Below are positions 1-64,000 of a stretch of 64,000 bases of DNA, piece by piece. The notes under the pieces are model-generated. The model ran no database searches and was not told where the DNA came from. It saw only the letters and a list, made by a program, of their open reading frames with translations. Source of the DNA: Streptococcus oralis (GTDB lineage Bacteria; Bacillota; Bacilli; Lactobacillales; Streptococcaceae); assembly GCF_024399415.1 (NCBI RefSeq), contig NZ_CP029257.1, positions 953,501 to 1,017,500 of the forward strand, given 5' to 3'. The translations under genes were made by a program, and so were the position numbers. Within the stretch, counting starts at the first letter, position 1, and each line of letters begins with the position of its first letter.

Positions 1-2
1 CT

Positions 3-56
3 GAGAAGATAGAAGAACTGCATAGAATGATACAAGACTTGCTTGAAAAAAAGTAA
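3..56 (+). CDS. C-terminal tail of an upstream gene (partial)
   Basis: An open frame enters at the left edge and ends at TAA 54-56, giving the last 17 residues EKIEELHRMIQDLLEKK. It is charged and helical, like the end of a cytoplasmic or coiled-coil protein. It is followed at once by a strong hairpin terminator that it shares with the convergent bta gene. Too little is present to name the protein. Confidence 0.55.
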   Translation, partial: EKIEELHRMIQDLLEKK

Positions 57-71
57 TTTAGACTATACAAA

Positions 72-95
72 AACCACTCGACGAGTGGTTTTTTA
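72..95. terminator. bidirectional terminator between the edge gene and bta
   Basis: Inverted repeat AACCACTCG / CGAGTGGTT flanked by a T-run on the plus strand and an A-run on its left side, so it can stop transcription from both convergent genes. Confidence 0.8.
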
Positions 96-440
96 CAATC
101 CTGCAAATTCTTTGATTTCTTGTGCGGACATAGAAGAGTCGCAACGGACATTGATTTGGCCATCTGCAATGTGAACGAAGCCTGGTACAGTTGGAATTCC
201 ATAGCGTGAACGGAATTCTTGTAACTCATTGAGTTGGCTTGGTTCTTCACTGTTGATGAAGTAGATGTGAGCTTTAGTTTCAGCTACGACACCTGCCAAG
301 GTACCTGCGAATTTACGGCAGTAAGGGCAAGTTTTACGACCAATAAAGAAGGTTGCAGTTTCTTTCTTATCAAGAGCTTCTTGTGCACGCGCAACTGTAG
401 TGACTTCAAGGTCTTTAATGTTTTCTAAAAATTGTTCCAT
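93..440 (-). CDS. bta: thioredoxin-like protein, bacteriocin transport accessory (Bta/PedC) family
   Basis: A 115-residue protein with a thioredoxin fold. The redox motif CPYC lies at residues 38-41 after a predicted beta strand (TATFFIGRKT), and the cis-proline region appears as GIPTVPGF. There is no signal peptide or membrane segment, so it should act in the cytoplasm as a small disulfide reductase or oxidase. Members of this family were first named from bacteriocin loci, but this copy has no bacteriocin genes beside it, so the name reflects family rather than role. The ATG at 440 follows a GAGGTAAT ribosome site. It is a single-gene unit between two terminators. Confidence 0.8.
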   Translation of the reverse strand: MEQFLENIKDLEVTTVARAQEALDKKETATFFIGRKTCPYCRKFAGTLAGVVAETKAHIYFINSEEPSQLNELQEFRSRYGIPTVPGFVHIADGQINVRCDSSMSAQEIKEFAGL

Positions 441-512
441 GAGATTACCTCGCTTTCATTGATAAGTCTAGTATGCCATAAAGTTTCTAAAAATGCTTAG
501 ATTTGATACGAA

Positions 513-546
513 AAAAAGATGAGATTGGTTGGTCTCATCTTTTATA
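513..546 (-). terminator. terminator of pgm
   Basis: Stem AAAGATGAGA / TCTCATCTTT with loop TTGGTTGG, followed on the minus strand by a T-run, 6 bp past the pgm stop. Confidence 0.8.
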
Positions 547-551
547 ATTTC

Positions 552-2270
552 TTATTTAACAAACGCATTGATTTCTGCTTCGATGTTGGCAATCTTAGCT
601 TGTGAATCTTCGTTGCTTTCACCCACAACGGCAATGTAGAACTTGATTTTTGGTTCTGTACCTGAAGGGCGAACTGCAATCCAAGAACCATCCGCAAGAG
701 TGTATTTCAAAACATCACTTGGAGGAGTTGTCAAGTTTGTAACAGTACCGTCAGCAGCAGTAGCAGTTTGAGCCTTGAAGTCTTCTACGACAGTGATAGC
801 TGTTGCGTTCCATTCTTTTGGAGCATTGTTACGGAACTTAGCCATAATGGCTTTGATTTGTTCAGCACCATCAACACCAGAAAGGGTAACAGAGATGGTC
901 TTTTCAGCGTAGTAGCCGTATTCTTTGTAGATTTCTTCGATACCGTCAGCAAGTGTCAAACCACGTGAACGGTAGTAGGCAGCAAGTTCAGCAACGACAA
1001 GAACAGCTTGAATAGCATCTTTATCACGTACGAATGGTTTAATCAAGTAACCGAAGCTTTCTTCAAATCCCATCATGTAAGTGTGATTGTGTTTTTCTTC
1101 AAATTCTTGGATTTTTTCAGCGATAAATTTGAAACCTGTCAAAACGTTGAACATGGTTGCGCCGTAGCTTTCAGCAATCTTCGTTACCAAGTCAGTTGAT
1201 ACGATGGATTTGCAGAGGGCTGCATTTTCAGGAAGAGTTCCAGCATTTTTGTGGGCTTCCAAGATGTATTTAGCCATGATAGCGCCGATTTGGTTACCTG
1301 AAAGGTTGAGGTAGCTACCATCTTTTTGAAGAACTTCAACACCAACACGGTCAGCGTCAGGGTCAGTTGCAACAAGCACATCTGCACCAACTTGACGACC
1401 AAGTTCTTCAGCAAGGGCAAAGGCTGCTTGGCTTTCTGGGTTTGGAGATTTTACAGTAGAGAAATCAGGGTCTGCAGTTGCTTGTGCTTCAACAACTTGA
1501 ACAGAGTCAAATCCTGCTTGAGCAAGAGCACGACGAGCCAACATTTCACCCGTTCCATGAAGTGGTGTGTAGACAATCTTCATGTCTTTACCGAATTCTT
1601 CAATCAATGTTGGGTTGATGTTTACGTCCTTAACTTCTTTAAGATATTCAACATCGACAGCTTCGCCGATAACTTCAATCAAGCCAGAAGCTTTTTCAGC
1701 TTCGACATCAGCAACTTCCACAGCGAATGGATGTTCGATTGCACGAATGTAAGTTGTCAAAGCATCTGCATCATGTGGAGGCATTTGTCCACCGTCTTCT
1801 CCATAAACCTTGTAACCGTTAAATGGAGCAGGGTTGTGACTGGCAGTAATCATGATACCTGCGAAACAGTTGAGGTGACGAACTGCAAATGAGAGTTCTG
1901 GAGTCGGACGAAGGCTTTCAAAAACATAAGATTTGATACCGTGTTTAGCGAGAACTGCCGCAGATTCAAAGGCAAACTCAGGTGAGAAGTGACGGCTATC
2001 GTAGGCAATTGCTACACCACGTTCTTTTTCATTTCCACCTTTTGACTCAATCAAACGAGCCAAACCCTCAGTTGCTTGACGAACAACATAGATATTGATA
2101 CGGTTTGTACCAGCACCGATCAAACCACGCATACCTGCAGTACCAAATTCAAGATTTGTATAGAAGGCATCTTCCTTTGTTTTTTCGTCCATATTTTCCA
2201 AATCTTGACGAAGGTAGTCTGGAAGGTCAGCAAAATCGACCCATTTTTGATAATTTTCTTGGTAAGTCAT
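552..2270 (-). CDS. pgm: phosphoglucomutase (alpha-D-phosphohexomutase family)
   Basis: Interconverts glucose-1-phosphate and glucose-6-phosphate in the cytoplasm, feeding capsule and wall precursor synthesis and the glycogen operon found later in this window. The active-site phosphoserine loop TASHNP is at residues 142-147 (Ser144), the metal loop DPDADRVG follows in domain 2, and the C-terminal phosphate-binding loop RPSGTEPK is intact. I start at ATG 2270 (572 residues, the usual length in streptococci) because AGGAG lies 7 bases upstream; a longer frame to 2327 lacks a comparable ribosome site and overlaps the promoter. It is monocistronic, with its own promoter and terminator. Confidence 0.95.
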   Translation of the reverse strand: MTYQENYQKWVDFADLPDYLRQDLENMDEKTKEDAFYTNLEFGTAGMRGLIGAGTNRINIYVVRQATEGLARLIESKGGNEKERGVAIAYDSRHFSPEFAFESAAVLAKHGIKSYVFESLRPTPELSFAVRHLNCFAGIMITASHNPAPFNGYKVYGEDGGQMPPHDADALTTYIRAIEHPFAVEVADVEAEKASGLIEVIGEAVDVEYLKEVKDVNINPTLIEEFGKDMKIVYTPLHGTGEMLARRALAQAGFDSVQVVEAQATADPDFSTVKSPNPESQAAFALAEELGRQVGADVLVATDPDADRVGVEVLQKDGSYLNLSGNQIGAIMAKYILEAHKNAGTLPENAALCKSIVSTDLVTKIAESYGATMFNVLTGFKFIAEKIQEFEEKHNHTYMMGFEESFGYLIKPFVRDKDAIQAVLVVAELAAYYRSRGLTLADGIEEIYKEYGYYAEKTISVTLSGVDGAEQIKAIMAKFRNNAPKEWNATAITVVEDFKAQTATAADGTVTNLTTPPSDVLKYTLADGSWIAVRPSGTEPKIKFYIAVVGESNEDSQAKIANIEAEINAFVK

Positions 2271-2307
2271 AGAGTGTCTCCTTTGTTTATTTGCTTTAAT
2301 CGCTTTC

Positions 2308-2336
2308 ATTATATCACGATTTGACATTTTAGTAAA
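2308..2336 (-). promoter_or_regulatory. pgm promoter
   Basis: On the minus strand TTTACT (2336-2331) and a perfect TATAAT (2313-2308) are separated by 17 bases, about 30 bases upstream of the pgm start. Confidence 0.7.
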
Positions 2337-2680
2337 ACGTTAGCATAACTTAAAATGTAGGAAATTAACTTTTGCACTTTAGCGGGAAAATGGTGGGGAC
2401 TGTGCTTACTTATACTAAGTTAGGGATGAAAATTAATTATTAGATACTTTATAACATGAAAGTTTATAATTCATTTTGTAGGTTTGTTGAAGAAAAAAAT
2501 CAAAAATATTGTTATATTCTATTCTTTTTATAAAGAATCCTTTAATGTATCAAATGAACAGATAGAAAAATTTAAGTTAAAACTCTATAAATTTAAGATA
2601 TTTTGAAAAATTCTGGTTTCTGTTTTGAATTTTATTCTACGTATGGTAAAATATAGTAAATCATTAAAGGAGAATCCATT
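2337..2680. other. AT-rich intergenic region between divergent pgm and lipoprotein genes
   Basis: About 340 bases very rich in A and T with no convincing open frame, tRNA or hairpin terminator. The right end carries an extended -10 (TGgTAAAAT, 2644-2652) and an AAAGGAG ribosome site for the lipoprotein gene. I see nothing else I can support here. Confidence 0.5.
2644..2652 (+). promoter_or_regulatory. extended -10 promoter of the lipoprotein gene
   Basis: TGgTAAAAT, the extended -10 form common in streptococci, lies 28 bases upstream of the ATG; no clear -35 box is present. Confidence 0.6.
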
Positions 2681-3835
2681 ATGAAAAAAATTCTTAAGCA
2701 TTCTGCCTTGCTTTTATCAGCTTTAGCACTGGTTGCCTGTGGAGCTCAAAAAAAAGCAAGCGACAATGGTACAGCTTCAAACTCTAATTTTGAGGTTTCT
2801 GTAAAAGACGGTATGTATGTATTGCCTAAAGATGAGGATTCATCATCAACATACCTTGCACTTCAAGTCGAAATCAAGAACAATCGTGATAAACAGTTTA
2901 GTTTTACTAGCCAAGATATCACGCTATACAATGAAAAGGATGAAAAATTACAACCAATTCAAGTTTATGAAAGCGACAGTAAAACTAAATTTATGTCATA
3001 TGGTGACAGTCTTTCTAAAGGAAAGAGCGTTGCTGGTTATGTAGTGTATGAAGTCGATAAGAATGCTAAGTATGAACTTCACTTTGCACCTAGCTTTTAC
3101 GATGACATCAAAGAAAATTCTAAAAAGAATAACGATGTAGCAATCAAGGTGGATCCAAGTCAGTATGAAGACAATATTGATGAAGCGAAAGATGTAATGA
3201 AAAAATATGTCGATGCTGTTTACCTTAATGGGGAAAGCTCTGGTGGTGGAACGAACCTAAGTGCTACTGACAAAAAGTCGCAAGTTGTAGCACTTGCTGA
3301 TGATAAAAAATCTTCTGATAATAGTGCTGAATTCACAAACGATGCGAAAGCTGATAAAGAAGAGTTTATCAAGAAATTTACAGAGTCATTCGGAAAAGGT
3401 TTCTATAACTACAAACCATCTGATTCAGAACTTAGAACATTCGCAGATGCCTACATCAAAGCAAATGCTAAGAGAGCAAAAGTTGATTACAAGGTGAAGA
3501 CATACTTGCCTGATTATGCTGTTGTTTATGTTAGACCAGAAACAATCGACTTGGATAACTTGAATGTTTATGAATTGAGCCGTAAATTCTACGAAGAAAA
3601 CAAAGGTAAATATAGCAACTACTCTGAAGCTATGAAAGCTGGTGAAAAATACATTTTAGAAAATGCACCGAGTCAATTTGATTCAACTCCTCTAGACACT
3701 AGTGATAACATGAAGAAAGAGGGTTATGAAATTAAAATGACCAAGAAAGATGGAAAATGGACCATCGATACCTCTTCTAAAAACTATGAATTGAAAGATA
3801 TGGCTCGCACATTCCGTGGAGGCATTGGATACTAA
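2681..3835 (+). CDS. surface lipoprotein of unknown function (DUF5105-like)
   Basis: A 384-residue secreted lipoprotein. The lipobox LVAC ends at Cys20 after a short charged start and a hydrophobic stretch, so the mature protein is lipid-anchored to the outer face of the membrane. Residues about 38-135 (KDGMYVLP...LALQVEIKNN) look like an immunoglobulin-fold DUF4352/DUF5105-type beta domain; the middle is Ser/Asp/Lys-rich linker; residues about 225-384 form a second alpha/beta domain. No enzyme motif is visible. The gene has its own extended -10 promoter and a strong terminator, so it appears monocistronic. Function is not known; the family label comes from recall of the domain pattern. Confidence 0.75.
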   Translation: MKKILKHSALLLSALALVACGAQKKASDNGTASNSNFEVSVKDGMYVLPKDEDSSSTYLALQVEIKNNRDKQFSFTSQDITLYNEKDEKLQPIQVYESDSKTKFMSYGDSLSKGKSVAGYVVYEVDKNAKYELHFAPSFYDDIKENSKKNNDVAIKVDPSQYEDNIDEAKDVMKKYVDAVYLNGESSGGGTNLSATDKKSQVVALADDKKSSDNSAEFTNDAKADKEEFIKKFTESFGKGFYNYKPSDSELRTFADAYIKANAKRAKVDYKVKTYLPDYAVVYVRPETIDLDNLNVYELSRKFYEENKGKYSNYSEAMKAGEKYILENAPSQFDSTPLDTSDNMKKEGYEIKMTKKDGKWTIDTSSKNYELKDMARTFRGGIGY

Positions 3836-3841
3836 GATGAA

Positions 3842-3870
3842 AGGTTCGAGTTTATGACTCGAACTTTTTT
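3842..3870 (+). terminator. terminator of the lipoprotein gene
   Basis: Stem AGTTCGAGT-type inverted repeat (GGTTCGAGT / ACTCGAAC) with loop TTATG followed by TTTTTT, directly after the stop codon. Confidence 0.8.
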
Positions 3871-3913
3871 CATTGCAATTGTGCAAAAGAGAAAAAGATA
3901 GTAAAATAGATGT

Positions 3914-5815
3914 ATGATTATTTTACAAGCTAATAAAATTGAACGTTCTTTTGCAGGAGAGGTTCTTTTTGATAATATCAACCTGCAAGTTGATGAACGA
4001 GACCGGATTGCCCTCGTTGGGAAAAATGGGGCAGGTAAGTCCACTCTTTTGAAGATTTTGGTTGGGGAAGAGGAGCCGACCAGTGGAGAAATCAATAAGA
4101 AAAAAGATGTTTCTCTGTCTTACCTAGCCCAAGATAGCCGTTTTGAGTCTGAAAATACCATTTATGATGAAATGCTTCACGTCTTTGATGACTTGCGTCG
4201 GACTGAGAAGCAACTTCGTCAGATGGAACTGGAGATGGGTGAAAAGTCTGGTGAAGATCTGGATAAACTGATGGCGGATTATGATCGTTTATCAGAGAAC
4301 TTCCGTCAGGCTGGTGGCTTTACCTACGAAGCTGATATCCGTGCTATCTTAAATGGATTCAAGTTTGACGAGTCTATGTGGCAGACGAAAATTGCCGAGC
4401 TTTCAGGTGGTCAAAATACTCGTCTAGCACTGGCTAAAATGCTCCTTGAAAAGCCCAATCTCTTGGTCTTGGACGAACCTACCAACCACTTGGATATTGA
4501 AACCATAGCCTGGCTAGAGAATTACTTGGTGAACTATAGCGGTGCCCTCATTATTGTCAGCCACGACCGTTACTTCTTGGATAAAGTTGCGACGATTACG
4601 CTAGATTTGACCAAGCATTCTTTGGATCGCTATGTGGGAAATTATTCTTGTTTTGTTGAGTTAAAGGAGCAAAAGCTAGTTACTGAGGCAAAAAACTATG
4701 AAAAGCAGCAGAAGGAAATCGCTGCTCTGGAAGACTTTGTCAATCGCAATCTAGTCCGAGCTTCAACGACAAAACGTGCTCAATCTCGCCGCAAGCAACT
4801 GGAAAAAATGGAGCGTTTGGACAAGCCTGAAGCTGGCAAGAAATCAGCCAATATGACCTTCCAGTCTGAAAAAACGTCGGGAAATGTCGTTTTGACTGTT
4901 GAAAATGCGGCTATTGGCTATGATGGGGAAATATTGTCTGAGCCAATCAATCTGGACCTTCGTAAAATGAATGCTGTTGCCATCGTTGGACCAAACGGCA
5001 TCGGGAAATCAACCTTTATCAAGTCTATTGTGGACCAGATCCCTTTTATCAAGGGAGAGAAGCGTTTTGGTGCCAATGTTGAGGTTGGTTACTATGACCA
5101 GACTCAAAGCAAGCTAACACCAAGCAATAGTGTCCTAGATGAACTTTGGAATGATTTTAAACTAACACCAGAGGTTGAAATCCGTAATCGACTTGGAGCC
5201 TTCCTTTTCTCAGGAGATGATGTTAAGAAATCAGTTGGCATGCTGTCAGGTGGCGAAAAAGCTCGTTTGTTACTTGCCAAACTTTCTATGGAAAACAACA
5301 ACTTTTTAATTCTTGACGAGCCGACCAACCACTTGGATATTGATAGCAAGGAAGTGCTAGAAAATGCCTTGATTGACTTTGATGGGACCCTTCTTTTCGT
5401 CAGTCACGACCGTTACTTTATCAATCGTGTAGCCACTCATGTTTTGGAATTGTCCGAAAATGGTTCAACCCTCTACCTTGGAGATTATGACTACTATGTT
5501 GAAAAGAAAGCAGAAGTAGAAGCGATTCAGACAGCGGAAGCTTCAACTAGCAATCAAGAAAAAGAAGAAAGTCCAGTTAATGATTATCAGGCTCAGAAAG
5601 AAAGTCAGAAAGAAGCCCGCAAACTCATGCGACAAATCGAAAGTTTAGAATCTGAAATCGAAGAACTAGAAAGTAAAAGCCAAGCCATCTCTGAACAAAT
5701 GTTGGAAACCAATGACGCTGAAAAACTCATGGAGATGCAGGCTGAACTGGAAAAAATCAGCCATCGTCAGGAAGAAGCCATGCTTGAGTGGGAAGAATTA
5801 TCAGAGCAGGTGTAA
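3914..5815 (+). CDS. ydiF: ABC-F family ATPase (YdiF type)
   Basis: A 633-residue protein with two ATP-binding cassettes and no membrane segments, hence ABC-F rather than a transporter. Cassette 1 has Walker A GKNGAGKST, signature LSGGQ and Walker B LLVLDEPTNHLD; cassette 2 has GPNGIGKST, LSGGEKARL and FLILDEPTNHLD. The interdomain linker (about residues 240-320) is the basic helical arm that enters the ribosomal E site in this family, and the C-terminal 100 residues are a charged coiled coil, as in B. subtilis YdiF. It probably acts on stalled ribosomes in translation. It is followed with only two bases of spacing by the Rgg gene, suggesting co-transcription. It is not an obvious antibiotic-resistance subtype. 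Confidence 0.9.
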   Translation: MIILQANKIERSFAGEVLFDNINLQVDERDRIALVGKNGAGKSTLLKILVGEEEPTSGEINKKKDVSLSYLAQDSRFESENTIYDEMLHVFDDLRRTEKQLRQMELEMGEKSGEDLDKLMADYDRLSENFRQAGGFTYEADIRAILNGFKFDESMWQTKIAELSGGQNTRLALAKMLLEKPNLLVLDEPTNHLDIETIAWLENYLVNYSGALIIVSHDRYFLDKVATITLDLTKHSLDRYVGNYSCFVELKEQKLVTEAKNYEKQQKEIAALEDFVNRNLVRASTTKRAQSRRKQLEKMERLDKPEAGKKSANMTFQSEKTSGNVVLTVENAAIGYDGEILSEPINLDLRKMNAVAIVGPNGIGKSTFIKSIVDQIPFIKGEKRFGANVEVGYYDQTQSKLTPSNSVLDELWNDFKLTPEVEIRNRLGAFLFSGDDVKKSVGMLSGGEKARLLLAKLSMENNNFLILDEPTNHLDIDSKEVLENALIDFDGTLLFVSHDRYFINRVATHVLELSENGSTLYLGDYDYYVEKKAEVEAIQTAEASTSNQEKEESPVNDYQAQKESQKEARKLMRQIESLESEIEELESKSQAISEQMLETNDAEKLMEMQAELEKISHRQEEAMLEWEELSEQV

Positions 5816-5817
5816 AG

Positions 5818-6681
5818 ATGGAACATCTTGGAAAAGTATTTCGTGAATTTCGAACCAGTGGGAACTACTCTTTAAAGGAAGCAGCGGGCGATTCTTGCTC
5901 GACCTCTCAGTTATCTCGCTTTGAGCTTGGTGAGTCTGATTTAGCAGTTTCCCGTTTCTTTGAGATTTTGGATAATATTCATGTGACTATTGAAAATTTC
6001 ATGGACAAGGCTAGGGATTTTCAAAATCATGAACATGTTGCCTTGATGGCACAGATTATTCCGCTTTACTACTCAAATGATATTGCAGGTTTTCAAAAGC
6101 TTCAAAGAGAACAACTTGAAAAGGCTAAGAGTTCGACCAATCCCCTCTATTTTAAGCTGAATTGGATTCTGCTACAAGGACTGATTTGTCAAAGAGATGC
6201 TTATTACACGATGAGGCAGAGTGATTTGGAAAAGGTAGCAGATTATCTTTTTCAAACAGAAGAATGGACTATGTATGAGTTGATTCTTTTCGGAAATCTC
6301 TATACTTTCTACAATGTGGACTATGTGGCTCGAATTGGCAGAGAAGTGATGGAGAGGGAAGACTACTACAAGGAAATTGGTCGGCATCGAAAACTTGTTT
6401 TGATTTTAGCTCTTAACTGTTACCAGCATTGTTTGGAAAATCGATCCTTTGCGGATGCGGACTATTTTGAGGGCTATGTGGAGAAGTTAATTGGAAATGG
6501 TATCAAGCTTTATGAGCGCAATATCTTCCATTATCTCAAAGGTTTCGCCCTCTACCAGAGAGACTTGAAAGAAGAGGGTTGTAGTCAGATGCGGGAGGCC
6601 ATGCATATTTTTGCTGTGCTTGGACTTCCAGAGCAAGTGGCTTACTATCAGGAACATTATGAAAAATTTGTAAATCCTTAA
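5818..6681 (+). CDS. Rgg/GadR/MutR-family transcriptional regulator
   Basis: A 287-residue regulator with an N-terminal helix-turn-helix (residues about 5-60, CSTSQLSRFELGESDLAV is the recognition region) and an all-helical repeat domain typical of Rgg proteins, which bind short peptide pheromones. I start at ATG 5818, two bases after the upstream stop, with AGGTG as ribosome site; a longer frame from 5788 overlaps the ABC-F gene. The next gene is an MFS exporter with a perfect inverted repeat between them, so the exporter is the likely target. I found no short hydrophobic peptide gene on either side; whether it responds to a peptide is open. Confidence 0.88.
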   Translation: MEHLGKVFREFRTSGNYSLKEAAGDSCSTSQLSRFELGESDLAVSRFFEILDNIHVTIENFMDKARDFQNHEHVALMAQIIPLYYSNDIAGFQKLQREQLEKAKSSTNPLYFKLNWILLQGLICQRDAYYTMRQSDLEKVADYLFQTEEWTMYELILFGNLYTFYNVDYVARIGREVMEREDYYKEIGRHRKLVLILALNCYQHCLENRSFADADYFEGYVEKLIGNGIKLYERNIFHYLKGFALYQRDLKEEGCSQMREAMHIFAVLGLPEQVAYYQEHYEKFVNP

Positions 6682-6682
6682 A

Positions 6683-6700
6683 TTTCCCAAATAAGGGAAA
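6683..6700 (+). promoter_or_regulatory. candidate Rgg operator
   Basis: Perfect inverted repeat TTTCCC-AAATAA-GGGAAA two bases after the rgg stop, ending at the position where a -35 box would be expected for the -10 TACAAT at 6727-6732. No -35 consensus is present, as is usual for an activator-dependent promoter. Confidence 0.45.
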
Positions 6701-6726
6701 AATAAAGAGACTCCTTTCAGTTTTGA

Positions 6727-6732
6727 TACAAT
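6727..6732 (+). promoter_or_regulatory. -10 element of the MFS gene
   Basis: TACAAT, 29 bases before the start at 6762, with no recognisable -35. Confidence 0.45.
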
Positions 6733-6761
6733 AGTTTCAAAATTTGAGAGGGGTTTTTTAT

Positions 6762-7940
6762 ATGAATCGACATGCAATCCAGTTGATTAGTCGTGGTGCT
6801 ATTAATAAAATAGGAAATATGCTCTATGATTATGGAAACAGTGTTTGGTTGGCATCAATGGGAACGATAGGGCAGACTGTTCTTGGGATTTATCAAATTT
6901 CTGAACTCGTCACATCGATTCTGGTCAATCCCTTTGGCGGAGTGATTTCAGACCGATTTTCGCGTCGCAAAATTTTGATGACGACAGACTTGATTTGTGG
7001 CGTTCTTTGCTTAGCTATTTCTTTCATCAGAGATGATAGCTTGATGATTGCTGCCTTGATTTTTGCCAATATTGTTCAGGCGGTTGCCTTTGCATTTTCT
7101 CGTACATCTAACAAAGCCATTATAACTGAGGTTGTAGAGAAAGACGAGATTGTGACCTATAACTCTCGCTTGGAGTTAGTTTTACAGGTTGTAGGAGTCA
7201 GTTCTCCGGTGCTTTCTTTTCTCGTTTTACAATTTGCCAGTCTCCATATGACGCTCGTTTTAGATGCCATTAGTTTTTTTATCGCATTTACCTTAGTAGC
7301 TTTTCTCCCAAAAAAAGAGACTCAGGAACAAGAGAAAAAGACTTTCAGCTGGAAAAATATTTTTGCTGATATGAAAGAAGGGATTCGCTATATTTGGCGC
7401 CAGCAAGAGATCTTTTTCCTTTTGGTAGTAGCTTCCAGTGTTAATTTCTTTTTTGCAGCTTTTGAATTTCTCCTCCCTTTTTCAAATCGACTATACGGGG
7501 TAGAAGGAGCTTATGCAACTATTTTAACTATGGGCGCTATTGGTTCGATTATTGGAGCTCTTCTAGCTAGTAAAATAAAGGCAAGTGTTTATAATCTTTT
7601 GATTCTATTGGCTTTAACTGGAGTTGGAGTTTTTATGATGGGATTACCACTGCCAACTTTTCTCTCCTTTTCTGGAAATTTAGTTTGTGAACTGTTTATG
7701 ACGATTTTTAATATTCACTTTTTTACTCAGGTTCAAACCAAGGTTGAGGGGGAATACTTGGGAAGAGTACTAAGCACCATTTTTACCTTAGCCATCCTAT
7801 TTATGCCGATTGCAAAAGGCTTTATGACGGTGCTACCAAGTGTCCATCTTTCTTCTTTTCTGATAATTGGAAGCGGTGTTATCATCCTGTCTTGTTTATC
7901 CCTCGTTTATGTGCGAAGTTATTTTAAAAAAGAGTTATAA
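6762..7940 (+). CDS. MFS-type exporter
   Basis: A 392-residue major facilitator protein with about 10-12 hydrophobic segments and the loop 2-3 motif GGVISDRFSRRKIL (residues about 53-66), the MFS signature. It sits in the cytoplasmic membrane and most likely exports a drug or peptide-like compound. I use ATG 6762, preceded by GAGAGGGG, rather than the ATG at 6744. Position directly downstream of an Rgg regulator with an intervening palindrome suggests Rgg control. Substrate cannot be told from the sequence. Confidence 0.85.
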   Translation: MNRHAIQLISRGAINKIGNMLYDYGNSVWLASMGTIGQTVLGIYQISELVTSILVNPFGGVISDRFSRRKILMTTDLICGVLCLAISFIRDDSLMIAALIFANIVQAVAFAFSRTSNKAIITEVVEKDEIVTYNSRLELVLQVVGVSSPVLSFLVLQFASLHMTLVLDAISFFIAFTLVAFLPKKETQEQEKKTFSWKNIFADMKEGIRYIWRQQEIFFLLVVASSVNFFFAAFEFLLPFSNRLYGVEGAYATILTMGAIGSIIGALLASKIKASVYNLLILLALTGVGVFMMGLPLPTFLSFSGNLVCELFMTIFNIHFFTQVQTKVEGEYLGRVLSTIFTLAILFMPIAKGFMTVLPSVHLSSFLIIGSGVIILSCLSLVYVRSYFKKEL

Positions 7941-8014
7941 TTTCTCTTTTTTAGAAAATATTTCATTACGAATCATTTTTCAGTCCTTCTCTATTGTGAG
8001 GAGGGCTTGCTTTG

Positions 8015-9988
<1,974 letters not shown>

Positions 9989-10139
9989 AGAATAGTTGAA
10001 AACTAGATGTTAGATAGTCTGAAACTATCTCTCCTGATGTGTTTTTATATCTATTAATGCTATTCTCTATTGTGCTGAAATTCCCGCTAAATTCTTCAGC
10101 ACTACATAAAAAAATTGAAATTAGGAATTAGGAAAAGAA

Positions 10140-12425
10140 ATGTATAGATACCCAGTAGTCATCCATTTTCACCGAAAAAATGGGGATTATGATGCTTGTT
10201 CATTCAGTAGAAAACAGGCAGATGTTAAAGAAAATTTGTATTATGAAAATGACTATTTTGGAGCAAAATTCTCCTTTACAGTTACAAGTGCAGAAAGGCT
10301 CGATACTCTGACCTTTTCTGTCGAAATAGATGGAAAGACAAAAGATTATCTCCTACGGTTTAACTATTATCCACTGTTGACTGAGGTTTGGATTTTGGAT
10401 GGTGATGAGACGGTTTATTATTCTGAAAATCCAGCCATTGCAAGTTCTTGCTATAAAGATCGAAACCCGTTTGCTTTTGATAAAGCCTTTCACAGTGAAA
10501 GTTTTGATCACCATTGGGGATACCAAGGAGAGTTGGGGTATAGTATCTCTGACTACCAGACAAGCTTTAAACTCTGGGCTCCAACCGCTACAGCAGTCCA
10601 AGTGGTCGTTTATGAAAATACAAGTAACGACGCGCCGATTTGGAAAACCTTTAATCTTGAGCGTGGGAATAGCTATTCATACAGTCATAAGTACAATACC
10701 ATTGGTGTTTGGAGTGTAGATTTAGACGAAAATCTTGCAGGTAAAGCTTATCAGTATCAGATTGAGTTTCCACACCATCAGACTTTGACACGAGATCCTT
10801 ACACTATTGCTACAAGCCCTGACGGGAAACGTTCCGTCATTCTCTCTCAGCAAGATAGACAGGTAGAAGGATTTAAAGTCAAACATGGGACAGATGCTCC
10901 TTGGCGTTTGGAAAACCCATGTAAAGCCGTTATCTGTGAGATGCACATTCGTGATTTTACAAAATCGCCGACATCTGGAGTTCCAGAAAACCTTCGAGGA
11001 ACCTTCCTTGGGGCTACCCATACTGGAACGGTTAACCAGTATGGTCAAGCAACAGCCTTTGACTATATCAAAGAACTCGGCTGTAATTATGTTCAGCTCC
11101 AACCAATCTTTGATCGTCATAAGGAATACGACGAGGAAGGAAATGTAACCTATAACTGGGGTTATGACCCTCAAAACTACAATGCGCCAGAACCAAGTTT
11201 CTCTAGCAATCTAGATGATCCTGGACAGGTTATTCGAGACCTTAAGACCATGATTCAGGCATATCATGATGCGGGAATCGGTGTCATTATGGATGTCGTT
11301 TACAACCATACCTTCTCAACGGTCGATGCACCTTTCCAAACAACTGTTCCCGATTATTACTATCGTATGAATCCAGATGGAACCTTCCAAAACGGAACAG
11401 GTGTTGGAAATGAAACCGCAAGCGAACACGAAATGTACCGCAAGTATATGATTGACTCACTCCTTTATTGGGTGAAAGAATACAATATTGACGGTTTCCG
11501 TTTTGACTTGATGGGAATTCATGATGTCAAAACCATGCAGGCGATTCGTTGGGCACTTGATGAAGTTGATCCACGTATTATCACTTACGGAGAAGGTTGG
11601 GATATGGGGACTGGTCTTGCACCTTATGACAAGGCCAAGAAGGACAATGCCTACCAGATGCCAAATATTGGATTCTTCAACGATGATCAGCGTGATGCCA
11701 TCAAAGGAGGAGAAGTTTATGGCTCAATCAAGGCAGGATTTGTTAGCGGTGCAGCTACAGAACCAATTGTAGCCAAAGCTATTCTTGGTAGCCGAGAGTT
11801 GGGCTCATATCTTAGTCCAAACCAAGTTCTTAACTATGTGGAGGCCCATGATAATTACAATTTGCATGATTTGTTAGTAACCCTTCATCCAGATCACAGC
11901 TCAGATAAGATTATGCGTCAGGTTGAGACTGCAACAGCGATGAGCATTCTCATGCAAGGGATGTCCTTTATAGAGCTGGGGCAAGAATTTGGTCGTACCA
12001 AACTCCTTGCTACTGGAGAAAATGGAGAGCTGACTGCGGCAGATAGAGAACGGGCCATGAATAGTTACAATGCTCCAGATAGTGTCAACCAGGTCAACTG
12101 GGATTTAATCAATGAGAGACAAGAGAGCATTGACTTTATTCGCCAGATTATTCGCCTAAAAACACAAACGCGTGCTTTCTCTTATCCTACATACGAAGAA
12201 GTTTATCGTCATGTCTTCGTCCATACAGCTGCTGAAAATAGTGGGTGGATTGTTTACGAAATTCACGGTGGATCAGAGCACTTATTGGTGGTATTCAATG
12301 CTAAAGGAACTTCCTTCTACTTTGAAAATGCAGGAAATCTAGAAATGCTTGTGACAAATAGTCATTCTAAAGAGTCTAATGTGATTGATGATATCAGCGT
12401 TGCAGTCTTGAAGGTACTTTCATAG
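10140..12425 (+). CDS. pulA: type I pullulanase (intracellular alpha-1,6-glucan debranching enzyme)
   Basis: A GH13 enzyme of 761 residues that cleaves alpha-1,6 branches in pullulan, limit dextrins or glycogen. There is no signal peptide or LPXTG anchor, so it works inside the cell, unlike the large surface pullulanase SpuA. The family motif YNWGYDPQNY is present, followed by the four GH13 conserved regions: DVVYNHTF, GFRFDLMG (catalytic Asp), TYGEGWDMG (catalytic Glu) and EAHDNYNLHD. N-terminal beta domains (about residues 1-210) include a CBM48-like region. Upstream of gapN and the glg operon, it is well placed to mobilise glycogen made by GlgB/GlgA. A terminator follows. Confidence 0.93.
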   Translation: MYRYPVVIHFHRKNGDYDACSFSRKQADVKENLYYENDYFGAKFSFTVTSAERLDTLTFSVEIDGKTKDYLLRFNYYPLLTEVWILDGDETVYYSENPAIASSCYKDRNPFAFDKAFHSESFDHHWGYQGELGYSISDYQTSFKLWAPTATAVQVVVYENTSNDAPIWKTFNLERGNSYSYSHKYNTIGVWSVDLDENLAGKAYQYQIEFPHHQTLTRDPYTIATSPDGKRSVILSQQDRQVEGFKVKHGTDAPWRLENPCKAVICEMHIRDFTKSPTSGVPENLRGTFLGATHTGTVNQYGQATAFDYIKELGCNYVQLQPIFDRHKEYDEEGNVTYNWGYDPQNYNAPEPSFSSNLDDPGQVIRDLKTMIQAYHDAGIGVIMDVVYNHTFSTVDAPFQTTVPDYYYRMNPDGTFQNGTGVGNETASEHEMYRKYMIDSLLYWVKEYNIDGFRFDLMGIHDVKTMQAIRWALDEVDPRIITYGEGWDMGTGLAPYDKAKKDNAYQMPNIGFFNDDQRDAIKGGEVYGSIKAGFVSGAATEPIVAKAILGSRELGSYLSPNQVLNYVEAHDNYNLHDLLVTLHPDHSSDKIMRQVETATAMSILMQGMSFIELGQEFGRTKLLATGENGELTAADRERAMNSYNAPDSVNQVNWDLINERQESIDFIRQIIRLKTQTRAFSYPTYEEVYRHVFVHTAAENSGWIVYEIHGGSEHLLVVFNAKGTSFYFENAGNLEMLVTNSHSKESNVIDDISVAVLKVLS

Positions 12426-12434
12426 TAAATGCTA

Positions 12435-12467
12435 CAAAAAGGTTTAGTTAAAACTAGACCTTTTTTG
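12435..12467 (+). terminator. terminator of pulA
   Basis: Imperfect stem AAAGGTTTAG / CTAGACCTTT followed by TTTTTT, 10 bases after the stop codon. Confidence 0.7.
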
Positions 12468-12563
12468 ATTTTTATTGAAAAACCAATATCTAATAGGAAT
12501 AAATTTCAAATAATTTGAAGAATCAAGTTTGTGAAAAAAATATCAATATTTTCCAAAAAAGGG

Positions 12564-12591
12564 TTGTAATTTTCTGAAAATTTGATAAAAT
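12564..12591 (+). promoter_or_regulatory. gapN promoter
   Basis: TTGTAA (12564-12569) and TAAAAT (12586-12591) with a 16-base spacer; the -10 is of the extended type (TGaTAAAAT). Confidence 0.6.
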
Positions 12592-12622
12592 AAGTTTTAA
12601 TCATTTTCAGGAGGAAGAGAAT

Positions 12623-14047
12623 TTGACAAATTATCAGAATTTAGTGAATGGAAAATGGAAATCATCAGAGAATGAAATTGCCATCTATTCTCCCATCAAT
12701 CAAGAAAAGTTGGGGACAGTACCCGCTATGAGTCAGGCTGAAGTAGATGAGGCTATGAAAGCTGCGCGTGCAGCTCTCCCAGCATGGCGTGATTTAGCAC
12801 CCGTTGAGCGAGCAGCCTATTTACATAAGACAGCAGACATTTTGGAACGTGATAAAGAAAAAATTGGTACGATTCTTGCCAAAGAGGTTGCAAAAGGGAT
12901 TAAAGCAGCCATTGGAGAAGTAGTACGTACAGCAGAATTGATTCGTTTTGCTGCCGAGGAAGGTCTCCGTATCACTGGACAAGCAATGGAAGGTGGCGGT
13001 TTTGAAGCTGCAAGTAAAAATAAACTAGCCGTTGTTCGTCGTGAGCCAGTTGGAGTGGTCTTAGCTATTGCACCGTTTAACTACCCAGTCAACCTTTCTG
13101 GATCTAAGATTGCTCCGGCATTGATTGCCGGAAATGTCGTTATGTTTAAACCACCAACACAAGGATCTATTTCTGGTCTCTTGTTGGCTAAAGCATTTGA
13201 CGAAGCCGGAATCCCAGCAGGTGTCTTTAACACCATCACTGGACGTGGTTCTGAAATCGGAGACTACATCATCGAACACAAGGAAGTAAATTTCATTAAC
13301 TTTACAGGTTCAACACCGATTGGGGAGCGTATTGGTCGTTTAGCTGGTATGCGCCCGATTATGCTGGAACTTGGTGGGAAAGATGCAGCAATTGTCTTAG
13401 AAGATGCAGATTTAGAAAATGCAGCTAAGCAAATCGTAGGTGGTGCCTTTAGCTACTCTGGTCAGCGTTGTACCGCTATCAAACGTGTTTTGGTTGTGGA
13501 AAGCGTCGCAGACAGATTGGCTGAATTGCTCCAAGCTGAAGTTGCCAAGCTAACTGTTGGTGATCCATTTGACAATGCAGATATCACGCCAGTTATTGAT
13601 AATGCTTCAGCTGATTTCATCTGGGGATTGATTGAAGATGCTCAGGAAAAAGGAGCCAAAGCGCTCAGCCCAATCAAACGTGAGAACAATCTCATTTGGC
13701 CAGGACTTTTTGATTATGTCACAAGAGATATGAAATTAGCCTGGGAAGAACCATTTGGACCTGTTCTCCCAATTATTCGAGTTGCAGATGCCAATGAAGC
13801 ACTTGAAATTGCTAATGAATCAGAATTCGGTCTTCAATCTTCAGTCTTTACAAATGACTTTAAGAAGGCATTTGAAATTGCTGAGAAACTTGAAGTTGGT
13901 ACCGTTCATATTAACAATAAAACACAACGTGGACCAGATAATTTCCCATTCCTTGGTGTAAAAGGTTCTGGTGCGGGAGTGCAAGGAATTAAATATAGTA
14001 TCGAAGCGATGACAAATGTCAAATCCATTGTTTTTGATGTGAGATAA
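12623..14047 (+). CDS. gapN: NADP-dependent non-phosphorylating glyceraldehyde-3-phosphate dehydrogenase
   Basis: Oxidises glyceraldehyde-3-phosphate directly to 3-phosphoglycerate, making NADPH; in streptococci this substitutes for a missing oxidative pentose phosphate route as an NADPH source. The 474-residue aldehyde dehydrogenase fold has the catalytic Cys283 in SGQRCTAIKR and general base Glu249 in MLELGGKD, and the cofactor region FTGSTPIGERI. The start codon is TTG at 12623, supported by a very strong AGGAGGAAGAG ribosome site 6-8 bases upstream and by the conserved N-terminus TNYQNLVNGKW. It has its own promoter and terminator. Confidence 0.95.
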   Translation: MTNYQNLVNGKWKSSENEIAIYSPINQEKLGTVPAMSQAEVDEAMKAARAALPAWRDLAPVERAAYLHKTADILERDKEKIGTILAKEVAKGIKAAIGEVVRTAELIRFAAEEGLRITGQAMEGGGFEAASKNKLAVVRREPVGVVLAIAPFNYPVNLSGSKIAPALIAGNVVMFKPPTQGSISGLLLAKAFDEAGIPAGVFNTITGRGSEIGDYIIEHKEVNFINFTGSTPIGERIGRLAGMRPIMLELGGKDAAIVLEDADLENAAKQIVGGAFSYSGQRCTAIKRVLVVESVADRLAELLQAEVAKLTVGDPFDNADITPVIDNASADFIWGLIEDAQEKGAKALSPIKRENNLIWPGLFDYVTRDMKLAWEEPFGPVLPIIRVADANEALEIANESEFGLQSSVFTNDFKKAFEIAEKLEVGTVHINNKTQRGPDNFPFLGVKGSGAGVQGIKYSIEAMTNVKSIVFDVR

Positions 14048-14052
14048 TTTAT

Positions 14053-14088
14053 AAAATCAGGAAAATAACTTCCTGATTTTATTTTTTT
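14053..14088 (+). terminator. terminator of gapN
   Basis: Stem AAAATCAGGAA / TTCCTGATTTT with loop AATAAC and a long T-run. Confidence 0.85.
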
Positions 14089-14252
14089 CAAAATAATACA
14101 GTAAAAAATTGATAAAAAACGAATATTCTGGTATTATAATAAAAAAATATATGGAAATTGTTTTGTGTTCTATTTTCTGGATATCTTTTTTAAAATGCTA
14201 GGTAATTTTTTGAAGGCTTTCATAAAAAAATATGATTTCCTTCGTAAATTAC

Positions 14253-14281
14253 TTGAAAGTTATCTTAAAAGAGTGTATAAT
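14253..14281 (+). promoter_or_regulatory. promoter of the glgBCDA operon
   Basis: TTGAAA (14253-14258), 17-base spacer, perfect TATAAT (14276-14281). Confidence 0.8.
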
Positions 14282-14289
14282 AGAATCAT

Positions 14290-14303
14290 AGAAAACGCTT
14301 ACA
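14290..14303 (+). promoter_or_regulatory. candidate catabolite-responsive element (cre) for CcpA
   Basis: AGAAAACGCTTACA matches 13 of 14 positions of the cre consensus TGAAARCGCTTWCA. It lies 8 bases past the -10 box, at the transcription start, where CcpA binding normally represses. This predicts that glycogen synthesis is shut down by preferred sugars. Confidence 0.65.
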
Positions 14304-14319
14304 AAAGAAAGGGGATTGA

Positions 14320-16215
14320 ATGAATAATCAAGAAGCATTAAGAACCTTTACTACAGGTGAGAACTTTCACCTCCAGCATTATTTAGGAGCGCATAGAGAG
14401 GAGAAAAACGGAGAAATAGGCTATACCTTTAGGGTTTGGGCCCCAAATGCACAAGCAGTTCATCTAGTTGGTGATTTTACCGATTGGGTTGAGAATCAGA
14501 TTCCTATGGTTCGTAATGAAGCAGGTGTTTGGGAAGTCTTTACGAGTCAAGCCCAGGAAGGTCAGATTTATAAATATCATATCACGCGTGCAAATGGTCA
14601 CCAGATTATGAAGATCGATCCTTTGGCAGTTTATTTTGAAGCTAGACCGGGTACAGGAGCTGTTTTGACCAATATCCGTGAAAAGAAATGGAAAGATGGC
14701 CTTTGGCTAGCACGTCGCAAACGTCTGGGATTTTTCGAGAGACCAGTTAATATATATGAAGCCCATGCAGGATCTTGGAAGAGAAATCCAGATGGTAGTC
14801 CCTATACTTTTTCGCAACTGAAAGACGAGTTGATTCCATACTTAGTTGAGATGAACTATACACATATTGAGTTCATGCCTTTAATGGCTCACCCACTTGG
14901 ATTGAGCTGGGGCTATCAACTTATGGGTTACTTTGCTTTTGAACATTCCTATGGTACACCTGAGGAATTCCAAGATTTCGTTGAAGAGTGTCATATAAAT
15001 AACATTGGTGTTATCGTAGACTGGGTTCCAGGTCATTTCACCATTAATGATGATGCCTTGGCATATTATGACGGTACACCAACTTTTGAATACCAAGATC
15101 ACAACAAGGCTCATAACTACGGTTGGGGTGCACTGAATTTTGACCTCGGGAAAAATGAGGTCCAGTCTTTCTTGATTTCAAGTATTAAATTTTGGATTGA
15201 TTTTTACCACTTAGATGGTATTCGGGTCGATGCAGTGAGCAATATGCTGTATCTAGATTATGATAATGCTCCTTGGACTCCAAACAAAGACGGTGGAAAC
15301 CTTAACTACGAGGGTTATTATTTCCTTCAACGGTTGAACACAGTGATTAAGTTAGCTCATCCAGATATCATGATGATTGCAGAAGAAAGCTCATCAGCGA
15401 CAAAGATTACTGGTATGAAAGAAATGGGCGGCCTTGGATTTGACTATAAATGGAATATGGGCTGGATGAATGACATTCTCCGTTTCTACGAGGAAGATCC
15501 TATTTATCGCAAGTATGACTTTAATCTTGTGACCTTCAGCTTTATGTATGTTTTCAATGAAAACTATCTCTTACCTTTCTCGCATGATGAAGTGGTTCAT
15601 GGCAAGAAGAGTATGATGCATAAGATGTGGGGAGATCGCTACAATCAGTTCGCTGGTCTGCGCAACCTCTACACCTATCAAATTTGTCATCCAGGTAAGA
15701 AACTCTTGTTCATGGGTAGTGAGTACGGGCAATTCCTAGAGTGGAAGTCTGAGGAGCAGTTGGAATGGTCTAATCTAGAAGATCCGATGAATGCCAAGAT
15801 GAAGCATTTTACTTCTCAACTCAATCAATTCTATAAAGACCATCGCTGTCTTTGGGAAATTGATACTAGTTATGATGGTATCGAGATTATCGATGCTGAT
15901 AATAGAGATCAGAGTGTCCTTTCCTTTATTCGTAAGGGCAAGAAAGACGAAATGTTAGTCTGTGTCTTTAACATGGCACCAGTTGAACGTAAGGACTTTA
16001 CGATTGGTTTACCTGTTGCAGGTATTTACGAAGAAGTTTGGAATACAGAATTAGAAGAATGGGGAGGTGTGTGGAAAGAGCACAATCAAACAGTTCAGAC
16101 TCAAGAAAGCTTATGGAAAGATTATGAGCAGACCTTGACCTTCACCTTGCCTGCCATGGGAGCAAGCATCTGGAAAATCAAGCGTCGTTTGAAACCAGCT
16201 AAGAAAAAAGAATAA
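14320..16215 (+). CDS. glgB: 1,4-alpha-glucan branching enzyme
   Basis: Introduces alpha-1,6 branches into growing glycogen. The 631-residue protein has an N-terminal CBM48 domain ([17 protein letters not shown], residues about 35-50) and a GH13 barrel with the catalytic regions [18 protein letters not shown] (nucleophile Asp), IAEESS (acid Glu) and [13 protein letters not shown]. The C-terminal beta domain and a basic tail follow. The ATG at 14320 follows AAAGGGGATTGA. First gene of the glg operon, directly behind a promoter with a cre site. Confidence 0.95.
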
Positions 16216-16373
16216 TGAGCTGTTGATGATATTTTTTAGATTTTAAAAACGGATGTACTTGTATTGGACTTGAAACACAAGAGAAATGGATTTCCTATTA
16301 TTTTTATAAAAAAGTTTGACTTCCGACCTTCTTTCGATTTTAACGTTCACATGTCTTTATAAAGGAGTAGAAA

Positions 16374-17516
16374 ATGAAGAATGAAATGCTAGCTTTGATC
16401 CTTGCGGGTGGGCAAGGAACACGTCTCGGAAAACTCACTCAAAGCATTGCCAAACCGGCAGTGCAATTCGGTGGGCGCTACCGTATCATTGACTTTGCTC
16501 TTTCCAACTGTGCAAACTCTGGAATCCATAATGTTGGCGTGATTACTCAGTACCAACCTCTTGCTTTGAATAACCATATCGGAAACGGCTCTAGCTGGGG
16601 ATTGGATGGTATCAATTCAGGTGTCTCTATTTTACAACCTTATTCAGCCAGCGAAGGAAACCGTTGGTTTGAAGGGACTAGTCACGCTATCTACCAAAAC
16701 ATTGACTACATCGACAGTGTTAATCCTGAGTATGTTTTGATTCTTTCTGGTGACCACATCTACAAGATGGACTACGATGATATGCTTCAGTCCCACAAGG
16801 ATAACAATGCCAGTTTGACAGTAGCTGTCCTAGACGTACCTCTCAAAGAAGCTAGCCGTTTCGGTATCATGAATACAGATGCCAATAACCGTATCGTTGA
16901 ATTCGAAGAAAAACCTGCGCAACCTAAGTCTACAAAGGCTTCTATGGGAATCTATATTTTCGACTGGAAACGACTTCGCAATATGCTTGTTGCTGCTGAA
17001 AAGAGCAATGTGGATATGTCAGACTTTGGGAAGAACGTTATCCCTAACTATCTCGAGTCTGGTGAAAGTGTCTATGCTTATGAATTTAATGGCTACTGGA
17101 AAGACGTTGGTACGATTGAGTCACTTTGGGAAGCTAATATGGAGTACATTTCACCAGAAAACGCCTTGGATAGCCGCAATCGTCAGTGGAAAATTTACTC
17201 TAGAAACTTGATTTCACCACCAAACTACTTTGGTGCGCATGCACACGTTGAAGATTCATTGGTCGTGGATGGCTGTTTTGTAGATGGAACTGTAAAACGT
17301 TCGATTCTTTCAACAGAAGCACAAGTACGTGAAGGTGCTGAGGTCGTTGATTCTGTCATCATGAGCGGAGCTATTATTGGCCATGGCGCAAAGATTACTC
17401 GTGCTATTATTGGTGAGGGTGCCATTATTGCTGATGGCGTAGAGATTGATGGAACGGATGAAGTACAAGTAGTAGGATACAATGAAGTAGTGGGGGTAGC
17501 AACAGATGAAGATTGA
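16374..17516 (+). CDS. glgC: glucose-1-phosphate adenylyltransferase, catalytic subunit
   Basis: Makes ADP-glucose from ATP and glucose-1-phosphate, the committed step in glycogen synthesis. The 380-residue protein keeps the nucleotide-binding motif [15 protein letters not shown] (residues about 7-21), [10 protein letters not shown], and the C-terminal left-handed beta-helix with hexapeptide repeats. The ATG follows AAAGGAG. The 158-base gap from glgB contains no convincing promoter. Its last 11 bases overlap glgD, which encodes the non-catalytic-looking partner. Confidence 0.95.
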
Positions 17517-18645
17517 TAAATATTCAGCCATTTTAGGAAACACAGTTGGTTTTCATGATATGTCAACGTTAACAGAACACCGTCCGGTAGCTAGCTTGCC
17601 TTTCGGTGGGAAATACCGTTTGATTGACTTCCCCCTTTCCAGTCTTGCAAATGCAGGTGTTCGTAGTATCTTTGGTATTTTCCAACAAGATAATATCAGC
17701 TCAGTTTTCGACCATATCCGTTCAGGTCGTGAGTGGGGCTTGTCAACCCTTCTAAGTCACTACTATCTAGGAATTTACAACACTCGTGTTGAAAGCAGTA
17801 CAGTTGGAAAAGAGTATTACCAACAGCTTCTTACCTACTTGAGACGTTCAGGTTCAAACCAAACCGTTTCGATTAACTGCGATGTTCTGGTGAATATTGA
17901 TTTGAATCAAGTCTTCCACCTACACAATACAACAAAAGGTCCGATTACAGTTGTATATAAGAAACTTCCTAAGAAAGACATTTCTGATGTGAATGCTATC
18001 TTGGAAATCGATGAAACTGACCATGTTCGTTCGCACAAACTCTTTGATAACAAATCCACGGATGAACTCTTCAACATGTCTACAGATATCTTTGTTGTGG
18101 ACACTCCTTGGTTGATTGAACGACTTGAAGAAGAGGCTCAGAAAGAATATCCTGAAAAGTTGCGCTATGTCCTTCGCGATTTGGCTGTAAAAGAAGGGGC
18201 TTTTGCTTACGAATACACAGGATACTTAGCAAACATTCATTCTGTTCAGTCCTATTATCAAGCAAATATTGATATGCTTGAATCTAAAAAATTCTACTCT
18301 CTTTTCTCACCAAATCAAAAGATTTATACCAAAGTTAAGAATGAAGAACCAACTTACTATGCGAATACTTCAAAAGTAAGTACTTCTCAGTTTGCTTCTG
18401 GTAGTATCATTGAGGGTGAAGTAGTTCAGTCAGTCCTATCTCGTAACATTTATGTTCACAAAGATAGTGTTGTGAAGAACAGCGTTCTGTTCCCTCGTGT
18501 TGTGATTGGTCAAGGTGCACAAGTTGAATATGCTATCTTGGACAAGGGAGTTGAGGTTGCGGACGGTGTTGTCATTCGAGGCACAGCAGAACATCCAGTT
18601 GTAGTGAAGAAGGGTGAAACAGTAACAGAGGACATTTATTCATGA
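17506..18645 (+). CDS. glgD: glucose-1-phosphate adenylyltransferase, GlgD subunit
   Basis: A 379-residue paralogue of GlgC that forms a heteromeric enzyme with it. The nucleotide-binding loop is degenerate: where GlgC has GGQGTRL, GlgD reads [18 protein letters not shown], so it is expected to modulate rather than catalyse, as known for Firmicute GlgD. The beta-helix C-terminus is retained ([17 protein letters not shown]). The start overlaps the end of glgC, and its stop overlaps the glgA start, indicating translational coupling through the operon. Confidence 0.93.
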
Positions 18646-20075
18646 AAATTTTATTTGTAGCGGCAGAAGGAGCACCCTTTTCAAAAACAGGTGGTTTGGG
18701 CGATGTCATTGGCGCACTTCCCAAATCACTTGTAAAAGCGGGGCACGAAGTTGCAGTTTTCTTGCCTTATTATGATATGGTAGAAGCTAAGTTCGGTGAC
18801 CAGATCGAGGATGTTCTCCACTTTGAAGTTAGTGTGGGATGGCGTAGACAGTACTGTGGCATTAAGAAAACGGTCTTGAATGGGGTTACTTTCTACTTCA
18901 TTGATAATCAGTATTATTTCTTCCGTGGTCATGTGTACGGTGATTTTGACGATGGCGAACGCTTTGCCTTTTTCCAACTGGCTGCTCTTGAAGCCATGGA
19001 ACGCATTGGCTTTATCCCTGACCTTCTCCATGTTCATGATTACCACACAGCCATGATTCCCTTCTTGTTAAAAGAAAAGTATCATTGGATTCAGGCATAT
19101 CAAGGAATCAGAACAGTTTTAACCATTCATAATTTGGAATTTCAAGGTCAATTTTCTGAAGGGATGTTATGGGATTTGTTCGGTGTTGGCTTTGAACGCT
19201 ATGCTGATGGCACCCTTCGCTGGAATGATTGTCTTAACTGGATGAAAGCGGGTATTCTCTACGCGGATCGTGTCTCAACCGTTTCCCCTAGTTATGCGCA
19301 TGAGATTATGACCAGTCAGTTTGGTTGCGGTTTGGACCAGATTCTTCGGATGGAGTCAGGTAAGGTTTCAGGTATAGTTAATGGTATTGACGCAGATCTC
19401 TATAATCCAGAGACAGATGCTCTTTTAGACTATCATTTTGATAAAGAAGATTTGTCTGGAAAAGCACAAAACAAAGCAAAATTGCAAGAGAGAGTTGGTC
19501 TACCTGTGCGAGCAGATGTTCCTCTAGTTGGGATTGTCTCTCGTTTGACACGCCAAAAAGGTTTTGATGTCGTTGTAGAAAGCTTGCATCGTTTCTTACA
19601 AGAGGACGTTCAAATCGTTCTTTTAGGAACAGGTGACCCGGCTTTTGAACATTCCTTTTCTTGGTTTGCACAAGTCTATCCAGACAAGCTATCAGCAAAT
19701 ATCACTTTTGACGTCAAACTTGCTCAAGAAATCTACGCAGCTTGTGATCTCTTCCTCATGCCAAGTCGTTTTGAACCATGTGGTTTGTCTCAAATGATGG
19801 CGATGCGCTATGGAACTCTACCATTGGTTCATGAAGTGGGTGGCTTGCGTGATACGGTTCAATCCTTCAATCCGATCGAAGGGACTGGTACTGGATTTAG
19901 CTTTGATAATTTAACACCATACTGGCTTAACTGGAGTTTCCAAACAGCCTTGGATGTTTATAAGTACCAGCCAGACGTTTGGAGAAATCTACAAAAACAA
20001 GCTATGGAATGCGATTTCTCATGGGATACAGCCTGCAAATCTTACCTGGACTTGTACCATAGTTTAGTCAACTAA
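18642..20075 (+). CDS. glgA: glycogen synthase (ADP-glucose dependent)
   Basis: A GT5 retaining glucosyltransferase of 477 residues that extends alpha-1,4-glucan from ADP-glucose. The ADP-glucose motif KTGGL is at residues 15-19, and the C-terminal domain has [10 protein letters not shown] and the catalytic glutamate region [17 protein letters not shown]. The ATGA overlap with glgD couples translation. Last gene of the operon; a terminator follows. Unlike many Firmicute glg operons, no glycogen phosphorylase gene follows, so degradation depends on genes elsewhere and perhaps pulA nearby. Confidence 0.95.
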
Positions 20076-20081
20076 TAGATA

Positions 20082-20112
20082 AAATCGTATGATTCTTTCA
20101 TACGATTTTTGG
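20082..20112 (+). terminator. terminator of the glg operon
   Basis: Perfect stem AATCGTATGA / TCATACGATT with loop TTCTT and T-run. Confidence 0.85.
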
Positions 20113-20133
20113 GCTGTTTAGAAAGGAAAGCTT

Positions 20134-20778
20134 ATGTCTCAAGTAAAAGGCTTGTGTGTCATGGACGTTGACGGCACCCTGATAGCAGAAGAAGTGATTG
20201 ATCTTTTAGGAAAAGAAGCAGGTTGCGAAGAAGAAATATCGCAGATTACAAGCCAGGCAATGCGAGGTGAACTGGACTTTGGAACAAGCTTACGAGCGAG
20301 AGTGGCTTTGTTAGAAGGTCTTCCAGTTTCGGTTTTTGATACTGTCTTCAAATCCATTCATCTATCTAAGAATGCTCAAGAATTTATCTCCATACTTCAA
20401 AAGAAGGGCATTCTAGTCGGTCTAGTGTCTGGTGGATTTACACCAATAGTTGAGAGATTAGCAAAGTCTCTTGGGATCACTTATTACTCTGCAAATCAGT
20501 TAGAAGTCAAAGACGGTTTTTTAACAGGTCGACTAGTTGGTGAAATTGTGACAGGTCAAGTAAAACAAGTTACTCTTGAGAAATGGAGAAAGGAATTAGA
20601 ACTGCCCAAAGAAAGAACGTTTGCTATCGGTGATGGTGCCAATGACCTCTTGATGTTAAAGTCAGCAGGACGTGGTATTGCATTTTGTGCCAAAGAGGTC
20701 GTAAAAACAGAGATAGCTTGTCATGTAGATACGAGGGATTTTTTGGAAGTTCTACCTTTGATTGATTTCTTAGAATGA
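20134..20778 (+). CDS. SerB-like HAD phosphatase
   Basis: A 214-residue haloacid dehalogenase phosphatase of the phosphoserine phosphatase subfamily. Motif I is DVDGT (residues about 10-14), motif [10 protein letters not shown], and motif [13 protein letters not shown], with the small helical cap of SerB proteins between I and II. Likely substrate is phosphoserine, but related enzymes act on other small phosphomonoesters. It overlaps or abuts the glycerate kinase gene. Enzymes acting on three-carbon acids and serine precursors fit together here, next to enolase. Confidence 0.8.
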
Positions 20779-20786
20779 GAGGAACT

Positions 20787-21902
20787 ATGAAAATTGTAAT
20801 TGCACCCGATTCTTTTAAAGAAAGTTTGACGGCAGAAGAGGTTGCTCAAGCTATAAAAAGAGGATTCCAAAAATCGATAGTAGATGTAGAATGTCTGCTT
20901 TGCCCTGTAGGTGATGGCGGGGAAGGAACTGTAGACGCTATCCGACATTCTCTTGACCTAGAAGAAAAATGGCAAGAGGTTACGGGACCTTTTGGCCAAA
21001 AAGAAGCCATGCGCTGCTTTCAAAAAGGTCAAATAGCGCTCTTTGAAGTTGCTGACTTGGTTGGTCTTGGAAAGATTCCGCGGGAGAAACGAAATCCCCT
21101 TCACATCCAAACCAAAGGTATCGGAGAGTTGATTCGCCATCTCATTGATCTTGGAATGAAAGAAATCTATATCGGTGTAGGTGGTACGGCAAGTAATGAT
21201 GGTGGAATTGGCATTGCAGCTGGTTTAGGTTATCGTTTTTATGATAAGAATGGAAAGGAATTGCCAGCTTGCGGTCAGACTTTGCTTGAATTCGAGTTAG
21301 TTTCAAATAGTAAGTTGTATAGGATTCCTGAAGATGTAAAAATTCGCATTTTAGCAGATGTTGTGAGCCCTCTATGTGGTCATCAAGGGGCGACCTATAC
21401 ATTTGGAAAACAAAAGGGCTTGGATCCTGCTTTGTTTGAGACAGTAGATTTGGCTATACAGCGGTTCTATGAAAAATTTTCACCATCAACCCTGTCTCTT
21501 AAAGGAGCAGGAGCCGGCGGTGGGATTGCGGCTGGGCTCTGTGCCTTTGCTGAGGCCACTATCGTATCTGGGATTGATACTTGCTTGGATTTGATTGACT
21601 TTGACAAGAAGGTTGCACGGGCCGACTTGGTTATCGTTGGGGAAGGTAGACTGGACAGTCAAAGCTTTGTTGGAAAAGCTCCTATTGGTGTAGCAAAAAG
21701 AACCCCTAACGGAGTTCCTGTTATTGCTATTTGTGGTAGTCTTTCCGAGGATTTACCTTCCCTACCATTCGAAAATATACAAGCAGCTTTCTCTATCCTA
21801 GAGAAAAGTGAACCTTTGGAAGACAGTTTGAAAAATGCAAGACTCTATTTGGAGCACACAGCTACTAATATTGGTCGTTTGTTAAATTTGAGAAATCATT
21901 AA
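20787..21902 (+). CDS. glxK: glycerate kinase
   Basis: Phosphorylates glycerate to 2- or 3-phosphoglycerate, delivering it to lower glycolysis (enolase lies 600 bases downstream). The 371-residue protein is of the GlxK/GarK type: start [36 protein letters not shown] and the C-terminal [14 protein letters not shown] start at ATG 20787, 6 bases after AGAGG, rather than at the ATG of 20775 inside the previous gene. Co-transcribed with the phosphatase upstream. Confidence 0.9.
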
Positions 21903-22345
21903 CCAAACCATTTTTTCCAGATGGATTTTTTAGGTGGCTCTGCCTTTTTCTCTTCCCAGAGGCTTGAGAAAGCAAGTCTGAGGTCCTTTTCATCTACTTG
22001 AACAGGTTCATTTGTATGAATGACAAGACCGAAAGGAGAGGTGATATGATCGTCTGAAACAATAGTCGCCTGGCAGTTGCTTTCCTTTGCTTGTCTTAAG
22101 TAAAAGACCTGTTTGTCAAACTCGATATTTGGTGAAATCTTCACAAAAAGTGCCTCAACCTTTTCTTGAAACCCCTCTAAAATAGAGAAAAATCCATGTT
22201 CTAATTCAGAACTATTGGCAGTACTGATATCCGCGTAGCCAAGAACTCTTTCCTCGAAAGTGCCGAGATAGCGGCGTTGTTCGTCAGGGTTTAATTTCGG
22301 CCCACCATGAGCTTTTTCTAGTAGTTGTTTTGATAAATCTGTCAT
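21899..22345 (-). CDS. YueI-like protein (DUF1694)
   Basis: A 148-residue soluble protein on the strand opposite its neighbours. It starts [23 protein letters not shown] and has the [14 protein letters not shown] segment that characterises the DUF1694/YueI family, whose fold resembles ribosomal protein L7Ae-type alpha/beta sandwiches. The C-terminal tail [10 protein letters not shown] is basic and aromatic. Function is unknown. Its 3-prime end overlaps the last bases of glxK in convergent orientation, and it is divergent from eno. Confidence 0.8.
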
Positions 22346-22441
22346 AAAAACAGTATATCACAAAAATCGCAAGAAAACAGACAAAAGAAAGCGATTACTT
22401 TATAAAGTTAAGGAAAATTTGCACAAAGATAACGTTTTTTC

Positions 22442-22470
22442 TTGAAAAACGCTTATTTTTAAGGTATCAT
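22442..22470 (+). promoter_or_regulatory. eno promoter
   Basis: TTGAAA (22442-22447), 17-base spacer, TATCAT (22465-22470), then AAAGGAG 7 bases before the ATG. Confidence 0.7.
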
Positions 22471-22504
22471 AGAGGTGTAAAAAATTTAACTCAAAGGAGA
22501 GTAA

Positions 22505-23812
<1,308 letters not shown>

Positions 23813-23845
23813 TCTCTTTATGCGATTAGAGACTGTAAAGTCTAT

Positions 23846-23886
23846 AAAAAAAGCACTTTGGGGCTCTTCCCCTTAGTGCTTTTTTG
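23846..23886 (+). terminator. terminator of eno
   Basis: Long stem AAAAAAGCACT / AGTGCTTTTTT enclosing a GGGG / CCCC inner pair, followed by T-run. Confidence 0.9.
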
Positions 23887-24042
23887 ACTGGAGCTTGTCA
23901 ACGTATATTATTTGTTAGTCAGTCGCCAGCCTATAGCAATCTGAATAAATGGTTTGAAACTTATTCAGATTTGTATTTTAGCATTATTCCATTACCTAAT
24001 ATGGGAGTGTATCATGAGTTGGTAGATATCTAGTTGATTATA

Positions 24043-24051
24043 TGATATAAT
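24043..24051 (+). promoter_or_regulatory. extended -10 promoter of the tRNA-like RNA
   Basis: TGaTATAAT, with transcription expected to start near 24058, just ahead of the folded RNA. Confidence 0.6.
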
Positions 24052-24058
24052 GAACCAA

Positions 24059-24157
24059 AGTACAATGAGTAGTATATAGGAATTGCGCCTTAATTGAGGA
24101 GATTCCGGTTCGAATCCGGGCTATTGTGCTAGCATCTAGGAAACTAGGTGCTTTTTG
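24059..24157 (+). ncRNA. tRNA-like small RNA with truncated anticodon arm
   Basis: The segment folds like a tRNA but cannot decode. A canonical T arm is present: stem TCCGG / CCGGG (24104-24108, 24116-24120) closing the invariant loop TTCGAAT. A closing helix pairs AGTACAATGAG (24059-24069) with CTATTGTGCT (24121-24130) apart from one bulged base. A D-arm-like helix with a GG-containing loop spans 24069-24086. In place of a 7-base anticodon loop there is a short hairpin CCTT-AATT-GAGG. There is no CCA end; a terminator hairpin starts at 24131. With promoter and terminator it predicts an RNA of about 95-100 nt. It may be a functional tRNA mimic or a decayed tRNA at an integration site. Confidence 0.55.
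24131..24157 (+). terminator. terminator of the tRNA-like RNA
   Basis: Stem AGCATCTAG / CTAGGTGCT with GAAA loop followed by TTTTT. Confidence 0.75.
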
Positions 24158-24193
24158 TTTCTATCGATTAAGTAGCTACTCCATTTCTGAATT

Positions 24194-24224
24194 AAAAAAA
24201 TAACACTATGAAAAGTGCTATTTC
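24194..24224 (-). terminator. orphan minus-strand terminator
   Basis: On the minus strand AAATAGCACT pairs with AGTGTTATTT and is followed by TTTTTTT. No gene precedes it on that strand, so it is probably the 3-prime relic of a lost gene. Confidence 0.55.
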
Positions 24225-24388
24225 CCTTGCCTGCTGACCCCGTCAATTTTATTACCTTTTTTGTTACCTCTTAAAAATACCCTACTTGTTTGTACCTTCT
24301 CACTTTTACTAGATTAGACAAAATAAGCTCTTTAAAATTGTGCATTTTTTTGGTAATTTATTATAGGTAGATAACTTAAAAAAATTAT

Positions 24389-24440
24389 CGTTGATTTAAC
24401 AACGTTTTTAGGCCCTCGGATTTTTTCCGAAGGGCTTTTT
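24389..24440 (+). terminator. two stacked terminators ahead of ykgJ
   Basis: CGTTG-ATTTAA-CAACG followed by TTTTT, then GCCCTCGGA / TCCGAAGGGC followed by TTTTT. No annotated gene lies immediately upstream, so they may end a small RNA beginning near 24365. Confidence 0.65.
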
Positions 24441-24474
24441 CTTTATTCGAGGGGCATAAAAGGGACAGTGTTTA

Positions 24475-24483
24475 TGGTATAAT
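24475..24483 (+). promoter_or_regulatory. extended -10 promoter of the ykgJ-like gene
   Basis: TGgTATAAT, 30 bases before the start codon. Confidence 0.6.
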
Positions 24484-24513
24484 AGACAAAAACACTTGTA
24501 TTAGGAAGAAATT

Positions 24514-25008
24514 ATGTCTAAAGAGATTGATATTGAGTATTACCACCAACTAGCACTGCAAAAGCAGAAGGAGCACCGCAAAGTGTTAGCTAATCTAAAG
24601 AAAAAACCTCCTAAAAACTTAGATAAGATTGCGCAGCAGATTCACCAAGAAGTCTTTGCTGAGATTGATTGTACTGCCTGTGCTAACTGTTGCAAGACTT
24701 TGGGGCCTGACTTTAAAGAAGCAGATATCACCCGTATCGCTAAGTACTTTAAGATGAAATTACCGGCTTTTGAAGCGGAATTCCTTCAGGTGGATGAAGA
24801 TGGGGATAAGGTTTTCAAATCCATGCCTTGCCCCTTTCTAGGAGGAGACAATCTCTGCTCCATCTATGATGTTCGTCCCAAGGCCTGTCGTGAATTTCCC
24901 CATACAGATCGGAAAAAGATCCATCAAATCAACCATTTGACGATTAAGAATACCTTGACCTGCCCAGCAGCCTATCTCTTTGTTGAGAAATTAAAAGATA
25001 AGTTATAG
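24514..25008 (+). CDS. YkgJ-family cysteine-cluster protein
   Basis: A 164-residue protein with the metal-binding cysteine pattern of the YkgJ/UPF0153 family: CTACANCC at about residues 48-55, then CPFLGGDNLCSIYDVRPKAC (CxxxxxxxxCxxYxxRPxxC) and REFPH. The cluster binds zinc or an iron-sulfur centre. The N-terminal 45 residues are a basic helical extension. Function is unknown across the family. It is monocistronic by position. Start ATG is preceded by TTAGGAAGAA. Confidence 0.8.
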   Translation: MSKEIDIEYYHQLALQKQKEHRKVLANLKKKPPKNLDKIAQQIHQEVFAEIDCTACANCCKTLGPDFKEADITRIAKYFKMKLPAFEAEFLQVDEDGDKVFKSMPCPFLGGDNLCSIYDVRPKACREFPHTDRKKIHQINHLTIKNTLTCPAAYLFVEKLKDKL

Positions 25009-25083
25009 ATTTTACACCTTTAAATCTTGTACAAAAATTCTGGGGCGGAAGTATCTTATATCTGTTAGACTATAGTTAGAATT

Positions 25084-25186
25084 GAACACGGCCTAAAAGC
25101 TGTGTGAAAAAGATGAAATTTTATCGGAGCAGGAGCTCCTCCGTCAATTTTCCTATTTTCACTTTGCTTTTAACGACCTTTGTATC
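25084..25186 (+). repeat. long-hairpin repeat, copy A
   Basis: A 103-base unit starting GAACACGG and ending TATC, related to the three tandem copies at 38960-39279. It folds end to end: outer arm GGCCTAAAAGC with GCTTTTAACGACC, middle GTGAAAAAG with CTATTTTCAC, and apical GGAGC / GCTCC. It lies directly upstream of the AraC-type gene, within its probable 5-prime leader. Confidence 0.7.
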
Positions 25187-25210
25187 TTGTGGAGGTAAGA
25201 AAAGAAGAAT

Positions 25211-26047
25211 ATGATGCATCAATTCAATCAAACCATGGATTATTTGGAGCAGCAACTGACTGGAGAAGTGGATATGAAAAGATTTCAGCAGCTATCGGGC
25301 TATTCTTACCCTCTCTTTAGCAGGCTATTTTCTATCCTGGCAGATATGACATTAGCAGAATACTTGCGCAATCGCAGGCTATCAGAAGCTGTGACAGACT
25401 TGCGGGAAGGCTCTGAGAAAGTCATTGACATAGCAATGAAATACGGCTATGAGTCTGCGGATGCCTTCAGCGCAGCCTTTAAGAAATTCCATGGTGCAAC
25501 CCCCTCAGAAGTTCGAAATGGAAAACCTTATCGGATCTTTCCTAGACTTCAATTATCCTTAAAAATCACAGGAGGAAAGAACATGGATATCCAGATTCAA
25601 AAGAAGCCTGCTTTTACCGTGGCAGGCGTCCTATTGGAAGCTATTGACAATAGCAAATGCCCGTCTGCTTGGGAGAAACTCTATAACAATCACAGCTTGG
25701 AAAGCCTAGAGAATCTAGGCAGTGGCCAATCCTTCGGCATCTGTTCGGATGTCAAAGAAGGCGAAATTATCAACTATATGGCTGCCTATGATGTGACGGA
25801 TAAAGCTAAAGCAGAAGAACTGGGTCTATCAATCAAAGAAATCGCAGAAGCTGAATATGCTATCGTACCAGTCAAAGGCCCAATACCAGAAAGCATCCAT
25901 CATGCTTGGAAATATGTTCTAGAGATTTTTTTCCCAGAAACTGGCTATCGTCATTCAGGTGCTCCAGATTTTGAAGTCTATTCCGAGGGCGATATGTCGT
26001 CCCCAGACTATCAAATGGAACTCTGGATACCAGTGATTAAGGACTAG
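25211..26047 (+). CDS. AraC-family regulator with GyrI-like effector-binding domain
   Basis: A 278-residue protein. Residues about 8-105 form a double helix-turn-helix of the AraC/XylS type (YLRNRRLSEAVTDLREGSEKVIDIAMKYGYESADAFSAAFKKFHGATPSEVR). Residues about 125-278 match the GyrI-like/effector-binding fold (MDIQIQKKPAFTVAGVL...YAIVPVKGPIPESIHHAWKYV), which binds small or drug-like ligands, as in Rob and SoxS-like regulators. It is likely a ligand-responsive activator; its target is not evident because the downstream genes are separated by a terminator. A long-hairpin repeat occupies its leader. Confidence 0.87.
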   Translation: MMHQFNQTMDYLEQQLTGEVDMKRFQQLSGYSYPLFSRLFSILADMTLAEYLRNRRLSEAVTDLREGSEKVIDIAMKYGYESADAFSAAFKKFHGATPSEVRNGKPYRIFPRLQLSLKITGGKNMDIQIQKKPAFTVAGVLLEAIDNSKCPSAWEKLYNNHSLESLENLGSGQSFGICSDVKEGEIINYMAAYDVTDKAKAEELGLSIKEIAEAEYAIVPVKGPIPESIHHAWKYVLEIFFPETGYRHSGAPDFEVYSEGDMSSPDYQMELWIPVIKD

Positions 26048-26081
26048 ATCATTTTCTGACATTTTATAAAGATGCAAATCG

Positions 26082-26116
26082 AACTCTGTAGAAGATAGCT
26101 TTTACAGAGTTTTTTC
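26082..26116 (+). terminator. terminator of the AraC-type gene
   Basis: Stem AACTCTGTA / TACAGAGTT followed by TTTTTT. Confidence 0.8.
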
Positions 26117-26238
26117 TTTATTTGGATTTTGAATTTATAAGAATAACAATAAATCTGATTTTACTTAAATTTAAGTATAAGGAATTTTTAAGCATTTACC
26201 TGTATACTTTTTCAATCATCAAAGAAAGAGGTGTAAAT

Positions 26239-27282
26239 ATGAACTATCTAGTTATTCCAGCTTACGAACCTGACTACAATCTCATCAAATTGATTGAAAA
26301 GATTCACAATAAGAGCGATTTTTACATCATTGTCATTGATGATGGAAGTTCGGCAGAATGCCAAGACATTTTTGCTCGAGCGAAGGATTTTGCGACGGTG
26401 CTTCACCACCAGGTCAATCAAGGAAAAGGTCAAGCTCTGAAAACAGCTTTTGAGCACATTCAGTCTCTCAATAAGCCAGGGACTGTGGTTACAGCAGATG
26501 CAGATGGACAGCACAGGATCTGGGACATATTTCGTAGCTTGACCAAATCAAATGAAAATCCTAATACACTTGTCCTTGGTGTCCGTGCCTTTACTGGCAA
26601 GGTTCCCTTACGTAGTCGTTTTGGAAACAGCTTGACTCGTATCTTGTTTAAACTGCAGACAGGTGTCGCTGTATCCGACACACAGACAGGATTACGTGCC
26701 TTTTCAACGGATATGATTCCTTTTATGCTCAAGGTAGAAGGACAACGGTATGAATACGAGATGAACATGCTCCTCGAAGCAAGTCAAGCCTACCCAATCT
26801 TAGAAGTTCCGATTGAAACAGTCTATATCAACGACAATGAGGCTTCTCACTTCCGACCTATTCGAGATGGCTTGATGATTTATAAAAATATTTTAAAGTT
26901 TGCACTCTCGTCTTTTAGTAGTTTTATCGTAGATTATGTGGTCTACGCTCTCTCTATTCTATGCTTGAACTTTATTCCGACAGGTTTGCGTGTTCTCCTC
27001 TCAAATGGTTTGGCACGTGTGACTAGCTCCATCTTTAACTTTTCCACCAACAAAAAATTGGTCTTTAAGAACAAGGCGAGCAGTTTCAAAACAGGATCAG
27101 GCTATTTTGGATTAGCAGTTGGTCTCTTTATCTTAGACACCATCCTGATTCGCCTCTTTAATTCGGGTCTTGGAGTCAATTTGCTGATTGCGAAGATACT
27201 TGTCGGAATCATGCTCCTTATTCTCTCTTGGACCATTCAAACTCGCTTTATTTTCAAAGAAAGGACCTGTAGCCCATTATGA
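26239..27282 (+). CDS. family 2 glycosyltransferase fused to a GtrA-like membrane domain
   Basis: A 347-residue protein. The N-terminal half is a GT2 domain like dolichol-phosphate mannosyltransferase (VIPAYEPD, IDDGSS, DADGQH), transferring a sugar from a nucleotide donor to a polyprenyl phosphate. The C-terminal half (about residues 225-347) has four hydrophobic helices of the GtrA type, thought to flip the lipid-linked sugar. I start at ATG 26239 with AGAGGTG upstream; the longer frame from 26122 runs through the promoter region. It overlaps the next gene by four bases, so the three genes to 28575 act together, probably in decorating a surface polysaccharide. Confidence 0.88.
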   Translation: MNYLVIPAYEPDYNLIKLIEKIHNKSDFYIIVIDDGSSAECQDIFARAKDFATVLHHQVNQGKGQALKTAFEHIQSLNKPGTVVTADADGQHRIWDIFRSLTKSNENPNTLVLGVRAFTGKVPLRSRFGNSLTRILFKLQTGVAVSDTQTGLRAFSTDMIPFMLKVEGQRYEYEMNMLLEASQAYPILEVPIETVYINDNEASHFRPIRDGLMIYKNILKFALSSFSSFIVDYVVYALSILCLNFIPTGLRVLLSNGLARVTSSIFNFSTNKKLVFKNKASSFKTGSGYFGLAVGLFILDTILIRLFNSGLGVNLLIAKILVGIMLLILSWTIQTRFIFKERTCSPL

Positions 27283-28190
27283 AAGTTTTAAAGAAACCCT
27301 ATCTATACGCCTCGGTCTTGGGCTTGCTCCTGACAAGTTCCTTTACCTATTCGATGTTGAAGACCTTTGTACTCGCTGAAACGATTTCCACTGTATCTAA
27401 TACCGGCTCAACCTCTAACACCGCAGCAGCAAGTCAGGCAGCAAAAAATGCCCAGGTGACGGATACTAGCTATTCAGATGGAAATATCAGTGTCACCCTC
27501 ACTGAAAAGACTGTTAATGAAACGCAGATCTATGTGGCAGATATAACCCTCAGTTCATCGGATTATCTAAAAACAGCTCTAGCTCAAAACTCCTATGGAA
27601 CCAACGTCACAGCTAAAACCTCTGTAACAGCCGCTGAAAACAATGCTATTCTAGCTGTCAACGGTGACTACTATGGAGCTAATAGTTCTGGTTATGTTAT
27701 ACGTAATGGAGTTGTCTATCGTGACAGTGTCCGTGAAGACGCTAGTAATGGCGATCTTGCTATTTACAAGGACGGCTCCTTTAAAATCATCTACGAGGAC
27801 CAAGTTTCAGCCGATCAGTTGGTTCAGGACGGTGTCGTCAATCTACTGGCATTTGGTCCGTCTCTAGTTGAGAATGGAGAAATATCTGTTGATACCAATA
27901 CAGAAGTCGGTCAGGCCATGTCATCGAATCCTCGTACAGCTATCGGGATTATCGATGAAAATCACTACATCATCGTCGTTTCGGATGGTCGTACCTCTGA
28001 AAGCAAGGGCTTGTCTCTTTACCAGATGGCAGAAGTGATGAAATCTTACGGAGTGAAGACAGCCTATAACCTTGATGGTGGTGGATCCTCAACTCTCTAC
28101 TTTAACGGTCAGGTAATCAATAAACCGACTACGGGTGGAAGCAAGATATCAGAAAGGGCGGTGAGTGATATTGTCTACATCGGTTACTAA
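27279..28190 (+). CDS. membrane-anchored phosphodiester glycosidase (NAGPA domain)
   Basis: A 303-residue exported protein. Residues about 8-33 form an uncleaved signal anchor or signal peptide; a Ser/Thr/Asn/Ala-rich spacer follows (about 38-65). The rest is a NAGPA-type domain with AVNGDYYGANSSGYVIRNG, AFGPSLVENGEI, NPRTAIGI and the hallmark NLDGGGSSTLYFNG. Family members remove N-acetylglucosamine or similar sugars from phosphodiesters, in bacteria probably acting on wall teichoic or polysaccharide phosphodiester links. Coupling by ATGA overlap to the glycosyltransferase suggests attachment and trimming of the same sugar. Confidence 0.87.
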   Translation: MKVLKKPYLYASVLGLLLTSSFTYSMLKTFVLAETISTVSNTGSTSNTAAASQAAKNAQVTDTSYSDGNISVTLTEKTVNETQIYVADITLSSSDYLKTALAQNSYGTNVTAKTSVTAAENNAILAVNGDYYGANSSGYVIRNGVVYRDSVREDASNGDLAIYKDGSFKIIYEDQVSADQLVQDGVVNLLAFGPSLVENGEISVDTNTEVGQAMSSNPRTAIGIIDENHYIIVVSDGRTSESKGLSLYQMAEVMKSYGVKTAYNLDGGGSSTLYFNGQVINKPTTGGSKISERAVSDIVYIGY

Positions 28191-28575
28191 AATTAAAAAC
28201 AAACGCCTCAAAAAGACACTCGTTGGCTATAGTCTTCTCACTATTTTCTTCTTTGCATTTGGCCGTATTTACGAGTCCTTTAGTTTTGGGGAGACGTCGC
28301 TTCATATGCACTATCTCTTTGCAGTACCTTTAGTAGGGGGCATTGTTCTAGCATTATTGTTGAAAATCATGCCAAACCTAGGACGAATCAGCCTAAACTT
28401 ATGGAACTCGGCAGTTGCAGTCCTAACAGCTGGAATGCTCTTTCGAGGAATTGTCAATCTATCAGGTCGTTCAACGACTCTAGATCAACCTTACTGGTAT
28501 GTCGGCCTAGCCTTTGGTATTTTGGCTATCGCCTCGCTTTTCTTTCATAAGAAAAACAGTCAAAAATTAGCTTAA
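28165..28575 (+). CDS. small integral membrane protein, third gene of the glycosyltransferase operon
   Basis: A 136-residue protein with four hydrophobic helices and no known motif (for example MHYLFAVPLVGGIVLALLL and WYVGLAFGILAIASLFF). The most likely start is GTG 28165, behind AAAGG and inside the end of the preceding gene; TTG 28171 is an alternative. Tight overlap argues that it works with the NAGPA protein and the GT2-GtrA protein. A hairpin follows at 28584-28613. Confidence 0.7.
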   Translation: MILSTSVTKIKNKRLKKTLVGYSLLTIFFFAFGRIYESFSFGETSLHMHYLFAVPLVGGIVLALLLKIMPNLGRISLNLWNSAVAVLTAGMLFRGIVNLSGRSTTLDQPYWYVGLAFGILAIASLFFHKKNSQKLA

Positions 28576-28583
28576 AAATTAAA

Positions 28584-28613
28584 AACTGGTTGTTGAGAGG
28601 AACAGCCAGTTTT
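28584..28613 (+). terminator. terminator of the glycosyltransferase operon
   Basis: Stem AAAACTGGTTGTT / AACAGCCAGTTTT with one G-T pair; the T-run is short. Confidence 0.6.
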
Positions 28614-28730
28614 CTTGTTGAAGTTCATGACTATAGATCACAAATACCCATATTTTTTGTTTGGATTTTATGGGGCATACGAATAGTTTTCTCGGTATAA
28701 TAGTCCCATAGAAGATAAGGAGGCAGGAAT

Positions 28731-29645
28731 ATGCAGATGTATTTTGGAGATGTATCACTTTGCTATAGCTATTCATTGGCAATGGCACTGGATGCCTATG
28801 GTTATGACTTTAAAGCAGAGTTTTTAGAGGCAATTATGGTAATGGGCAATGGCGCTAGTATCGCAAAGGAAGATGAACGACATCCTCTAGTATTTTTTGA
28901 TAATGGAATGCCAGATCTTTCTATCTCTCATTCCTTAAAAATACTAGGGTTTGACTATGAGGATTTCTATCTAAAAGATGGAGCGGAAGTAGATTTGGAA
29001 GAGATTAAAGGAAAGTTGGAAACATTTCTGTCCAATGGATCTGTCGTACTGGGGCCTCTTGATATGGGCCATCTGACCTACAATCCCAATCACACAATCC
29101 TTTATGGTGTGGATCACTTTGTAACCGTGTATGACATTGATGATCAGTACCTCTATTTGCACGATCCAGCTGGTTTTGCCTGTATGAAGGTTGCTTTTAA
29201 TGACATACTAGAAGCATGGAAGGCAGAGGCTATTGACTATAAGCGCGGAGCCTACTCCATGTGGGGAAATTTTAAGAAGGTCAAGAGTCCTAGTCAGACT
29301 GAAATCTATCAAGAAACAGCAAGGATTATGAAGACCCGATATCTGAATGGTCAAAGTGGTGTGTTGGAATGCTATGCAAAAGTAGTTGCTGAAAACGGCT
29401 TAAATACGGAGCAAAGACAACTGCACCAGTATTTTAGCTTTAAACTTGCAGCTGTTCGAAATCTCTATCTCAGTAAGTTCTTAAAAGATCATGATCCGAA
29501 AGGGGCAAGATTAAAAGAAGAATTGGCTACTCTATTTAGCCAAGCCCACCTTTCATGTTTAAAAGAAGATTACCAAGAACTATCCCGCTTGCTCTGTCAG
29601 ATAGCAGAAGTAGATGGTCTCTTTAAAGATTTATATGTAAAGTAG
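28731..29645 (+). CDS. BtrH-like papain-fold (C39-like) protein
   Basis: A 304-residue cytoplasmic protein without signal peptide. Its N-terminal ~170 residues resemble the butirosin BtrH N-terminal/C39-like fold: a Cys at about residue 11 in SLCYSYSLAMALDAYG and a His in GVDHFVTVYDI followed by YLYLHDPAG, the cysteine-histidine-aspartate order of papain-like enzymes. The C-terminal half is helical. BtrH relatives transfer acyl groups from carrier proteins or act as amidases; no biosynthetic genes sit beside this one. Start ATG has AAGGAGG 8 bases upstream. Whether it is an acyltransferase or peptidase cannot be told. Confidence 0.65.
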   Translation: MQMYFGDVSLCYSYSLAMALDAYGYDFKAEFLEAIMVMGNGASIAKEDERHPLVFFDNGMPDLSISHSLKILGFDYEDFYLKDGAEVDLEEIKGKLETFLSNGSVVLGPLDMGHLTYNPNHTILYGVDHFVTVYDIDDQYLYLHDPAGFACMKVAFNDILEAWKAEAIDYKRGAYSMWGNFKKVKSPSQTEIYQETARIMKTRYLNGQSGVLECYAKVVAENGLNTEQRQLHQYFSFKLAAVRNLYLSKFLKDHDPKGARLKEELATLFSQAHLSCLKEDYQELSRLLCQIAEVDGLFKDLYVK

Positions 29646-29673
29646 TGACTATAAGCATAAAAAAATAGTTCGT

Positions 29674-29710
29674 AAAAGCGGTTTTTCGTAAAACGAAGAA
29701 CTGCTTTTTG
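29674..29710 (+). terminator. terminator of the BtrH-like gene
   Basis: Stem AAAGCGGTTTTTCG / CGAAGAACTGCTTT with loop TAAAA and T-run. Confidence 0.75.
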
Positions 29711-29771
29711 ATTATGGTATAATGAAGTAAGAAAATAGCTTATTCTAGTTGAAAATGAAGGGAGAACGCCT

Positions 29772-30314
29772 ATGCCTAGACCAAAAACAAAAGAGGAATT
29801 AGTGCTAGCCTCTAAGGAAAACTATGAAAAACTTAATCTCTTAATTTCTCAGCTAAGTGAAGAGGAGCTACAGACTCCTTTTGATTTTTCAAAAGACCAA
29901 AAGAAAAAAGAAGCTCACTGGAAAAGAGAGAAAAATCTACGGGATGTTCTAATCCATCTCTACGAATGGCATCAGTTACTTTTGAATTGGGTAGATTCTA
30001 ATCAAAAGGGTCATGAAAGACCTTTTCTCCCCGAACCTTATAATTGGAAAATTTATGGGGAAATGAATGTCGCTATTTGGAAGAAGCACCAGAAAACGTC
30101 TTTAGAAGAAGCGACTAGACTACTAGAGCAATCGCACGAAGAGGTTTTAGAGTTGATGGAAGGCTTCAGCAATGACGAATTGTTCACAAAAGGTATCTAT
30201 AAGTGGACGGGAGGGACAAGTCTAGGTTCCTACTTTGTCAGTAGTACCTCCAGTCACTATGACTGGGCTCTGAAAAAACTCAAAGCTCATCAGAGAAATT
30301 GTAAGAGTAGCTAG
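29772..30314 (+). CDS. ClbS/DfsB family four-helix-bundle protein (DUF1706)
   Basis: A 180-residue soluble helical protein starting MPRPKTKEELV, with LRDVLIHLYEWHQLLLNW (residues about 58-75) and a C-terminal SHYDWALKKLKAH, the DinB-like layout of the ClbS/DfsB family. ClbS is the colibactin self-resistance hydrolase, and other members are uncharacterised. An extended -10 (TGgTATAAT near 29714) and GAAGGGAG ribosome site precede it. No colibactin-like genes are present, so only a general stress or detoxification role can be guessed. Confidence 0.8.
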   Translation: MPRPKTKEELVLASKENYEKLNLLISQLSEEELQTPFDFSKDQKKKEAHWKREKNLRDVLIHLYEWHQLLLNWVDSNQKGHERPFLPEPYNWKIYGEMNVAIWKKHQKTSLEEATRLLEQSHEEVLELMEGFSNDELFTKGIYKWTGGTSLGSYFVSSTSSHYDWALKKLKAHQRNCKSS

Positions 30315-30609
30315 TTGAAGTGCTATTGAAATTCAGAAAAGGTTCTTCTAAGCTTCGAATAGCTTAGTTCTCGTGATTTTAGAGCTATTCTAGCTTTAGA
30401 ATCCTTCTAAAATTAAAATTTAGGGTTATCATAAACTTAGAATAGCACTAAAACATGTATATCAATGCAATTCTAAGTTTAGAATCACACTGATATTAAA
30501 GGGATTGAGCTGTTCGATGCTTAGAATAGCTTGATTCTGAGAAATGTTGACTAGAAAATGATTCGAATAGCTTTTTTTCTGATATAGGATAATAGATAGA
30601 GGTGAGATG
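30315..30609. repeat. non-coding region with repeated TTAGAATAGC-type motif
   Basis: About 295 bases carrying six or more copies, in both orientations, of a motif close to TTAGAATAGC (for example near 30354, 30381, 30436, 30471, 30520 and 30572). The clearest pair, AAACTTAGAATAGCA (30433-30447) and TGCAATTCTAAGTTT (30466-30480), can form a 15-bp hairpin with one mismatch. Purpose unknown. Confidence 0.55.
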
Positions 30610-31101
30610 ATGAACATACAAAAAGAGAAAGTTAGAAAAGAGTTGGTGTCCCTCTGTTTGGGAGAGTTCACGGCCGTCCTATCTATTTGGTTTTGTTTTT
30701 TCCTTTTGAAAAATCGGCTTGGTGATGTGAATAGTCTAGTCACCATTCTCTATCCTCTGTCTTTACTGACATTTATATTGCTTCAAGGTTCAATCTATTG
30801 GGCGATTTTGATTAGAAGACTCTCGAAACCTCAGTTCGGAAGCGCTAGTGTCCCCAAACTATATAGTGGTTTCAGAATACTAGACCTTGTTTTACTTATT
30901 TCAGGCTTTCCTTTTATTGTCTGGAACACGCAAAGTGTCCAAGTGGCTGTCTTAGCCACGTTGATAGAGTTTTTTGCCCTTATCGAATGGCTTAATTACT
31001 ACATTGTACGCCTATCTTATAGTTTGAACCCGCTTGTTTTATGGAAAAGAATTGCCAAGGGAAAACTTGAAAAAAGCAGAATAGCTAAGGAGTTGGGGTA
31101 G
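30610..31101 (+). CDS. four-helix membrane protein of unknown function
   Basis: A 163-residue protein with four hydrophobic helices (ELVSLCLGEFTAVLSIWFCF, SLLTFILLQGSIYWAILI, LDLVLLISGFPFIVW, VAVLATLIEFFALIEW) separated by basic loops and a basic C-terminus. I do not recognise the family. AGAGGTGAG precedes two adjacent ATG codons; 30610 is better spaced than 30607. The region upstream is full of short inverted repeats. Confidence 0.65.
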   Translation: MNIQKEKVRKELVSLCLGEFTAVLSIWFCFFLLKNRLGDVNSLVTILYPLSLLTFILLQGSIYWAILIRRLSKPQFGSASVPKLYSGFRILDLVLLISGFPFIVWNTQSVQVAVLATLIEFFALIEWLNYYIVRLSYSLNPLVLWKRIAKGKLEKSRIAKELG

Positions 31102-31187
31102 GGGTGAATGAATGTATGTTTTAGATACTATCAATATAAAACTTTAGTTGACGTTAAATAATATTAAAAATGAATAGGAGAATATCC

Positions 31188-31604
31188 ATGTCTGTAGGGT
31201 TAATGGTTGGTTATAATTGGTGGACTATAGGAGAAGGGAGTCTTTTTAATTCATTCTTTTCGACTATTTATGTTCGCTTAGAGAATAATGAGTGGGGAAG
31301 TAGATACCCAGTAATAATGAATAAGCTTTACTGGGGAGATGTTCCTTTTGAATCTGTTGAAAGAGGAATAGCTGAGTTGGTATCTATCCAAGAGGAGTTG
31401 AAAAAATTTCTCCCTCAGGATGTTATATGGGATTTTGAAGATTTGTCACTCACTCCTCCTTGGGGAAATAATATCGCAGAGCATATAACAAATTTATCGC
31501 ATTATTTCATAACGAGTTCCGGAAAAGATTTATTCGAAGTTTTGCTGACTAGTTTTAGATTTGCACTTGAGCACGGTCAAAATGTGAGTGTAAAAAGTAT
31601 TTGA
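31188..31604 (+). CDS. Imm70-like immunity protein, orphan
   Basis: A 138-residue soluble protein with the features I associate with immunity protein family 70: GLMVGYNWW near the start, SFFSTIYVRLENNEWGSRYPVIMNKLY, a helix with AELVSIQEELKKF, then PPWGNNIAEHITNLSHYFITSSGKDLFEVL. Such proteins neutralise polymorphic toxins. No toxin gene is adjacent, so it would be an orphan that protects against neighbours. AGGAG 8 bases before ATG 31188 decides the start over the ATG at 31170. Family assignment is from memory of the motif pattern. Confidence 0.65.
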   Translation: MSVGLMVGYNWWTIGEGSLFNSFFSTIYVRLENNEWGSRYPVIMNKLYWGDVPFESVERGIAELVSIQEELKKFLPQDVIWDFEDLSLTPPWGNNIAEHITNLSHYFITSSGKDLFEVLLTSFRFALEHGQNVSVKSI

Positions 31605-31670
31605 AACTCAATAAATCAAAGGTTCATTTATGCTATAATGTTCTTAATGAATTTTCAGAAAGGAAACTCA

Positions 31671-32363
31671 ATGCCCTACAAATTTCTACTCTTCGATCTT
31701 GACCATACTCTTCTTGATTTTGATGCTGCTGAGGATGTGGCTTTGACGCAACTTCTAAAGGAAGAAGGAGTTGCGGACATTCAAGCCTATAAAGACTATT
31801 ACGTTCCTATGAACAAGGCTCTCTGGAAGGACTTGGAGCAAAAGAAAATCAGTAAACAAGAACTGGTTAACACGCGCTTTTCTCGTTTATTTGCTCATTT
31901 TGGACAGGAAAAAGACGGTAGGTTACTTGCCCAGCGTTACCAATTTTACTTAGCCCAACAGGGACAAACTCTTTCGGGTGCTCATGAACTCTTGGACAGC
32001 CTCATCGAACGTGATTATGACTTGTATGCTGCGACAAATGGCATTACTGCCATTCAGACAGGTCGTCGGGCTCAATCAGGTCTGGCTCCCTATTTCAACC
32101 AAGTCTTTATCTCTGAACAGTTGCAAACGCAAAAACCTGATGCACTATTCTATGAAAAAATCGGTCAGCAGATTGCAGGATTTGATAAAGAAAAGACGCT
32201 GATGATTGGAGATTCCCTAACAGCTGATATTCAAGGTGGCAATAATGCTGGAATTGATACTATCTGGTACAACCCTCATTATCTGGAAAACAAGACGCAA
32301 GCCCAGCCGACTTATGAAGTCCATTCTTACCAAGACTTGCTGGATTGTTTAGATGCTATGTAG
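31671..32363 (+). CDS. YjjG-type HAD nucleotidase
   Basis: A 230-residue HAD phosphatase. Motif I DLDHTLLDF at residues about 9-17, a helical cap, motif II AATNG, conserved lysine in QKPDALFYEK, and motif III MIGDSLTADIQGG. This matches the YjjG/YfnB group, which dephosphorylates non-canonical pyrimidine nucleotides and so keeps mutagenic bases out of DNA. That fits with ung and mutX just downstream. I start at ATG 31671 behind AAAGGAA; a frame from 31638 runs through the -10 box (TGcTATAAT near 31628). Confidence 0.85.
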   Translation: MPYKFLLFDLDHTLLDFDAAEDVALTQLLKEEGVADIQAYKDYYVPMNKALWKDLEQKKISKQELVNTRFSRLFAHFGQEKDGRLLAQRYQFYLAQQGQTLSGAHELLDSLIERDYDLYAATNGITAIQTGRRAQSGLAPYFNQVFISEQLQTQKPDALFYEKIGQQIAGFDKEKTLMIGDSLTADIQGGNNAGIDTIWYNPHYLENKTQAQPTYEVHSYQDLLDCLDAM

Positions 32364-32386
32364 TGCTTTTCCTAAGAGGGGATGAT

Positions 32387-32680
32387 ATGGAAACTAAAGT
32401 CATTGAAGAGATTGATAACTTACTAAACCTCATCGAGCAGTATCAGTTAAAAGGTGTGGTTGCTCAAGTAAATTCGTTAAAAGAGTTAAAGTATATCATA
32501 AGCAATCATATAGAGTTAAGTACTCGAGAGAAGATGAATATTCACTATTCACTCTTTCTTCCTAGGGGTGGCTTATCTGAGCTCTACTATATGGACGCTA
32601 ATTTTGAACGGATGATGTCTGTAAATAATCAACTTTCCTATGCTATTGAAACAATCGAAAAGTTTTTAATGGCTGATTGA
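32387..32680 (+). CDS. small hypothetical protein
   Basis: A 97-residue helical protein with two helices (KVIEEIDNLLNLIEQYQ and VNNQLSYAIETIEKFL) flanking a conserved-looking middle HYSLFLPRGGLSELYYMDAN. I do not recognise the family with certainty; similar small proteins occur as orphan immunity-type genes in streptococci. AGAGGGG 6 bases before ATG 32387 sets the start, 23 bases after the YjjG stop, so it may be co-transcribed with it. A terminator follows at 32738. Confidence 0.6.
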   Translation: METKVIEEIDNLLNLIEQYQLKGVVAQVNSLKELKYIISNHIELSTREKMNIHYSLFLPRGGLSELYYMDANFERMMSVNNQLSYAIETIEKFLMAD

Positions 32681-32737
32681 TACTGTGAATACTAATGTCA
32701 AATATTAGGATCAATAACAGTATATATAAGAACTGTA

Positions 32738-32764
32738 AAAAGTGGTTTAGATAGCCACTTTTTG
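32738..32764 (+). terminator. terminator before ung
   Basis: Stem AAAAAGTGG / CCACTTTTT; it is followed immediately by a TATAAT (32767-32772), the probable -10 of ung. Confidence 0.65.
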
Positions 32765-32799
32765 CTATAATAGAGGCAGTAAAAACGAAGGAGTTGGCG

Positions 32800-33453
32800 A
32801 TGCAACACTCATCTTGGCATGCTTTGATTAAGGAGCGATTACCTGAGGGTTATTTTGGGAAAATCAATCAGTTTATGGAGCAGATCTATGCCCAGGGAAT
32901 TGTTTATCCACCTAAGGAAAAGGTTTTTCAGGCTCTCTTGACTACTCCTCTGGAAGAAGTTAAGGTGGTGATTCTGGGGCAGGATCCTTATCACGGGCCA
33001 GGTCAGGCGCAGGGCTTGAGTTTTTCGGTTCCAGATGCTATTCCAGCCCCGCCATCCTTGCAAAATATCTTGAAAGAATTAGGAGATGATGTTGGCGTTA
33101 AGGAATCCCATGATTTGACAGCTTGGGCTGAGCAAGGAGTCTTGCTTCTTAATGCTTGTTTGACGGTTCCTGCTGGTCAGGCCAATGGTCATGCTGGGCA
33201 GATATGGGAGCCTTTTACGGATGCTGTGATTCGGGTGGTCAATGATCTGGACAGGCCAGTCGTTTTTGTACTCTGGGGAGCCTATGCACGTAAGAAGAAG
33301 GCCCTGGTTACCAATCCTCATCACTTGATTATTGAATCAGCTCACCCAAGTCCTTTATCTGTTTACAGAGGATTTTGGGGTTCCAAGCCTTTTTCTAAGG
33401 CCAATGCATTCTTAAGAGAGACAGGACAAGAGCCAATCGATTGGCTTAGATAA
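32800..33453 (+). CDS. ung: uracil-DNA glycosylase
   Basis: Removes uracil from DNA in base-excision repair. The 217-residue protein has the water-activating motif [13 protein letters not shown] (residues about 62-74), uracil-binding LLLNACLTV, and the DNA-intercalation loop [11 protein letters not shown]. Start at ATG 32800 behind AAGGAG; a TTG two codons earlier is less likely. It is the first gene of a run ung-mutX-pyrC with only 9 and 12 bases between genes. Confidence 0.95.
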
Positions 33454-33462
33454 GGAGAGAAT

Positions 33463-33927
33463 ATGCCTCAGTTAGCGACGATTTGCTACATTGATAACGG
33501 AAAAGAACTGCTCATGCTCCATCGTAATAAGAAGCCTAATGATGTCCATGAAGGCAAATGGATTGGTGTGGGTGGTAAGCTAGAGCGAGGAGAGACACCT
33601 CAGGAATGCGCAGCGCGTGAAATCCTCGAAGAAACAGGGCTCAAAGCCAAGCCAGTACTTAAAGGTGTTATCACTTTTCCTGAATTTACGCCAGATTTAG
33701 ACTGGTACACCTATGTTTTTAAGGTGACAGAGTTCGAGGGTGACTTGATTGACTGCAATGAGGGGACCTTAGAATGGGTTCCCTATGATGAAGTCTTAAG
33801 CAAGCCAACTTGGGAGGGTGATCACACCTTTGTTGAGTGGCTTTTAGAGGACAAACCCTTCTTTTCAGCCAAGTTTGTTTATGATGGGGATAAATTGTTG
33901 GATACCCAAGTTGATTTCTATGAATAA
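33463..33927 (+). CDS. mutX: NUDIX hydrolase, 8-oxo-dGTP diphosphatase type
   Basis: A 154-residue NUDIX protein with box GGKLERGETPQECAAREI followed by LEEETGL-type residues (the Gx5Ex7REUxEExGU pattern, residues about 37-59). The pneumococcal homologue MutX hydrolyses 8-oxo-dGTP and prevents A-to-C mutations. Genes ung upstream and the HAD nucleotidase further up make this a nucleotide-sanitising and DNA repair cluster. AAGGAGAGAAT precedes the ATG. Confidence 0.88.
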   Translation: MPQLATICYIDNGKELLMLHRNKKPNDVHEGKWIGVGGKLERGETPQECAAREILEETGLKAKPVLKGVITFPEFTPDLDWYTYVFKVTEFEGDLIDCNEGTLEWVPYDEVLSKPTWEGDHTFVEWLLEDKPFFSAKFVYDGDKLLDTQVDFYE

Positions 33928-33939
33928 AGGAGAAAGCAG

Positions 33940-35208
33940 ATGCTACTAATCAAAAATGGTCGTGTAATGGATCCCAAGTCTGGTTTGGATCAAGTGTGTG
34001 ATATTTTAGTCCAAGATGGAAAAATTGTCAACATTGCCCCTGAAATCAAGGAAGAAGGAGCAGAGGTGCTTGATGCTACTGGTCTTGTAGTTGCGCCTGG
34101 ACTAGTCGATATCCATGTTCATTTCCGTGAACCTGGTCAGACCCACAAGGAGGACATCCATACTGGGGCATTAGCGGCTGCTGCAGGTGGTTTTACAACG
34201 GTTGTTATGATGGCTAATACCAGTCCAACCATCTCGGATGTGGAAACTCTTCAAGAAGTTCTACAGTCAGCTGCCAAGGAACAAATCAATGTCAAGACGG
34301 TTGCGACCATTACTAAGAATTTTAATGGCCAAGACTTGACAGACTTTAAGGCACTTTTGGAAGCTGGAGCCGTTGGTTTTTCTGATGACGGTATTCCGCT
34401 TGAGAGCAGTAAAGTGGTCAAGGAAGCCATGGAAGAAGCTAAAAAACTTAATACCTTTATCTGCCTTCATGAGGAAGATCCAGGTTTGAATGGGATTCTT
34501 GGATTTAACGAAAACATTGCTAAAGAATATTTCCATATCTGTGGAGCGACAGGAGTGGCAGAATACGCTATGATTGCGCGTGATGTTATGATTGCCTATG
34601 CAACCAAGGCCCATGTTCACATCCAGCATTTGTCTAAGGAGGAAAGTGTCAAGGTAGTGGAATTCGCTCAAGGTTTGGGAGCGCAAGTCACAGCAGAAGT
34701 AGCGCCACAGCATTTCTCTAAGACAGAAGCACTTCTCTTGACTCAAGGTAGTAATGCTAAAATGAATCCTCCGCTTCGTTTGGAGTCAGATCGTCGTGCC
34801 GTTATCGAAGGTCTCAAGTCAGGTGTTATCACAGTTATCGCAACGGACCACGCGCCTCACCATGCAGACGAGAAAAATGTAGAAGATATCACTAAAGCAC
34901 CATCTGGTATGACAGGTTTGGAAACCTCTCTTTCTCTTGGTTTGACTTATTTGGTGGAAGCTGGTGAGCTAAGCTTGATGGAATTGCTTGAAAAAATGAC
35001 TGTCAATCCAGCCAAACTTTACAACTTTGAAGCTGGTTACTTGGCTGAGAATGGTCCAGCGGATATCACTATCTTTGATGCTAAGGCTGACCGCCTTGTG
35101 GATTCAAACTTTGCTTCAAAATCAGCTAATTCTCCATTTATTGGTGAAACTTTAAAAGGGCAGGTTAAATATACCATTTGTAAGGGACAAATCGTCTATC
35201 AAAACTAG
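33940..35208 (+). CDS. pyrC: dihydroorotase
   Basis: Third step of pyrimidine synthesis: closes carbamoyl-aspartate to dihydroorotate. The 422-residue amidohydrolase has zinc ligands in [16 protein letters not shown] (residues about 58-73), the metal-bridging region, [10 protein letters not shown], and catalytic Asp in [12 protein letters not shown]. The C-terminal part forms the beta sandwich. It is 12 bases after mutX and probably in the same transcript; no PyrR-type attenuator is visible in front. Confidence 0.95.
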
Positions 35209-35249
35209 ATGGGATTCTGCTCTGAAAATGATAAGAATAGAGAGCGTAT

Positions 35250-36590
35250 ATGTATCCAACCCATCAATTTAAAGATAAGTTTGTCTTATTTCTTAAGATA
35301 TTTTTTCCTATCCTGATTTATCAGTTTGCCAATTATTCTGCCTCATTTGTTGATACAACCATGACTGGGCAGTACAATACCATGGACTTGGCAGGAGTAT
35401 CAACTGCAACGAGTCTATGGAATCCTTTCTTTACTTTTTTAACAGGGATTGTTTCGGCCATGGTTCCCATCATAGGCCATCATCTGGGACGGGGCAAAAA
35501 GGAAGAAGTGGCATCTGACTTTTATCAATTCATCTACTTAGCTTTCGGACTGTCTTTGGTCTTGCTTGGCATGGTAGTATTCTTAGCACCGCCTGTCTTA
35601 AATCATATCGGGCTAGAAGCTCAAGTAGCGGCAGTTGCAGTTACTTATCTTTGGTACCTTTCTATCGGGATTATTCCCTTGTTGCTTTTTAGTGTCATTC
35701 GGTCTTTGTTAGATTCTCTTGGTTTGACCAAACTATCTATGTATCTCATGCTCCTATTACTTCCGCTCAATAGTGGTTTTAACTATCTCTTGATATATGG
35801 AGCCCTTGGTTTTCCAGAGCTTGGTGGCGCAGGAGCAGGGCTAGGAACTTCTCTAGCCTATTGGGTTTTATTAGGGATTTCTCTTCTTGTTTTGTTCAAA
35901 CAAAAAAGATTAAAAGCGCTACATCTTGAAAAACGGATTCCACTCAATGTAGATAAAATCAAGGAAGGTGTTCGGCTAGGTCTACCAATCGGGGGAACCG
36001 TCTTTGCTGAAGTAGCTATCTTTTCTGTGGTTGGACTAATCATGGCTAAGTTTTCATCGCTCATCATCGCCAGTCACCAGTCAGCTATGAACTTTTCCAG
36101 CCTCATGTACGCTTTTCCTATGAGTATTTCCTCTGCTATGGCGATTGTTGTGTCTTACGAGGTGGGGGCCAAACGTTTTGAGGATGCAAAAACCTATGCT
36201 TGTCTGGGGAGAGTAACCGCCCTTATTTTTGCAGGTCTTACCCTATCCTTTCTCTACATTTTTAGAGATCGTGTAGCAAGTTTATATGGAAATGACCCTC
36301 AGTTCATTGAAACAACTGCTGTATTTCTAACCTACAGTCTCTTTTTCCAATTAGCTGATACCTTTGCGGCTCCGCTCCAAGGAATTTTAAGAGGGTATAA
36401 GGACACTATCGTTCCTTTCTATCTTGGCCTAATCGGATATTGGGGAGTAGCGATACCACTAGGATATCTACTAGATCAAGTAACTGACTTAGGGGCATTT
36501 GCCTACTGGATTGGGTTAATTGCCAGCTTGATTGTTTCTGGTTGTTTGTATCAATGGCGTTTGAAAACCGTAATGAAAAGATTGAGCTAA
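35250..36590 (+). CDS. MATE-family efflux transporter
   Basis: A 446-residue membrane protein with 12 hydrophobic segments in two homologous halves, characteristic of MATE (NorM/DinF-like) sodium- or proton-driven drug exporters. Landmarks are SFVDTTMTGQYNTMDLAGVS in helix 1-2 and the second-half repeat RLGLPIGGTVFAEVAIFSVVGLIMA. It lies 41 bases after pyrC without a terminator between, so it could be read through from the ung cluster. Substrate unknown. The ribosome site is weak. Confidence 0.88.
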   Translation: MYPTHQFKDKFVLFLKIFFPILIYQFANYSASFVDTTMTGQYNTMDLAGVSTATSLWNPFFTFLTGIVSAMVPIIGHHLGRGKKEEVASDFYQFIYLAFGLSLVLLGMVVFLAPPVLNHIGLEAQVAAVAVTYLWYLSIGIIPLLLFSVIRSLLDSLGLTKLSMYLMLLLLPLNSGFNYLLIYGALGFPELGGAGAGLGTSLAYWVLLGISLLVLFKQKRLKALHLEKRIPLNVDKIKEGVRLGLPIGGTVFAEVAIFSVVGLIMAKFSSLIIASHQSAMNFSSLMYAFPMSISSAMAIVVSYEVGAKRFEDAKTYACLGRVTALIFAGLTLSFLYIFRDRVASLYGNDPQFIETTAVFLTYSLFFQLADTFAAPLQGILRGYKDTIVPFYLGLIGYWGVAIPLGYLLDQVTDLGAFAYWIGLIASLIVSGCLYQWRLKTVMKRLS

Positions 36591-36645
36591 TTTTAAGAAA
36601 TTATCCTGAAAAACAACTTTGTGAAAAAATGCTCTAACTAGAGAG

Positions 36646-36676
36646 AATCCCTGTTTTAACAGGGGTTTATTTTTTA
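36646..36676 (+). terminator. terminator of the MATE gene
   Basis: Stem AATCCCTGTT / AACAGGGGTT with one G-T pair and a T-rich tail. Confidence 0.75.
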
Positions 36677-36705
36677 ACCTTGTGAAATTTTATTAGCCAT
36701 ATACT

Positions 36706-36734
36706 TTGACAGTGTATACTAAAAAAGGTAAAAT
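36706..36734 (+). promoter_or_regulatory. promoter of the pyruvate dehydrogenase operon
   Basis: Consensus TTGACA (36706-36711), 17-base spacer, TAAAAT (36729-36734). Confidence 0.8.
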
Positions 36735-36768
36735 AGTAAGGTAAGAACAAAGTTAGAAAGGCAAGATT

Positions 36769-37737
36769 ATGTCAACTTTAGATAAGAATCTTTTGCTAGA
36801 GATGTTCCGTAAGATGGAAGAAATCCGTCGCATGGACTTAAAAATTGCTCAGTTAGTGAAAAAGGGGAAAGTTCCCGGTATGACTCACTTTTCTGTCGGA
36901 GAGGAAGCAGCTAACGTCGGAGCGATGCTGGCTCTTAATCCAGATGATCTGATTACCTCAAATCACCGTGGACACGGGCAAGCTATTGCCAAAGGGATTG
37001 ACCTCAACGGAATGATGGCTGAAATCCTTGGAAAATACACTGGAACCTGTAAAGGAAAAGGTGGTTCTATGCACATCGCCGACTTAGATGCTGGGAACCT
37101 CGGTGCCAATGGTATCGTTGGTGGTGGTATGGGAATCGCTGTCGGTGCAGCCCTCAGTCAGCAAATGCAGAACACTGGAAAAATTGTCGTCTGCTTCTTT
37201 GGAGATGGTGCGACTAACGAAGGTGTTTTCCACGAAGCAGTGAACATGGCTTCTATTTGGAAACTTCCTGTTATTTTCTACTGCATTAACAACGGTTATG
37301 GAATTTCTGCGGATATCAAGAAAATGACCAATGTGGAGCATATCCATCAACGTAGTGCGGCATATGGAATTCCTGGAATGTTTATCGAAGATGGAAACAA
37401 CGTCATCGATGTTTATGAAGGATTTAAGAAAGCTGTAGACCATGTTCGTGGCGACAATGGCCCAGTCTTGATTGAAAGTGTCACTTATCGTTGGCTTGGT
37501 CACTCATCATCTGACCCTGGTAAATATCGTACGCGTGAAGAAGTGGAATTGTGGAAACAAAAAGACCCAATCGAAAATCTTCGTAACTACCTCATTGAAA
37601 ACAATATTGCAAGTGCAGAAGAATTGGAAGAAATTCAAGCACAAGTCAAGGAAGCAGTAGAAGCTTCTGTTAAATTTGCAGAAGAAAGCCCATTCCCACC
37701 ACTAGAATCAGCATTTGAAGATATTTACGCAGACTAA
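36769..37737 (+). CDS. acoA: pyruvate/acetoin dehydrogenase E1 component, alpha subunit
   Basis: With AcoB this thiamine diphosphate enzyme decarboxylates pyruvate (or acetoin) and passes the acyl unit to lipoamide. The 322-residue protein has the ThDP/magnesium motif GDGATNEGVFHEAVNMASIWKLPVIF-type region (residues about 147-172, GDG...NN) and the phosphorylation-loop-like YRWLGHSSSDPGKYR. It opens the operon behind a near-consensus promoter and AGAAAGG ribosome site. Streptococcal annotation calls the cluster aco, but with lplA at its end it probably serves as the cell's pyruvate dehydrogenase. Confidence 0.92.
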   Translation: MSTLDKNLLLEMFRKMEEIRRMDLKIAQLVKKGKVPGMTHFSVGEEAANVGAMLALNPDDLITSNHRGHGQAIAKGIDLNGMMAEILGKYTGTCKGKGGSMHIADLDAGNLGANGIVGGGMGIAVGAALSQQMQNTGKIVVCFFGDGATNEGVFHEAVNMASIWKLPVIFYCINNGYGISADIKKMTNVEHIHQRSAAYGIPGMFIEDGNNVIDVYEGFKKAVDHVRGDNGPVLIESVTYRWLGHSSSDPGKYRTREEVELWKQKDPIENLRNYLIENNIASAEELEEIQAQVKEAVEASVKFAEESPFPPLESAFEDIYAD

Positions 37738-37753
37738 GGAGAAAGAGATAAAA

Positions 37754-38746
37754 ATGGAAACAAAAACAATGTCGTTCCGTGACACCATTATCCTTGCTAT
37801 GTCTGAGGAAATGCGTCGCGATGAAAATGTATTCTTGATGGGAGAAGACGTCGGTGTCTTCGGAGGAGACTTCGGAACTTCTGTTGGAATGCTTGAAGAA
37901 TTTGGTCCAGAACGTGTTCGTGACTGTCCGATTTCTGAAGCTGCCATCTCAGGTGCAGCAGCAGGAGCAGCCATGACAGGACTTCGCCCAATCGTTGATA
38001 TGACCTTTATGGATTTCTCTGTTATTGCCATGGACAATATCGTCAACCAAGCTGCTAAAACACGCTATATGTTCGGTGGTAAAGGTCAGGTTCCAATGAC
38101 AGTTCGATGCGCAGCTGGTAACGGAGTTGGTTCTGCCGCTCAGCACTCGCAATCACTAGAGTCTTGGTTCACTCACATTCCAGGACTTAAGGTTGTAGCT
38201 CCAGGTACACCTGCTGACATGAAAGGACTGCTCAAGTCTTCTATCCGTGATAACAACCCTGTTATCATCCTTGAGTACAAGTCAGAATTTAACCAAAAAG
38301 GGGAAGTGCCAGTTGATCCAGACTACACAATTCCACTTGGGGTAGGGGAAATCAAACGTGAAGGTACAGATGTAACAGTTGTTACTTATGGAAAAATGCT
38401 TCGCCGTGTGGTTCAAGCTGCTGAAGAATTAGCAGAAGAGGGAATTTCAGTTGAAATTGTGGACCCACGTACCCTCGTTCCGCTTGATAAGGATATCATC
38501 ATTAACTCAGTGAAGAAGACTGGTAAGGTGGTGCTTGTCAACGATGCTCACAAGACAAGTGGCTATATCGGAGAGATTTCAGCTATTATTTCAGAATCAG
38601 AAGCATTTGATTATCTAGACGCACCAATCCGCCGTTGCGCCGGAGAAGATGTGCCAATGCCTTACGCGCAAAACCTTGAAAATGCAATGATTCCAACAGT
38701 TGAAAGCATCAAAGATGCAATCCGTAAGACTTATAACAAAGAATGA
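37754..38746 (+). CDS. acoB: pyruvate/acetoin dehydrogenase E1 component, beta subunit
   Basis: A 330-residue transketolase-like beta subunit that completes the ThDP site with AcoA. It shows EDVGVFGG (residues about 29-36, with the catalytic glutamate nearby), the pyrimidine-binding domain and the C-terminal transketolase domain (VVTYGKMLRRVVQAAEEL...DPRTLVPLD). I use ATG 37754, 12 bases behind AAGGAG, instead of the earlier in-frame ATG at 37715 inside acoA. After it the operon is interrupted by 554 bases of folded repeats before acoC. Confidence 0.93.
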   Translation: METKTMSFRDTIILAMSEEMRRDENVFLMGEDVGVFGGDFGTSVGMLEEFGPERVRDCPISEAAISGAAAGAAMTGLRPIVDMTFMDFSVIAMDNIVNQAAKTRYMFGGKGQVPMTVRCAAGNGVGSAAQHSQSLESWFTHIPGLKVVAPGTPADMKGLLKSSIRDNNPVIILEYKSEFNQKGEVPVDPDYTIPLGVGEIKREGTDVTVVTYGKMLRRVVQAAEELAEEGISVEIVDPRTLVPLDKDIIINSVKKTGKVVLVNDAHKTSGYIGEISAIISESEAFDYLDAPIRRCAGEDVPMPYAQNLENAMIPTVESIKDAIRKTYNKE

Positions 38747-38792
38747 TATCACATAAATTAAATTATGTAAAATTTTATTTTTTTAACTTTAG

Positions 38793-38947
38793 TAACTTGA
38801 GTTATGTTTTGTATCCAAGTTGTATATAAAGTTGCGACAGTTTTTTGACGAATCGATCATATTCGACAAAAAACTTAGTAAGTCTACTAGGTTGACCGCC
38901 TAATAGCGGCAACCGTAATAACTTGAGACGCGTTTCGTATCCAAGTT
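38793..38947 (+). repeat. structured element bounded by 29-base direct repeats
   Basis: Direct repeats of TAACTTGAG-N9-GTATCCAAGTT at 38793-38821 and 38919-38947 (each can also form an AACTTG / CAAGTT hairpin). Between them are two strong hairpins: AGTTTTTTGACGAAT / ATTCGACAAAAAACT (38839-38853, 38861-38875) and GGTTGACCGC / GCGGCAACC (38890-38899, 38906-38914). Confidence 0.6.
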
Positions 38948-38959
38948 ACTTGTAGAGTT

Positions 38960-39060
38960 GAACACGGGCTAAAAGCTCGGAAAAAAGATAAATCTCCTTG
39001 GCTTCATCGAAGCCAGCATTGATTTCCTATTTTTCAGTCGCTTTTGACGCCCTTTATATC
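38960..39060 (+). repeat. long-hairpin repeat, copy B
   Basis: 101 bases from GAACACGGGC to TATC. Outer arm GGGCTAAAAGC pairs with GCTTTTGACGCCC, middle AAAAAGAT-AAATC with GATTTCCTATTTTT, apical GGCTTC / GAAGCC around ATC. Confidence 0.75.
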
Positions 39061-39068
39061 ATGTAATT

Positions 39069-39170
39069 GAATTCGGACGGAGGTCTGCGAAAAAAAGATA
39101 GATTTCCTTGTGTTCATCGAACACATCGTCAATCTCCTATTTTTTCATTGCCCTCTTCGTCCTTAATATC
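39069..39170 (+). repeat. long-hairpin repeat, copy C (diverged)
   Basis: 102 bases. Sequence differs from copies B and D in the stems but pairing is kept: outer GGACGGAGG with CCTCTTCGTCC, apical TGTGTTC / GAACACA around ATC, and the conserved border TATC. Confidence 0.72.
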
Positions 39171-39178
39171 TTATATTC

Positions 39179-39279
39179 GAACACGGGCTAAAAGCTCGGA
39201 AAAAAGATAAATCTTCTTGGCTTCATCGAAGCCTGCGTAGATTTCCTATTTTTCAGTCGCTTTTTACGCCCTTAGTATC
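39179..39279 (+). repeat. long-hairpin repeat, copy D
   Basis: 101 bases, close to copy B (same apical GGCTTC / GAAGCC and outer GGGC / GCCC arms). It ends 22 bases before the acoC start. Confidence 0.75.
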
Positions 39280-39300
39280 ATAATTAGAATTGGAGAGGTC

Positions 39301-40344
39301 ATGGCTGATTACAAGCTAAGAGCGACTCCTGCGGCTAGAAAGTTAGCGGATGATTTAGGAATCAACCTCTACGACGTTTCTGGCTCAGGTGCAAACGGTC
39401 GTGTCCACAAAGAAGACGTGGAAACTTATAAAGACACAAATGTGGTTCGCATTTCGCCACTTGCAAAACGAATTGCCCTCGAACATAACATTGCTTGGCA
39501 GGAAATCCAAGGAACGGGTCATCGTGGTAAGATCATGAAGAAGGACGTTTTGGCCTTGCTTCCTGAAAATATCGAAAACGACACCATCAAGTCTCCTGCT
39601 CAGATTGAAAAAGTGGAAGAAGTTCCAGACAATATCACTCCTTATGGTGAGATTGAGCGTATTCCAATGACACCAATGCGTAAGGTTATAGCTCAACGTA
39701 TGGTTGAATCTTACCTAACTGCGCCAACCTTCACACTCAACTATGATGTCGATATGTCAGAAATGTTGGCCCTTCGTAAGAAGGTTCTTGATCCGATTAT
39801 GGAAGCGACTGGTAAGAAGACTACTGTAACAGACCTTCTTTCACTCGCTGTTGTGAAAACATTGATGAAACACCCATACATCAACGCTTCATTGACAGAA
39901 GACGGCAAGACCATCATCACTCATAACTATGTCAACCTTGCGATGGCGGTTGGGATGGATAACGGTCTAATGACACCAGTTGTTTACAATGCTGAAAAAA
40001 TGAGCTTGTCAGAGTTAGTAGTAGCCTTTAAAGACGTGATTGGTCGTACCTTGGATGGCAAATTGGCTCCAAGCGAACTGCAAAATTCAACCTTCACAAT
40101 TAGTAACTTGGGAATGTTTGGCGTTCAGTCCTTTGGTCCGATTATTAACCAACCAAACTCAGCTATCCTCGGAGTTAGCTCAACAGTTGAAAAACCTGTA
40201 GTTGTCAATGGTGAAATTGTTATTCGTCCTATCATGAGCCTTGGTTTAACTATTGACCACCGTGTTGTAGATGGTATGGCTGGTGCTAAGTTTATGAAAG
40301 ACTTGAAAGCCTTAATTGAGAACCCAATCTCAATGTTGGTTTAA
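39301..40344 (+). CDS. acoC: dihydrolipoamide acyltransferase E2 without a lipoyl domain
   Basis: The core transacylase of the complex, 347 residues. Unusually it has no N-terminal lipoyl domain: it begins directly with two peripheral-subunit-binding domains, RATPAARKLADDLGINLYDV (residues about 7-45) and RISPLAKRIALEHNIAWQEI (about 50-88), then a linker and the catalytic domain (about 118-347) with LTIDHRVVDGMAG carrying the active-site His and Asp. The lipoyl domain is on the E3 protein encoded next. This arrangement also occurs in the pneumococcal protein. GGAGAGGTC precedes the ATG. Confidence 0.92.
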   Translation: MADYKLRATPAARKLADDLGINLYDVSGSGANGRVHKEDVETYKDTNVVRISPLAKRIALEHNIAWQEIQGTGHRGKIMKKDVLALLPENIENDTIKSPAQIEKVEEVPDNITPYGEIERIPMTPMRKVIAQRMVESYLTAPTFTLNYDVDMSEMLALRKKVLDPIMEATGKKTTVTDLLSLAVVKTLMKHPYINASLTEDGKTIITHNYVNLAMAVGMDNGLMTPVVYNAEKMSLSELVVAFKDVIGRTLDGKLAPSELQNSTFTISNLGMFGVQSFGPIINQPNSAILGVSSTVEKPVVVNGEIVIRPIMSLGLTIDHRVVDGMAGAKFMKDLKALIENPISMLV

Positions 40345-40388
40345 GTTAGCTATTGTTATTTTAGAGTTTTAGATAAAGGAAGTAAGAC

Positions 40389-42092
40389 ATGGCCTTAGAA
40401 GTAATTATGCCAAAAGCCGGCGTGGATATGACAGAAGGACAAATCGTCCAATGGAATAAGAAAGTCGGTGAATTTGTAAAAGAAGGAGAAATCCTTTTGG
40501 AAATCATGACTGACAAAGTCAGCATGGAATTGGAAGCCGAAGAAGATGGATACTTGATTGCCATCCTCAAAGGAGATGGTGAAACTGTCCCTGTAACGGA
40601 AGTTATCGGTTACCTTGGGGAAGAAGGTGAGAATATCCCAACAGCTGGTGCTGTAGCGCCAGAAGCTAGCCCGGCGCCTGCAGCTAGTGCCTCAAACGAC
40701 GACGGTAAGAGTGATGACGCCTTTGATATCGTTGTGATTGGTGGAGGTCCTGCTGGTTATGTTGCAGCGATTAAAGCTGCCCAACTCGGTGGTAAGGTTG
40801 CCCTTGTTGAGAAATCTGAACTCGGTGGAACCTGCTTGAACCGTGGATGTATCCCAACTAAGACCTACCTTCACAACGCTGAAATCATCGAAAACATCGG
40901 TCATGCAGCAAACCGTGGTATCGTCATCGAAAATCCAAACTTTACTGTAGATATGGATAAACTTTTAGAAACTAAATCTAAAGTTGTCAATACCTTGGTA
41001 GGTGGTGTTGCGGGTCTTCTTCGTAGCTACGGAGTTACTGTTCATAAGGGTGTTGGTACAATCACTAAAGACAAGAATGTCTTGGTAGATGGTTCTGAAT
41101 TGCTTGAAACCAATAAAATCATCCTTGCCGGTGGTTCAAAAGTCAGCAAGATTAACGTCCCTGGTATGGAATCTCCACTTGTGATGACCAGCGATGATAT
41201 TCTTGAAATGAACGAAGTGCCAGAAAGCCTCGTAATCATCGGTGGTGGGGTTGTCGGTATCGAACTTGGTCAGGCCTTCATGACATTTGGTTCAAAAGTA
41301 ACTGTTATCGAAATGATGGACCGTATCGTTCCAGCTATGGATGCGGAAGTTTCTAAGAATCTTCGCTTGATTTTGGAACGCAAAGGTATGACTATCTTAA
41401 CAGGTACAAAACTGCAAGAAATCATCGAGGAAAATGGTCAACTTCGTATCAAGGTTGAAGGTAAAGACGATATCATTGCAAGCAAAGCCCTTCTTTCAAT
41501 CGGTCGTGTGCCAGACCTCGAAGGAATTGGCGATGTTGAGTTTGAGTTGGATCGTGGACGTATCAAGGTCAACGAATATATGGAAACTTCTGTTCCAGGT
41601 ATTTACGCACCAGGTGACATCAACGGTACTAAGATGTTGGCGCACGCAGCCTTCCGCATGGGTGAAGTTGCTGCTGAAAATGCCCTCAAAGGAAATCATG
41701 CTGTTGCCAAATTGAACTTGACTCCTGCAGCCATCTATACTCTTCCTGAAGTAGCAGCAGTAGGTTTGACTGAAGAACAAGCGCGTGAGAAATACGATGT
41801 AGCCATCGGTAAATTCAACTTTGCAGCCAACGGTCGTGCCATTGCATCTGATGCTGCTCAAGGTTTCGTAAAAGTTATCGCTGATAAGAAATACGGGGAA
41901 ATCCTTGGTGTGCACATCATTGGTCCTGCAGCCGCAGAATTGATTAACGAGGCATCAAGCATTATCGAAATGGAAATCACTGTTGAGGAAATGCTGAAGA
42001 CCATCCACGGACACCCAACCTACTCTGAAGTTATGTACGAAGCGTTTGCGGATGTTCTAGGAATGGCTATCCATTCACCTAAGAAAAAATAA
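40389..42092 (+). CDS. lpd: dihydrolipoamide dehydrogenase E3 with N-terminal lipoyl domain
   Basis: Reoxidises lipoamide with NAD. The 567-residue protein starts with a lipoyl domain (residues 1-80) whose attachment lysine is in MTDKVSMEL, then an Ala/Pro/Ser-rich flexible linker (about 85-108), then a full flavoprotein: FAD motif GGGPAGYVAAI, redox disulfide GGTCLNRGCIPTK, NAD motif GGGVVGIELG, and the C-terminal dimer domain with HIIGPAAAELI and active-site HGHPTYSE. It supplies the lipoyl group missing from AcoC. It lies 44 bases after acoC in the same transcript. Confidence 0.95.
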   Translation: MALEVIMPKAGVDMTEGQIVQWNKKVGEFVKEGEILLEIMTDKVSMELEAEEDGYLIAILKGDGETVPVTEVIGYLGEEGENIPTAGAVAPEASPAPAASASNDDGKSDDAFDIVVIGGGPAGYVAAIKAAQLGGKVALVEKSELGGTCLNRGCIPTKTYLHNAEIIENIGHAANRGIVIENPNFTVDMDKLLETKSKVVNTLVGGVAGLLRSYGVTVHKGVGTITKDKNVLVDGSELLETNKIILAGGSKVSKINVPGMESPLVMTSDDILEMNEVPESLVIIGGGVVGIELGQAFMTFGSKVTVIEMMDRIVPAMDAEVSKNLRLILERKGMTILTGTKLQEIIEENGQLRIKVEGKDDIIASKALLSIGRVPDLEGIGDVEFELDRGRIKVNEYMETSVPGIYAPGDINGTKMLAHAAFRMGEVAAENALKGNHAVAKLNLTPAAIYTLPEVAAVGLTEEQAREKYDVAIGKFNFAANGRAIASDAAQGFVKVIADKKYGEILGVHIIGPAAAELINEASSIIEMEITVEEMLKTIHGHPTYSEVMYEAFADVLGMAIHSPKKK

Positions 42093-42287
42093 ATAAGATT
42101 TTCAACTAAATTTTCTTAAAGTAGTACGGACGGCAGCGACCTCTATTAGAGTTCCATGCCTAAAAATTGAGCCTCTTGTCTCAATTTTTCCGAGAAATGT
42201 AACGATAACACGTTACATTTCTTTTTACCACTTTAGAAAATTTGATTGCTATGAACAGAATTTAAAAACTAAATTTTTGGAAATACT
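42093..42287 (+). terminator. intergenic hairpins after lpd, including a probable terminator
   Basis: Two perfect hairpins: AAAAATTGAG / CTCAATTTTT (42162-42171, 42180-42189) and GAAATGTAACG / CGTTACATTTC (42194-42204, 42211-42221) followed by CTTTTT. The second is a good terminator for the pyruvate dehydrogenase operon. The bases ahead (42125-42160) resemble no family I recognise. Confidence 0.6.
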
Positions 42288-43277
42288 ATGAAATACATTA
42301 TCAATCATTCAAACGACACTGCTTTTAATATCGCCTTGGAAGAATATGCCTTTAAACACTTACTAGATGAGGATCAAATCTTCCTTCTTTGGATTAACAA
42401 ACCTTCTATCATTGTTGGTCGTCACCAGAACACTATCGAAGAAATTAACCGTGATTATGTTCGAGAAAATGGTATTGAGGTAGTCCGTCGTATCAGTGGT
42501 GGTGGAGCTGTTTATCACGATTTAAACAACCTCAACTACACCATCATTTCAAAAGAAGATGAAAACAAGGCCTTTGACTTCAAGAGCTTCTCAACTCCAG
42601 TTATCAATACCTTGGCTCAACTAGGCGTTAAAGCTGAGTTCACAGGCCGTAATGACCTTGAGATTGATGGCAAAAAATTCTGTGGCAATGCCCAAGCCTA
42701 TATCAATGGCCGTATCATGCACCACGGTTGCTTGCTCTTTGACGTTGATTTGTCAGTCCTTGCTAATGCCCTCAAGGTTTCAAAAGATAAGTTTGAATCA
42801 AAAGGTGTGAAATCCGTCCGTTCTCGTGTAACCAATATTGTCAATGAATTACCAGAAAAAATCACAGTTGAAGAATTCCGTGATTTGCTATTGGAATACA
42901 TGAAAAAAGAGTACCCAGAGATGACTGAATACGTTTTTTCTGAGCAAGAATTAGCCGAAATCAATCGTATCAAGGATACCAAGTTCGGTACTTGGGACTG
43001 GAACTACGGTAAATCACCTGAATTTAACGTCCGTCGTGGTACAAAATTCACTAGTGGTAAGGTTGAAGTTTTTGCCAACGTCATTGAATCAAAAATCCAA
43101 GATATCAAGATTTACGGTGATTTCTTTGGTATCGAGGACGTTGCAGCTGTAGAAGATGTCCTTCGTGGCGTAAAATATGAACGCGAAGATGTCCTTAAAG
43201 CACTAGAAACTATTGACATCACACGCTACTTTGCTGGTATTAGTCGTGAAGAAATCGCTGAAGCAGTAGTGGGGTAA
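42288..43277 (+). CDS. lplA: lipoate-protein ligase
   Basis: Activates free lipoate with ATP and attaches it to lipoyl domains; the obvious target is the lipoyl domain of the Lpd protein next door. The 329-residue protein has the LplA N-terminal catalytic domain (WINKPSIIVGRHQNTIEEIN, RRISGGGAVYHDLNNLNYTI, and GRNDLEIDGKKFCGNAQ with the catalytic lysine) and the C-terminal accessory domain (about 245-329). It relies on scavenged lipoate; no lipoate synthesis genes are present here. A terminator follows. Confidence 0.94.
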   Translation: MKYIINHSNDTAFNIALEEYAFKHLLDEDQIFLLWINKPSIIVGRHQNTIEEINRDYVRENGIEVVRRISGGGAVYHDLNNLNYTIISKEDENKAFDFKSFSTPVINTLAQLGVKAEFTGRNDLEIDGKKFCGNAQAYINGRIMHHGCLLFDVDLSVLANALKVSKDKFESKGVKSVRSRVTNIVNELPEKITVEEFRDLLLEYMKKEYPEMTEYVFSEQELAEINRIKDTKFGTWDWNYGKSPEFNVRRGTKFTSGKVEVFANVIESKIQDIKIYGDFFGIEDVAAVEDVLRGVKYEREDVLKALETIDITRYFAGISREEIAEAVVG

Positions 43278-43280
43278 GGA

Positions 43281-43310
43281 AAAAGAATCCATTTATGATG
43301 GATTCTTTTA
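43281..43310 (+). terminator. terminator of lplA
   Basis: Stem AAAAGAATCCAT / ATGGATTCTTTT with loop TTATG. Confidence 0.8.
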
Positions 43311-43361
43311 TTAGGGTTAAACTTAATAATCATGCTGATTAGATTATAATAGAGATGAAAA

Positions 43362-44024
43362 ATGAAAAGGAATTATTCATTAATGTTAGAAATTCCAGTA
43401 GAAAGTCTTAATCTATTTGAACAGTTAGACCGCAATGTTGTTGCTTTCTATAGAAATGAAGAAATTTATCAAACTGAAAGTTTAAATATAAGCATCACAC
43501 AAGAACATTATGATATGAAATACAAAGAGCTTCAGCCTTTAGGATACCAGGCTGTTCAAATACCTTTAGGAATGGCTTTAGATAATGTAATCCAGCAAGC
43601 ATATTTCCAAAAACTTATAATTGGCGGTCTTCTGCCCGATGAAATCAAAGTAAACAAAGAAGACTTAATGCCTTTGAAAGATATTGTTGATAGTTTTTGT
43701 ATTATGTATGCTGCAGCGAATAACCGACTAGAACATAGTAAGGCTTATGAATTTATGAAAGATAAGACAGTATTCTTTATTGGTAAACTGTTAACTGACG
43801 ATCTTAAAAATGGTGACGAAATTTCGTATATGGGAATCGAAAGAGAATCAGCTGATGGAACTTCTTATGAAGCAGTAAAATGTTTTCTAACTAAAGAGAG
43901 TGCTGAGCAGTACAATGATTCAAAAAAACCTGTAAGCCAAGCAAATCTAGCCTATCTGCAAGCCTTTTGGGATAAACCAGTAATTATAGAGCCACACCGT
44001 AACTACTGGATTGAGTTTAAATAA
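43362..44024 (+). CDS. hypothetical protein
   Basis: A 220-residue soluble, acidic protein with no membrane segment, signal peptide or motif I can name. Features include EIPVESLNLFEQLDRNVVAFYRNEEIYQ and an SseB-like alternation of strands and helices toward the C-terminus (GDEISYMGIERES...YEAVKCFLTKESAEQYN). An ATG at 43383 has the better-placed AAAAGGA and may be the true start. It is the last plus-strand gene before the replication terminus and is convergent with xerS, sharing a terminator with it. AT content is higher than in the neighbouring housekeeping genes. Confidence 0.6.
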   Translation: MKRNYSLMLEIPVESLNLFEQLDRNVVAFYRNEEIYQTESLNISITQEHYDMKYKELQPLGYQAVQIPLGMALDNVIQQAYFQKLIIGGLLPDEIKVNKEDLMPLKDIVDSFCIMYAAANNRLEHSKAYEFMKDKTVFFIGKLLTDDLKNGDEISYMGIERESADGTSYEAVKCFLTKESAEQYNDSKKPVSQANLAYLQAFWDKPVIIEPHRNYWIEFK

Positions 44025-44026
44025 CT

Positions 44027-44066
44027 AAAAAACGAAAGATAAAAGGAATTGATCTTTCGTTTTTTA
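44027..44066. terminator. bidirectional terminator between the hypothetical gene and xerS
   Basis: Stem AAAAACGAAAGATC / GATCTTTCGTTTTT with A-run on one side and T-run on the other. Confidence 0.8.
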
Positions 44067-44103
44067 ACGATAATTGGTTTACATAATTTATAATATGTAA
44101 CAC

Positions 44104-45174
44104 TTATAAACTGTCCAAAGCATTCTTTTGTTCATCATTGACAATATGGGTATAGAGGTCAGTGACTTGTGTACTGGCGTGTCCTAGCTGATGGCTGACC
44201 AAAACCTGTGATTTAGTTGCATCATAGAGCCTAGTTGCCAGGGTATGCCGTAGTTTGTGGGGAGTTACACGGACTTTGAAGTCCTCAGAGTACTTAGCAA
44301 CCATTTTCTCGACGCTGGAAGCATCGATACGATTGGGAACACCACGATATAAGGTCAGAAAGAGCGCTGTATCTGTTTTTTCCGTCTTATAGCGTTGATT
44401 TCGAATGGCGAGATAATTTTCAAGGTAAGACTTGGCAAAGGCTGCGACATTGACAGAATCACGTTTGCCCCCTTTTCGAGTGACATCAATGACCATCATT
44501 TTGAGATTAAGGTCTCTTAGATCCAGATTAACAGCTTCAGATAGGCGGACACCAGACGCCAAGAGAAGGGCAATAATGGCTAAATCACGTTCTTTATTTT
44601 TATTGAATGACGAGAGAGCACGATTTGAGAGTTGTTGTGGGTACTCTTGGTCAATATAAGTCAGAAAACCTTCTGTTTCATCACCTAGAAAGAGTTTTTG
44701 CTTGATGTTTTCAGCTCTGGCAGCAAGTGTTTCTTTCTTTTTCTTGGTTGAAACTTTCTTCATTACATTACGATAGAAATAAGGCTCCCCCTGGTCGTTT
44801 TCGACTTCCTCGGTTAGATACTTGTAAAGACTAGATAGTGCTGACAAAGTGCGATTGATTGTTGTCTGAGAGACACCTTGTTTAGTTGTATTAGCATTCA
44901 GCAAAGGTCGTTCACGAAGATATAGAATAAAGGACTCCATGTCTTTTTTAGACATATTTTCCAAGACCGATAAAGGAATATCGACCATTTTATCCGCATT
45001 TGAGATTCCAGACTCCAAAACCCAGCTGAAAAATCGATCGTATTCCTTGAGGTATTCGTATAAGGTTGTAAAACTGTAGGGCACAGCAAGCTTAGATTGG
45101 TAGTATTCCAGAACATACCAGGGCATGATTTGTTTTAGTTTGTCGATTCGCTCTAGTAAAATCTCACGTTTCAT
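44104..45174 (-). CDS. xerS: tyrosine recombinase XerS
   Basis: The single Xer recombinase of streptococci, resolving chromosome dimers at difSL during division, together with FtsK. The 356-residue protein has an N-terminal DNA-binding core domain (about residues 25-125) and a catalytic domain with all expected residues: Arg210 (ASGVRLSEA), Lys234, His306 and Arg309 (PHKLRH), His332 (LGHAS) and nucleophile Tyr341 (LYTHI). ATG 45174 follows GGAGAAAATAC. Its recombination site lies 50-85 bases upstream. The streptococcal one-recombinase system is well established. Confidence 0.95.
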
Positions 45175-45190
45175 GTATTTTCTCCATAAT

Positions 45191-45232
45191 TAAGTCTACT
45201 AGTAGTATAGCATAGACTTACATATTTTTCAA
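45191..45232 (-). promoter_or_regulatory. xerS promoter overlapping difSL, with flanking inverted repeat
   Basis: On the minus strand TTGAAA (45232-45227) lies inside the right arm of difSL; a 17-base spacer leads to the extended -10 TGcTATACT (hexamer 45209-45204). An inverted repeat TAAGTCTA / TAGACTTA (45191-45198, 45213-45220) encloses the -10. Recombinase or another protein bound here could block transcription. Confidence 0.6.
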
Positions 45233-45257
45233 GAAAATTATAGTTTTTCGGAAAGAT
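45225..45257 (-). other. difSL chromosome dimer resolution site
   Basis: Read on the minus strand: left arm ATCTTTCCGAAAAA, centre CTATAA, right arm TTTTCTTGAAAAA. The two arms are inexact inverted repeats of the XerS target, and the sequence and its place directly upstream of xerS match the difSL sites known from streptococci and lactococci. It marks the replication terminus; gene orientation changes here. Confidence 0.85.
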
Positions 45258-45314
45258 ATTATAAGAAACTTAAAACAGAAGTCTAACTTTCCCCCAGTTA
45301 TCCTGAACCCTTTA

Positions 45315-45605
45315 TTAAATTTCATCATACTTGAGCAACATATTCGGAATCTTTTCTTCAAGACTCTTGCGAACTTTACCTTGAATTGCAGTGTCCATCT
45401 GGCTGTTTATGCTTGTAATGGTTGATTTGGTTTCTGTAGCAATTTTCTTTGCTGCTTTATTAAAGTTATCTTTTAATTTATTTTTTGCTGTTATCGCTAA
45501 CTTTGCTTCCGTAATGATTCGGTTTCTTTCCATCATTCGATACATTTGTTTCAGTGCATATTGGTATTCTTCATCCGTGTAGTATTCATTCATTGGTGCT
45601 TGCAT
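45315..45605 (-). CDS. small helical partner protein of the TslA-like effector (TlaA2 position)
   Basis: A 96-residue, almost entirely helical protein (YTDEEYQYALKQMYRMMERN, then a basic middle and AIQGKVRKSLEEKIPNMLL). It is the size of WXG100-like/Lap targeting partners but lacks a WXG motif. It is the last gene of the effector operon, starting inside the preceding gene at ATG 45605 behind AAGGAG. By position it corresponds to TlaA2, one of two helical partners that type VII effector TslA needs for secretion in Staphylococcus aureus. No terminator separates it from difSL and xerS. Confidence 0.6.
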   Translation of the reverse strand: MQAPMNEYYTDEEYQYALKQMYRMMERNRIITEAKLAITAKNKLKDNFNKAAKKIATETKSTITSINSQMDTAIQGKVRKSLEEKIPNMLLKYDEI

Positions 45606-45978
45606 AATCTCTCCTTAATCTGTGAAATTCTTCGTCTAAATCATTTCTTTTTTTACGAAACTCGTTATCGTATTTTTCTCTCTCATCTTCGAGTTTAACC
45701 CTATGATCTCTGTATACTTGATTCGAAAAGTGTCTCAAATTTTCTATTTCTGTAAAGTAGTCTCTAACATCATCAACACTTGTCTCAAATTTTCTCAAAA
45801 TATGAGACATTTTATCAACTTCTTCGGAAATTAGTTTTTCTAAGTTTGCATTTCGTTCGTCTAGATCAAGGGCTTTCTTATCAAGTTCTTTCTTTTGTCG
45901 ATAATATCGTTCTTCTAGAGTATACAGTTCTCTCTCTTTTTCTCTAATTTCCTCCCATTTTACATCTTTTCTTTCCAT
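45586..45978 (-). CDS. coiled-coil partner protein of the TslA-like effector (TlaA1 position, DUF3958-like)
   Basis: A 130-residue, highly charged coiled-coil protein with long heptad stretches (REKERELYTLEERYYRQKKE, NANLEKLISEEVDKMSHILR). Similar DUF3958-type proteins accompany LXG and TslA effectors and form a helical bundle with the effector's targeting region. Its start (ATG 45978 behind AAGGAG) overlaps the end of tslA by 19 bases and its end overlaps the next gene by 20, indicating strict co-translation. Confidence 0.65.
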   Translation of the reverse strand: MERKDVKWEEIREKERELYTLEERYYRQKKELDKKALDLDERNANLEKLISEEVDKMSHILRKFETSVDDVRDYFTEIENLRHFSNQVYRDHRVKLEDEREKYDNEFRKKRNDLDEEFHRLRRDYASTNE

Positions 45979-47213
45979 TGTCGAAACTCCTTGGCTAATT
46001 GCTTATCTGTTGCTACTGTTTTTTCGATAACTTCCTGTAATTGTTTATCCATATTTTCAAATGCTTTGGCGGAAGCATTCATCTTAGTGGCTGTTTGATT
46101 TGTCTCTGACTGAAACGTATCGATAAACTGTGCTTGAGTGATGCCTTGACTAGCAAAAAGGGCCTCAACCTCATAGGGAGCTAATGCTGTGTAGCTCGTA
46201 AAGTCGATTTTTGACCAAATTTCTTGTAATTCTTGATTGGCTTTTTTGGCTAAGGCGCTCACTTCATCAGCTCCAGTTCTTGCTGCCGTAGCCATAGATG
46301 ATGATAAGATAGAACCTTGAGCTGCATCTAGGTATATTTCCTCAGAGCTACTAATGCCACCTGATGACCATTTTGACTTCAAGTCCTTGTAATGAGCCAT
46401 TCCTCGGAGACTGTTGGCATACGCTCGATAAACGCCACTGATTAAGGGTTTCCCACCTTTACCATCTACAAGTTGACCAGTTACAGGATCAAACTCCCAG
46501 TCACCAATTTTATGACTCGAACCATCAAGCCAGTGAATCGTGTTAGGCATAGAGTCAGTTATATCAGAATACCATTCAGGGTGATTGAAATCATTCCAAC
46601 GTACTACGTCATCATGTTTTCTACGGTAATCAATAAACATAGCTGGATTATTTTCAATAAATGCTTTTTCTTCCAGTGTGAGCGCACCGTATTTAAACCA
46701 AGCATTAAATGTAGTTGTAGGTATGTGGTATTTAGCTCCTATTTTCAGCATATAAGACCCTTGGGAATAGCCAGATAGTTGACTAACTTCATATCTGGGA
46801 TCATCCATAATTTCTTTAACAAATTGATCTGCAACCTTATATTGTGGTGATAAATACATTTTTTTTGCAATTATGGCACTATTGACATCACGTGAAACAA
46901 ACATACTTTTATTCACAGGACTATCAGGGTCCGTTCCTGCAGCAATCACAGCTACATTTTTATAATCTGGTTTGCCATTCACAATAGGTGCAACTGCCAG
47001 TCCATCAAAACCTGTTTCAATGTCAGACTTAGTGGCAACGACACGGAATTCTTGACCATCGGAGGTGGTTATAGTGTTGGTTTCGTTTTTATTATTTGGA
47101 TTATCTGTCACAAATTTCTTTTTATTGCGTTCTGAAAATTCTTTATTAACACTATAGACCGCAAAATCTTGGTTTAAATTATTCAATTGATTATCAGTAT
47201 AATTAAATACCAT
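45960..47213 (-). CDS. TslA-like type VII secretion effector: N-terminal lipase, C-terminal helical targeting domain
   Basis: A 417-residue protein with no signal peptide. Residues about 50-265 form an alpha/beta-hydrolase lipase-like domain: AVIAAGTDPDS, then the nucleophile elbow GYSQG at 148-152 (Ser150). Candidate triad partners are Asp201/Asp202 and His234. Residues about 265-417 are helical (ending NMDKQLQEVIEKTVATDKQL) and resemble an LXG-type targeting region, but at the C-terminus. That reversed order is the signature of TslA, a phospholipase toxin secreted by the type VII system of S. aureus. Two helical partner genes follow and immunity-like genes precede it. Its ATG shares one base with the stop of imm5 (TAATG). 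The catalytic assignment is inference. Confidence 0.75.
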   Translation of the reverse strand: MVFNYTDNQLNNLNQDFAVYSVNKEFSERNKKKFVTDNPNNKNETNTITTSDGQEFRVVATKSDIETGFDGLAVAPIVNGKPDYKNVAVIAAGTDPDSPVNKSMFVSRDVNSAIIAKKMYLSPQYKVADQFVKEIMDDPRYEVSQLSGYSQGSYMLKIGAKYHIPTTTFNAWFKYGALTLEEKAFIENNPAMFIDYRRKHDDVVRWNDFNHPEWYSDITDSMPNTIHWLDGSSHKIGDWEFDPVTGQLVDGKGGKPLISGVYRAYANSLRGMAHYKDLKSKWSSGGISSSEEIYLDAAQGSILSSSMATAARTGADEVSALAKKANQELQEIWSKIDFTSYTALAPYEVEALFASQGITQAQFIDTFQSETNQTATKMNASAKAFENMDKQLQEVIEKTVATDKQLAKEFRQWKEKM

Positions 47214-47656
47214 TATTGCTCTCCTGTTTCACCATTTGAATATCGTACTAATATTGTAGAATCTGTTTTACCAATGTGTTTTTGAAGTATAGACCATTGT
47301 TGATCAATTTCTTCATTAGTATTTCCTTTCATAAGACCATCATGGTTTTCTTTATAGGTTAATCTGTGATTAATTCCATAAGTAATAGTTTGACTATCAT
47401 TGAACTGTACTGAAATATCACAAGACCACGAACCCGGTTTGTCATTATAGTAAGGATCCATAATCTTAATCTCCTTAATCCCTTGGTAGGAATTCTTTAA
47501 AGCATTAACCAGACTTACTTCATATTCTCTATTTCGACGCTCTTCTTGAGACTTCCCTAACATACTAAACACAAAAACACCTCCTGTTGTGATGGCTACG
47601 AGTAACAAAACGATTAGTAGTCTTATATATCTTTTTTTATTGCTGGAAATATTCAT
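47213..47656 (-). CDS. putative membrane-anchored immunity protein, imm5 (partner of the intact effector)
   Basis: A 147-residue protein: short basic cytoplasmic start MNISSNKKRYIR, one membrane helix (about residues 12-31), then an external domain. The proximal half (KSQEERRNREYEVSLVNALK to PGSWSCD) is shared by all five paralogues; the distal half is its own. No lipobox cysteine is present, so anchoring is by the helix. Outward location fits protection from a secreted phospholipase, as the lipoprotein TilA protects against TslA. Directly coupled to tslA by TAATG, making it the most likely cognate immunity protein. Function is inferred from position and topology. Confidence 0.65.
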   Translation of the reverse strand: MNISSNKKRYIRLLIVLLLVAITTGGVFVFSMLGKSQEERRNREYEVSLVNALKNSYQGIKEIKIMDPYYNDKPGSWSCDISVQFNDSQTITYGINHRLTYKENHDGLMKGNTNEEIDQQWSILQKHIGKTDSTILVRYSNGETGEQ

Positions 47657-47684
47657 TTAAGCTTTTCTCCTTTTCTCTATTCTA

Positions 47685-47966
47685 CTATAATTTAAAGATA
47701 AATAACAGTAGAATAGAGAAAATCAAGTCAATTGTCACAGACACTGCATCAAATCCCGATATTCGGTGAGACTTAGTCGCAACAACACGGGATTCTTGAT
47801 CATCTGAGGTGGTTATAGTGTTAGTTTCGTTTTTAGGATCAATATTAGACTTTTCTACAACCTGTTTTGTCTTTTTTCTACTTGAAAACTCTTCGTTCAC
47901 ACTATAAACAGCATAATCTTGGTTTAAATTATTCAAGTGTTCATCAGTATATTGGAAATTCATCAT
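47685..47966 (-). pseudogene. truncated tslA-like gene (5-prime 72 codons), fragment F4
   Basis: A 93-residue frame beginning MMNFQYTDEHLNNLNQDYAV, aligning with TslA residues 1-72 (KNETNTITTSDDQESRVVAT is shared almost exactly), then switching at GFDAV to an unrelated hydrophobic tail. The lipase core and targeting domain are gone. The N-terminus is of a different allele than the intact effector, so it is the remnant of a second toxin. It starts at the same overlapping junction after imm4. Confidence 0.75.
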
Positions 47967-48388
47967 AGTTCTCCTTGCTCACTATCAGAATAAGTAATTT
48001 TCACTGACTTTAAAGTTTGCCCTTTATGAGTTTCTAAATACTGCCAATCTTCGTTTGTTTCTTGACGTCCACCATAATTGGTTTTATAGTTTAAATGATG
48101 ATTAATTCCATATGAAAGAGTTCTTTCATCTTTAAATTTAATTTCGACATCACAAGACCACGAACCAGGAGGACTTGTGTACTCTGGATTGGAAATTTTA
48201 ATCTCCTCAATCCCTTCATAGGAATTTTTTAAAGCATTAACTAGACTTACTTCATACTCTCTATTTCGACGCTCTTCTTGAGATTTTCCTAACATACTAA
48301 ATATAAAAACACCTCCTAATGTGATAGTTGCGAGTAGAAAAACTATGAATAATGGTTTATAGCTTTTTCTTAATCTATCTTTACTCAT
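47963..48388 (-). CDS. putative immunity protein paralogue, imm4
   Basis: A 141-residue membrane-anchored paralogue with a different N-terminus from imm1, imm3 and imm5 (MSKDRLRKSYKPLFIVFLLA) and a distal half nearly identical to imm2 (KFKDERTLSYGINHHLNYKT). The TM segment (GGVFIFSMLGKSQEE) instead resembles that of its neighbour imm5. I choose ATG 48388, 7-8 bases behind AGAGG, over 48394. Its original toxin partner is the broken fragment F4. Confidence 0.65.
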   Translation of the reverse strand: MSKDRLRKSYKPLFIVFLLATITLGGVFIFSMLGKSQEERRNREYEVSLVNALKNSYEGIEEIKISNPEYTSPPGSWSCDVEIKFKDERTLSYGINHHLNYKTNYGGRQETNEDWQYLETHKGQTLKSVKITYSDSEQGEL

Positions 48389-48390
48389 TA

Positions 48391-48489
48391 TCATTTCCTC
48401 TTTTTCTCAGCATATTCATCATTGACACTGTATACATTTTTCCCTTGATCTAATTCATTAAGTTGTTTTTCTGTATAATTAAATACCAT
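48391..48489 (-). pseudogene. tslA 5-prime fragment F3 (32 codons)
   Basis: Frame MVFNYTEKQLNELDQGKNVY... matching the first ~30 residues of TslA, then stop TGA 48393-48391. It begins with the same TAATG junction after imm3 as the intact effector, and its end overlaps the imm4 start region, so it may now act only as a translational bridge. Confidence 0.7.
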
Positions 48490-48911
48490 TACTGTTCCCC
48501 TCTTTCTTTGTTAGAGTATGTAACCGTAACTGTATTAGTTGTTATTCCTTTTCTTCGGTTAAGAAAATCTCGCTGTCCATAAGTCATACGACCATTGTAA
48601 GTTTCTATCTCATCTAAGTTATGTGGAATTCCATAGAATATTTTTTCCCCATCTTCAAACAAAATATCAACCTTACAAGACCAGTCACCAGGAGGGTTCG
48701 TATATGTTGGATTGGAAATTTTGATTTCTTCTATCCCTTCATATGAATTCTTTAAGGCATTAACCAGACTTACTTCATATTCTCTATTTCGACGCTCTTC
48801 TTGAGACTTCCCTAACAACCTAAACATAAAAATAGCTCCTGCTGTGATGGCTACGAGTAACAAAACGATTAGTAGTCTTATATATCTTTTTTTATTGCTG
48901 GAAATATTCAT
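48489..48911 (-). CDS. putative immunity protein paralogue, imm3
   Basis: A 140-residue membrane-anchored paralogue with the MNISSNKKRYIR start of imm1 and imm5, one TM helix, the shared KSQEERRNREYEVSL block and a PGDWSC variant of the conserved cysteine motif. The distal half (ILFEDGEKIFYGIPHNLDEI) is unlike the other four, suggesting a different toxin specificity. It is followed by toxin fragment F3. Confidence 0.65.
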   Translation of the reverse strand: MNISSNKKRYIRLLIVLLLVAITAGAIFMFRLLGKSQEERRNREYEVSLVNALKNSYEGIEEIKISNPTYTNPPGDWSCKVDILFEDGEKIFYGIPHNLDEIETYNGRMTYGQRDFLNRRKGITTNTVTVTYSNKERGEQ

Positions 48912-49011
48912 TTAAGCTTTTCTCCTTTTTCTCCTTGAAGACTTTTCGTTCACACTATAAACAGCATAATCTTGGTTTAAATTATTCATCAGTATAATGG
49001 AAATTCATCAT
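48912..49011 (-). pseudogene. tslA 5-prime fragment F2 (9 codons, then frameshift)
   Basis: Starts MMNFHYTDE then TAA, caused by an 8-base deletion relative to fragment F4 (CACTTGAA missing after the ninth codon). The sequence beyond still matches the tslA start in a shifted frame (Tyr-Ser-Val-Asn region) up to the imm3 ribosome site. Start codon overlaps the imm2 stop. Confidence 0.7.
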
Positions 49012-49433
49012 AGTTCTCCTTGCTCGCTATCAGAATAAGTAATTCTCACTGACTTTAAAGTTTTCCCTCTATGAGTTTCTAAATACTGCCAATCTTCGTT
49101 TGTTTCTTGACGGCCACCATAATTGGTTTTATAGTTTAAATGATGATTAATTCCATATGAAAGAGTTCTTTCATCTTTAAATTTAATTTCTACATCACAA
49201 GACCACGAACCAGGAGGGCTTGTGTATTCTGGATTAGAAATTTTAATCTCTTCAATCCCTTCATAGGAATTCTTTAAGGCATTCATCAAACTAACTTCAT
49301 ACTCTCTATTCCGATGTTCTTCTTGCGATTTTCCTAACAACCTAAACATAAAAATAGCTCCTAATGTGATGAATACGAATAGTAAAACTATGAATAATGG
49401 TTTATAGCTTTTTCTTAATCTGTTTTCACTCAT
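49008..49433 (-). CDS. putative immunity protein paralogue, imm2
   Basis: A 141-residue membrane-anchored paralogue starting MSENRLRKSYKPLFIVLLF. Its distal half is nearly identical to imm4, with only conservative changes (for example HRGKTLKSVRITYS against HKGQTLKSVKITYS). Its TM segment GAIFMFRLLGKSQEE is the same as in neighbouring imm3, a mosaic pattern. The start at 49433 is inside the end of fragment F1; an upstream ATG at 49481 belongs to another reading of F1 and is not used. Confidence 0.65.
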   Translation of the reverse strand: MSENRLRKSYKPLFIVLLFVFITLGAIFMFRLLGKSQEEHRNREYEVSLMNALKNSYEGIEEIKISNPEYTSPPGSWSCDVEIKFKDERTLSYGINHHLNYKTNYGGRQETNEDWQYLETHRGKTLKSVRITYSDSEQGEL

Positions 49434-49533
49434 TGTTATTTCCATTCCTCTCAGCATATTCATCATTGACACTGTATACATTTTTCCCTTGATCTAATTC
49501 ATTAAGTTGTTTATCAGTATAACTAAATGCCAT
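49426..49533 (-). pseudogene. tslA 5-prime fragment F1 (35 codons)
   Basis: Frame MAFSYTDKQLNELDQGKNVY... matching F3 and the N-terminus of the intact effector, ending at TGA 49428-49426 inside the imm2 start region. Same TAATG junction with the preceding immunity gene. Confidence 0.7.
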
Positions 49534-49967
49534 TATTGCTCTCCTTCGTCATTATTAGAATAAGTTACCCTAATTTTCGAAGCAGTTTTACCTTTGTTTT
49601 CATTTAAAAATTGTCGATCTTTTACTCTATTTTCCCATTCCAATGAAGTATCTGTTATTTCTTCAGTGTCTAGAGAATATCCAACACTATACTTAATTTT
49701 TTCTTCATGTTTAAATTTGATTTCTACATCACAAGACCACGAACCAGGAGGGCTTGTGTATTCTGGATTAGAAATTTCGATTTCTTCTATCCCTTGATAA
49801 GAATTCTTCAAGGCATATACCAAACTAACTTCATATTCTCTATTTCGACGTTCTTCTTGGGATTTCTCTAACATACTAAACATAAAAATAGCTCCTACTG
49901 TGATGGCTACGAGTAACAAAATGATTAGTAGTCTTATATATCTTTTTTTATTGCTGGAAATATTCAT
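49533..49967 (-). CDS. putative immunity protein paralogue, imm1 (first gene of the array)
   Basis: A 144-residue membrane-anchored paralogue with the MNISSNKKRYIR start, TM helix, shared KSQEERRNREYEVSL block and PGSWSCDVEIKFK, then a private distal half (SLDTEEITDTSLEWENR...). It is nearest the only visible promoter of the array, so the whole series down to the partner genes at 45315 could be one transcript. It is followed by toxin fragment F1. Confidence 0.65.
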   Translation of the reverse strand: MNISSNKKRYIRLLIILLLVAITVGAIFMFSMLEKSQEERRNREYEVSLVYALKNSYQGIEEIEISNPEYTSPPGSWSCDVEIKFKHEEKIKYSVGYSLDTEEITDTSLEWENRVKDRQFLNENKGKTASKIRVTYSNNDEGEQ

Positions 49968-49989
49968 TTAAACTTTTCTCCTTTTTCTT

Positions 49990-50019
49990 ATTATACAATA
50001 TTCTAATCATTCTTTACAA
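49990..50019 (-). promoter_or_regulatory. promoter of the immunity/effector array
   Basis: On the minus strand TTGTAA (50019-50014), 18-base spacer, TATAAT (49995-49990), 22 bases before the imm1 start. No other convincing promoter is seen inside the array. Confidence 0.6.
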
Positions 50020-50070
50020 AGTAGGGGGTAAAAATCATTCTATATACTGAAAATTAGATTTCTAATTCTT

Positions 50071-50100
50071 AAAAAACCAAATCTTTTTTGATTTGGTTTT
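50071..50100 (-). terminator. terminator of the CPBP protease gene
   Basis: Stem AAAACCAAATC / GATTTGGTTTT followed on the minus strand by TTTTTT. Confidence 0.75.
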
Positions 50101-50118
50101 GAAGATTTATAATTAATT

Positions 50119-50865
50119 TTATTTATACCGATTATACTCATCTTTTTTATGTATTACCATATAGCAGGATACCAAGATGATGAAGATTTTAAGCAGGTAG
50201 GTTTCGTATTGATCAGTATCTATGGTTAGCTGAGACAAGACGTTAATGATCGAATGTGTCATAACGCAAATCCAGAGATTCTTTGTTTTGATATAAAGAG
50301 CTGAGAGTATGAAAGAATTCGTAAGCAATCCAAATAAAAACGGTAGAGTTTTCAGTGTTGCTAGGGAACCATCTATGTAAAAGAACAACAGATGCCAAAG
50401 TGCCCAGCTGAAAAAGGTTAGGATTGTTGAGTAAAAATATGGCAACTTCTCTTGTAAAATTTGTTGAAAGACATATCGCCATCCAATCTCTTCTATACCA
50501 CCAAAGACAATAAATTTGAAGAACATCAAAAATGGGAGATACCAGCTAAATTCTATCATTTTCCCACCAAACATTAGAAAAGAAAAATCAAGGATAATTA
50601 GGGAAAAAGATAATAAATAGTGTTTATAACTGGTATGAATGTTCAAAAAATCGTTAACGATCTTCTTAAAAGGAATATGAAAAAAGTGATTTGCAACAAT
50701 GATTCCCCAAAGTGCTGAAGAAATGCCACCTAGAAAGATTCCTAAAATAGATAATAGATTGGACTGAACAGAAAAATGATTCAAGAGAAAGAAAAGGAGA
50801 CAAGCTGATATTATTTGGCTAAAAGTGCCCAGCAAAAATACCGCAATTGCCTTATTTCTTTTCAT
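50119..50865 (-). CDS. CPBP-family intramembrane metalloprotease
   Basis: A 248-residue membrane protein with about seven hydrophobic helices and the CPBP (CaaX protease/Abi) motifs in order: GGIEEIGWRYVFQ (EExxxR), FFSWALWHLLFF (FxxxH) and THSIINVL (HxxxN). In lactic bacteria and streptococci such proteins process or give immunity to peptides and bacteriocins. I start at ATG 50865 behind AAAGGA; a TTG at 50880 is less likely. It sits between the effector array and clc and is AT-rich like the array, so it may belong to the same accessory island. Confidence 0.8.
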   Translation of the reverse strand: MKRNKAIAVFLLGTFSQIISACLLFFLLNHFSVQSNLLSILGIFLGGISSALWGIIVANHFFHIPFKKIVNDFLNIHTSYKHYLLSFSLIILDFSFLMFGGKMIEFSWYLPFLMFFKFIVFGGIEEIGWRYVFQQILQEKLPYFYSTILTFFSWALWHLLFFYIDGSLATLKTLPFLFGLLTNSFILSALYIKTKNLWICVMTHSIINVLSQLTIDTDQYETYLLKIFIILVSCYMVIHKKDEYNRYK

Positions 50866-50916
50866 TGAGAATCCTTTCAATAATATTTTACGTAAAATAA
50901 ATTATGTAAACAGAAC

Positions 50917-52467
50917 TTATAACAACAAATCTTTGACTTTTCCAATTTCACTTTTTGGAATCACCAGGTGAATCATATCACCAAGATACATTCTAGTTGA
51001 GCCGTTAACTGTTTGGCTTTTGCCATTATGGACTTGGGTGGTAATGAGTACGTTATGTGGCAAGTTGAGCTCGTGAACCTGTTTTCCAGCGATTTTGTCA
51101 GACACAGGGATTTCTATGAGGGTGACTTCTCCTTCGTCTGTTGCTTCTTCTGGTAGCATTTTTTCGAGCATGGCCTCATAGACTGGTGCTCCCTTGAGCA
51201 GATCCATGACGATGTAGGCGACTAAGGTCACTAAGCCCAGTGGCATGAGGTTGCGAATATCCCCAACCATCTCAGTTACGAGGATCATGGCAGTTAAGGG
51301 TGCCTTGGAAATTGCCCCAAAGTAGCCACTCATTCCCAGAATGACAAATATAGGGAATTGCTCCTGACTGACAAGCCCAAGGTTGACACAAATGACACCA
51401 ACTAGGGCACCAAGTAAGGAACCAAGCGCCAGAATGGGAAGGAAAATTCCTCCTGGGAGGCCACTTCCATAGCTAATCATGCTCCAAATAAAGCGAATCA
51501 AAAAGTAAGCTAATAAAACCTGGAAACTAAAATCTTGCTCAGTTAGGGAAAGAACAAGCTGATTTCCACCACCAAGGATTTGTGGCAAGAAAATCCCGAC
51601 TGGTATGATAAGGATAAAGGCTAGGATTGGATAATAAGCTTTATCCAAATGGATTTTTTGACCAATCCAGTCATAAATTCGACCAACATTGAGTACAGCC
51701 TTCTCATAGAGAAAACCAGAAAGCCCGAGAAAAACTCCCATAAGGAGGTATATCCAATACTGGTCTAGGTTCATGAGAGGAATGTTGTCTGGCATATCCA
51801 GTACGGGTGTTAGGCCAAATATGAGTAGTGAAACAAAGTTTGCTACGAGACTAGCTGCTAGTGTTGAGACCCAGAAAAAGCGGGAAAAATGGTGATATAC
51901 TTCTTCTACGACAAAGAGCAACCCAGCAATCGGAGCATTAAAGGCAGCAGCTAAGCCTGCAGCAGCTCCACTGGCAATCAGGGAACGTTCCTCTACTGGG
52001 CTAGATTTGAGCCACTTCGCAATGCCTTTACCACCAACCGCTCCAAGTTGAATACTTGGTCCTTCACGCCCTAGCATAAGGCCACTTGCAATAGCAAGAA
52101 TCCCTAGAATATACTTTTTCCAGAGGACACTCCACCAGTTGAGGCTCATCAGTCCCTTCAGCTCGGCTTCGACTTGAGGAATTCCTGAACCCTTGATATC
52201 TTTTTCTGACCGAGTTAGTTTCGCACTAAGCCAGCAAACTATTAAATAAAATAGACTAATGATAAAAAGATTGCGCACTAGGTGCGCTTGATCTTGATAA
52301 AGTCCTTGTATCAGGTGGAATCCCTTTTCGATTAAGAAACGAAAGGATCCGACGATTAGCCCGACGACGAGACCAACAATGATTCCTCGTCCAACTTGGG
52401 ATAATATGGTGCTTGAGGCAAAGGCAAATTCTTTCTTGGAACTAAGTGTTTCTGACTGTTCCTCCAT
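50917..52467 (-). CDS. CLC-family chloride channel or proton/anion antiporter with TrkA-C domain
   Basis: A 516-residue protein with the CLC fold: GSGIPQVEAEL, GREGPSIQLGAVGGKGI (gating Glu in GREGP), and GSGLPGGIFLPILALGS. A cytoplasmic TrkA-C/RCK-type domain of about 80 residues (IEIPVSDKIAGKQVHELNL...GDMIHLVIPKSEIG) closes the protein. It moves chloride or fluoride-like anions across the membrane. ATG 52467 is better spaced from AGAGGAA than 52473. It is 12 bases from rnhB and likely shares its transcript. Confidence 0.9.
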   Translation of the reverse strand: MEEQSETLSSKKEFAFASSTILSQVGRGIIVGLVVGLIVGSFRFLIEKGFHLIQGLYQDQAHLVRNLFIISLFYLIVCWLSAKLTRSEKDIKGSGIPQVEAELKGLMSLNWWSVLWKKYILGILAIASGLMLGREGPSIQLGAVGGKGIAKWLKSSPVEERSLIASGAAAGLAAAFNAPIAGLLFVVEEVYHHFSRFFWVSTLAASLVANFVSLLIFGLTPVLDMPDNIPLMNLDQYWIYLLMGVFLGLSGFLYEKAVLNVGRIYDWIGQKIHLDKAYYPILAFILIIPVGIFLPQILGGGNQLVLSLTEQDFSFQVLLAYFLIRFIWSMISYGSGLPGGIFLPILALGSLLGALVGVICVNLGLVSQEQFPIFVILGMSGYFGAISKAPLTAMILVTEMVGDIRNLMPLGLVTLVAYIVMDLLKGAPVYEAMLEKMLPEEATDEGEVTLIEIPVSDKIAGKQVHELNLPHNVLITTQVHNGKSQTVNGSTRMYLGDMIHLVIPKSEIGKVKDLLL

Positions 52468-52479
52468 AATCATTTCCTC

Positions 52480-53259
52480 TTACTTATCTTTCTTGGTTGA
52501 AACCAGTGTTTTGACTGGTTCAAAACTGGTTCGGTGAATTGGGGTGACACCTAGTTTTTCCAATCCTTCTAGATGTTTAGCTGTTCCATAGCCTGCATTA
52601 GCTGTAAAATCATAGCCAGGATATTGCTGATCGTATTCCTTCATCAATTCATCCCGTGTCACCTTGGCTACTATAGATGCTGCTGCGATTAAGAGGGAGT
52701 TAGCATCTCCTTTGATAATGGAGGTTTGTGAAATTGGTAACTCCAGTTTCATGGCATCTATCAAGAGGTGCTCAGGTTGCGGACTGAGCTGGGAGATTGC
52801 TTCCTTCATGGCTAGTTTGGTAGCTTCATAGATATTGACTTGGTCGATGACCTGATTATCCATGATACCAATGCCGATTGCTAAGGCTTGGTCTTGAACA
52901 GCATGATAAATTTCCAGATGTTTCTTTTTGGGGATTTTTTTACTATCGTTGAGGCCTTTAATCTTACAATTTTTAGGTAAAATAACAGCTGCAGCAACTA
53001 CAGGGCCAGCCAGAGGACCACGGCCGACCTCGTCAACACCTGCAATTAGGGTCAATCCTTGCTTATACAGTTCTTTTTCATAGGAAAGCATAGTTTCTAG
53101 GCGAAGGTCTTCGTCCAGTTCAGCCTGAATGGATTTTTTACGCTTGTTGATTTCTTTTTGAACTCCAGAACGAGGATCCTTTTCCAGTTCAAGAAAAAGG
53201 GGATTGTCTAATTCTTTGACAGTAGCAAGAAGTTCCTTGATTTCTTTAATCGTCGTCAT
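52480..53259 (-). CDS. rnhB: ribonuclease HII
   Basis: Removes ribonucleotides misinserted into DNA and RNA in hybrids. The 259-residue protein has an N-terminal helical extension of about 70 residues typical of Firmicute RNase HII and the catalytic core [18 protein letters not shown] (Asp and Glu of the DEDD set), then LLIDAMKL and the C-terminal [11 protein letters not shown]. Start overlaps the last 14 bases of rbgA, so the two are translationally coupled. Confidence 0.95.
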
Positions 53260-54097
53260 CGATGTCGTCCAATGTATCTAAGGTGTAGTTACCGAGTTTT
53301 CCATCACGGACTTCCTTGACGAAGAGGCTGTAAAAGCGGTCGTAGTCGTCTCGGAAACCAAGGGCACGGGTCATATCCATGATGATAACAGGTGCTTCTT
53401 CTTCTATCTTCATTTGTTTGAAGCGTTCAGCTAGCTTTTCTGGATAATGTTTTTTGAAATAATTGAGACCAAAAATGGTCACTTCATCCATTGGGAGTAG
53501 TTGATCTTTAATTGCTCCAGTCAAGGCTAGTTTCAAAGCAACGGTTTCGTCTTCAAATTTAGGCCATAGAATACCTGGCGTGTCTAATATTTCCAGGTCT
53601 TTGTTGGTTTTGAGCCACTGTTGCCCCTTAGTAACACCTGGTTTATTGCCGACCACCGCAATCTTTTTCCCTGCCAAACGATTCATGAGAGTTGACTTAC
53701 CAGCATTTGGAATTCCGATAATCATGGTCCGCAAGGTTTCGATCTTGATACCGCGTTCTTTCTGGCGTGCAATCTTATCAGCCATGAGCTTTTTAGCCGC
53801 ATCTGTCACAACTTTTACAGTTACTTGCTCTTTGGAGTTGATAGCCAGAGTTTGGATTCCCTGTGATTCAAAATACTGACGCCATTCTTTGGTCATTGCT
53901 GGGTCTGCTAGGTCAGCCTTGTTCAAAATCAAGAGTTTAGGTTTATCACCCACAATCTTGGTTAACATAGGATTTTGACTAGATAAAGGTAGCCGAGCAT
54001 CCACCAAAATCGTCACAAAATCAACAAATTTTAAATTCTCCTGAACTTGCCGCCGAGCCTTAGACATGTGGCCCGGAAACCATTGAATAGTAGCCAT
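53246..54097 (-). CDS. rbgA: ribosome biogenesis GTPase (YlqF/RbgA)
   Basis: A 283-residue circularly permuted GTPase needed for late assembly of the 50S subunit. Motif order is permuted as in the family: G4 NKADL (residues about 60-64), G1 [12 protein letters not shown] (about 129-140), then G3 DTPGI. The N-terminus [15 protein letters not shown] is diagnostic. The C-terminal domain ends in an acidic tail (DDIDDDD). First gene of the rbgA-rnhB-clc unit. Confidence 0.95.
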
Positions 54098-54252
54098 AAT
54101 ATTTTCCCCTTCCGACTAAAAAAAACGTGATTAAAACGTTTTCTTTCTTACCATCTATTCTATCATAAATGAGGAACTTTTGCACAGGCTTTGACCACAA
54201 TAAATGACAAATAGTATTGGTCGACACATCCTTGATGCCAGTCAGGATTTAC

Positions 54253-54291
54253 TTGACTTTTTTTGCTAACAGGTATATACTTAGTGTATAC
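54253..54291 (+). promoter_or_regulatory. mazEF promoter with palindromic operator
   Basis: TTGACT (54253-54258), 17-base spacer, TATACT (54276-54281). Palindromic boxes GTATATAC (54273-54280) and GTATAC (54286-54291) cover the -10 region, as expected for autoregulation by the antitoxin complex. Confidence 0.65.
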
Positions 54292-54311
54292 TAATTCGTG
54301 GAGGTAGAGCA

Positions 54312-54527
54312 ATGAATACAGTAAAGACTCGGAAGGTGGGGAATTCGCTCACTGTGACCATTCCTAAAAATTTGGGGATGACAGAAGGTCAAGAAATGGT
54401 CGTCTACAAAGGGATTGACGGAGTCATTGTCTTAGCTCCAAAACTGAAAGATCCTTTTGATGGGATTACTGATTTGAGAATGACAAATGATTTTGAAGGA
54501 GTAAGGTCACTTGATAGCGAAATCTGA
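54312..54527 (+). CDS. MazE-like antitoxin (AbrB/SpoVT fold)
   Basis: A 71-residue protein with a swapped-hairpin AbrB DNA-binding domain (TRKVGNSLTVTIPKNLGMTEG, residues about 5-25) and an acidic C-terminal tail that would wrap the toxin (DPFDGITDLRMTNDFEG). GGAGGTAGAGCA lies in front of the ATG. It is followed, with a 17-base overlap, by the toxin gene. The pair is on the plus strand, against the minus-strand trend of this replication arm. Confidence 0.85.
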   Translation: MNTVKTRKVGNSLTVTIPKNLGMTEGQEMVVYKGIDGVIVLAPKLKDPFDGITDLRMTNDFEGVRSLDSEI

Positions 54528-54867
54528 GTATATTCCTGAAAAGCAGGATATCATTTGGCTGGACTTTGATCCATCAGTCGGTCGAGAAATCCAGAAACGG
54601 CGACCTGCCTTGGTAGTTTCTAGGAGAGAATATGCCTTGCAAACTGGTTTTGTAGCTGTCTGTCCTATCACTCATGGCCAACAACGCTTGGCAGAAAAAG
54701 GCTTGCTCGTTCCTGTCTCGTCGGACAAGGTAGATGGCGCTGTCAATCCATTTCAACTGTATACCTTTGATTTTCGGATGCGTAATGCTCAAAAAATAAC
54801 AAGAATGGACACGCAGTGTTTTCAGAAAGTCGTCCAACTTTACCAGTACATATTTGGTGATACTTAA
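54511..54867 (+). CDS. MazF/PemK-family mRNA interferase toxin
   Basis: A 118-residue MazF-like endoribonuclease: DIIWLDFDPSVGREIQKRRPALVVSRREY (residues about 13-41) carries the Arg of the active site, followed by VCPITHG with the catalytic Thr-type position. The reading frame opens with TTG at 54511, inside the antitoxin gene, with GGAG and AAGG upstream; no ATG is available early in the frame. Expected to cleave mRNA when the antitoxin is degraded. A terminator follows. Confidence 0.85.
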   Translation: MIAKSEYIPEKQDIIWLDFDPSVGREIQKRRPALVVSRREYALQTGFVAVCPITHGQQRLAEKGLLVPVSSDKVDGAVNPFQLYTFDFRMRNAQKITRMDTQCFQKVVQLYQYIFGDT

Positions 54868-54901
54868 ATCCTACCATGCATAGACAAGGTAGGATTTTTT
54901 C
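54867..54901. terminator. terminator of mazEF
   Basis: Stem AATCCTACC / GGTAGGATT followed by TTTTTT; it abuts the end of the convergent gene at 54901 and may serve both. Confidence 0.7.
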
Positions 54902-56079
54902 TATATGAGTAACCTATCTAAAAACGGATGAAGACAATTGAGGAGAATCCCTCTAGTCCAACTTTCTTGTGCAGATGATAGATGTTCTGCCTGAAGGCAT
55001 TCTTTTAGAAAATCGCGGACTTGTTCTGGTGCAATTTCAAACTCAAAGGCTTTCATCTTGTAGAAAAAATCGATGAGATGCTCAGATAAGTAATCATCTG
55101 AAAAAGGTACTTCTCCACTTTTTCGAAATTCTAATAGGAGCCGAGAAAATCTGGATTTTTCATCAGGTAAATCCCGAAAATAGGAATTAAGAAGCCAAGT
55201 CTGCTTCTGCTTTCGTTCAATAGGATCTTGATTTGCAATCCGCTGATCCTTTTCCAGCTCCTTTTGGTTTTGTTTAGCCTTGATAGCCCGTTCGTCTCTA
55301 TTCTTACCAAAGAGAATTTTTTCCCATTTTCGTTCTTCTTGGGTCAAGGTTTCTGTAAAGCCGAAGTAATCTTGATAGGCTCGTTCTGCAGGCCCCATAG
55401 CAAGAATGAGGTTGTCAGCGTATTGCTTGGCGATTTTATCTCTTTTCTTGCGTTCTTTCTCTGCCTGAATCCGTAAATGCTGCTCGTAGTCGATTTTCTC
55501 CTTGCCTAGTTTGACAAGGTAGAGTTGTTCATCGGTCTTACCAAGTAGAGAAGGTTTGATACACTTTTCCAGCACTTCTTCCATACGAGCCTTCTTCTTT
55601 GGCTCTGCCTTGGTCCAACTTCCGCCTTGAAAGACCTCTAGGAAGAGCTGATAGTCTCTCTCAGGCGCAAAATGATTGCCACGATTGGCTTTGAAAACAC
55701 CTTTCTCCCAAAACCATTTTAGAAGTCGTTCGTCAAAATCGCTTTTATTAACCTTGATTTTTTCCTTTTTCTGAGCTTTCCTGGTCAGGTTTTCAACTTT
55801 TCTGAGTAGTTTTTCTTCCTCTTCTAGTTGCTGGTCAAGGGATAATCGATGAAAATGACGAACACAGTCGCTTCCTATAGGAAAGAGACGTTGGCCTGTA
55901 ACTCCGTTAAAGAGTTCGTAGGCGTATTTAATGGCATTTCCGCAGATACAATTACTACGCCCAATACCATTAAAAATCAAGGAAACTTCATTCCATTCCT
56001 TGGTAGCTTGATCCCAAGTATCAGCTTTTGAAGCTTGTAAAACTGCATCGTGCAGGGATTTTCTAACTGGAAGTGTCAT
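54901..56079 (-). CDS. hypothetical protein with N-terminal cysteine cluster, beside rexA
   Basis: A 392-residue basic, mostly helical cytoplasmic protein. Near the N-terminus CICGNAIKYAYEL...FPIGSDCVRHF has a possible zinc or metal site (CxC plus Cys and His, residues about 42-74). The rest is charged helices (KLLRKVENLTRKAQKKEKIK; a long Lys/Glu-rich segment at about 205-310). I do not recognise the family. It starts 18 bases after rexA ends, on the same strand, so it is probably co-transcribed with rexB-rexA and may take part in DNA handling; that is inference from position only. Confidence 0.7.
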   Translation of the reverse strand: MTLPVRKSLHDAVLQASKADTWDQATKEWNEVSLIFNGIGRSNCICGNAIKYAYELFNGVTGQRLFPIGSDCVRHFHRLSLDQQLEEEEKLLRKVENLTRKAQKKEKIKVNKSDFDERLLKWFWEKGVFKANRGNHFAPERDYQLFLEVFQGGSWTKAEPKKKARMEEVLEKCIKPSLLGKTDEQLYLVKLGKEKIDYEQHLRIQAEKERKKRDKIAKQYADNLILAMGPAERAYQDYFGFTETLTQEERKWEKILFGKNRDERAIKAKQNQKELEKDQRIANQDPIERKQKQTWLLNSYFRDLPDEKSRFSRLLLEFRKSGEVPFSDDYLSEHLIDFFYKMKAFEFEIAPEQVRDFLKECLQAEHLSSAQESWTRGILLNCLHPFLDRLLI

Positions 56080-56096
56080 GAGGTCTCCTTTCTAGG

Positions 56097-59000
56097 TTAT
56101 ACTTTTACAACTTGAACCTCATCTTTGCCGAGCAAAATCAAGTATTTTTCAATGTTTTCAATCGAATAGGCTCGTGATAAAGCTTCTCCGTATAAGGCTA
56201 ACTGACCACGATAGCGGTCTATGAGTTGACTTGGTTCATCGTAATGGTCTGTTTTGTAGTCGAAAAGAACGATACGATCCTTATAAAGAAGATAGCCATC
56301 CAAGATTCCACGAACAACAAAGTCTTCCTGACTCTTTTGGTCGCGTTTGAGCATGGAGAAAGGTTGCTCGCGATAGAGATGATTTGTATTGGCGAGAATT
56401 TCTTGACCGAGTGACGTATCAAAGAAGGCTAGGATTTTAGAAAGATTGATCTTGTCTCTAACAGCTGGACTAGTTTGAACTTGTTTAAGAGTATCTTTCA
56501 GGCTAGCAAGTGTTGGTTGCTGACCAAGGTCCATTCTCTGCATGAGTTCGTGGGTTGCACTACCAATTTCTGCTCCTGTTACCTTTTCTTTAGTTGAAAA
56601 ATCTGGTAAATCAAAGCTGATTGGCTTCTCTGGTGATTTGGTTTGGTTAGCAATTTGTACCCCTTCCATATCCATTACTGGTTCGTAGAATTTCTTGATT
56701 TGGCTTGGAGTTTGGACACTAGGGAGTTCAATAGCTGCACGGTGAAGCGTATTATAGACTTCTACTTCTTTTAGCATTTCCAAAGCTTCTTTGATAGTTT
56801 CTGACTGGCGATTGTCTGCTTGAGAGCTATCTTGGAGAGGGCTCTTGTTTTCCAATTCTCCGATAGCTTCTCTAGTCAACTGGTCTTCACCAACAAAACG
56901 ATAGCTAAAGTTGAGATTGTCCTTGGTAAATACTTTACTGATAGCCCAGACCCAATCTTGGAAATTTCTTGCTTGCAGTCTGGTATTGCCATCTAATTTT
57001 CCATTGTTTGCTGCTGGATATTCCTTGGCTTCTAGCTTTTCACGAGAACCCTTGCCGACAAGATAGAGTTTTTTCTCAGCTCGCGTCATGGCAACATATA
57101 GCAGACGCATCTGCTCTGAATAGCTAGCCAGTTGCAGTTCTTTCTCATTCTGCGTATAAGTTAAGCTAGGAATAGAGAGTTTGATGGTTTTAGGATAGTG
57201 TGCTTCCACTGCTCCTGTTTCCACTTTGGCAATGTATTTGACACCAAGCCCATTTTGACGACTGAGAATAACTTCTGACATCGAGTCTTGCTTGTTGAAG
57301 TCCTGATCCATATTGAGGATAAAGACATAAGGAAACTCCAGTCCTTTGCTCTTGTGAATGGTCATAAGTTCCACGGCATCTTTAGGCGGTGCGACGGCTA
57401 CGCTTGCGAGATCATGCTGGGCTTCCAAAACCTGATCAATCATACGAATAAAACGAGACAAGCCCTTGAAATTACTCTTTTCAAACTGATCTGCTCGCAG
57501 AGCTAGGGCGTAGAGATTGGCCTGTCTAGCAGGTCCGTTTGGCAAAGCCCCAACATAGTCATAATAAAAACGGTCGTTGTAAATCTTCCAAATCAAGTCA
57601 TAGAGAGAGTGGGTTTTGGCATATAAGCGCCAAGAATCCAAAATATCCATGAATTGATTGAGTTTTTCAGCTAGAGCTGTATGAATCAAGTTTTTCTGAC
57701 TTGTTGCCAGTTTTTGAGCATTGACCAGTTTCTCATAGAGATTTTCTTGGATTTTATTCTCTGCTTTCTGGAGGGATAAACGTGCCAACTCGTCCTCATC
57801 AAAACCAAACATTGGAGACTTCATCAGAGCAACTAAGGCATAGTCTTGCAGGGGATTGTGAATGACACGAAGCGTATCCAGCATGACTTGCACTTCTAGG
57901 GATTGGAGATAATTGTTTTGCTCACCGTCGGTTTTGACAGGTATCCCGTACTCAGACAGGGCAAGAAGAATCTGGTCATTACGACTGCGGCTGGAAGTCA
58001 AAAGGGCTATTTCTTTAAAGGTAACACCTTTTTCCTGATGAAGCTTTAAGATTTCCTTGATGACCAGGCGCATTTCCCCAGTGAGTTTCGTTTCTGCTTG
58101 GCTTTCTTCTTCCTCTTGCCCACTATCGTTCTTGTCGTAGAGGAGAAATTCTGCCTTATTTTCTGGATTGGGAGTTAGTTTGGTATTGGCAAAAACAAGC
58201 TGGTGCATGCTATCGTAGTTGATTTCGCCGACCTCCTGGTCCATAAGGCGTCCAAAAACATCATTGGTTGCTGACAGAACTTCTGAACTACTACGGAAAT
58301 TTTCCTTGAGCAAAATCAGCTTTCCTTCTTGAGGATTTTGCGCATAGCGTTGGAATTTTTCATTGAAAATCTGGGGATCTGCCTGACGGAAACGGTAGAT
58401 GGACTGCTTGATATCTCCCACCATAAAGCGATTGTGACCATTCGACAGCAATTCCAGCATCCGTTCTTGAATGTGGTTGGTATCCTGATACTCATCGACC
58501 ATGACTTCATGGAATCTCTCTTGATAAGTCTCGCGAACTTGTGGGAAATTCTCTAAAATCTCAATGGTGTAATGACTAATATCAGCGAATTCAAAGGCAT
58601 TTTCCTGGTGTTTGCGTTCACGATAAGCCTCCACAAAATCACTCATAAAGGTTTGGAAAGTTTTAGCTAGCTCCCAAGTATCTTCATGATAACGTTCTTG
58701 GTAGTCGAGAATGGTTATCTGGTCCGCTAGTTGTCCTAGTTTAGCAAACTGGGTCTTTCTCTCTTCGTTGTAGGCATCAGCCAGTGGCTTCAAATCGGCC
58801 TTACGACTGGAGTTAGCTAGAGATCGACCATTTTTCTCCTTAGAGATGGCGATAATACGCGCAAGCACAGCTTGATAAGCCTGGCTATCGGACTCTTGAT
58901 TTAAGGAGCCAATTTCATCCAGAACCAGCTGCACATTTTCTAAATAGGCAGCTTTTGGAAACTCCTTGGCATCGTTATCCAGATGATAACGGAAGAAACT

Positions 59001-59750
59001 TTCCAAGTCCCAAAGCGCCTGCTTGATTTGCTCAGTTAGTTTGTCTTTTTCATTTGCAAAGTCAGCTTCTTCAAACCCTTTGAGGAAAGACTCGTTCAGC
59101 CATTTTTGGGGACTGCTGGTGGATTGAAGGAAATCATAGATTTTGTAGACTTGCTGGCGCAGACCTCGTTCATCCTTGCCACGTCCAGCAAAGTTTTTCA
59201 CTAATCGACTAAATTTCTCTTTATTTTCACCTTGGTAATGCTCTTCAAAAACCTGATGAAAAACTTCGTTCTTTAAGAGTAACTGTTCACTTTCATTTTG
59301 CAAAATACGGAAGTTCGGTGCGATATCAATCAGATAGCCATGTTTGCCAAGGAATTTTTGCGTGAAGGAGTCCATGGTTCCGATGGCAGCGTTTGGTAGA
59401 TCTGCCAACTGGCGTCCCAAGTGTTGTTTGAGATCAACATCATCGGTTTCTTGGATTTGTTGGCTGATTTTTTTCTCCAAGCGCTCTTTGAGTTCAGTAG
59501 CAGCCTTGACGGTAAAGGTCGAGATAAAGAGTTGGCTGATTTCCACGCCACGTGCTAATTGGTCCAGAATACGCTCTGCCATAACAAAGGTCTTCCCTGA
59601 ACCAGCAGACGCTGAAACAAGGATATTTTGCCCTGCGGTATAAATGGCTTCGATTTGCTCGGCTGTTTTCTTTTGTTCCTTGTTCGAACTCGCTTCTGCT
59701 TCTTGCAATTTTTGAATCTCTTCCTCAGTTAAAAAGGAAATGGGCTTCAT
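56097..59750 (-). CDS. rexA: ATP-dependent helicase/nuclease subunit A (AddA-type, RexA)
   Basis: The motor and nuclease subunit of the RexAB complex that resects double-strand breaks for RecA, equivalent to RecBCD. The 1217-residue UvrD-like superfamily 1 helicase has Walker [10 protein letters not shown] at residues 46-54, Walker B region [18 protein letters not shown], and motif V/VI ([29 protein letters not shown]). The C-terminal RecB-like nuclease shows [21 protein letters not shown] near residue 1170. ATGA overlap with rexB couples the two. Confidence 0.95.
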
Positions 59751-62700
59751 CGATTCAACTCCTCTCTCATTTTCTCAAACCAAGCTTGCTTGAGCTTTTC
59801 TCCAACCAGACGCTTGCCATCAGCTAAGTCCAACTTCTCTAGGAAACGTGCTTGTCCTAAGTGATAATTGGCTTCAAATCCAGTGATGGCTTGGTGTTGC
59901 TGAACGTACGGGGCAATACTTCTGCCATTCTCTGTGTATGGATTGATGGCAAACTGGCCTTGTAAAATCTTCTCAGCTGCCTTTTTGTACAGATGGGCAT
60001 TGTAATCCAGTAAGAGCTGGAATTCCTCGTCTGTCAGCTGATTAGCCTTGTTTTTGTTATAAAACTCTCCCAAATGACTACTTTCTTTTTCTAAAAAGAG
60101 ACCTTGGTATTTCATAGACTTGCTAACTTCTGCTACTGCTCCTGCCAGACTTTTAACAGCTAATAAAGATTGGACAGGTTCAGCCATTTCCAAGTACATA
60201 GCGCCAAAAAAGTTCTGCTCCCCTTCTCTTTTTAAGGCAGCAAGATAGGTTGGCAACTGGGAATTAAGCCCATTAAAGAAATGAGGAAACTGGAACTGAG
60301 TTAAACTAGACTTGTAGTCTACCACTCCTAACGCTCCATCAGCTTTCAGGCGGTCAATGCGGTCAACCTTGCCTCGCACATGGACACTCCGACCATTATC
60401 CAATTGAATAAAGGCTTGATCTTTACCACCAAATGCTGCTTCCTCTTGGATGGTTTCAATGGCTGGATTATGCCGAAGGATATGGCCCGTAGTTCGCGCG
60501 ACATCAAGTAGAACTTCCTTGGTAAACTGGGCTTCCAAACTTTCTTGATAAATGGCTTCAAATTCCCGTTCTTGACTAGTTTCTTGAATAGCTTGCTCCA
60601 AACGCTGGTCAAATGGATTTTCAGCAGGTAGTTTCAAGGCATGCTCAAAAATGCGGTGCAAGAAATTCCCGTGACTGCGAGCATCTGGACGAAGCCGCAA
60701 TTCTTCCTGCAAACCTAAGACATAACGGAGGAAATAACTGTATTCATTGCGGTAAAACTCAGTCAAACCAGACGTAGACAGGTAAAACTCTTTGTCAGCG
60801 GGATAGAGAGCCTGCAAGGTCTCTTTCTCTAATGGCTTGCTGCTTGGGCTAGTTGGGAGTGCTGGATTTGTAAGACCTTTTTGGTCAAGTTTTTTCCCCA
60901 TCACACGCGCCAGAACCTTGACAAAGGTCAAATCTTGCTCAGTATTACTTGTCTCGCCCTGCTGATGATAGGCAACCAGACTAGACAAAAGGCTGTGATA
61001 TGAACCCATATCATCCTTAGACAGACTTTTTTGATGAATCTTCTTCTCTATTCGGCTAAATCCAAAACTCACCAGTTCCTGAAGATAGGCCGATTCCTTG
61101 CTCTCATTTTCATTGAGGAGACTTGGAGCTGACAAAATCAACTGATTACGGGCAGCATTGACTAAGGAAAGCATGGTGTAGCGATTTTTCTTGAGGTTTT
61201 CACTACTTGCAATCAGTAATTGTGCTCCCTCTTCAGTCGCTTGGTTTAGGCTTTGTCTTTCTTCGTCTGTTAACAGGCTGGTGTTTTGCGCAATTTTTGG
61301 TAAATGATCCTGAGTCAGCCCAATGGCATAGACAAAATCAGCCGTTAAGGGCGCAATCAAATCGTAACTCTGCACCAGAACGGTGTCAACAGTTGCTGGA
61401 ATGGTGCGATACTGGGACAAACTCATTCCAGAATGGAGCAAGGCTAGGAAATCCTCCAGACTAACTTGTGAACCAGCAAAAACCGTCGCAAATTGTTCTA
61501 AAACATGACAGAAGGCTTTCCAAACTTCGGCTTGTCTTTCCTGTTCAAGAGCTTCCATGGTAGCTGTCAATTCTTGCATCTGCTTGCTTAAAGCAGCATT
61601 TTTTAGAAAAGTATTCCACTTTTGCAAGAGATTTTCAGTCTTTTGCTTCCGACTGGCAAATAAGGTTTCAAGTGGTGACAAAATACGCAAACGAAGAGTA
61701 TTTAAATGAACTAAATCAAATTTTCCATGGTGGGATTTAGTAAATGTTTGCTGAAAAGCTGGCAAGCCATTGATGCCAAGATAGCGGAGATATTGCTCAA
61801 AAGTATCAATATCCGCTTGGCTAAGGTCAGTATACAGACCAGTTCGGAGGAGATTAATCAAATCCTCCTGACGGAAACGGTAGCGTTTCAAACGCAAAAT
61901 AGATTCGACATACTGGGTTAAGGGATGATGGGCCATGGATTCACTTCTACCAAGATAGAAAGGAATCTGGTACTGCTCAAAAATGGTTTTCAGCGATAAC
62001 TGGTAAGAAGCCACATCACCCAAGAGAATACGAAAATTCTTGTAACTTAATTCTGGATGGTCATGTAATTTCTGACGAATAGCGCGAGCCACCAGCTCCA
62101 ACTCCTCTTTTTGCATCAAACAAGACCAAATTTGCAGATTTTCACGGTCTTTCTCATCAACCTCCAATGTTAATTCTGAAAAGTCATAAGAAGACTCCAG
62201 CAAACGAGAGGCCTTGTCAAAACTATCCATTTTCTCATGTGTCTGAGAACGATCCTGAGCAGGTGTTTGGTATTTTGCCCCCAAATGATGAAGAAATTCC
62301 ACACTGGCTTGATAGAGATTTCCTTCAGTAAACGGACTGGTATAAGCTTTCTTGCTTGCATAGGCCCCAATGACAATCTCGGCACCTTTTCGGTGGAGTA
62401 GATCCACTACACGCTCTTCCTCGGCAGAAAAACGGGTAAATCCGTCAATGACTAAGGCAAGTTGACTGAAATCACTACTTACCTTGTCATTCTCAATAGC
62501 CTCAATCAAATGAGATAACTGACTTCCCTGAGCCAACTGACCTTGATTGAGATAGGCTGTTACTTTCTCAAAAATCAAGAGTAAATCTGCTCGCTTATCC
62601 TCATCTGTCAGACTTTCCAAGTCCAAAAAGCTCATCTGAGCAGTCGTCATCTCATGATAAAGTTCAATCAACTGCTGGATAAATTGAGGATCCTGCTTAA

Positions 62701-63022
62701 TTGCACCATAAACACGTAAGTCCTTGGGATCGAGTTCCGCAAGGCACTTATAAAAAGCCATCCCAAGCCCGATGTCATCTAGACTAGTTTTAGTCGGCAA
62801 GTCATTTAAAACCAGGTAACGAGCCATTTGAGTGAAACGCGTGACGGTAATCGCAAAAGAAGCCTGCTGGGACAAGCATTCCAGCACGGCGCGTTCTTTT
62901 TCAAATGAAAGAGAGTTGGGGGCGATGTAGAAGACCCGCTTGCCAGCAGCAACTAGCTCTTCTGCCTCTCTGGTTAAAATATCTGTCAAAGAAGTCCGAA
63001 TATCAGTATAAAGTAATTTCAT
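59747..63022 (-). CDS. rexB: ATP-dependent helicase/nuclease subunit B (AddB-type, RexB)
   Basis: The 1091-residue partner of RexA, recognising Chi-like sequences in this family and cutting the second strand. The N-terminal helicase-like region lacks a good Walker A ([14 protein letters not shown] where a P-loop would be), as known for streptococcal RexB. The C-terminal nuclease has [22 protein letters not shown]. The iron-sulfur cysteines that frame the nuclease in B. subtilis AddB are absent from the C-terminal region. First gene of the rexB-rexA-(54901) unit. Confidence 0.94.
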
Positions 63023-63128
63023 CTCTGCCTCGTTTGGTTTATCAAAGTTTCTTACTCTATTATAGCAAAGTTCGCTTCACAGTCCAAATCCAAAATTCTA
63101 GTTGACAATCATTTAATTAGCAAATCAA

Positions 63129-63548
63129 TCATGCTTCATCATCCACTTTCATATGCTGAAAGATATGGAGGAAAAAGTCTTTGGAAACTTCAAAATGCCC
63201 ATAACGGAGTCGAGAAGTATAGTCTTTCCATTCAGGATGTTGTCTGGCTATTTCTATGGAACAATCTTTGACTGGTAGATAATACTCGACATTTCTTCTA
63301 AAGGGAAAGAATCCTTCAAATTGCTCTACTTGATAGGCCTTGTCGTCTATAATTTTACCTACGGCCACAAAAGCCTGTAACTTATCTTGACCGTTCATAT
63401 CGTATTTCGGACTATAGTATAAAAGATAGTCACCTTTTTTCATACGGTTTAAGGGGCCGCCCTTTCCATGACAGACCTGACAAAAATTCCCTTCAACTCC
63501 TCTTAAAACATGGTTCTTTGAAACAACTCCGACCCAATATCTAGGCAT
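63129..63548 (-). CDS. EVE-domain protein
   Basis: A 139-residue protein consisting of a single EVE (PUA-like) domain: YWVGVVSKNHVLRGVEGNFCQV at the start, MKKGDYLLYYSPKYDMNGQDKLQAFVAVGKI in the middle, and FPFRRNVEYY. EVE domains bind modified bases in DNA or RNA. CQVCHGKGG may provide a small metal site. It overlaps the 3-prime end of the MarR gene by 8 bases, so the two are co-expressed. Confidence 0.82.
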   Translation of the reverse strand: MPRYWVGVVSKNHVLRGVEGNFCQVCHGKGGPLNRMKKGDYLLYYSPKYDMNGQDKLQAFVAVGKIIDDKAYQVEQFEGFFPFRRNVEYYLPVKDCSIEIARQHPEWKDYTSRLRYGHFEVSKDFFLHIFQHMKVDDEA

Positions 63549-64000
63549 TTTTATCCTCCAACTCTACTAAAAAACGATTAAAAACTTCTCTATCGTTAGA
63601 TAGTTTTTCAAAAAATTCTTCATCAACACCTTCTACTAAAGGCAAAGCTTGATTGACCTTCTCCGCACCAGAATTCGTCACTGAGACAAGTTTTGCCCGA
63701 CTATCCTTTGGATGTTGATCGCGTCTAATGTAGTCTTTCTTCTCCAGTAGTCTAACAATCTGAGAAACCGTCATGACATCCATACCGGTGAACCGAGCAA
63801 TATCAACTTGCGTTACATATTCCTCTCTATTAGACAAAAACAAGAGCGAGGTTAAAACGATAAATTGAGGCAAAGTGAGACCAACTGATTTCAAGACTCT
63901 TTTTAAATTACTTTCCCACTTGTTGTAGACTTTAATGAACAGAAGACCTGTAGACTCTGTTTCATCATTTTTGTAAATTGAATTAAAGTGATACTTTGAC
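63541..64000 (-). CDS. MarR-family transcriptional regulator (5-prime end beyond the window)
   Basis: The winged-helix MarR fold is clear: LTLPQFIVLTSLLFL, TQVDIARFTGMDVMTVSQIVRLLEKKDYIRRDQHPKDSRAKLVSVT (recognition helix and wing). A TTG at 63894 is not the real start: the same frame stays open to the right edge and encodes the expected N-terminal dimerisation helix (KNDETESTGLLFIKVYNKWE and preceding residues), so the gene is cut by the window boundary. Likely ligand-responsive repressor; its first target may be its own operon with the EVE gene. Confidence 0.85.
   Translation of the reverse strand, partial: SKYHFNSIYKNDETESTGLLFIKVYNKWESNLKRVLKSVGLTLPQFIVLTSLLFLSNREEYVTQVDIARFTGMDVMTVSQIVRLLEKKDYIRRDQHPKDSRAKLVSVTNSGAEKVNQALPLVEGVDEEFFEKLSNDREVFNRFLVELEDKNA

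Follow-up and report, generated by a model that had tools for sequence, protein, structure and literature searches.

A probable TslA-like reverse type VII effector locus of Streptococcus oralis with an upstream array of orphan immunity and toxin-tip cassettes

A four-gene set in Streptococcus oralis probably encodes a Tsl-kind reverse T7SSb antibacterial effector with an immunity repertoire of its own, whose upstream cassettes would be exchanged as specificity units. The set lies in a stretch of 64,000 nucleotides (genome positions 953501-1017500), here called the window, by which features are numbered unless genome coordinates are named. All four genes are on the minus strand, in the order immunity gene (147 aa, 47213..47656), effector gene (417 aa, 45960..47213) and genes for two small partners of 130 aa (45586..45978) and 96 aa (45315..45605), with overlaps between neighbours of 1, 19 and 20 bases. 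Since the gene set is conserved in relatives, it is not a chance arrangement. A sequence-only reading of the window had placed these four ORFs, and Ser150 within the GYSQG motif of the 417-aa protein, correctly, and had proposed that the protein is the streptococcal counterpart of S. aureus TslA.

Profiles and alignment predict that the effector is a serine lipase or phospholipase with a C-terminal targeting region. The putative catalytic residues S150, D201 and H234 are invariant in all 24 full-length relatives chosen for alignment, at identities down to 17%; only intact full-length ORFs were used, and broken rows, N-containing rows and a 748-aa row (L037) were excluded. Where the C-terminal domain of TslA carries a GXL motif, the window effector has G285-G286-I287; the aligned effectors have glycine there in 17/24 and a hydrophobic residue in 24/24. 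A scan of residues 1-60 revealed no hydrophobic signal-like stretch. Seven streptococcal effectors were compared by hhalign with five Tsl-type proteins from staphylococcus-like genomes, used in place of S. aureus TslA itself, and matched them over 340 columns covering both halves (probability 98.5, E = 1.6e-15). A DUF576 (TilA-family) gene sits beside two of these five proteins, the only two examined for DUF576 (E = 2.3e-60 and 9.5e-64). The last ∼45 residues of the effector match S. aureus EsxA marginally in a PDB profile search (E = 0.41-0.5) and, because of this match and the Tsl-type profile match, the C-terminal part is putatively helical.

The sequence-only reading had noted that EsxA/EssC-type machinery is missing from the window and had made its case depend on a T7SS elsewhere in the genome or in relatives. 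Profile searches of the genome agree on both points: all matches lie outside the window, and a T7SSb with EssC, EsxA, EssB and EsaB is present ∼705 kb from the effector locus. In genome coordinates, the single WXG100 match is at position 284209, a 1473-aa EssC is encoded at 290215-294048 with YukC/EssB and YukD/EsaB adjoining it, and a truncated EssC lies at 303482. Two ORFs that occupy the EsaA and EssA positions, of 1009 aa and 154 aa, had no Pfam match with E values up to 0.01 considered. Two further reverse-type cassettes, unremarked before, occur in the same genome. Within the T7SS locus itself, esxA is immediately preceded by a cassette with this arrangement of genes. A survey of 197 Streptococcus genomes found the effector profile matched in 58, often by a C-terminal part only, and EssC over the curated cut-off in 66; both are found in 50, so that most genomes with an effector match (50/58) also have EssC, and the effector match occurs alone in 8 and EssC alone in 16 (Fisher p = 3e-24). 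Counting six genomes judged to hold EssC-specific fragments, the figures become 54, 4 and 18. In one S. oralis genome (G098) the cassette and array are intact, yet neither EssC over the cut-off nor a WXG100 match was found.

If the locus were instead a common operon for an extracellular esterase or lipase, with a nutritional or envelope role and no type VII effector, two results would be compatible with it: the 417-aa protein, like the other window proteins scanned, belongs to no Pfam or NCBIfam family above cut-off, and a broad effector profile matched lipases in the PDB, a feruloyl esterase among them. Those matches were marginal (best E = 0.0021) and were gone when a narrow effector profile was used. 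Such an operon is hardly credible beside the missing signal peptide-like stretch, the Tsl-type homology in both halves, the co-occurrence with EssC, the like-ordered cassette next to esxA and the polymorphic immunity array described below. The predicted triad, the Tsl-type profile match and the T7SSb in the genome support the assignment of the locus to TslA-like reverse type VII effectors, but the homology of its partners to those of the Tsl-type proteins is weak or undetected.

The 130-aa Tla1-like (Lap-like) partner was assigned by position and coiled-coil-like matches, the 96-aa Tla2-like partner by position, and the latter could be aligned with nine other streptococcal loci. Against the staphylococcus-like pairs, the profile probability was only 22% for Tla1, and for Tla2 there was no detectable match (probability 0.4). 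The proposed equivalence to TlaA1 and TlaA2 was retained mainly on position and size. The earlier suggestion that the immunity proteins form a separate, TM-anchored family is supported. The active-cassette protein has one TM segment and lacks a lipobox; among S. oralis clade immunity proteins a hydrophobic segment was found in 38/38 and a lipobox-like motif in 0/38, and the window's five immunity proteins did not match DUF576 (PF04507; hhalign probability 0.7). As regards its immunity protein the locus is, judged by sequence, not TilA-type.

Upstream of the active cassette, the region up to 49967 holds four extra immunity genes, each followed by a 5′ remnant of an effector gene; the sequence-only reading had not remarked on them. 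All are on the minus strand. Nearest to the active pair is a 93-aa orphan N-terminal effector fragment of a different allele (47685..47966), which follows an orphan immunity gene of 143 aa (47963..48394). A 32-aa remnant (48391..48489) follows a 140-aa immunity gene (48489..48911), whose C-terminal part is near-identical to the immunity protein that accompanies an active effector in a different strain (L076:5579-6001). An eroded 5′ remnant with an internal stop (48888..48989) follows an immunity gene of 157 aa as called (49008..49481), a near-duplicate of 47963-48394, and a 35-aa remnant (49426..49533) follows the outermost immunity gene (144 aa, 49533..49967).

This polarity recurs. N-terminal effector matches were found upstream in 25/36 distinct loci, compared with 1/35 downstream, and C-terminal matches upstream in 2/36 and downstream in 0/35; both upstream C-terminal matches sit in whole second effector copies, one broken (L090) and one intact (L092). 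Each locus was counted once, with L025 = L088 and L093 = L023 merged and L090, L092 and L094 included. Three loci (L002, L034, L043) have weak upstream matches, with E = 1e-5 to 1e-4; in L031 the match begins at residue 92, at the flank edge. No upstream remnant was present in 11/36, and one S. sanguinis locus has an immunity gene and remnant downstream. One of five staphylococcus-like loci carries two 5′ fragments that are 46-49% identical to the active toxin before a switch point and 93-94% identical after it; the other four have no remnants, one of them with only 614 bases upstream.

Allele comparisons, restricted to the S. oralis clade (12/23 loci), place the variation on both sides of the immunity-toxin junction. 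Effector amino acid identity is 0.68 in residues 1-30, 0.55 in 31-60 and thereafter 0.74-1.00 per 30 residues; stretches 91-120 (0.74) and 211-240 (0.76) vary too, and residues 1-45 are not the sole variable part. Nucleotide identity of the immunity gene is 0.85-0.88 over residues 1-60 and 0.51-0.58 over residues 61-147. In nine active cassettes, the immunity protein correlated with toxin residues 1-45 (r = 0.71, p = 0.0008), as opposed to residues 96-255 (r = -0.17) and 256-417 (r = -0.29). Across 23 cassettes the correlation with the variable toxin segment was r = 0.648 (p = 0.0001); of 40 cassettes, 15 without a complete variable segment and two more without an adjacent immunity ORF had been dropped, and L078, with an N run inside the gene, was excluded from the linkage and identity profiles. 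The effector segment encoded by 47079..47213 (residues 1-45, minus strand) is thus allelic, covarying with the immunity allele and not with the remaining protein, although toxin tip and immunity gene are also DNA neighbours. The adjoining conserved stretch (residues 46-95; 46929..47078, minus strand), retained in the longer orphan fragments, is a putative crossover anchor.

Orphan alleles match another strain's active allele at 89-98% in 10/15 cases. Twelve orphans come from strains that also carry an active copy, to which they are 42-64% identical. No orphan matched its own active allele, a result not significant against random dealing (expected 0.89, P = 0.35). A count in which the best other allele beats the own one (11/12) was set aside as biased, nine alleles being compared with one. 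One orphan (L085 9086) pairs its toxin allele with an immunity protein of a different class.

We propose that the array upstream of the active toxin is made up of cassettes, each joining an immunity gene to the 5′ end of one toxin allele. A unit of exchange would be ∼400 bases long, comprising the variable C-terminal part of the immunity protein and toxin residues 1-45, with a conserved sequence on either side: immunity residues 1-60 on one, the toxin from residue 46 onward on the other. Homologous recombination within these flanks would swap the active specificity segment, and displaced segments would stay upstream as an immunity reserve; no such replacement was seen in progress. The chances are about even that this two-gene switching, in mirror image to known modules, changes immunity recognition while leaving the catalytic residues unchanged, with displaced units held in reserve, in several streptococcal families and at least one staphylococcus-like locus. 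Displaced units retain the toxin's start codon in coupling with the immunity stop, and for this reason the orphan immunity proteins may be accompanied by short peptides of the toxin tip.

The array could instead be the debris of tandem immunity-gene duplication whose unit ended by accident within the overlapping toxin gene, with selection on the extra immunity genes alone and no switching. Near-duplicate units do occur in the window's array, 15/30 orphans lack a complete variable segment and many are eroded to 30-35 aa, and for S. aureus til gene numbers vary and toxin fragments go unmentioned in the portions of the TslA paper drawn on here (PMC10730906). We find this account doubtful, since remnants with a complete segment differ from the active toxin (12/12) and most are active elsewhere (10/15), and since linkage of immunity to toxin residues 1-45, and not to the toxin body, is expected of exchange and not of duplication alone.

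The effector would act in competition. Its C-terminal part would bind the 130- and 96-aa partners, with export through the EssC machine, whose genes lie in another part of the genome; once exported, the N-terminal serine hydrolase would attack membrane lipids of neighbouring streptococci, and the producer would be protected by the single-TM immunity protein, its C-terminal domain facing outward. A reverse effector aimed mainly at the host or its lipids, a notion that the link of the group B Streptococcus T7SS to cytotoxicity and virulence could favour (PMC8675928), seems very unlikely: the toxin tip covaries with a predicted membrane protein encoded next to it, and the locus retains spare alleles, as in bacterial competition systems, and the role of S. 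aureus TslA in skin abscesses was not statistically significant, with a trend to reduced virulence (PMC10941976).

The chromosomal setting had likewise gone unremarked. A difSL-type chromosome dimer resolution site, with arms as in PMC5357621, lies 60 bases past the last partner gene (45225..45254, minus strand), followed by a gene for a 356-aa xerS-type tyrosine recombinase (44104..45174, minus strand), whose size and adjacency to difSL agree with the same paper. In S. oralis a weapon locus that varies between strains is thus situated at the terminus of the chromosome. We rejected the array as a XerS-integrated element; the window has one dif-like site only, and a second was not found with up to three mismatches allowed.

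S. aureus TslA is an experimentally characterized reverse T7 effector, whose authors expected more of the kind and asked how they are recognized (PMC10730906). Reverse effectors are found here in many Streptococcus genomes, with an immunity family other than TilA. The natural allele series point to toxin residues 1-45 as a putative immunity-recognition segment, the polarity of the orphans suggests a rule by which orphan cassettes collect on the toxin-domain side, and spare immunity genes joined to the front ends of other toxin versions suggest how such weapons shift specificity.

The TslA-TlaA1-TlaA2-TilA system resembles the streptococcal locus in gene order (immunity, effector, two small proteins), in the sequence of S, D and H within the N-terminal part (S164-D224-H251 in TslA), and in its polymorphic N-terminus and multiple immunity copies (PMC10730906). 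It differs in its elbow, GHSKG rather than GYSQG, and in its immunity protein, TilA being a DUF576 lipoprotein whereas the streptococcal one is a ∼147-aa TM protein; orphan toxin 5′ fragments are a feature of the streptococcal locus, and the consulted parts of the TslA account mention none (PMC10730906). Unlike the effector, the streptococcal partners have no detectable homology to staphylococcus-like counterparts, apart from the weak Tla1 match. The same paper mentions an enterococcal four-gene reverse cassette. Its possible counterpart is L072, whose genome belongs to the same order. This locus gave the strongest effector match outside Streptococcus (E = 5.5e-90); a TM-type gene of 140 aa and toxin remnants lie upstream of its effector gene, and it also has two small genes. 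A class-wide search matched 108/398 genomes, many to the lipase half alone, and we draw no claim on distribution from it. Neobacillus and Paenibacillus likewise have predicted reverse lipases outside Staphylococcus, at their T7SSe and T7SSg loci (PMC11217815); these belong to other T7SS types, are likened here by description only, and come with no mention of arrays in the text drawn on.

The window's array is one of orphan cassettes: displaced toxin fragments and immunity genes lie beside an active pair, and alleles among them are active in other strains. Arrays of displaced toxin fragments and immunity genes are known from cdiA-CT/cdiI and Rhs (PMC3150448) and from V. cholerae T6SS immunity loci (PMC5361080), where alleles active in one strain are orphan in another and recombination at conserved flanks has been proposed. 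In S. aureus, a tspA fragment lies among immunity paralogues in the tsaI array and esaG genes recombine, but there the fragment resembles the 3′ end of tspA, and recombination of the fragment with the toxin gene was looked for by the authors and not found (PMC9484751). The toxin part of CDI and Rhs proteins is C-terminal and their orphans lie downstream (PMC3150448), whereas the streptococcal effector has an N-terminal toxin half and its orphans therefore lie upstream, in mirror image. Immunity is tied to the whole toxic domain in CDI/Rhs, compared with ∼45 residues in the streptococcal effector. Initiation signals are missing from most orphan cdiA-CT genes (PMC3150448), whereas in 38/40 S. 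oralis-clade cassettes the toxin start codon has the end of an immunity ORF no more than 30 bases away.

The four genes of the cassette lie on the minus strand and overlap at their ends. In the direction of transcription the immunity gene (47213-47656) comes first, followed by the effector gene (45960-47213), the 130-aa partner gene (45586-45978) and the 96-aa partner gene (45315-45605). The window covers positions 953501-1017500 of the genome, a single contig of 2.0 Mb; its G+C content is about 0.40 in most parts and drops to 0.336 across the array (46001-50000). Sixty bases beyond the last partner gene is a difSL-type site with both arms as published (PMC5357621), adjoined by a gene for a 356-aa XerS-type protein (44104-45254 for site and gene together). 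GC skew at the locus passes from positive to near zero or negative, as expected at the chromosome terminus, where we place the locus. Site and xerS stand next to the cassette at 11/11 S. oralis-clade loci holding the effector or its 3′ part; neither was found in the stretch covered at 12 other loci searched, those of S. sanguinis included. A search that detects close relatives only, and possibly omits records very near this genome, gave 10 named loci. Seven belong to S. oralis or oral taxon 058, with 80-92% identity in their best segment; the three others are S. sanguinis loci, at 65-68%.

When 24 full-length reverse-type proteins were aligned, nine columns proved invariant, among them S150, D201 and H234 of the effector; the set includes two other effectors of this genome, one from its T7SS locus (L002:7652-9340) and a third one (L006:658-1935). 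The triad published for TslA is S164, D224 and H251 (PMC10730906). A profile search across 398 Bacilli genomes led to loci in genomes that we take for Staphylococcus, and profile-profile comparison with five Tsl-type proteins from these aligned 340 columns (E 1.6e-15), from residue 58 to the C-terminus, leaving residues 1-57 outside and pairing S150 with the serine of GHSKG. At two of these five loci (L068 and L070) a DUF576 gene lies directly upstream of the Tsl-type gene. The effector of the genome's own T7SS locus exceeds the Pfam cut-offs for Cutinase and Mbeg1-like. The sequence-only reading named the right kind of system, a TslA-like reverse effector, and to judge from its sequence the predicted lipase would work like TslA.

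That reading had also suggested that the TM-anchored immunity proteins may be a separate family, which is supported: a hydrophobic segment occurs within the first 70 residues of 38/38 S. oralis-clade immunity proteins, and a lipobox-like motif within the first 50 residues of none (0/38). Neither the five immunity proteins of the window nor a profile of 22 such proteins matched DUF576; in this respect the locus differs from TslA systems, whose immunity protein TilA is a DUF576 lipoprotein. Two small genes 5′ of another streptococcal reverse effector (L030:362-754 and 965-1366) look like lipoprotein genes, with GGC after a hydrophobic stretch (judged by eye), so lipobox and TM types seem both to occur in Streptococcus. 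The partner proteins can be aligned among streptococcal loci, and hardly or not at all with the staphylococcus-like pair.

The secretion machinery, noted in the sequence-only reading as absent from the window, was located ∼ 705 kb away and comprises an EssC of 1473 aa, a second, truncated EssC, the genome's single WXG100 match, YukC/EssB and YukD/EsaB. Behind the truncated EssC (779 aa; L003, genome 294000-313999) comes a near-duplicate block made up of a 122-aa YwqH-like gene, the gene of a 718/721-aa protein, and 327-342-aa and 117-aa genes that are repeated. This layout recalls the S. suis effectors encoded downstream of truncated EssC (PMC12558993). Among 197 Streptococcus genomes, 58 have an effector match (in many of them to the C-terminal part only) and 66 have EssC over the cut-off; both occur in 50, the effector match alone in 8, EssC alone in 16 and neither in 123. 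Including six more genomes with EssC fragments above the FtsK-like background (among the matches listed, judged by eye) changes these counts to 54, 4, 18 and 121. Three of the eight genomes that have an effector match and no EssC over the cut-off contain a WXG100 match. Two genomes, G098 and G120, have no EssC despite a match across nearly the whole effector; the cassette is intact in G098, and the G120 effector is interrupted by an in-frame stop. G098 (S. oralis DD24; locus L075) has effector and array intact plus three other reverse-effector matches, and its assembly gave neither EssC over the cut-off nor a WXG100 match; we read the machinery as lost or strain-variable.

The window holds five immunity genes, with a 5′ remnant of the effector behind each of the four outer ones, an arrangement shared with further S. 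oralis loci and with additional families of reverse effectors. As a control of polarity, the 150 residues at either end of every effector were compared with both flanks (about 0.3 to 6 kb). N-terminal matches occurred upstream at 25/36 distinct loci and downstream at 1/35 (S. sanguinis L080), and C-terminal matches upstream at 2/36 (L090 and L092, both times as part of a complete second copy of the effector) and downstream at 0/35, the loci not being independent because several are near relatives and flank lengths vary. At L092 two full-length effectors stand in tandem (5310-6584 and 7971-9248, reverse-complement coordinates), separated by an immunity gene and a 5′ fragment; only the second is followed by partner genes.

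Twelve S. oralis-clade loci contain 40 cassettes, of which 10 are active and 30 are orphans. The variable segment is complete in 25; 23 of them adjoin an immunity ORF and form nine classes at 75% identity, four of which have an active member in one strain and an orphan member in another. Of 15 orphans, ten share 89-98% with an active allele, in every case one from a different strain (in two of the ten strains no active copy is intact), and the 12 testable orphans are 42-64% identical to their own strain's active allele. Immunity proteins have a median identity of 89% within a toxin allele class (range 52-98, 22 pairs) and 57% between classes (231 pairs). Across nine active cassettes the immunity protein co-varies (r 0.71, p 0.0008) with toxin residues 1-45 and not with residues 96-255 or 256-417; nor do residues 1-45 co-vary with the rest of the toxin (r 0.16, -0.01, 0.05). 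Nucleotide identity of the immunity gene is high at residues 1-60 and low at 61-147, and that of the toxin gene is about 0.70 for residues 1-60 and 0.80-0.95 thereafter, residues 91-120 and 211-240 being somewhat variable too at the protein level. Linkage and identity thus make visible what appear to be the anchors and the exchanged unit; that this unit is itself exchanged, we infer.

Another reverse-type cassette (L002:6710-9957; genome 280709-283956) lies directly upstream of esxA at the genome's own T7SS locus, with 129- and 140-aa small proteins, a 562-aa GHSLG lipase-like protein and 104- and 102-aa genes; upstream of it is a 16-residue match to the toxin start (E 1e-4). The third cassette in the genome (L006:53-2647; genome 515824-518418) consists of a 181-aa gene, a 425-aa GHSLG effector and 138- and 104-aa genes. 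Open frames of 828-861 aa in three further Streptococcus genomes (G125:C1:1891029, G007:C1:1158334 and G096:C44:45733) have a similar N-terminal lipase-like stretch, with EssC within about 1.5 kb.

A parallel exists outside Streptococcus. The staphylococcus-like locus L068 has two orphan toxin fragments (163 and 162 aa), each behind a gene aligning with the DUF576 lipoprotein that adjoins the active toxin; their identity to that toxin is 46-49% up to a switch point and rises to 93-94% in the 108 residues that follow. A flank search at the four other staphylococcus-like loci (L069, L070, L071 and L073) gave no orphan fragments. The available text of the TslA paper mentions polymorphic N-termini and til1 recombination, and no toxin fragments (PMC10730906); for S. 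aureus, a fragment of tspA has been described whose homology falls at the 3′ end (PMC9484751). Among the matches listed from the open-licence literature, no title or abstract start dealt with streptococcal reverse effectors or with orphan cassettes lying upstream. What is new about this streptococcal reverse effector is found upstream of it: TM immunity proteins of a distinct family, and orphan cassettes in mirror-image arrangement.
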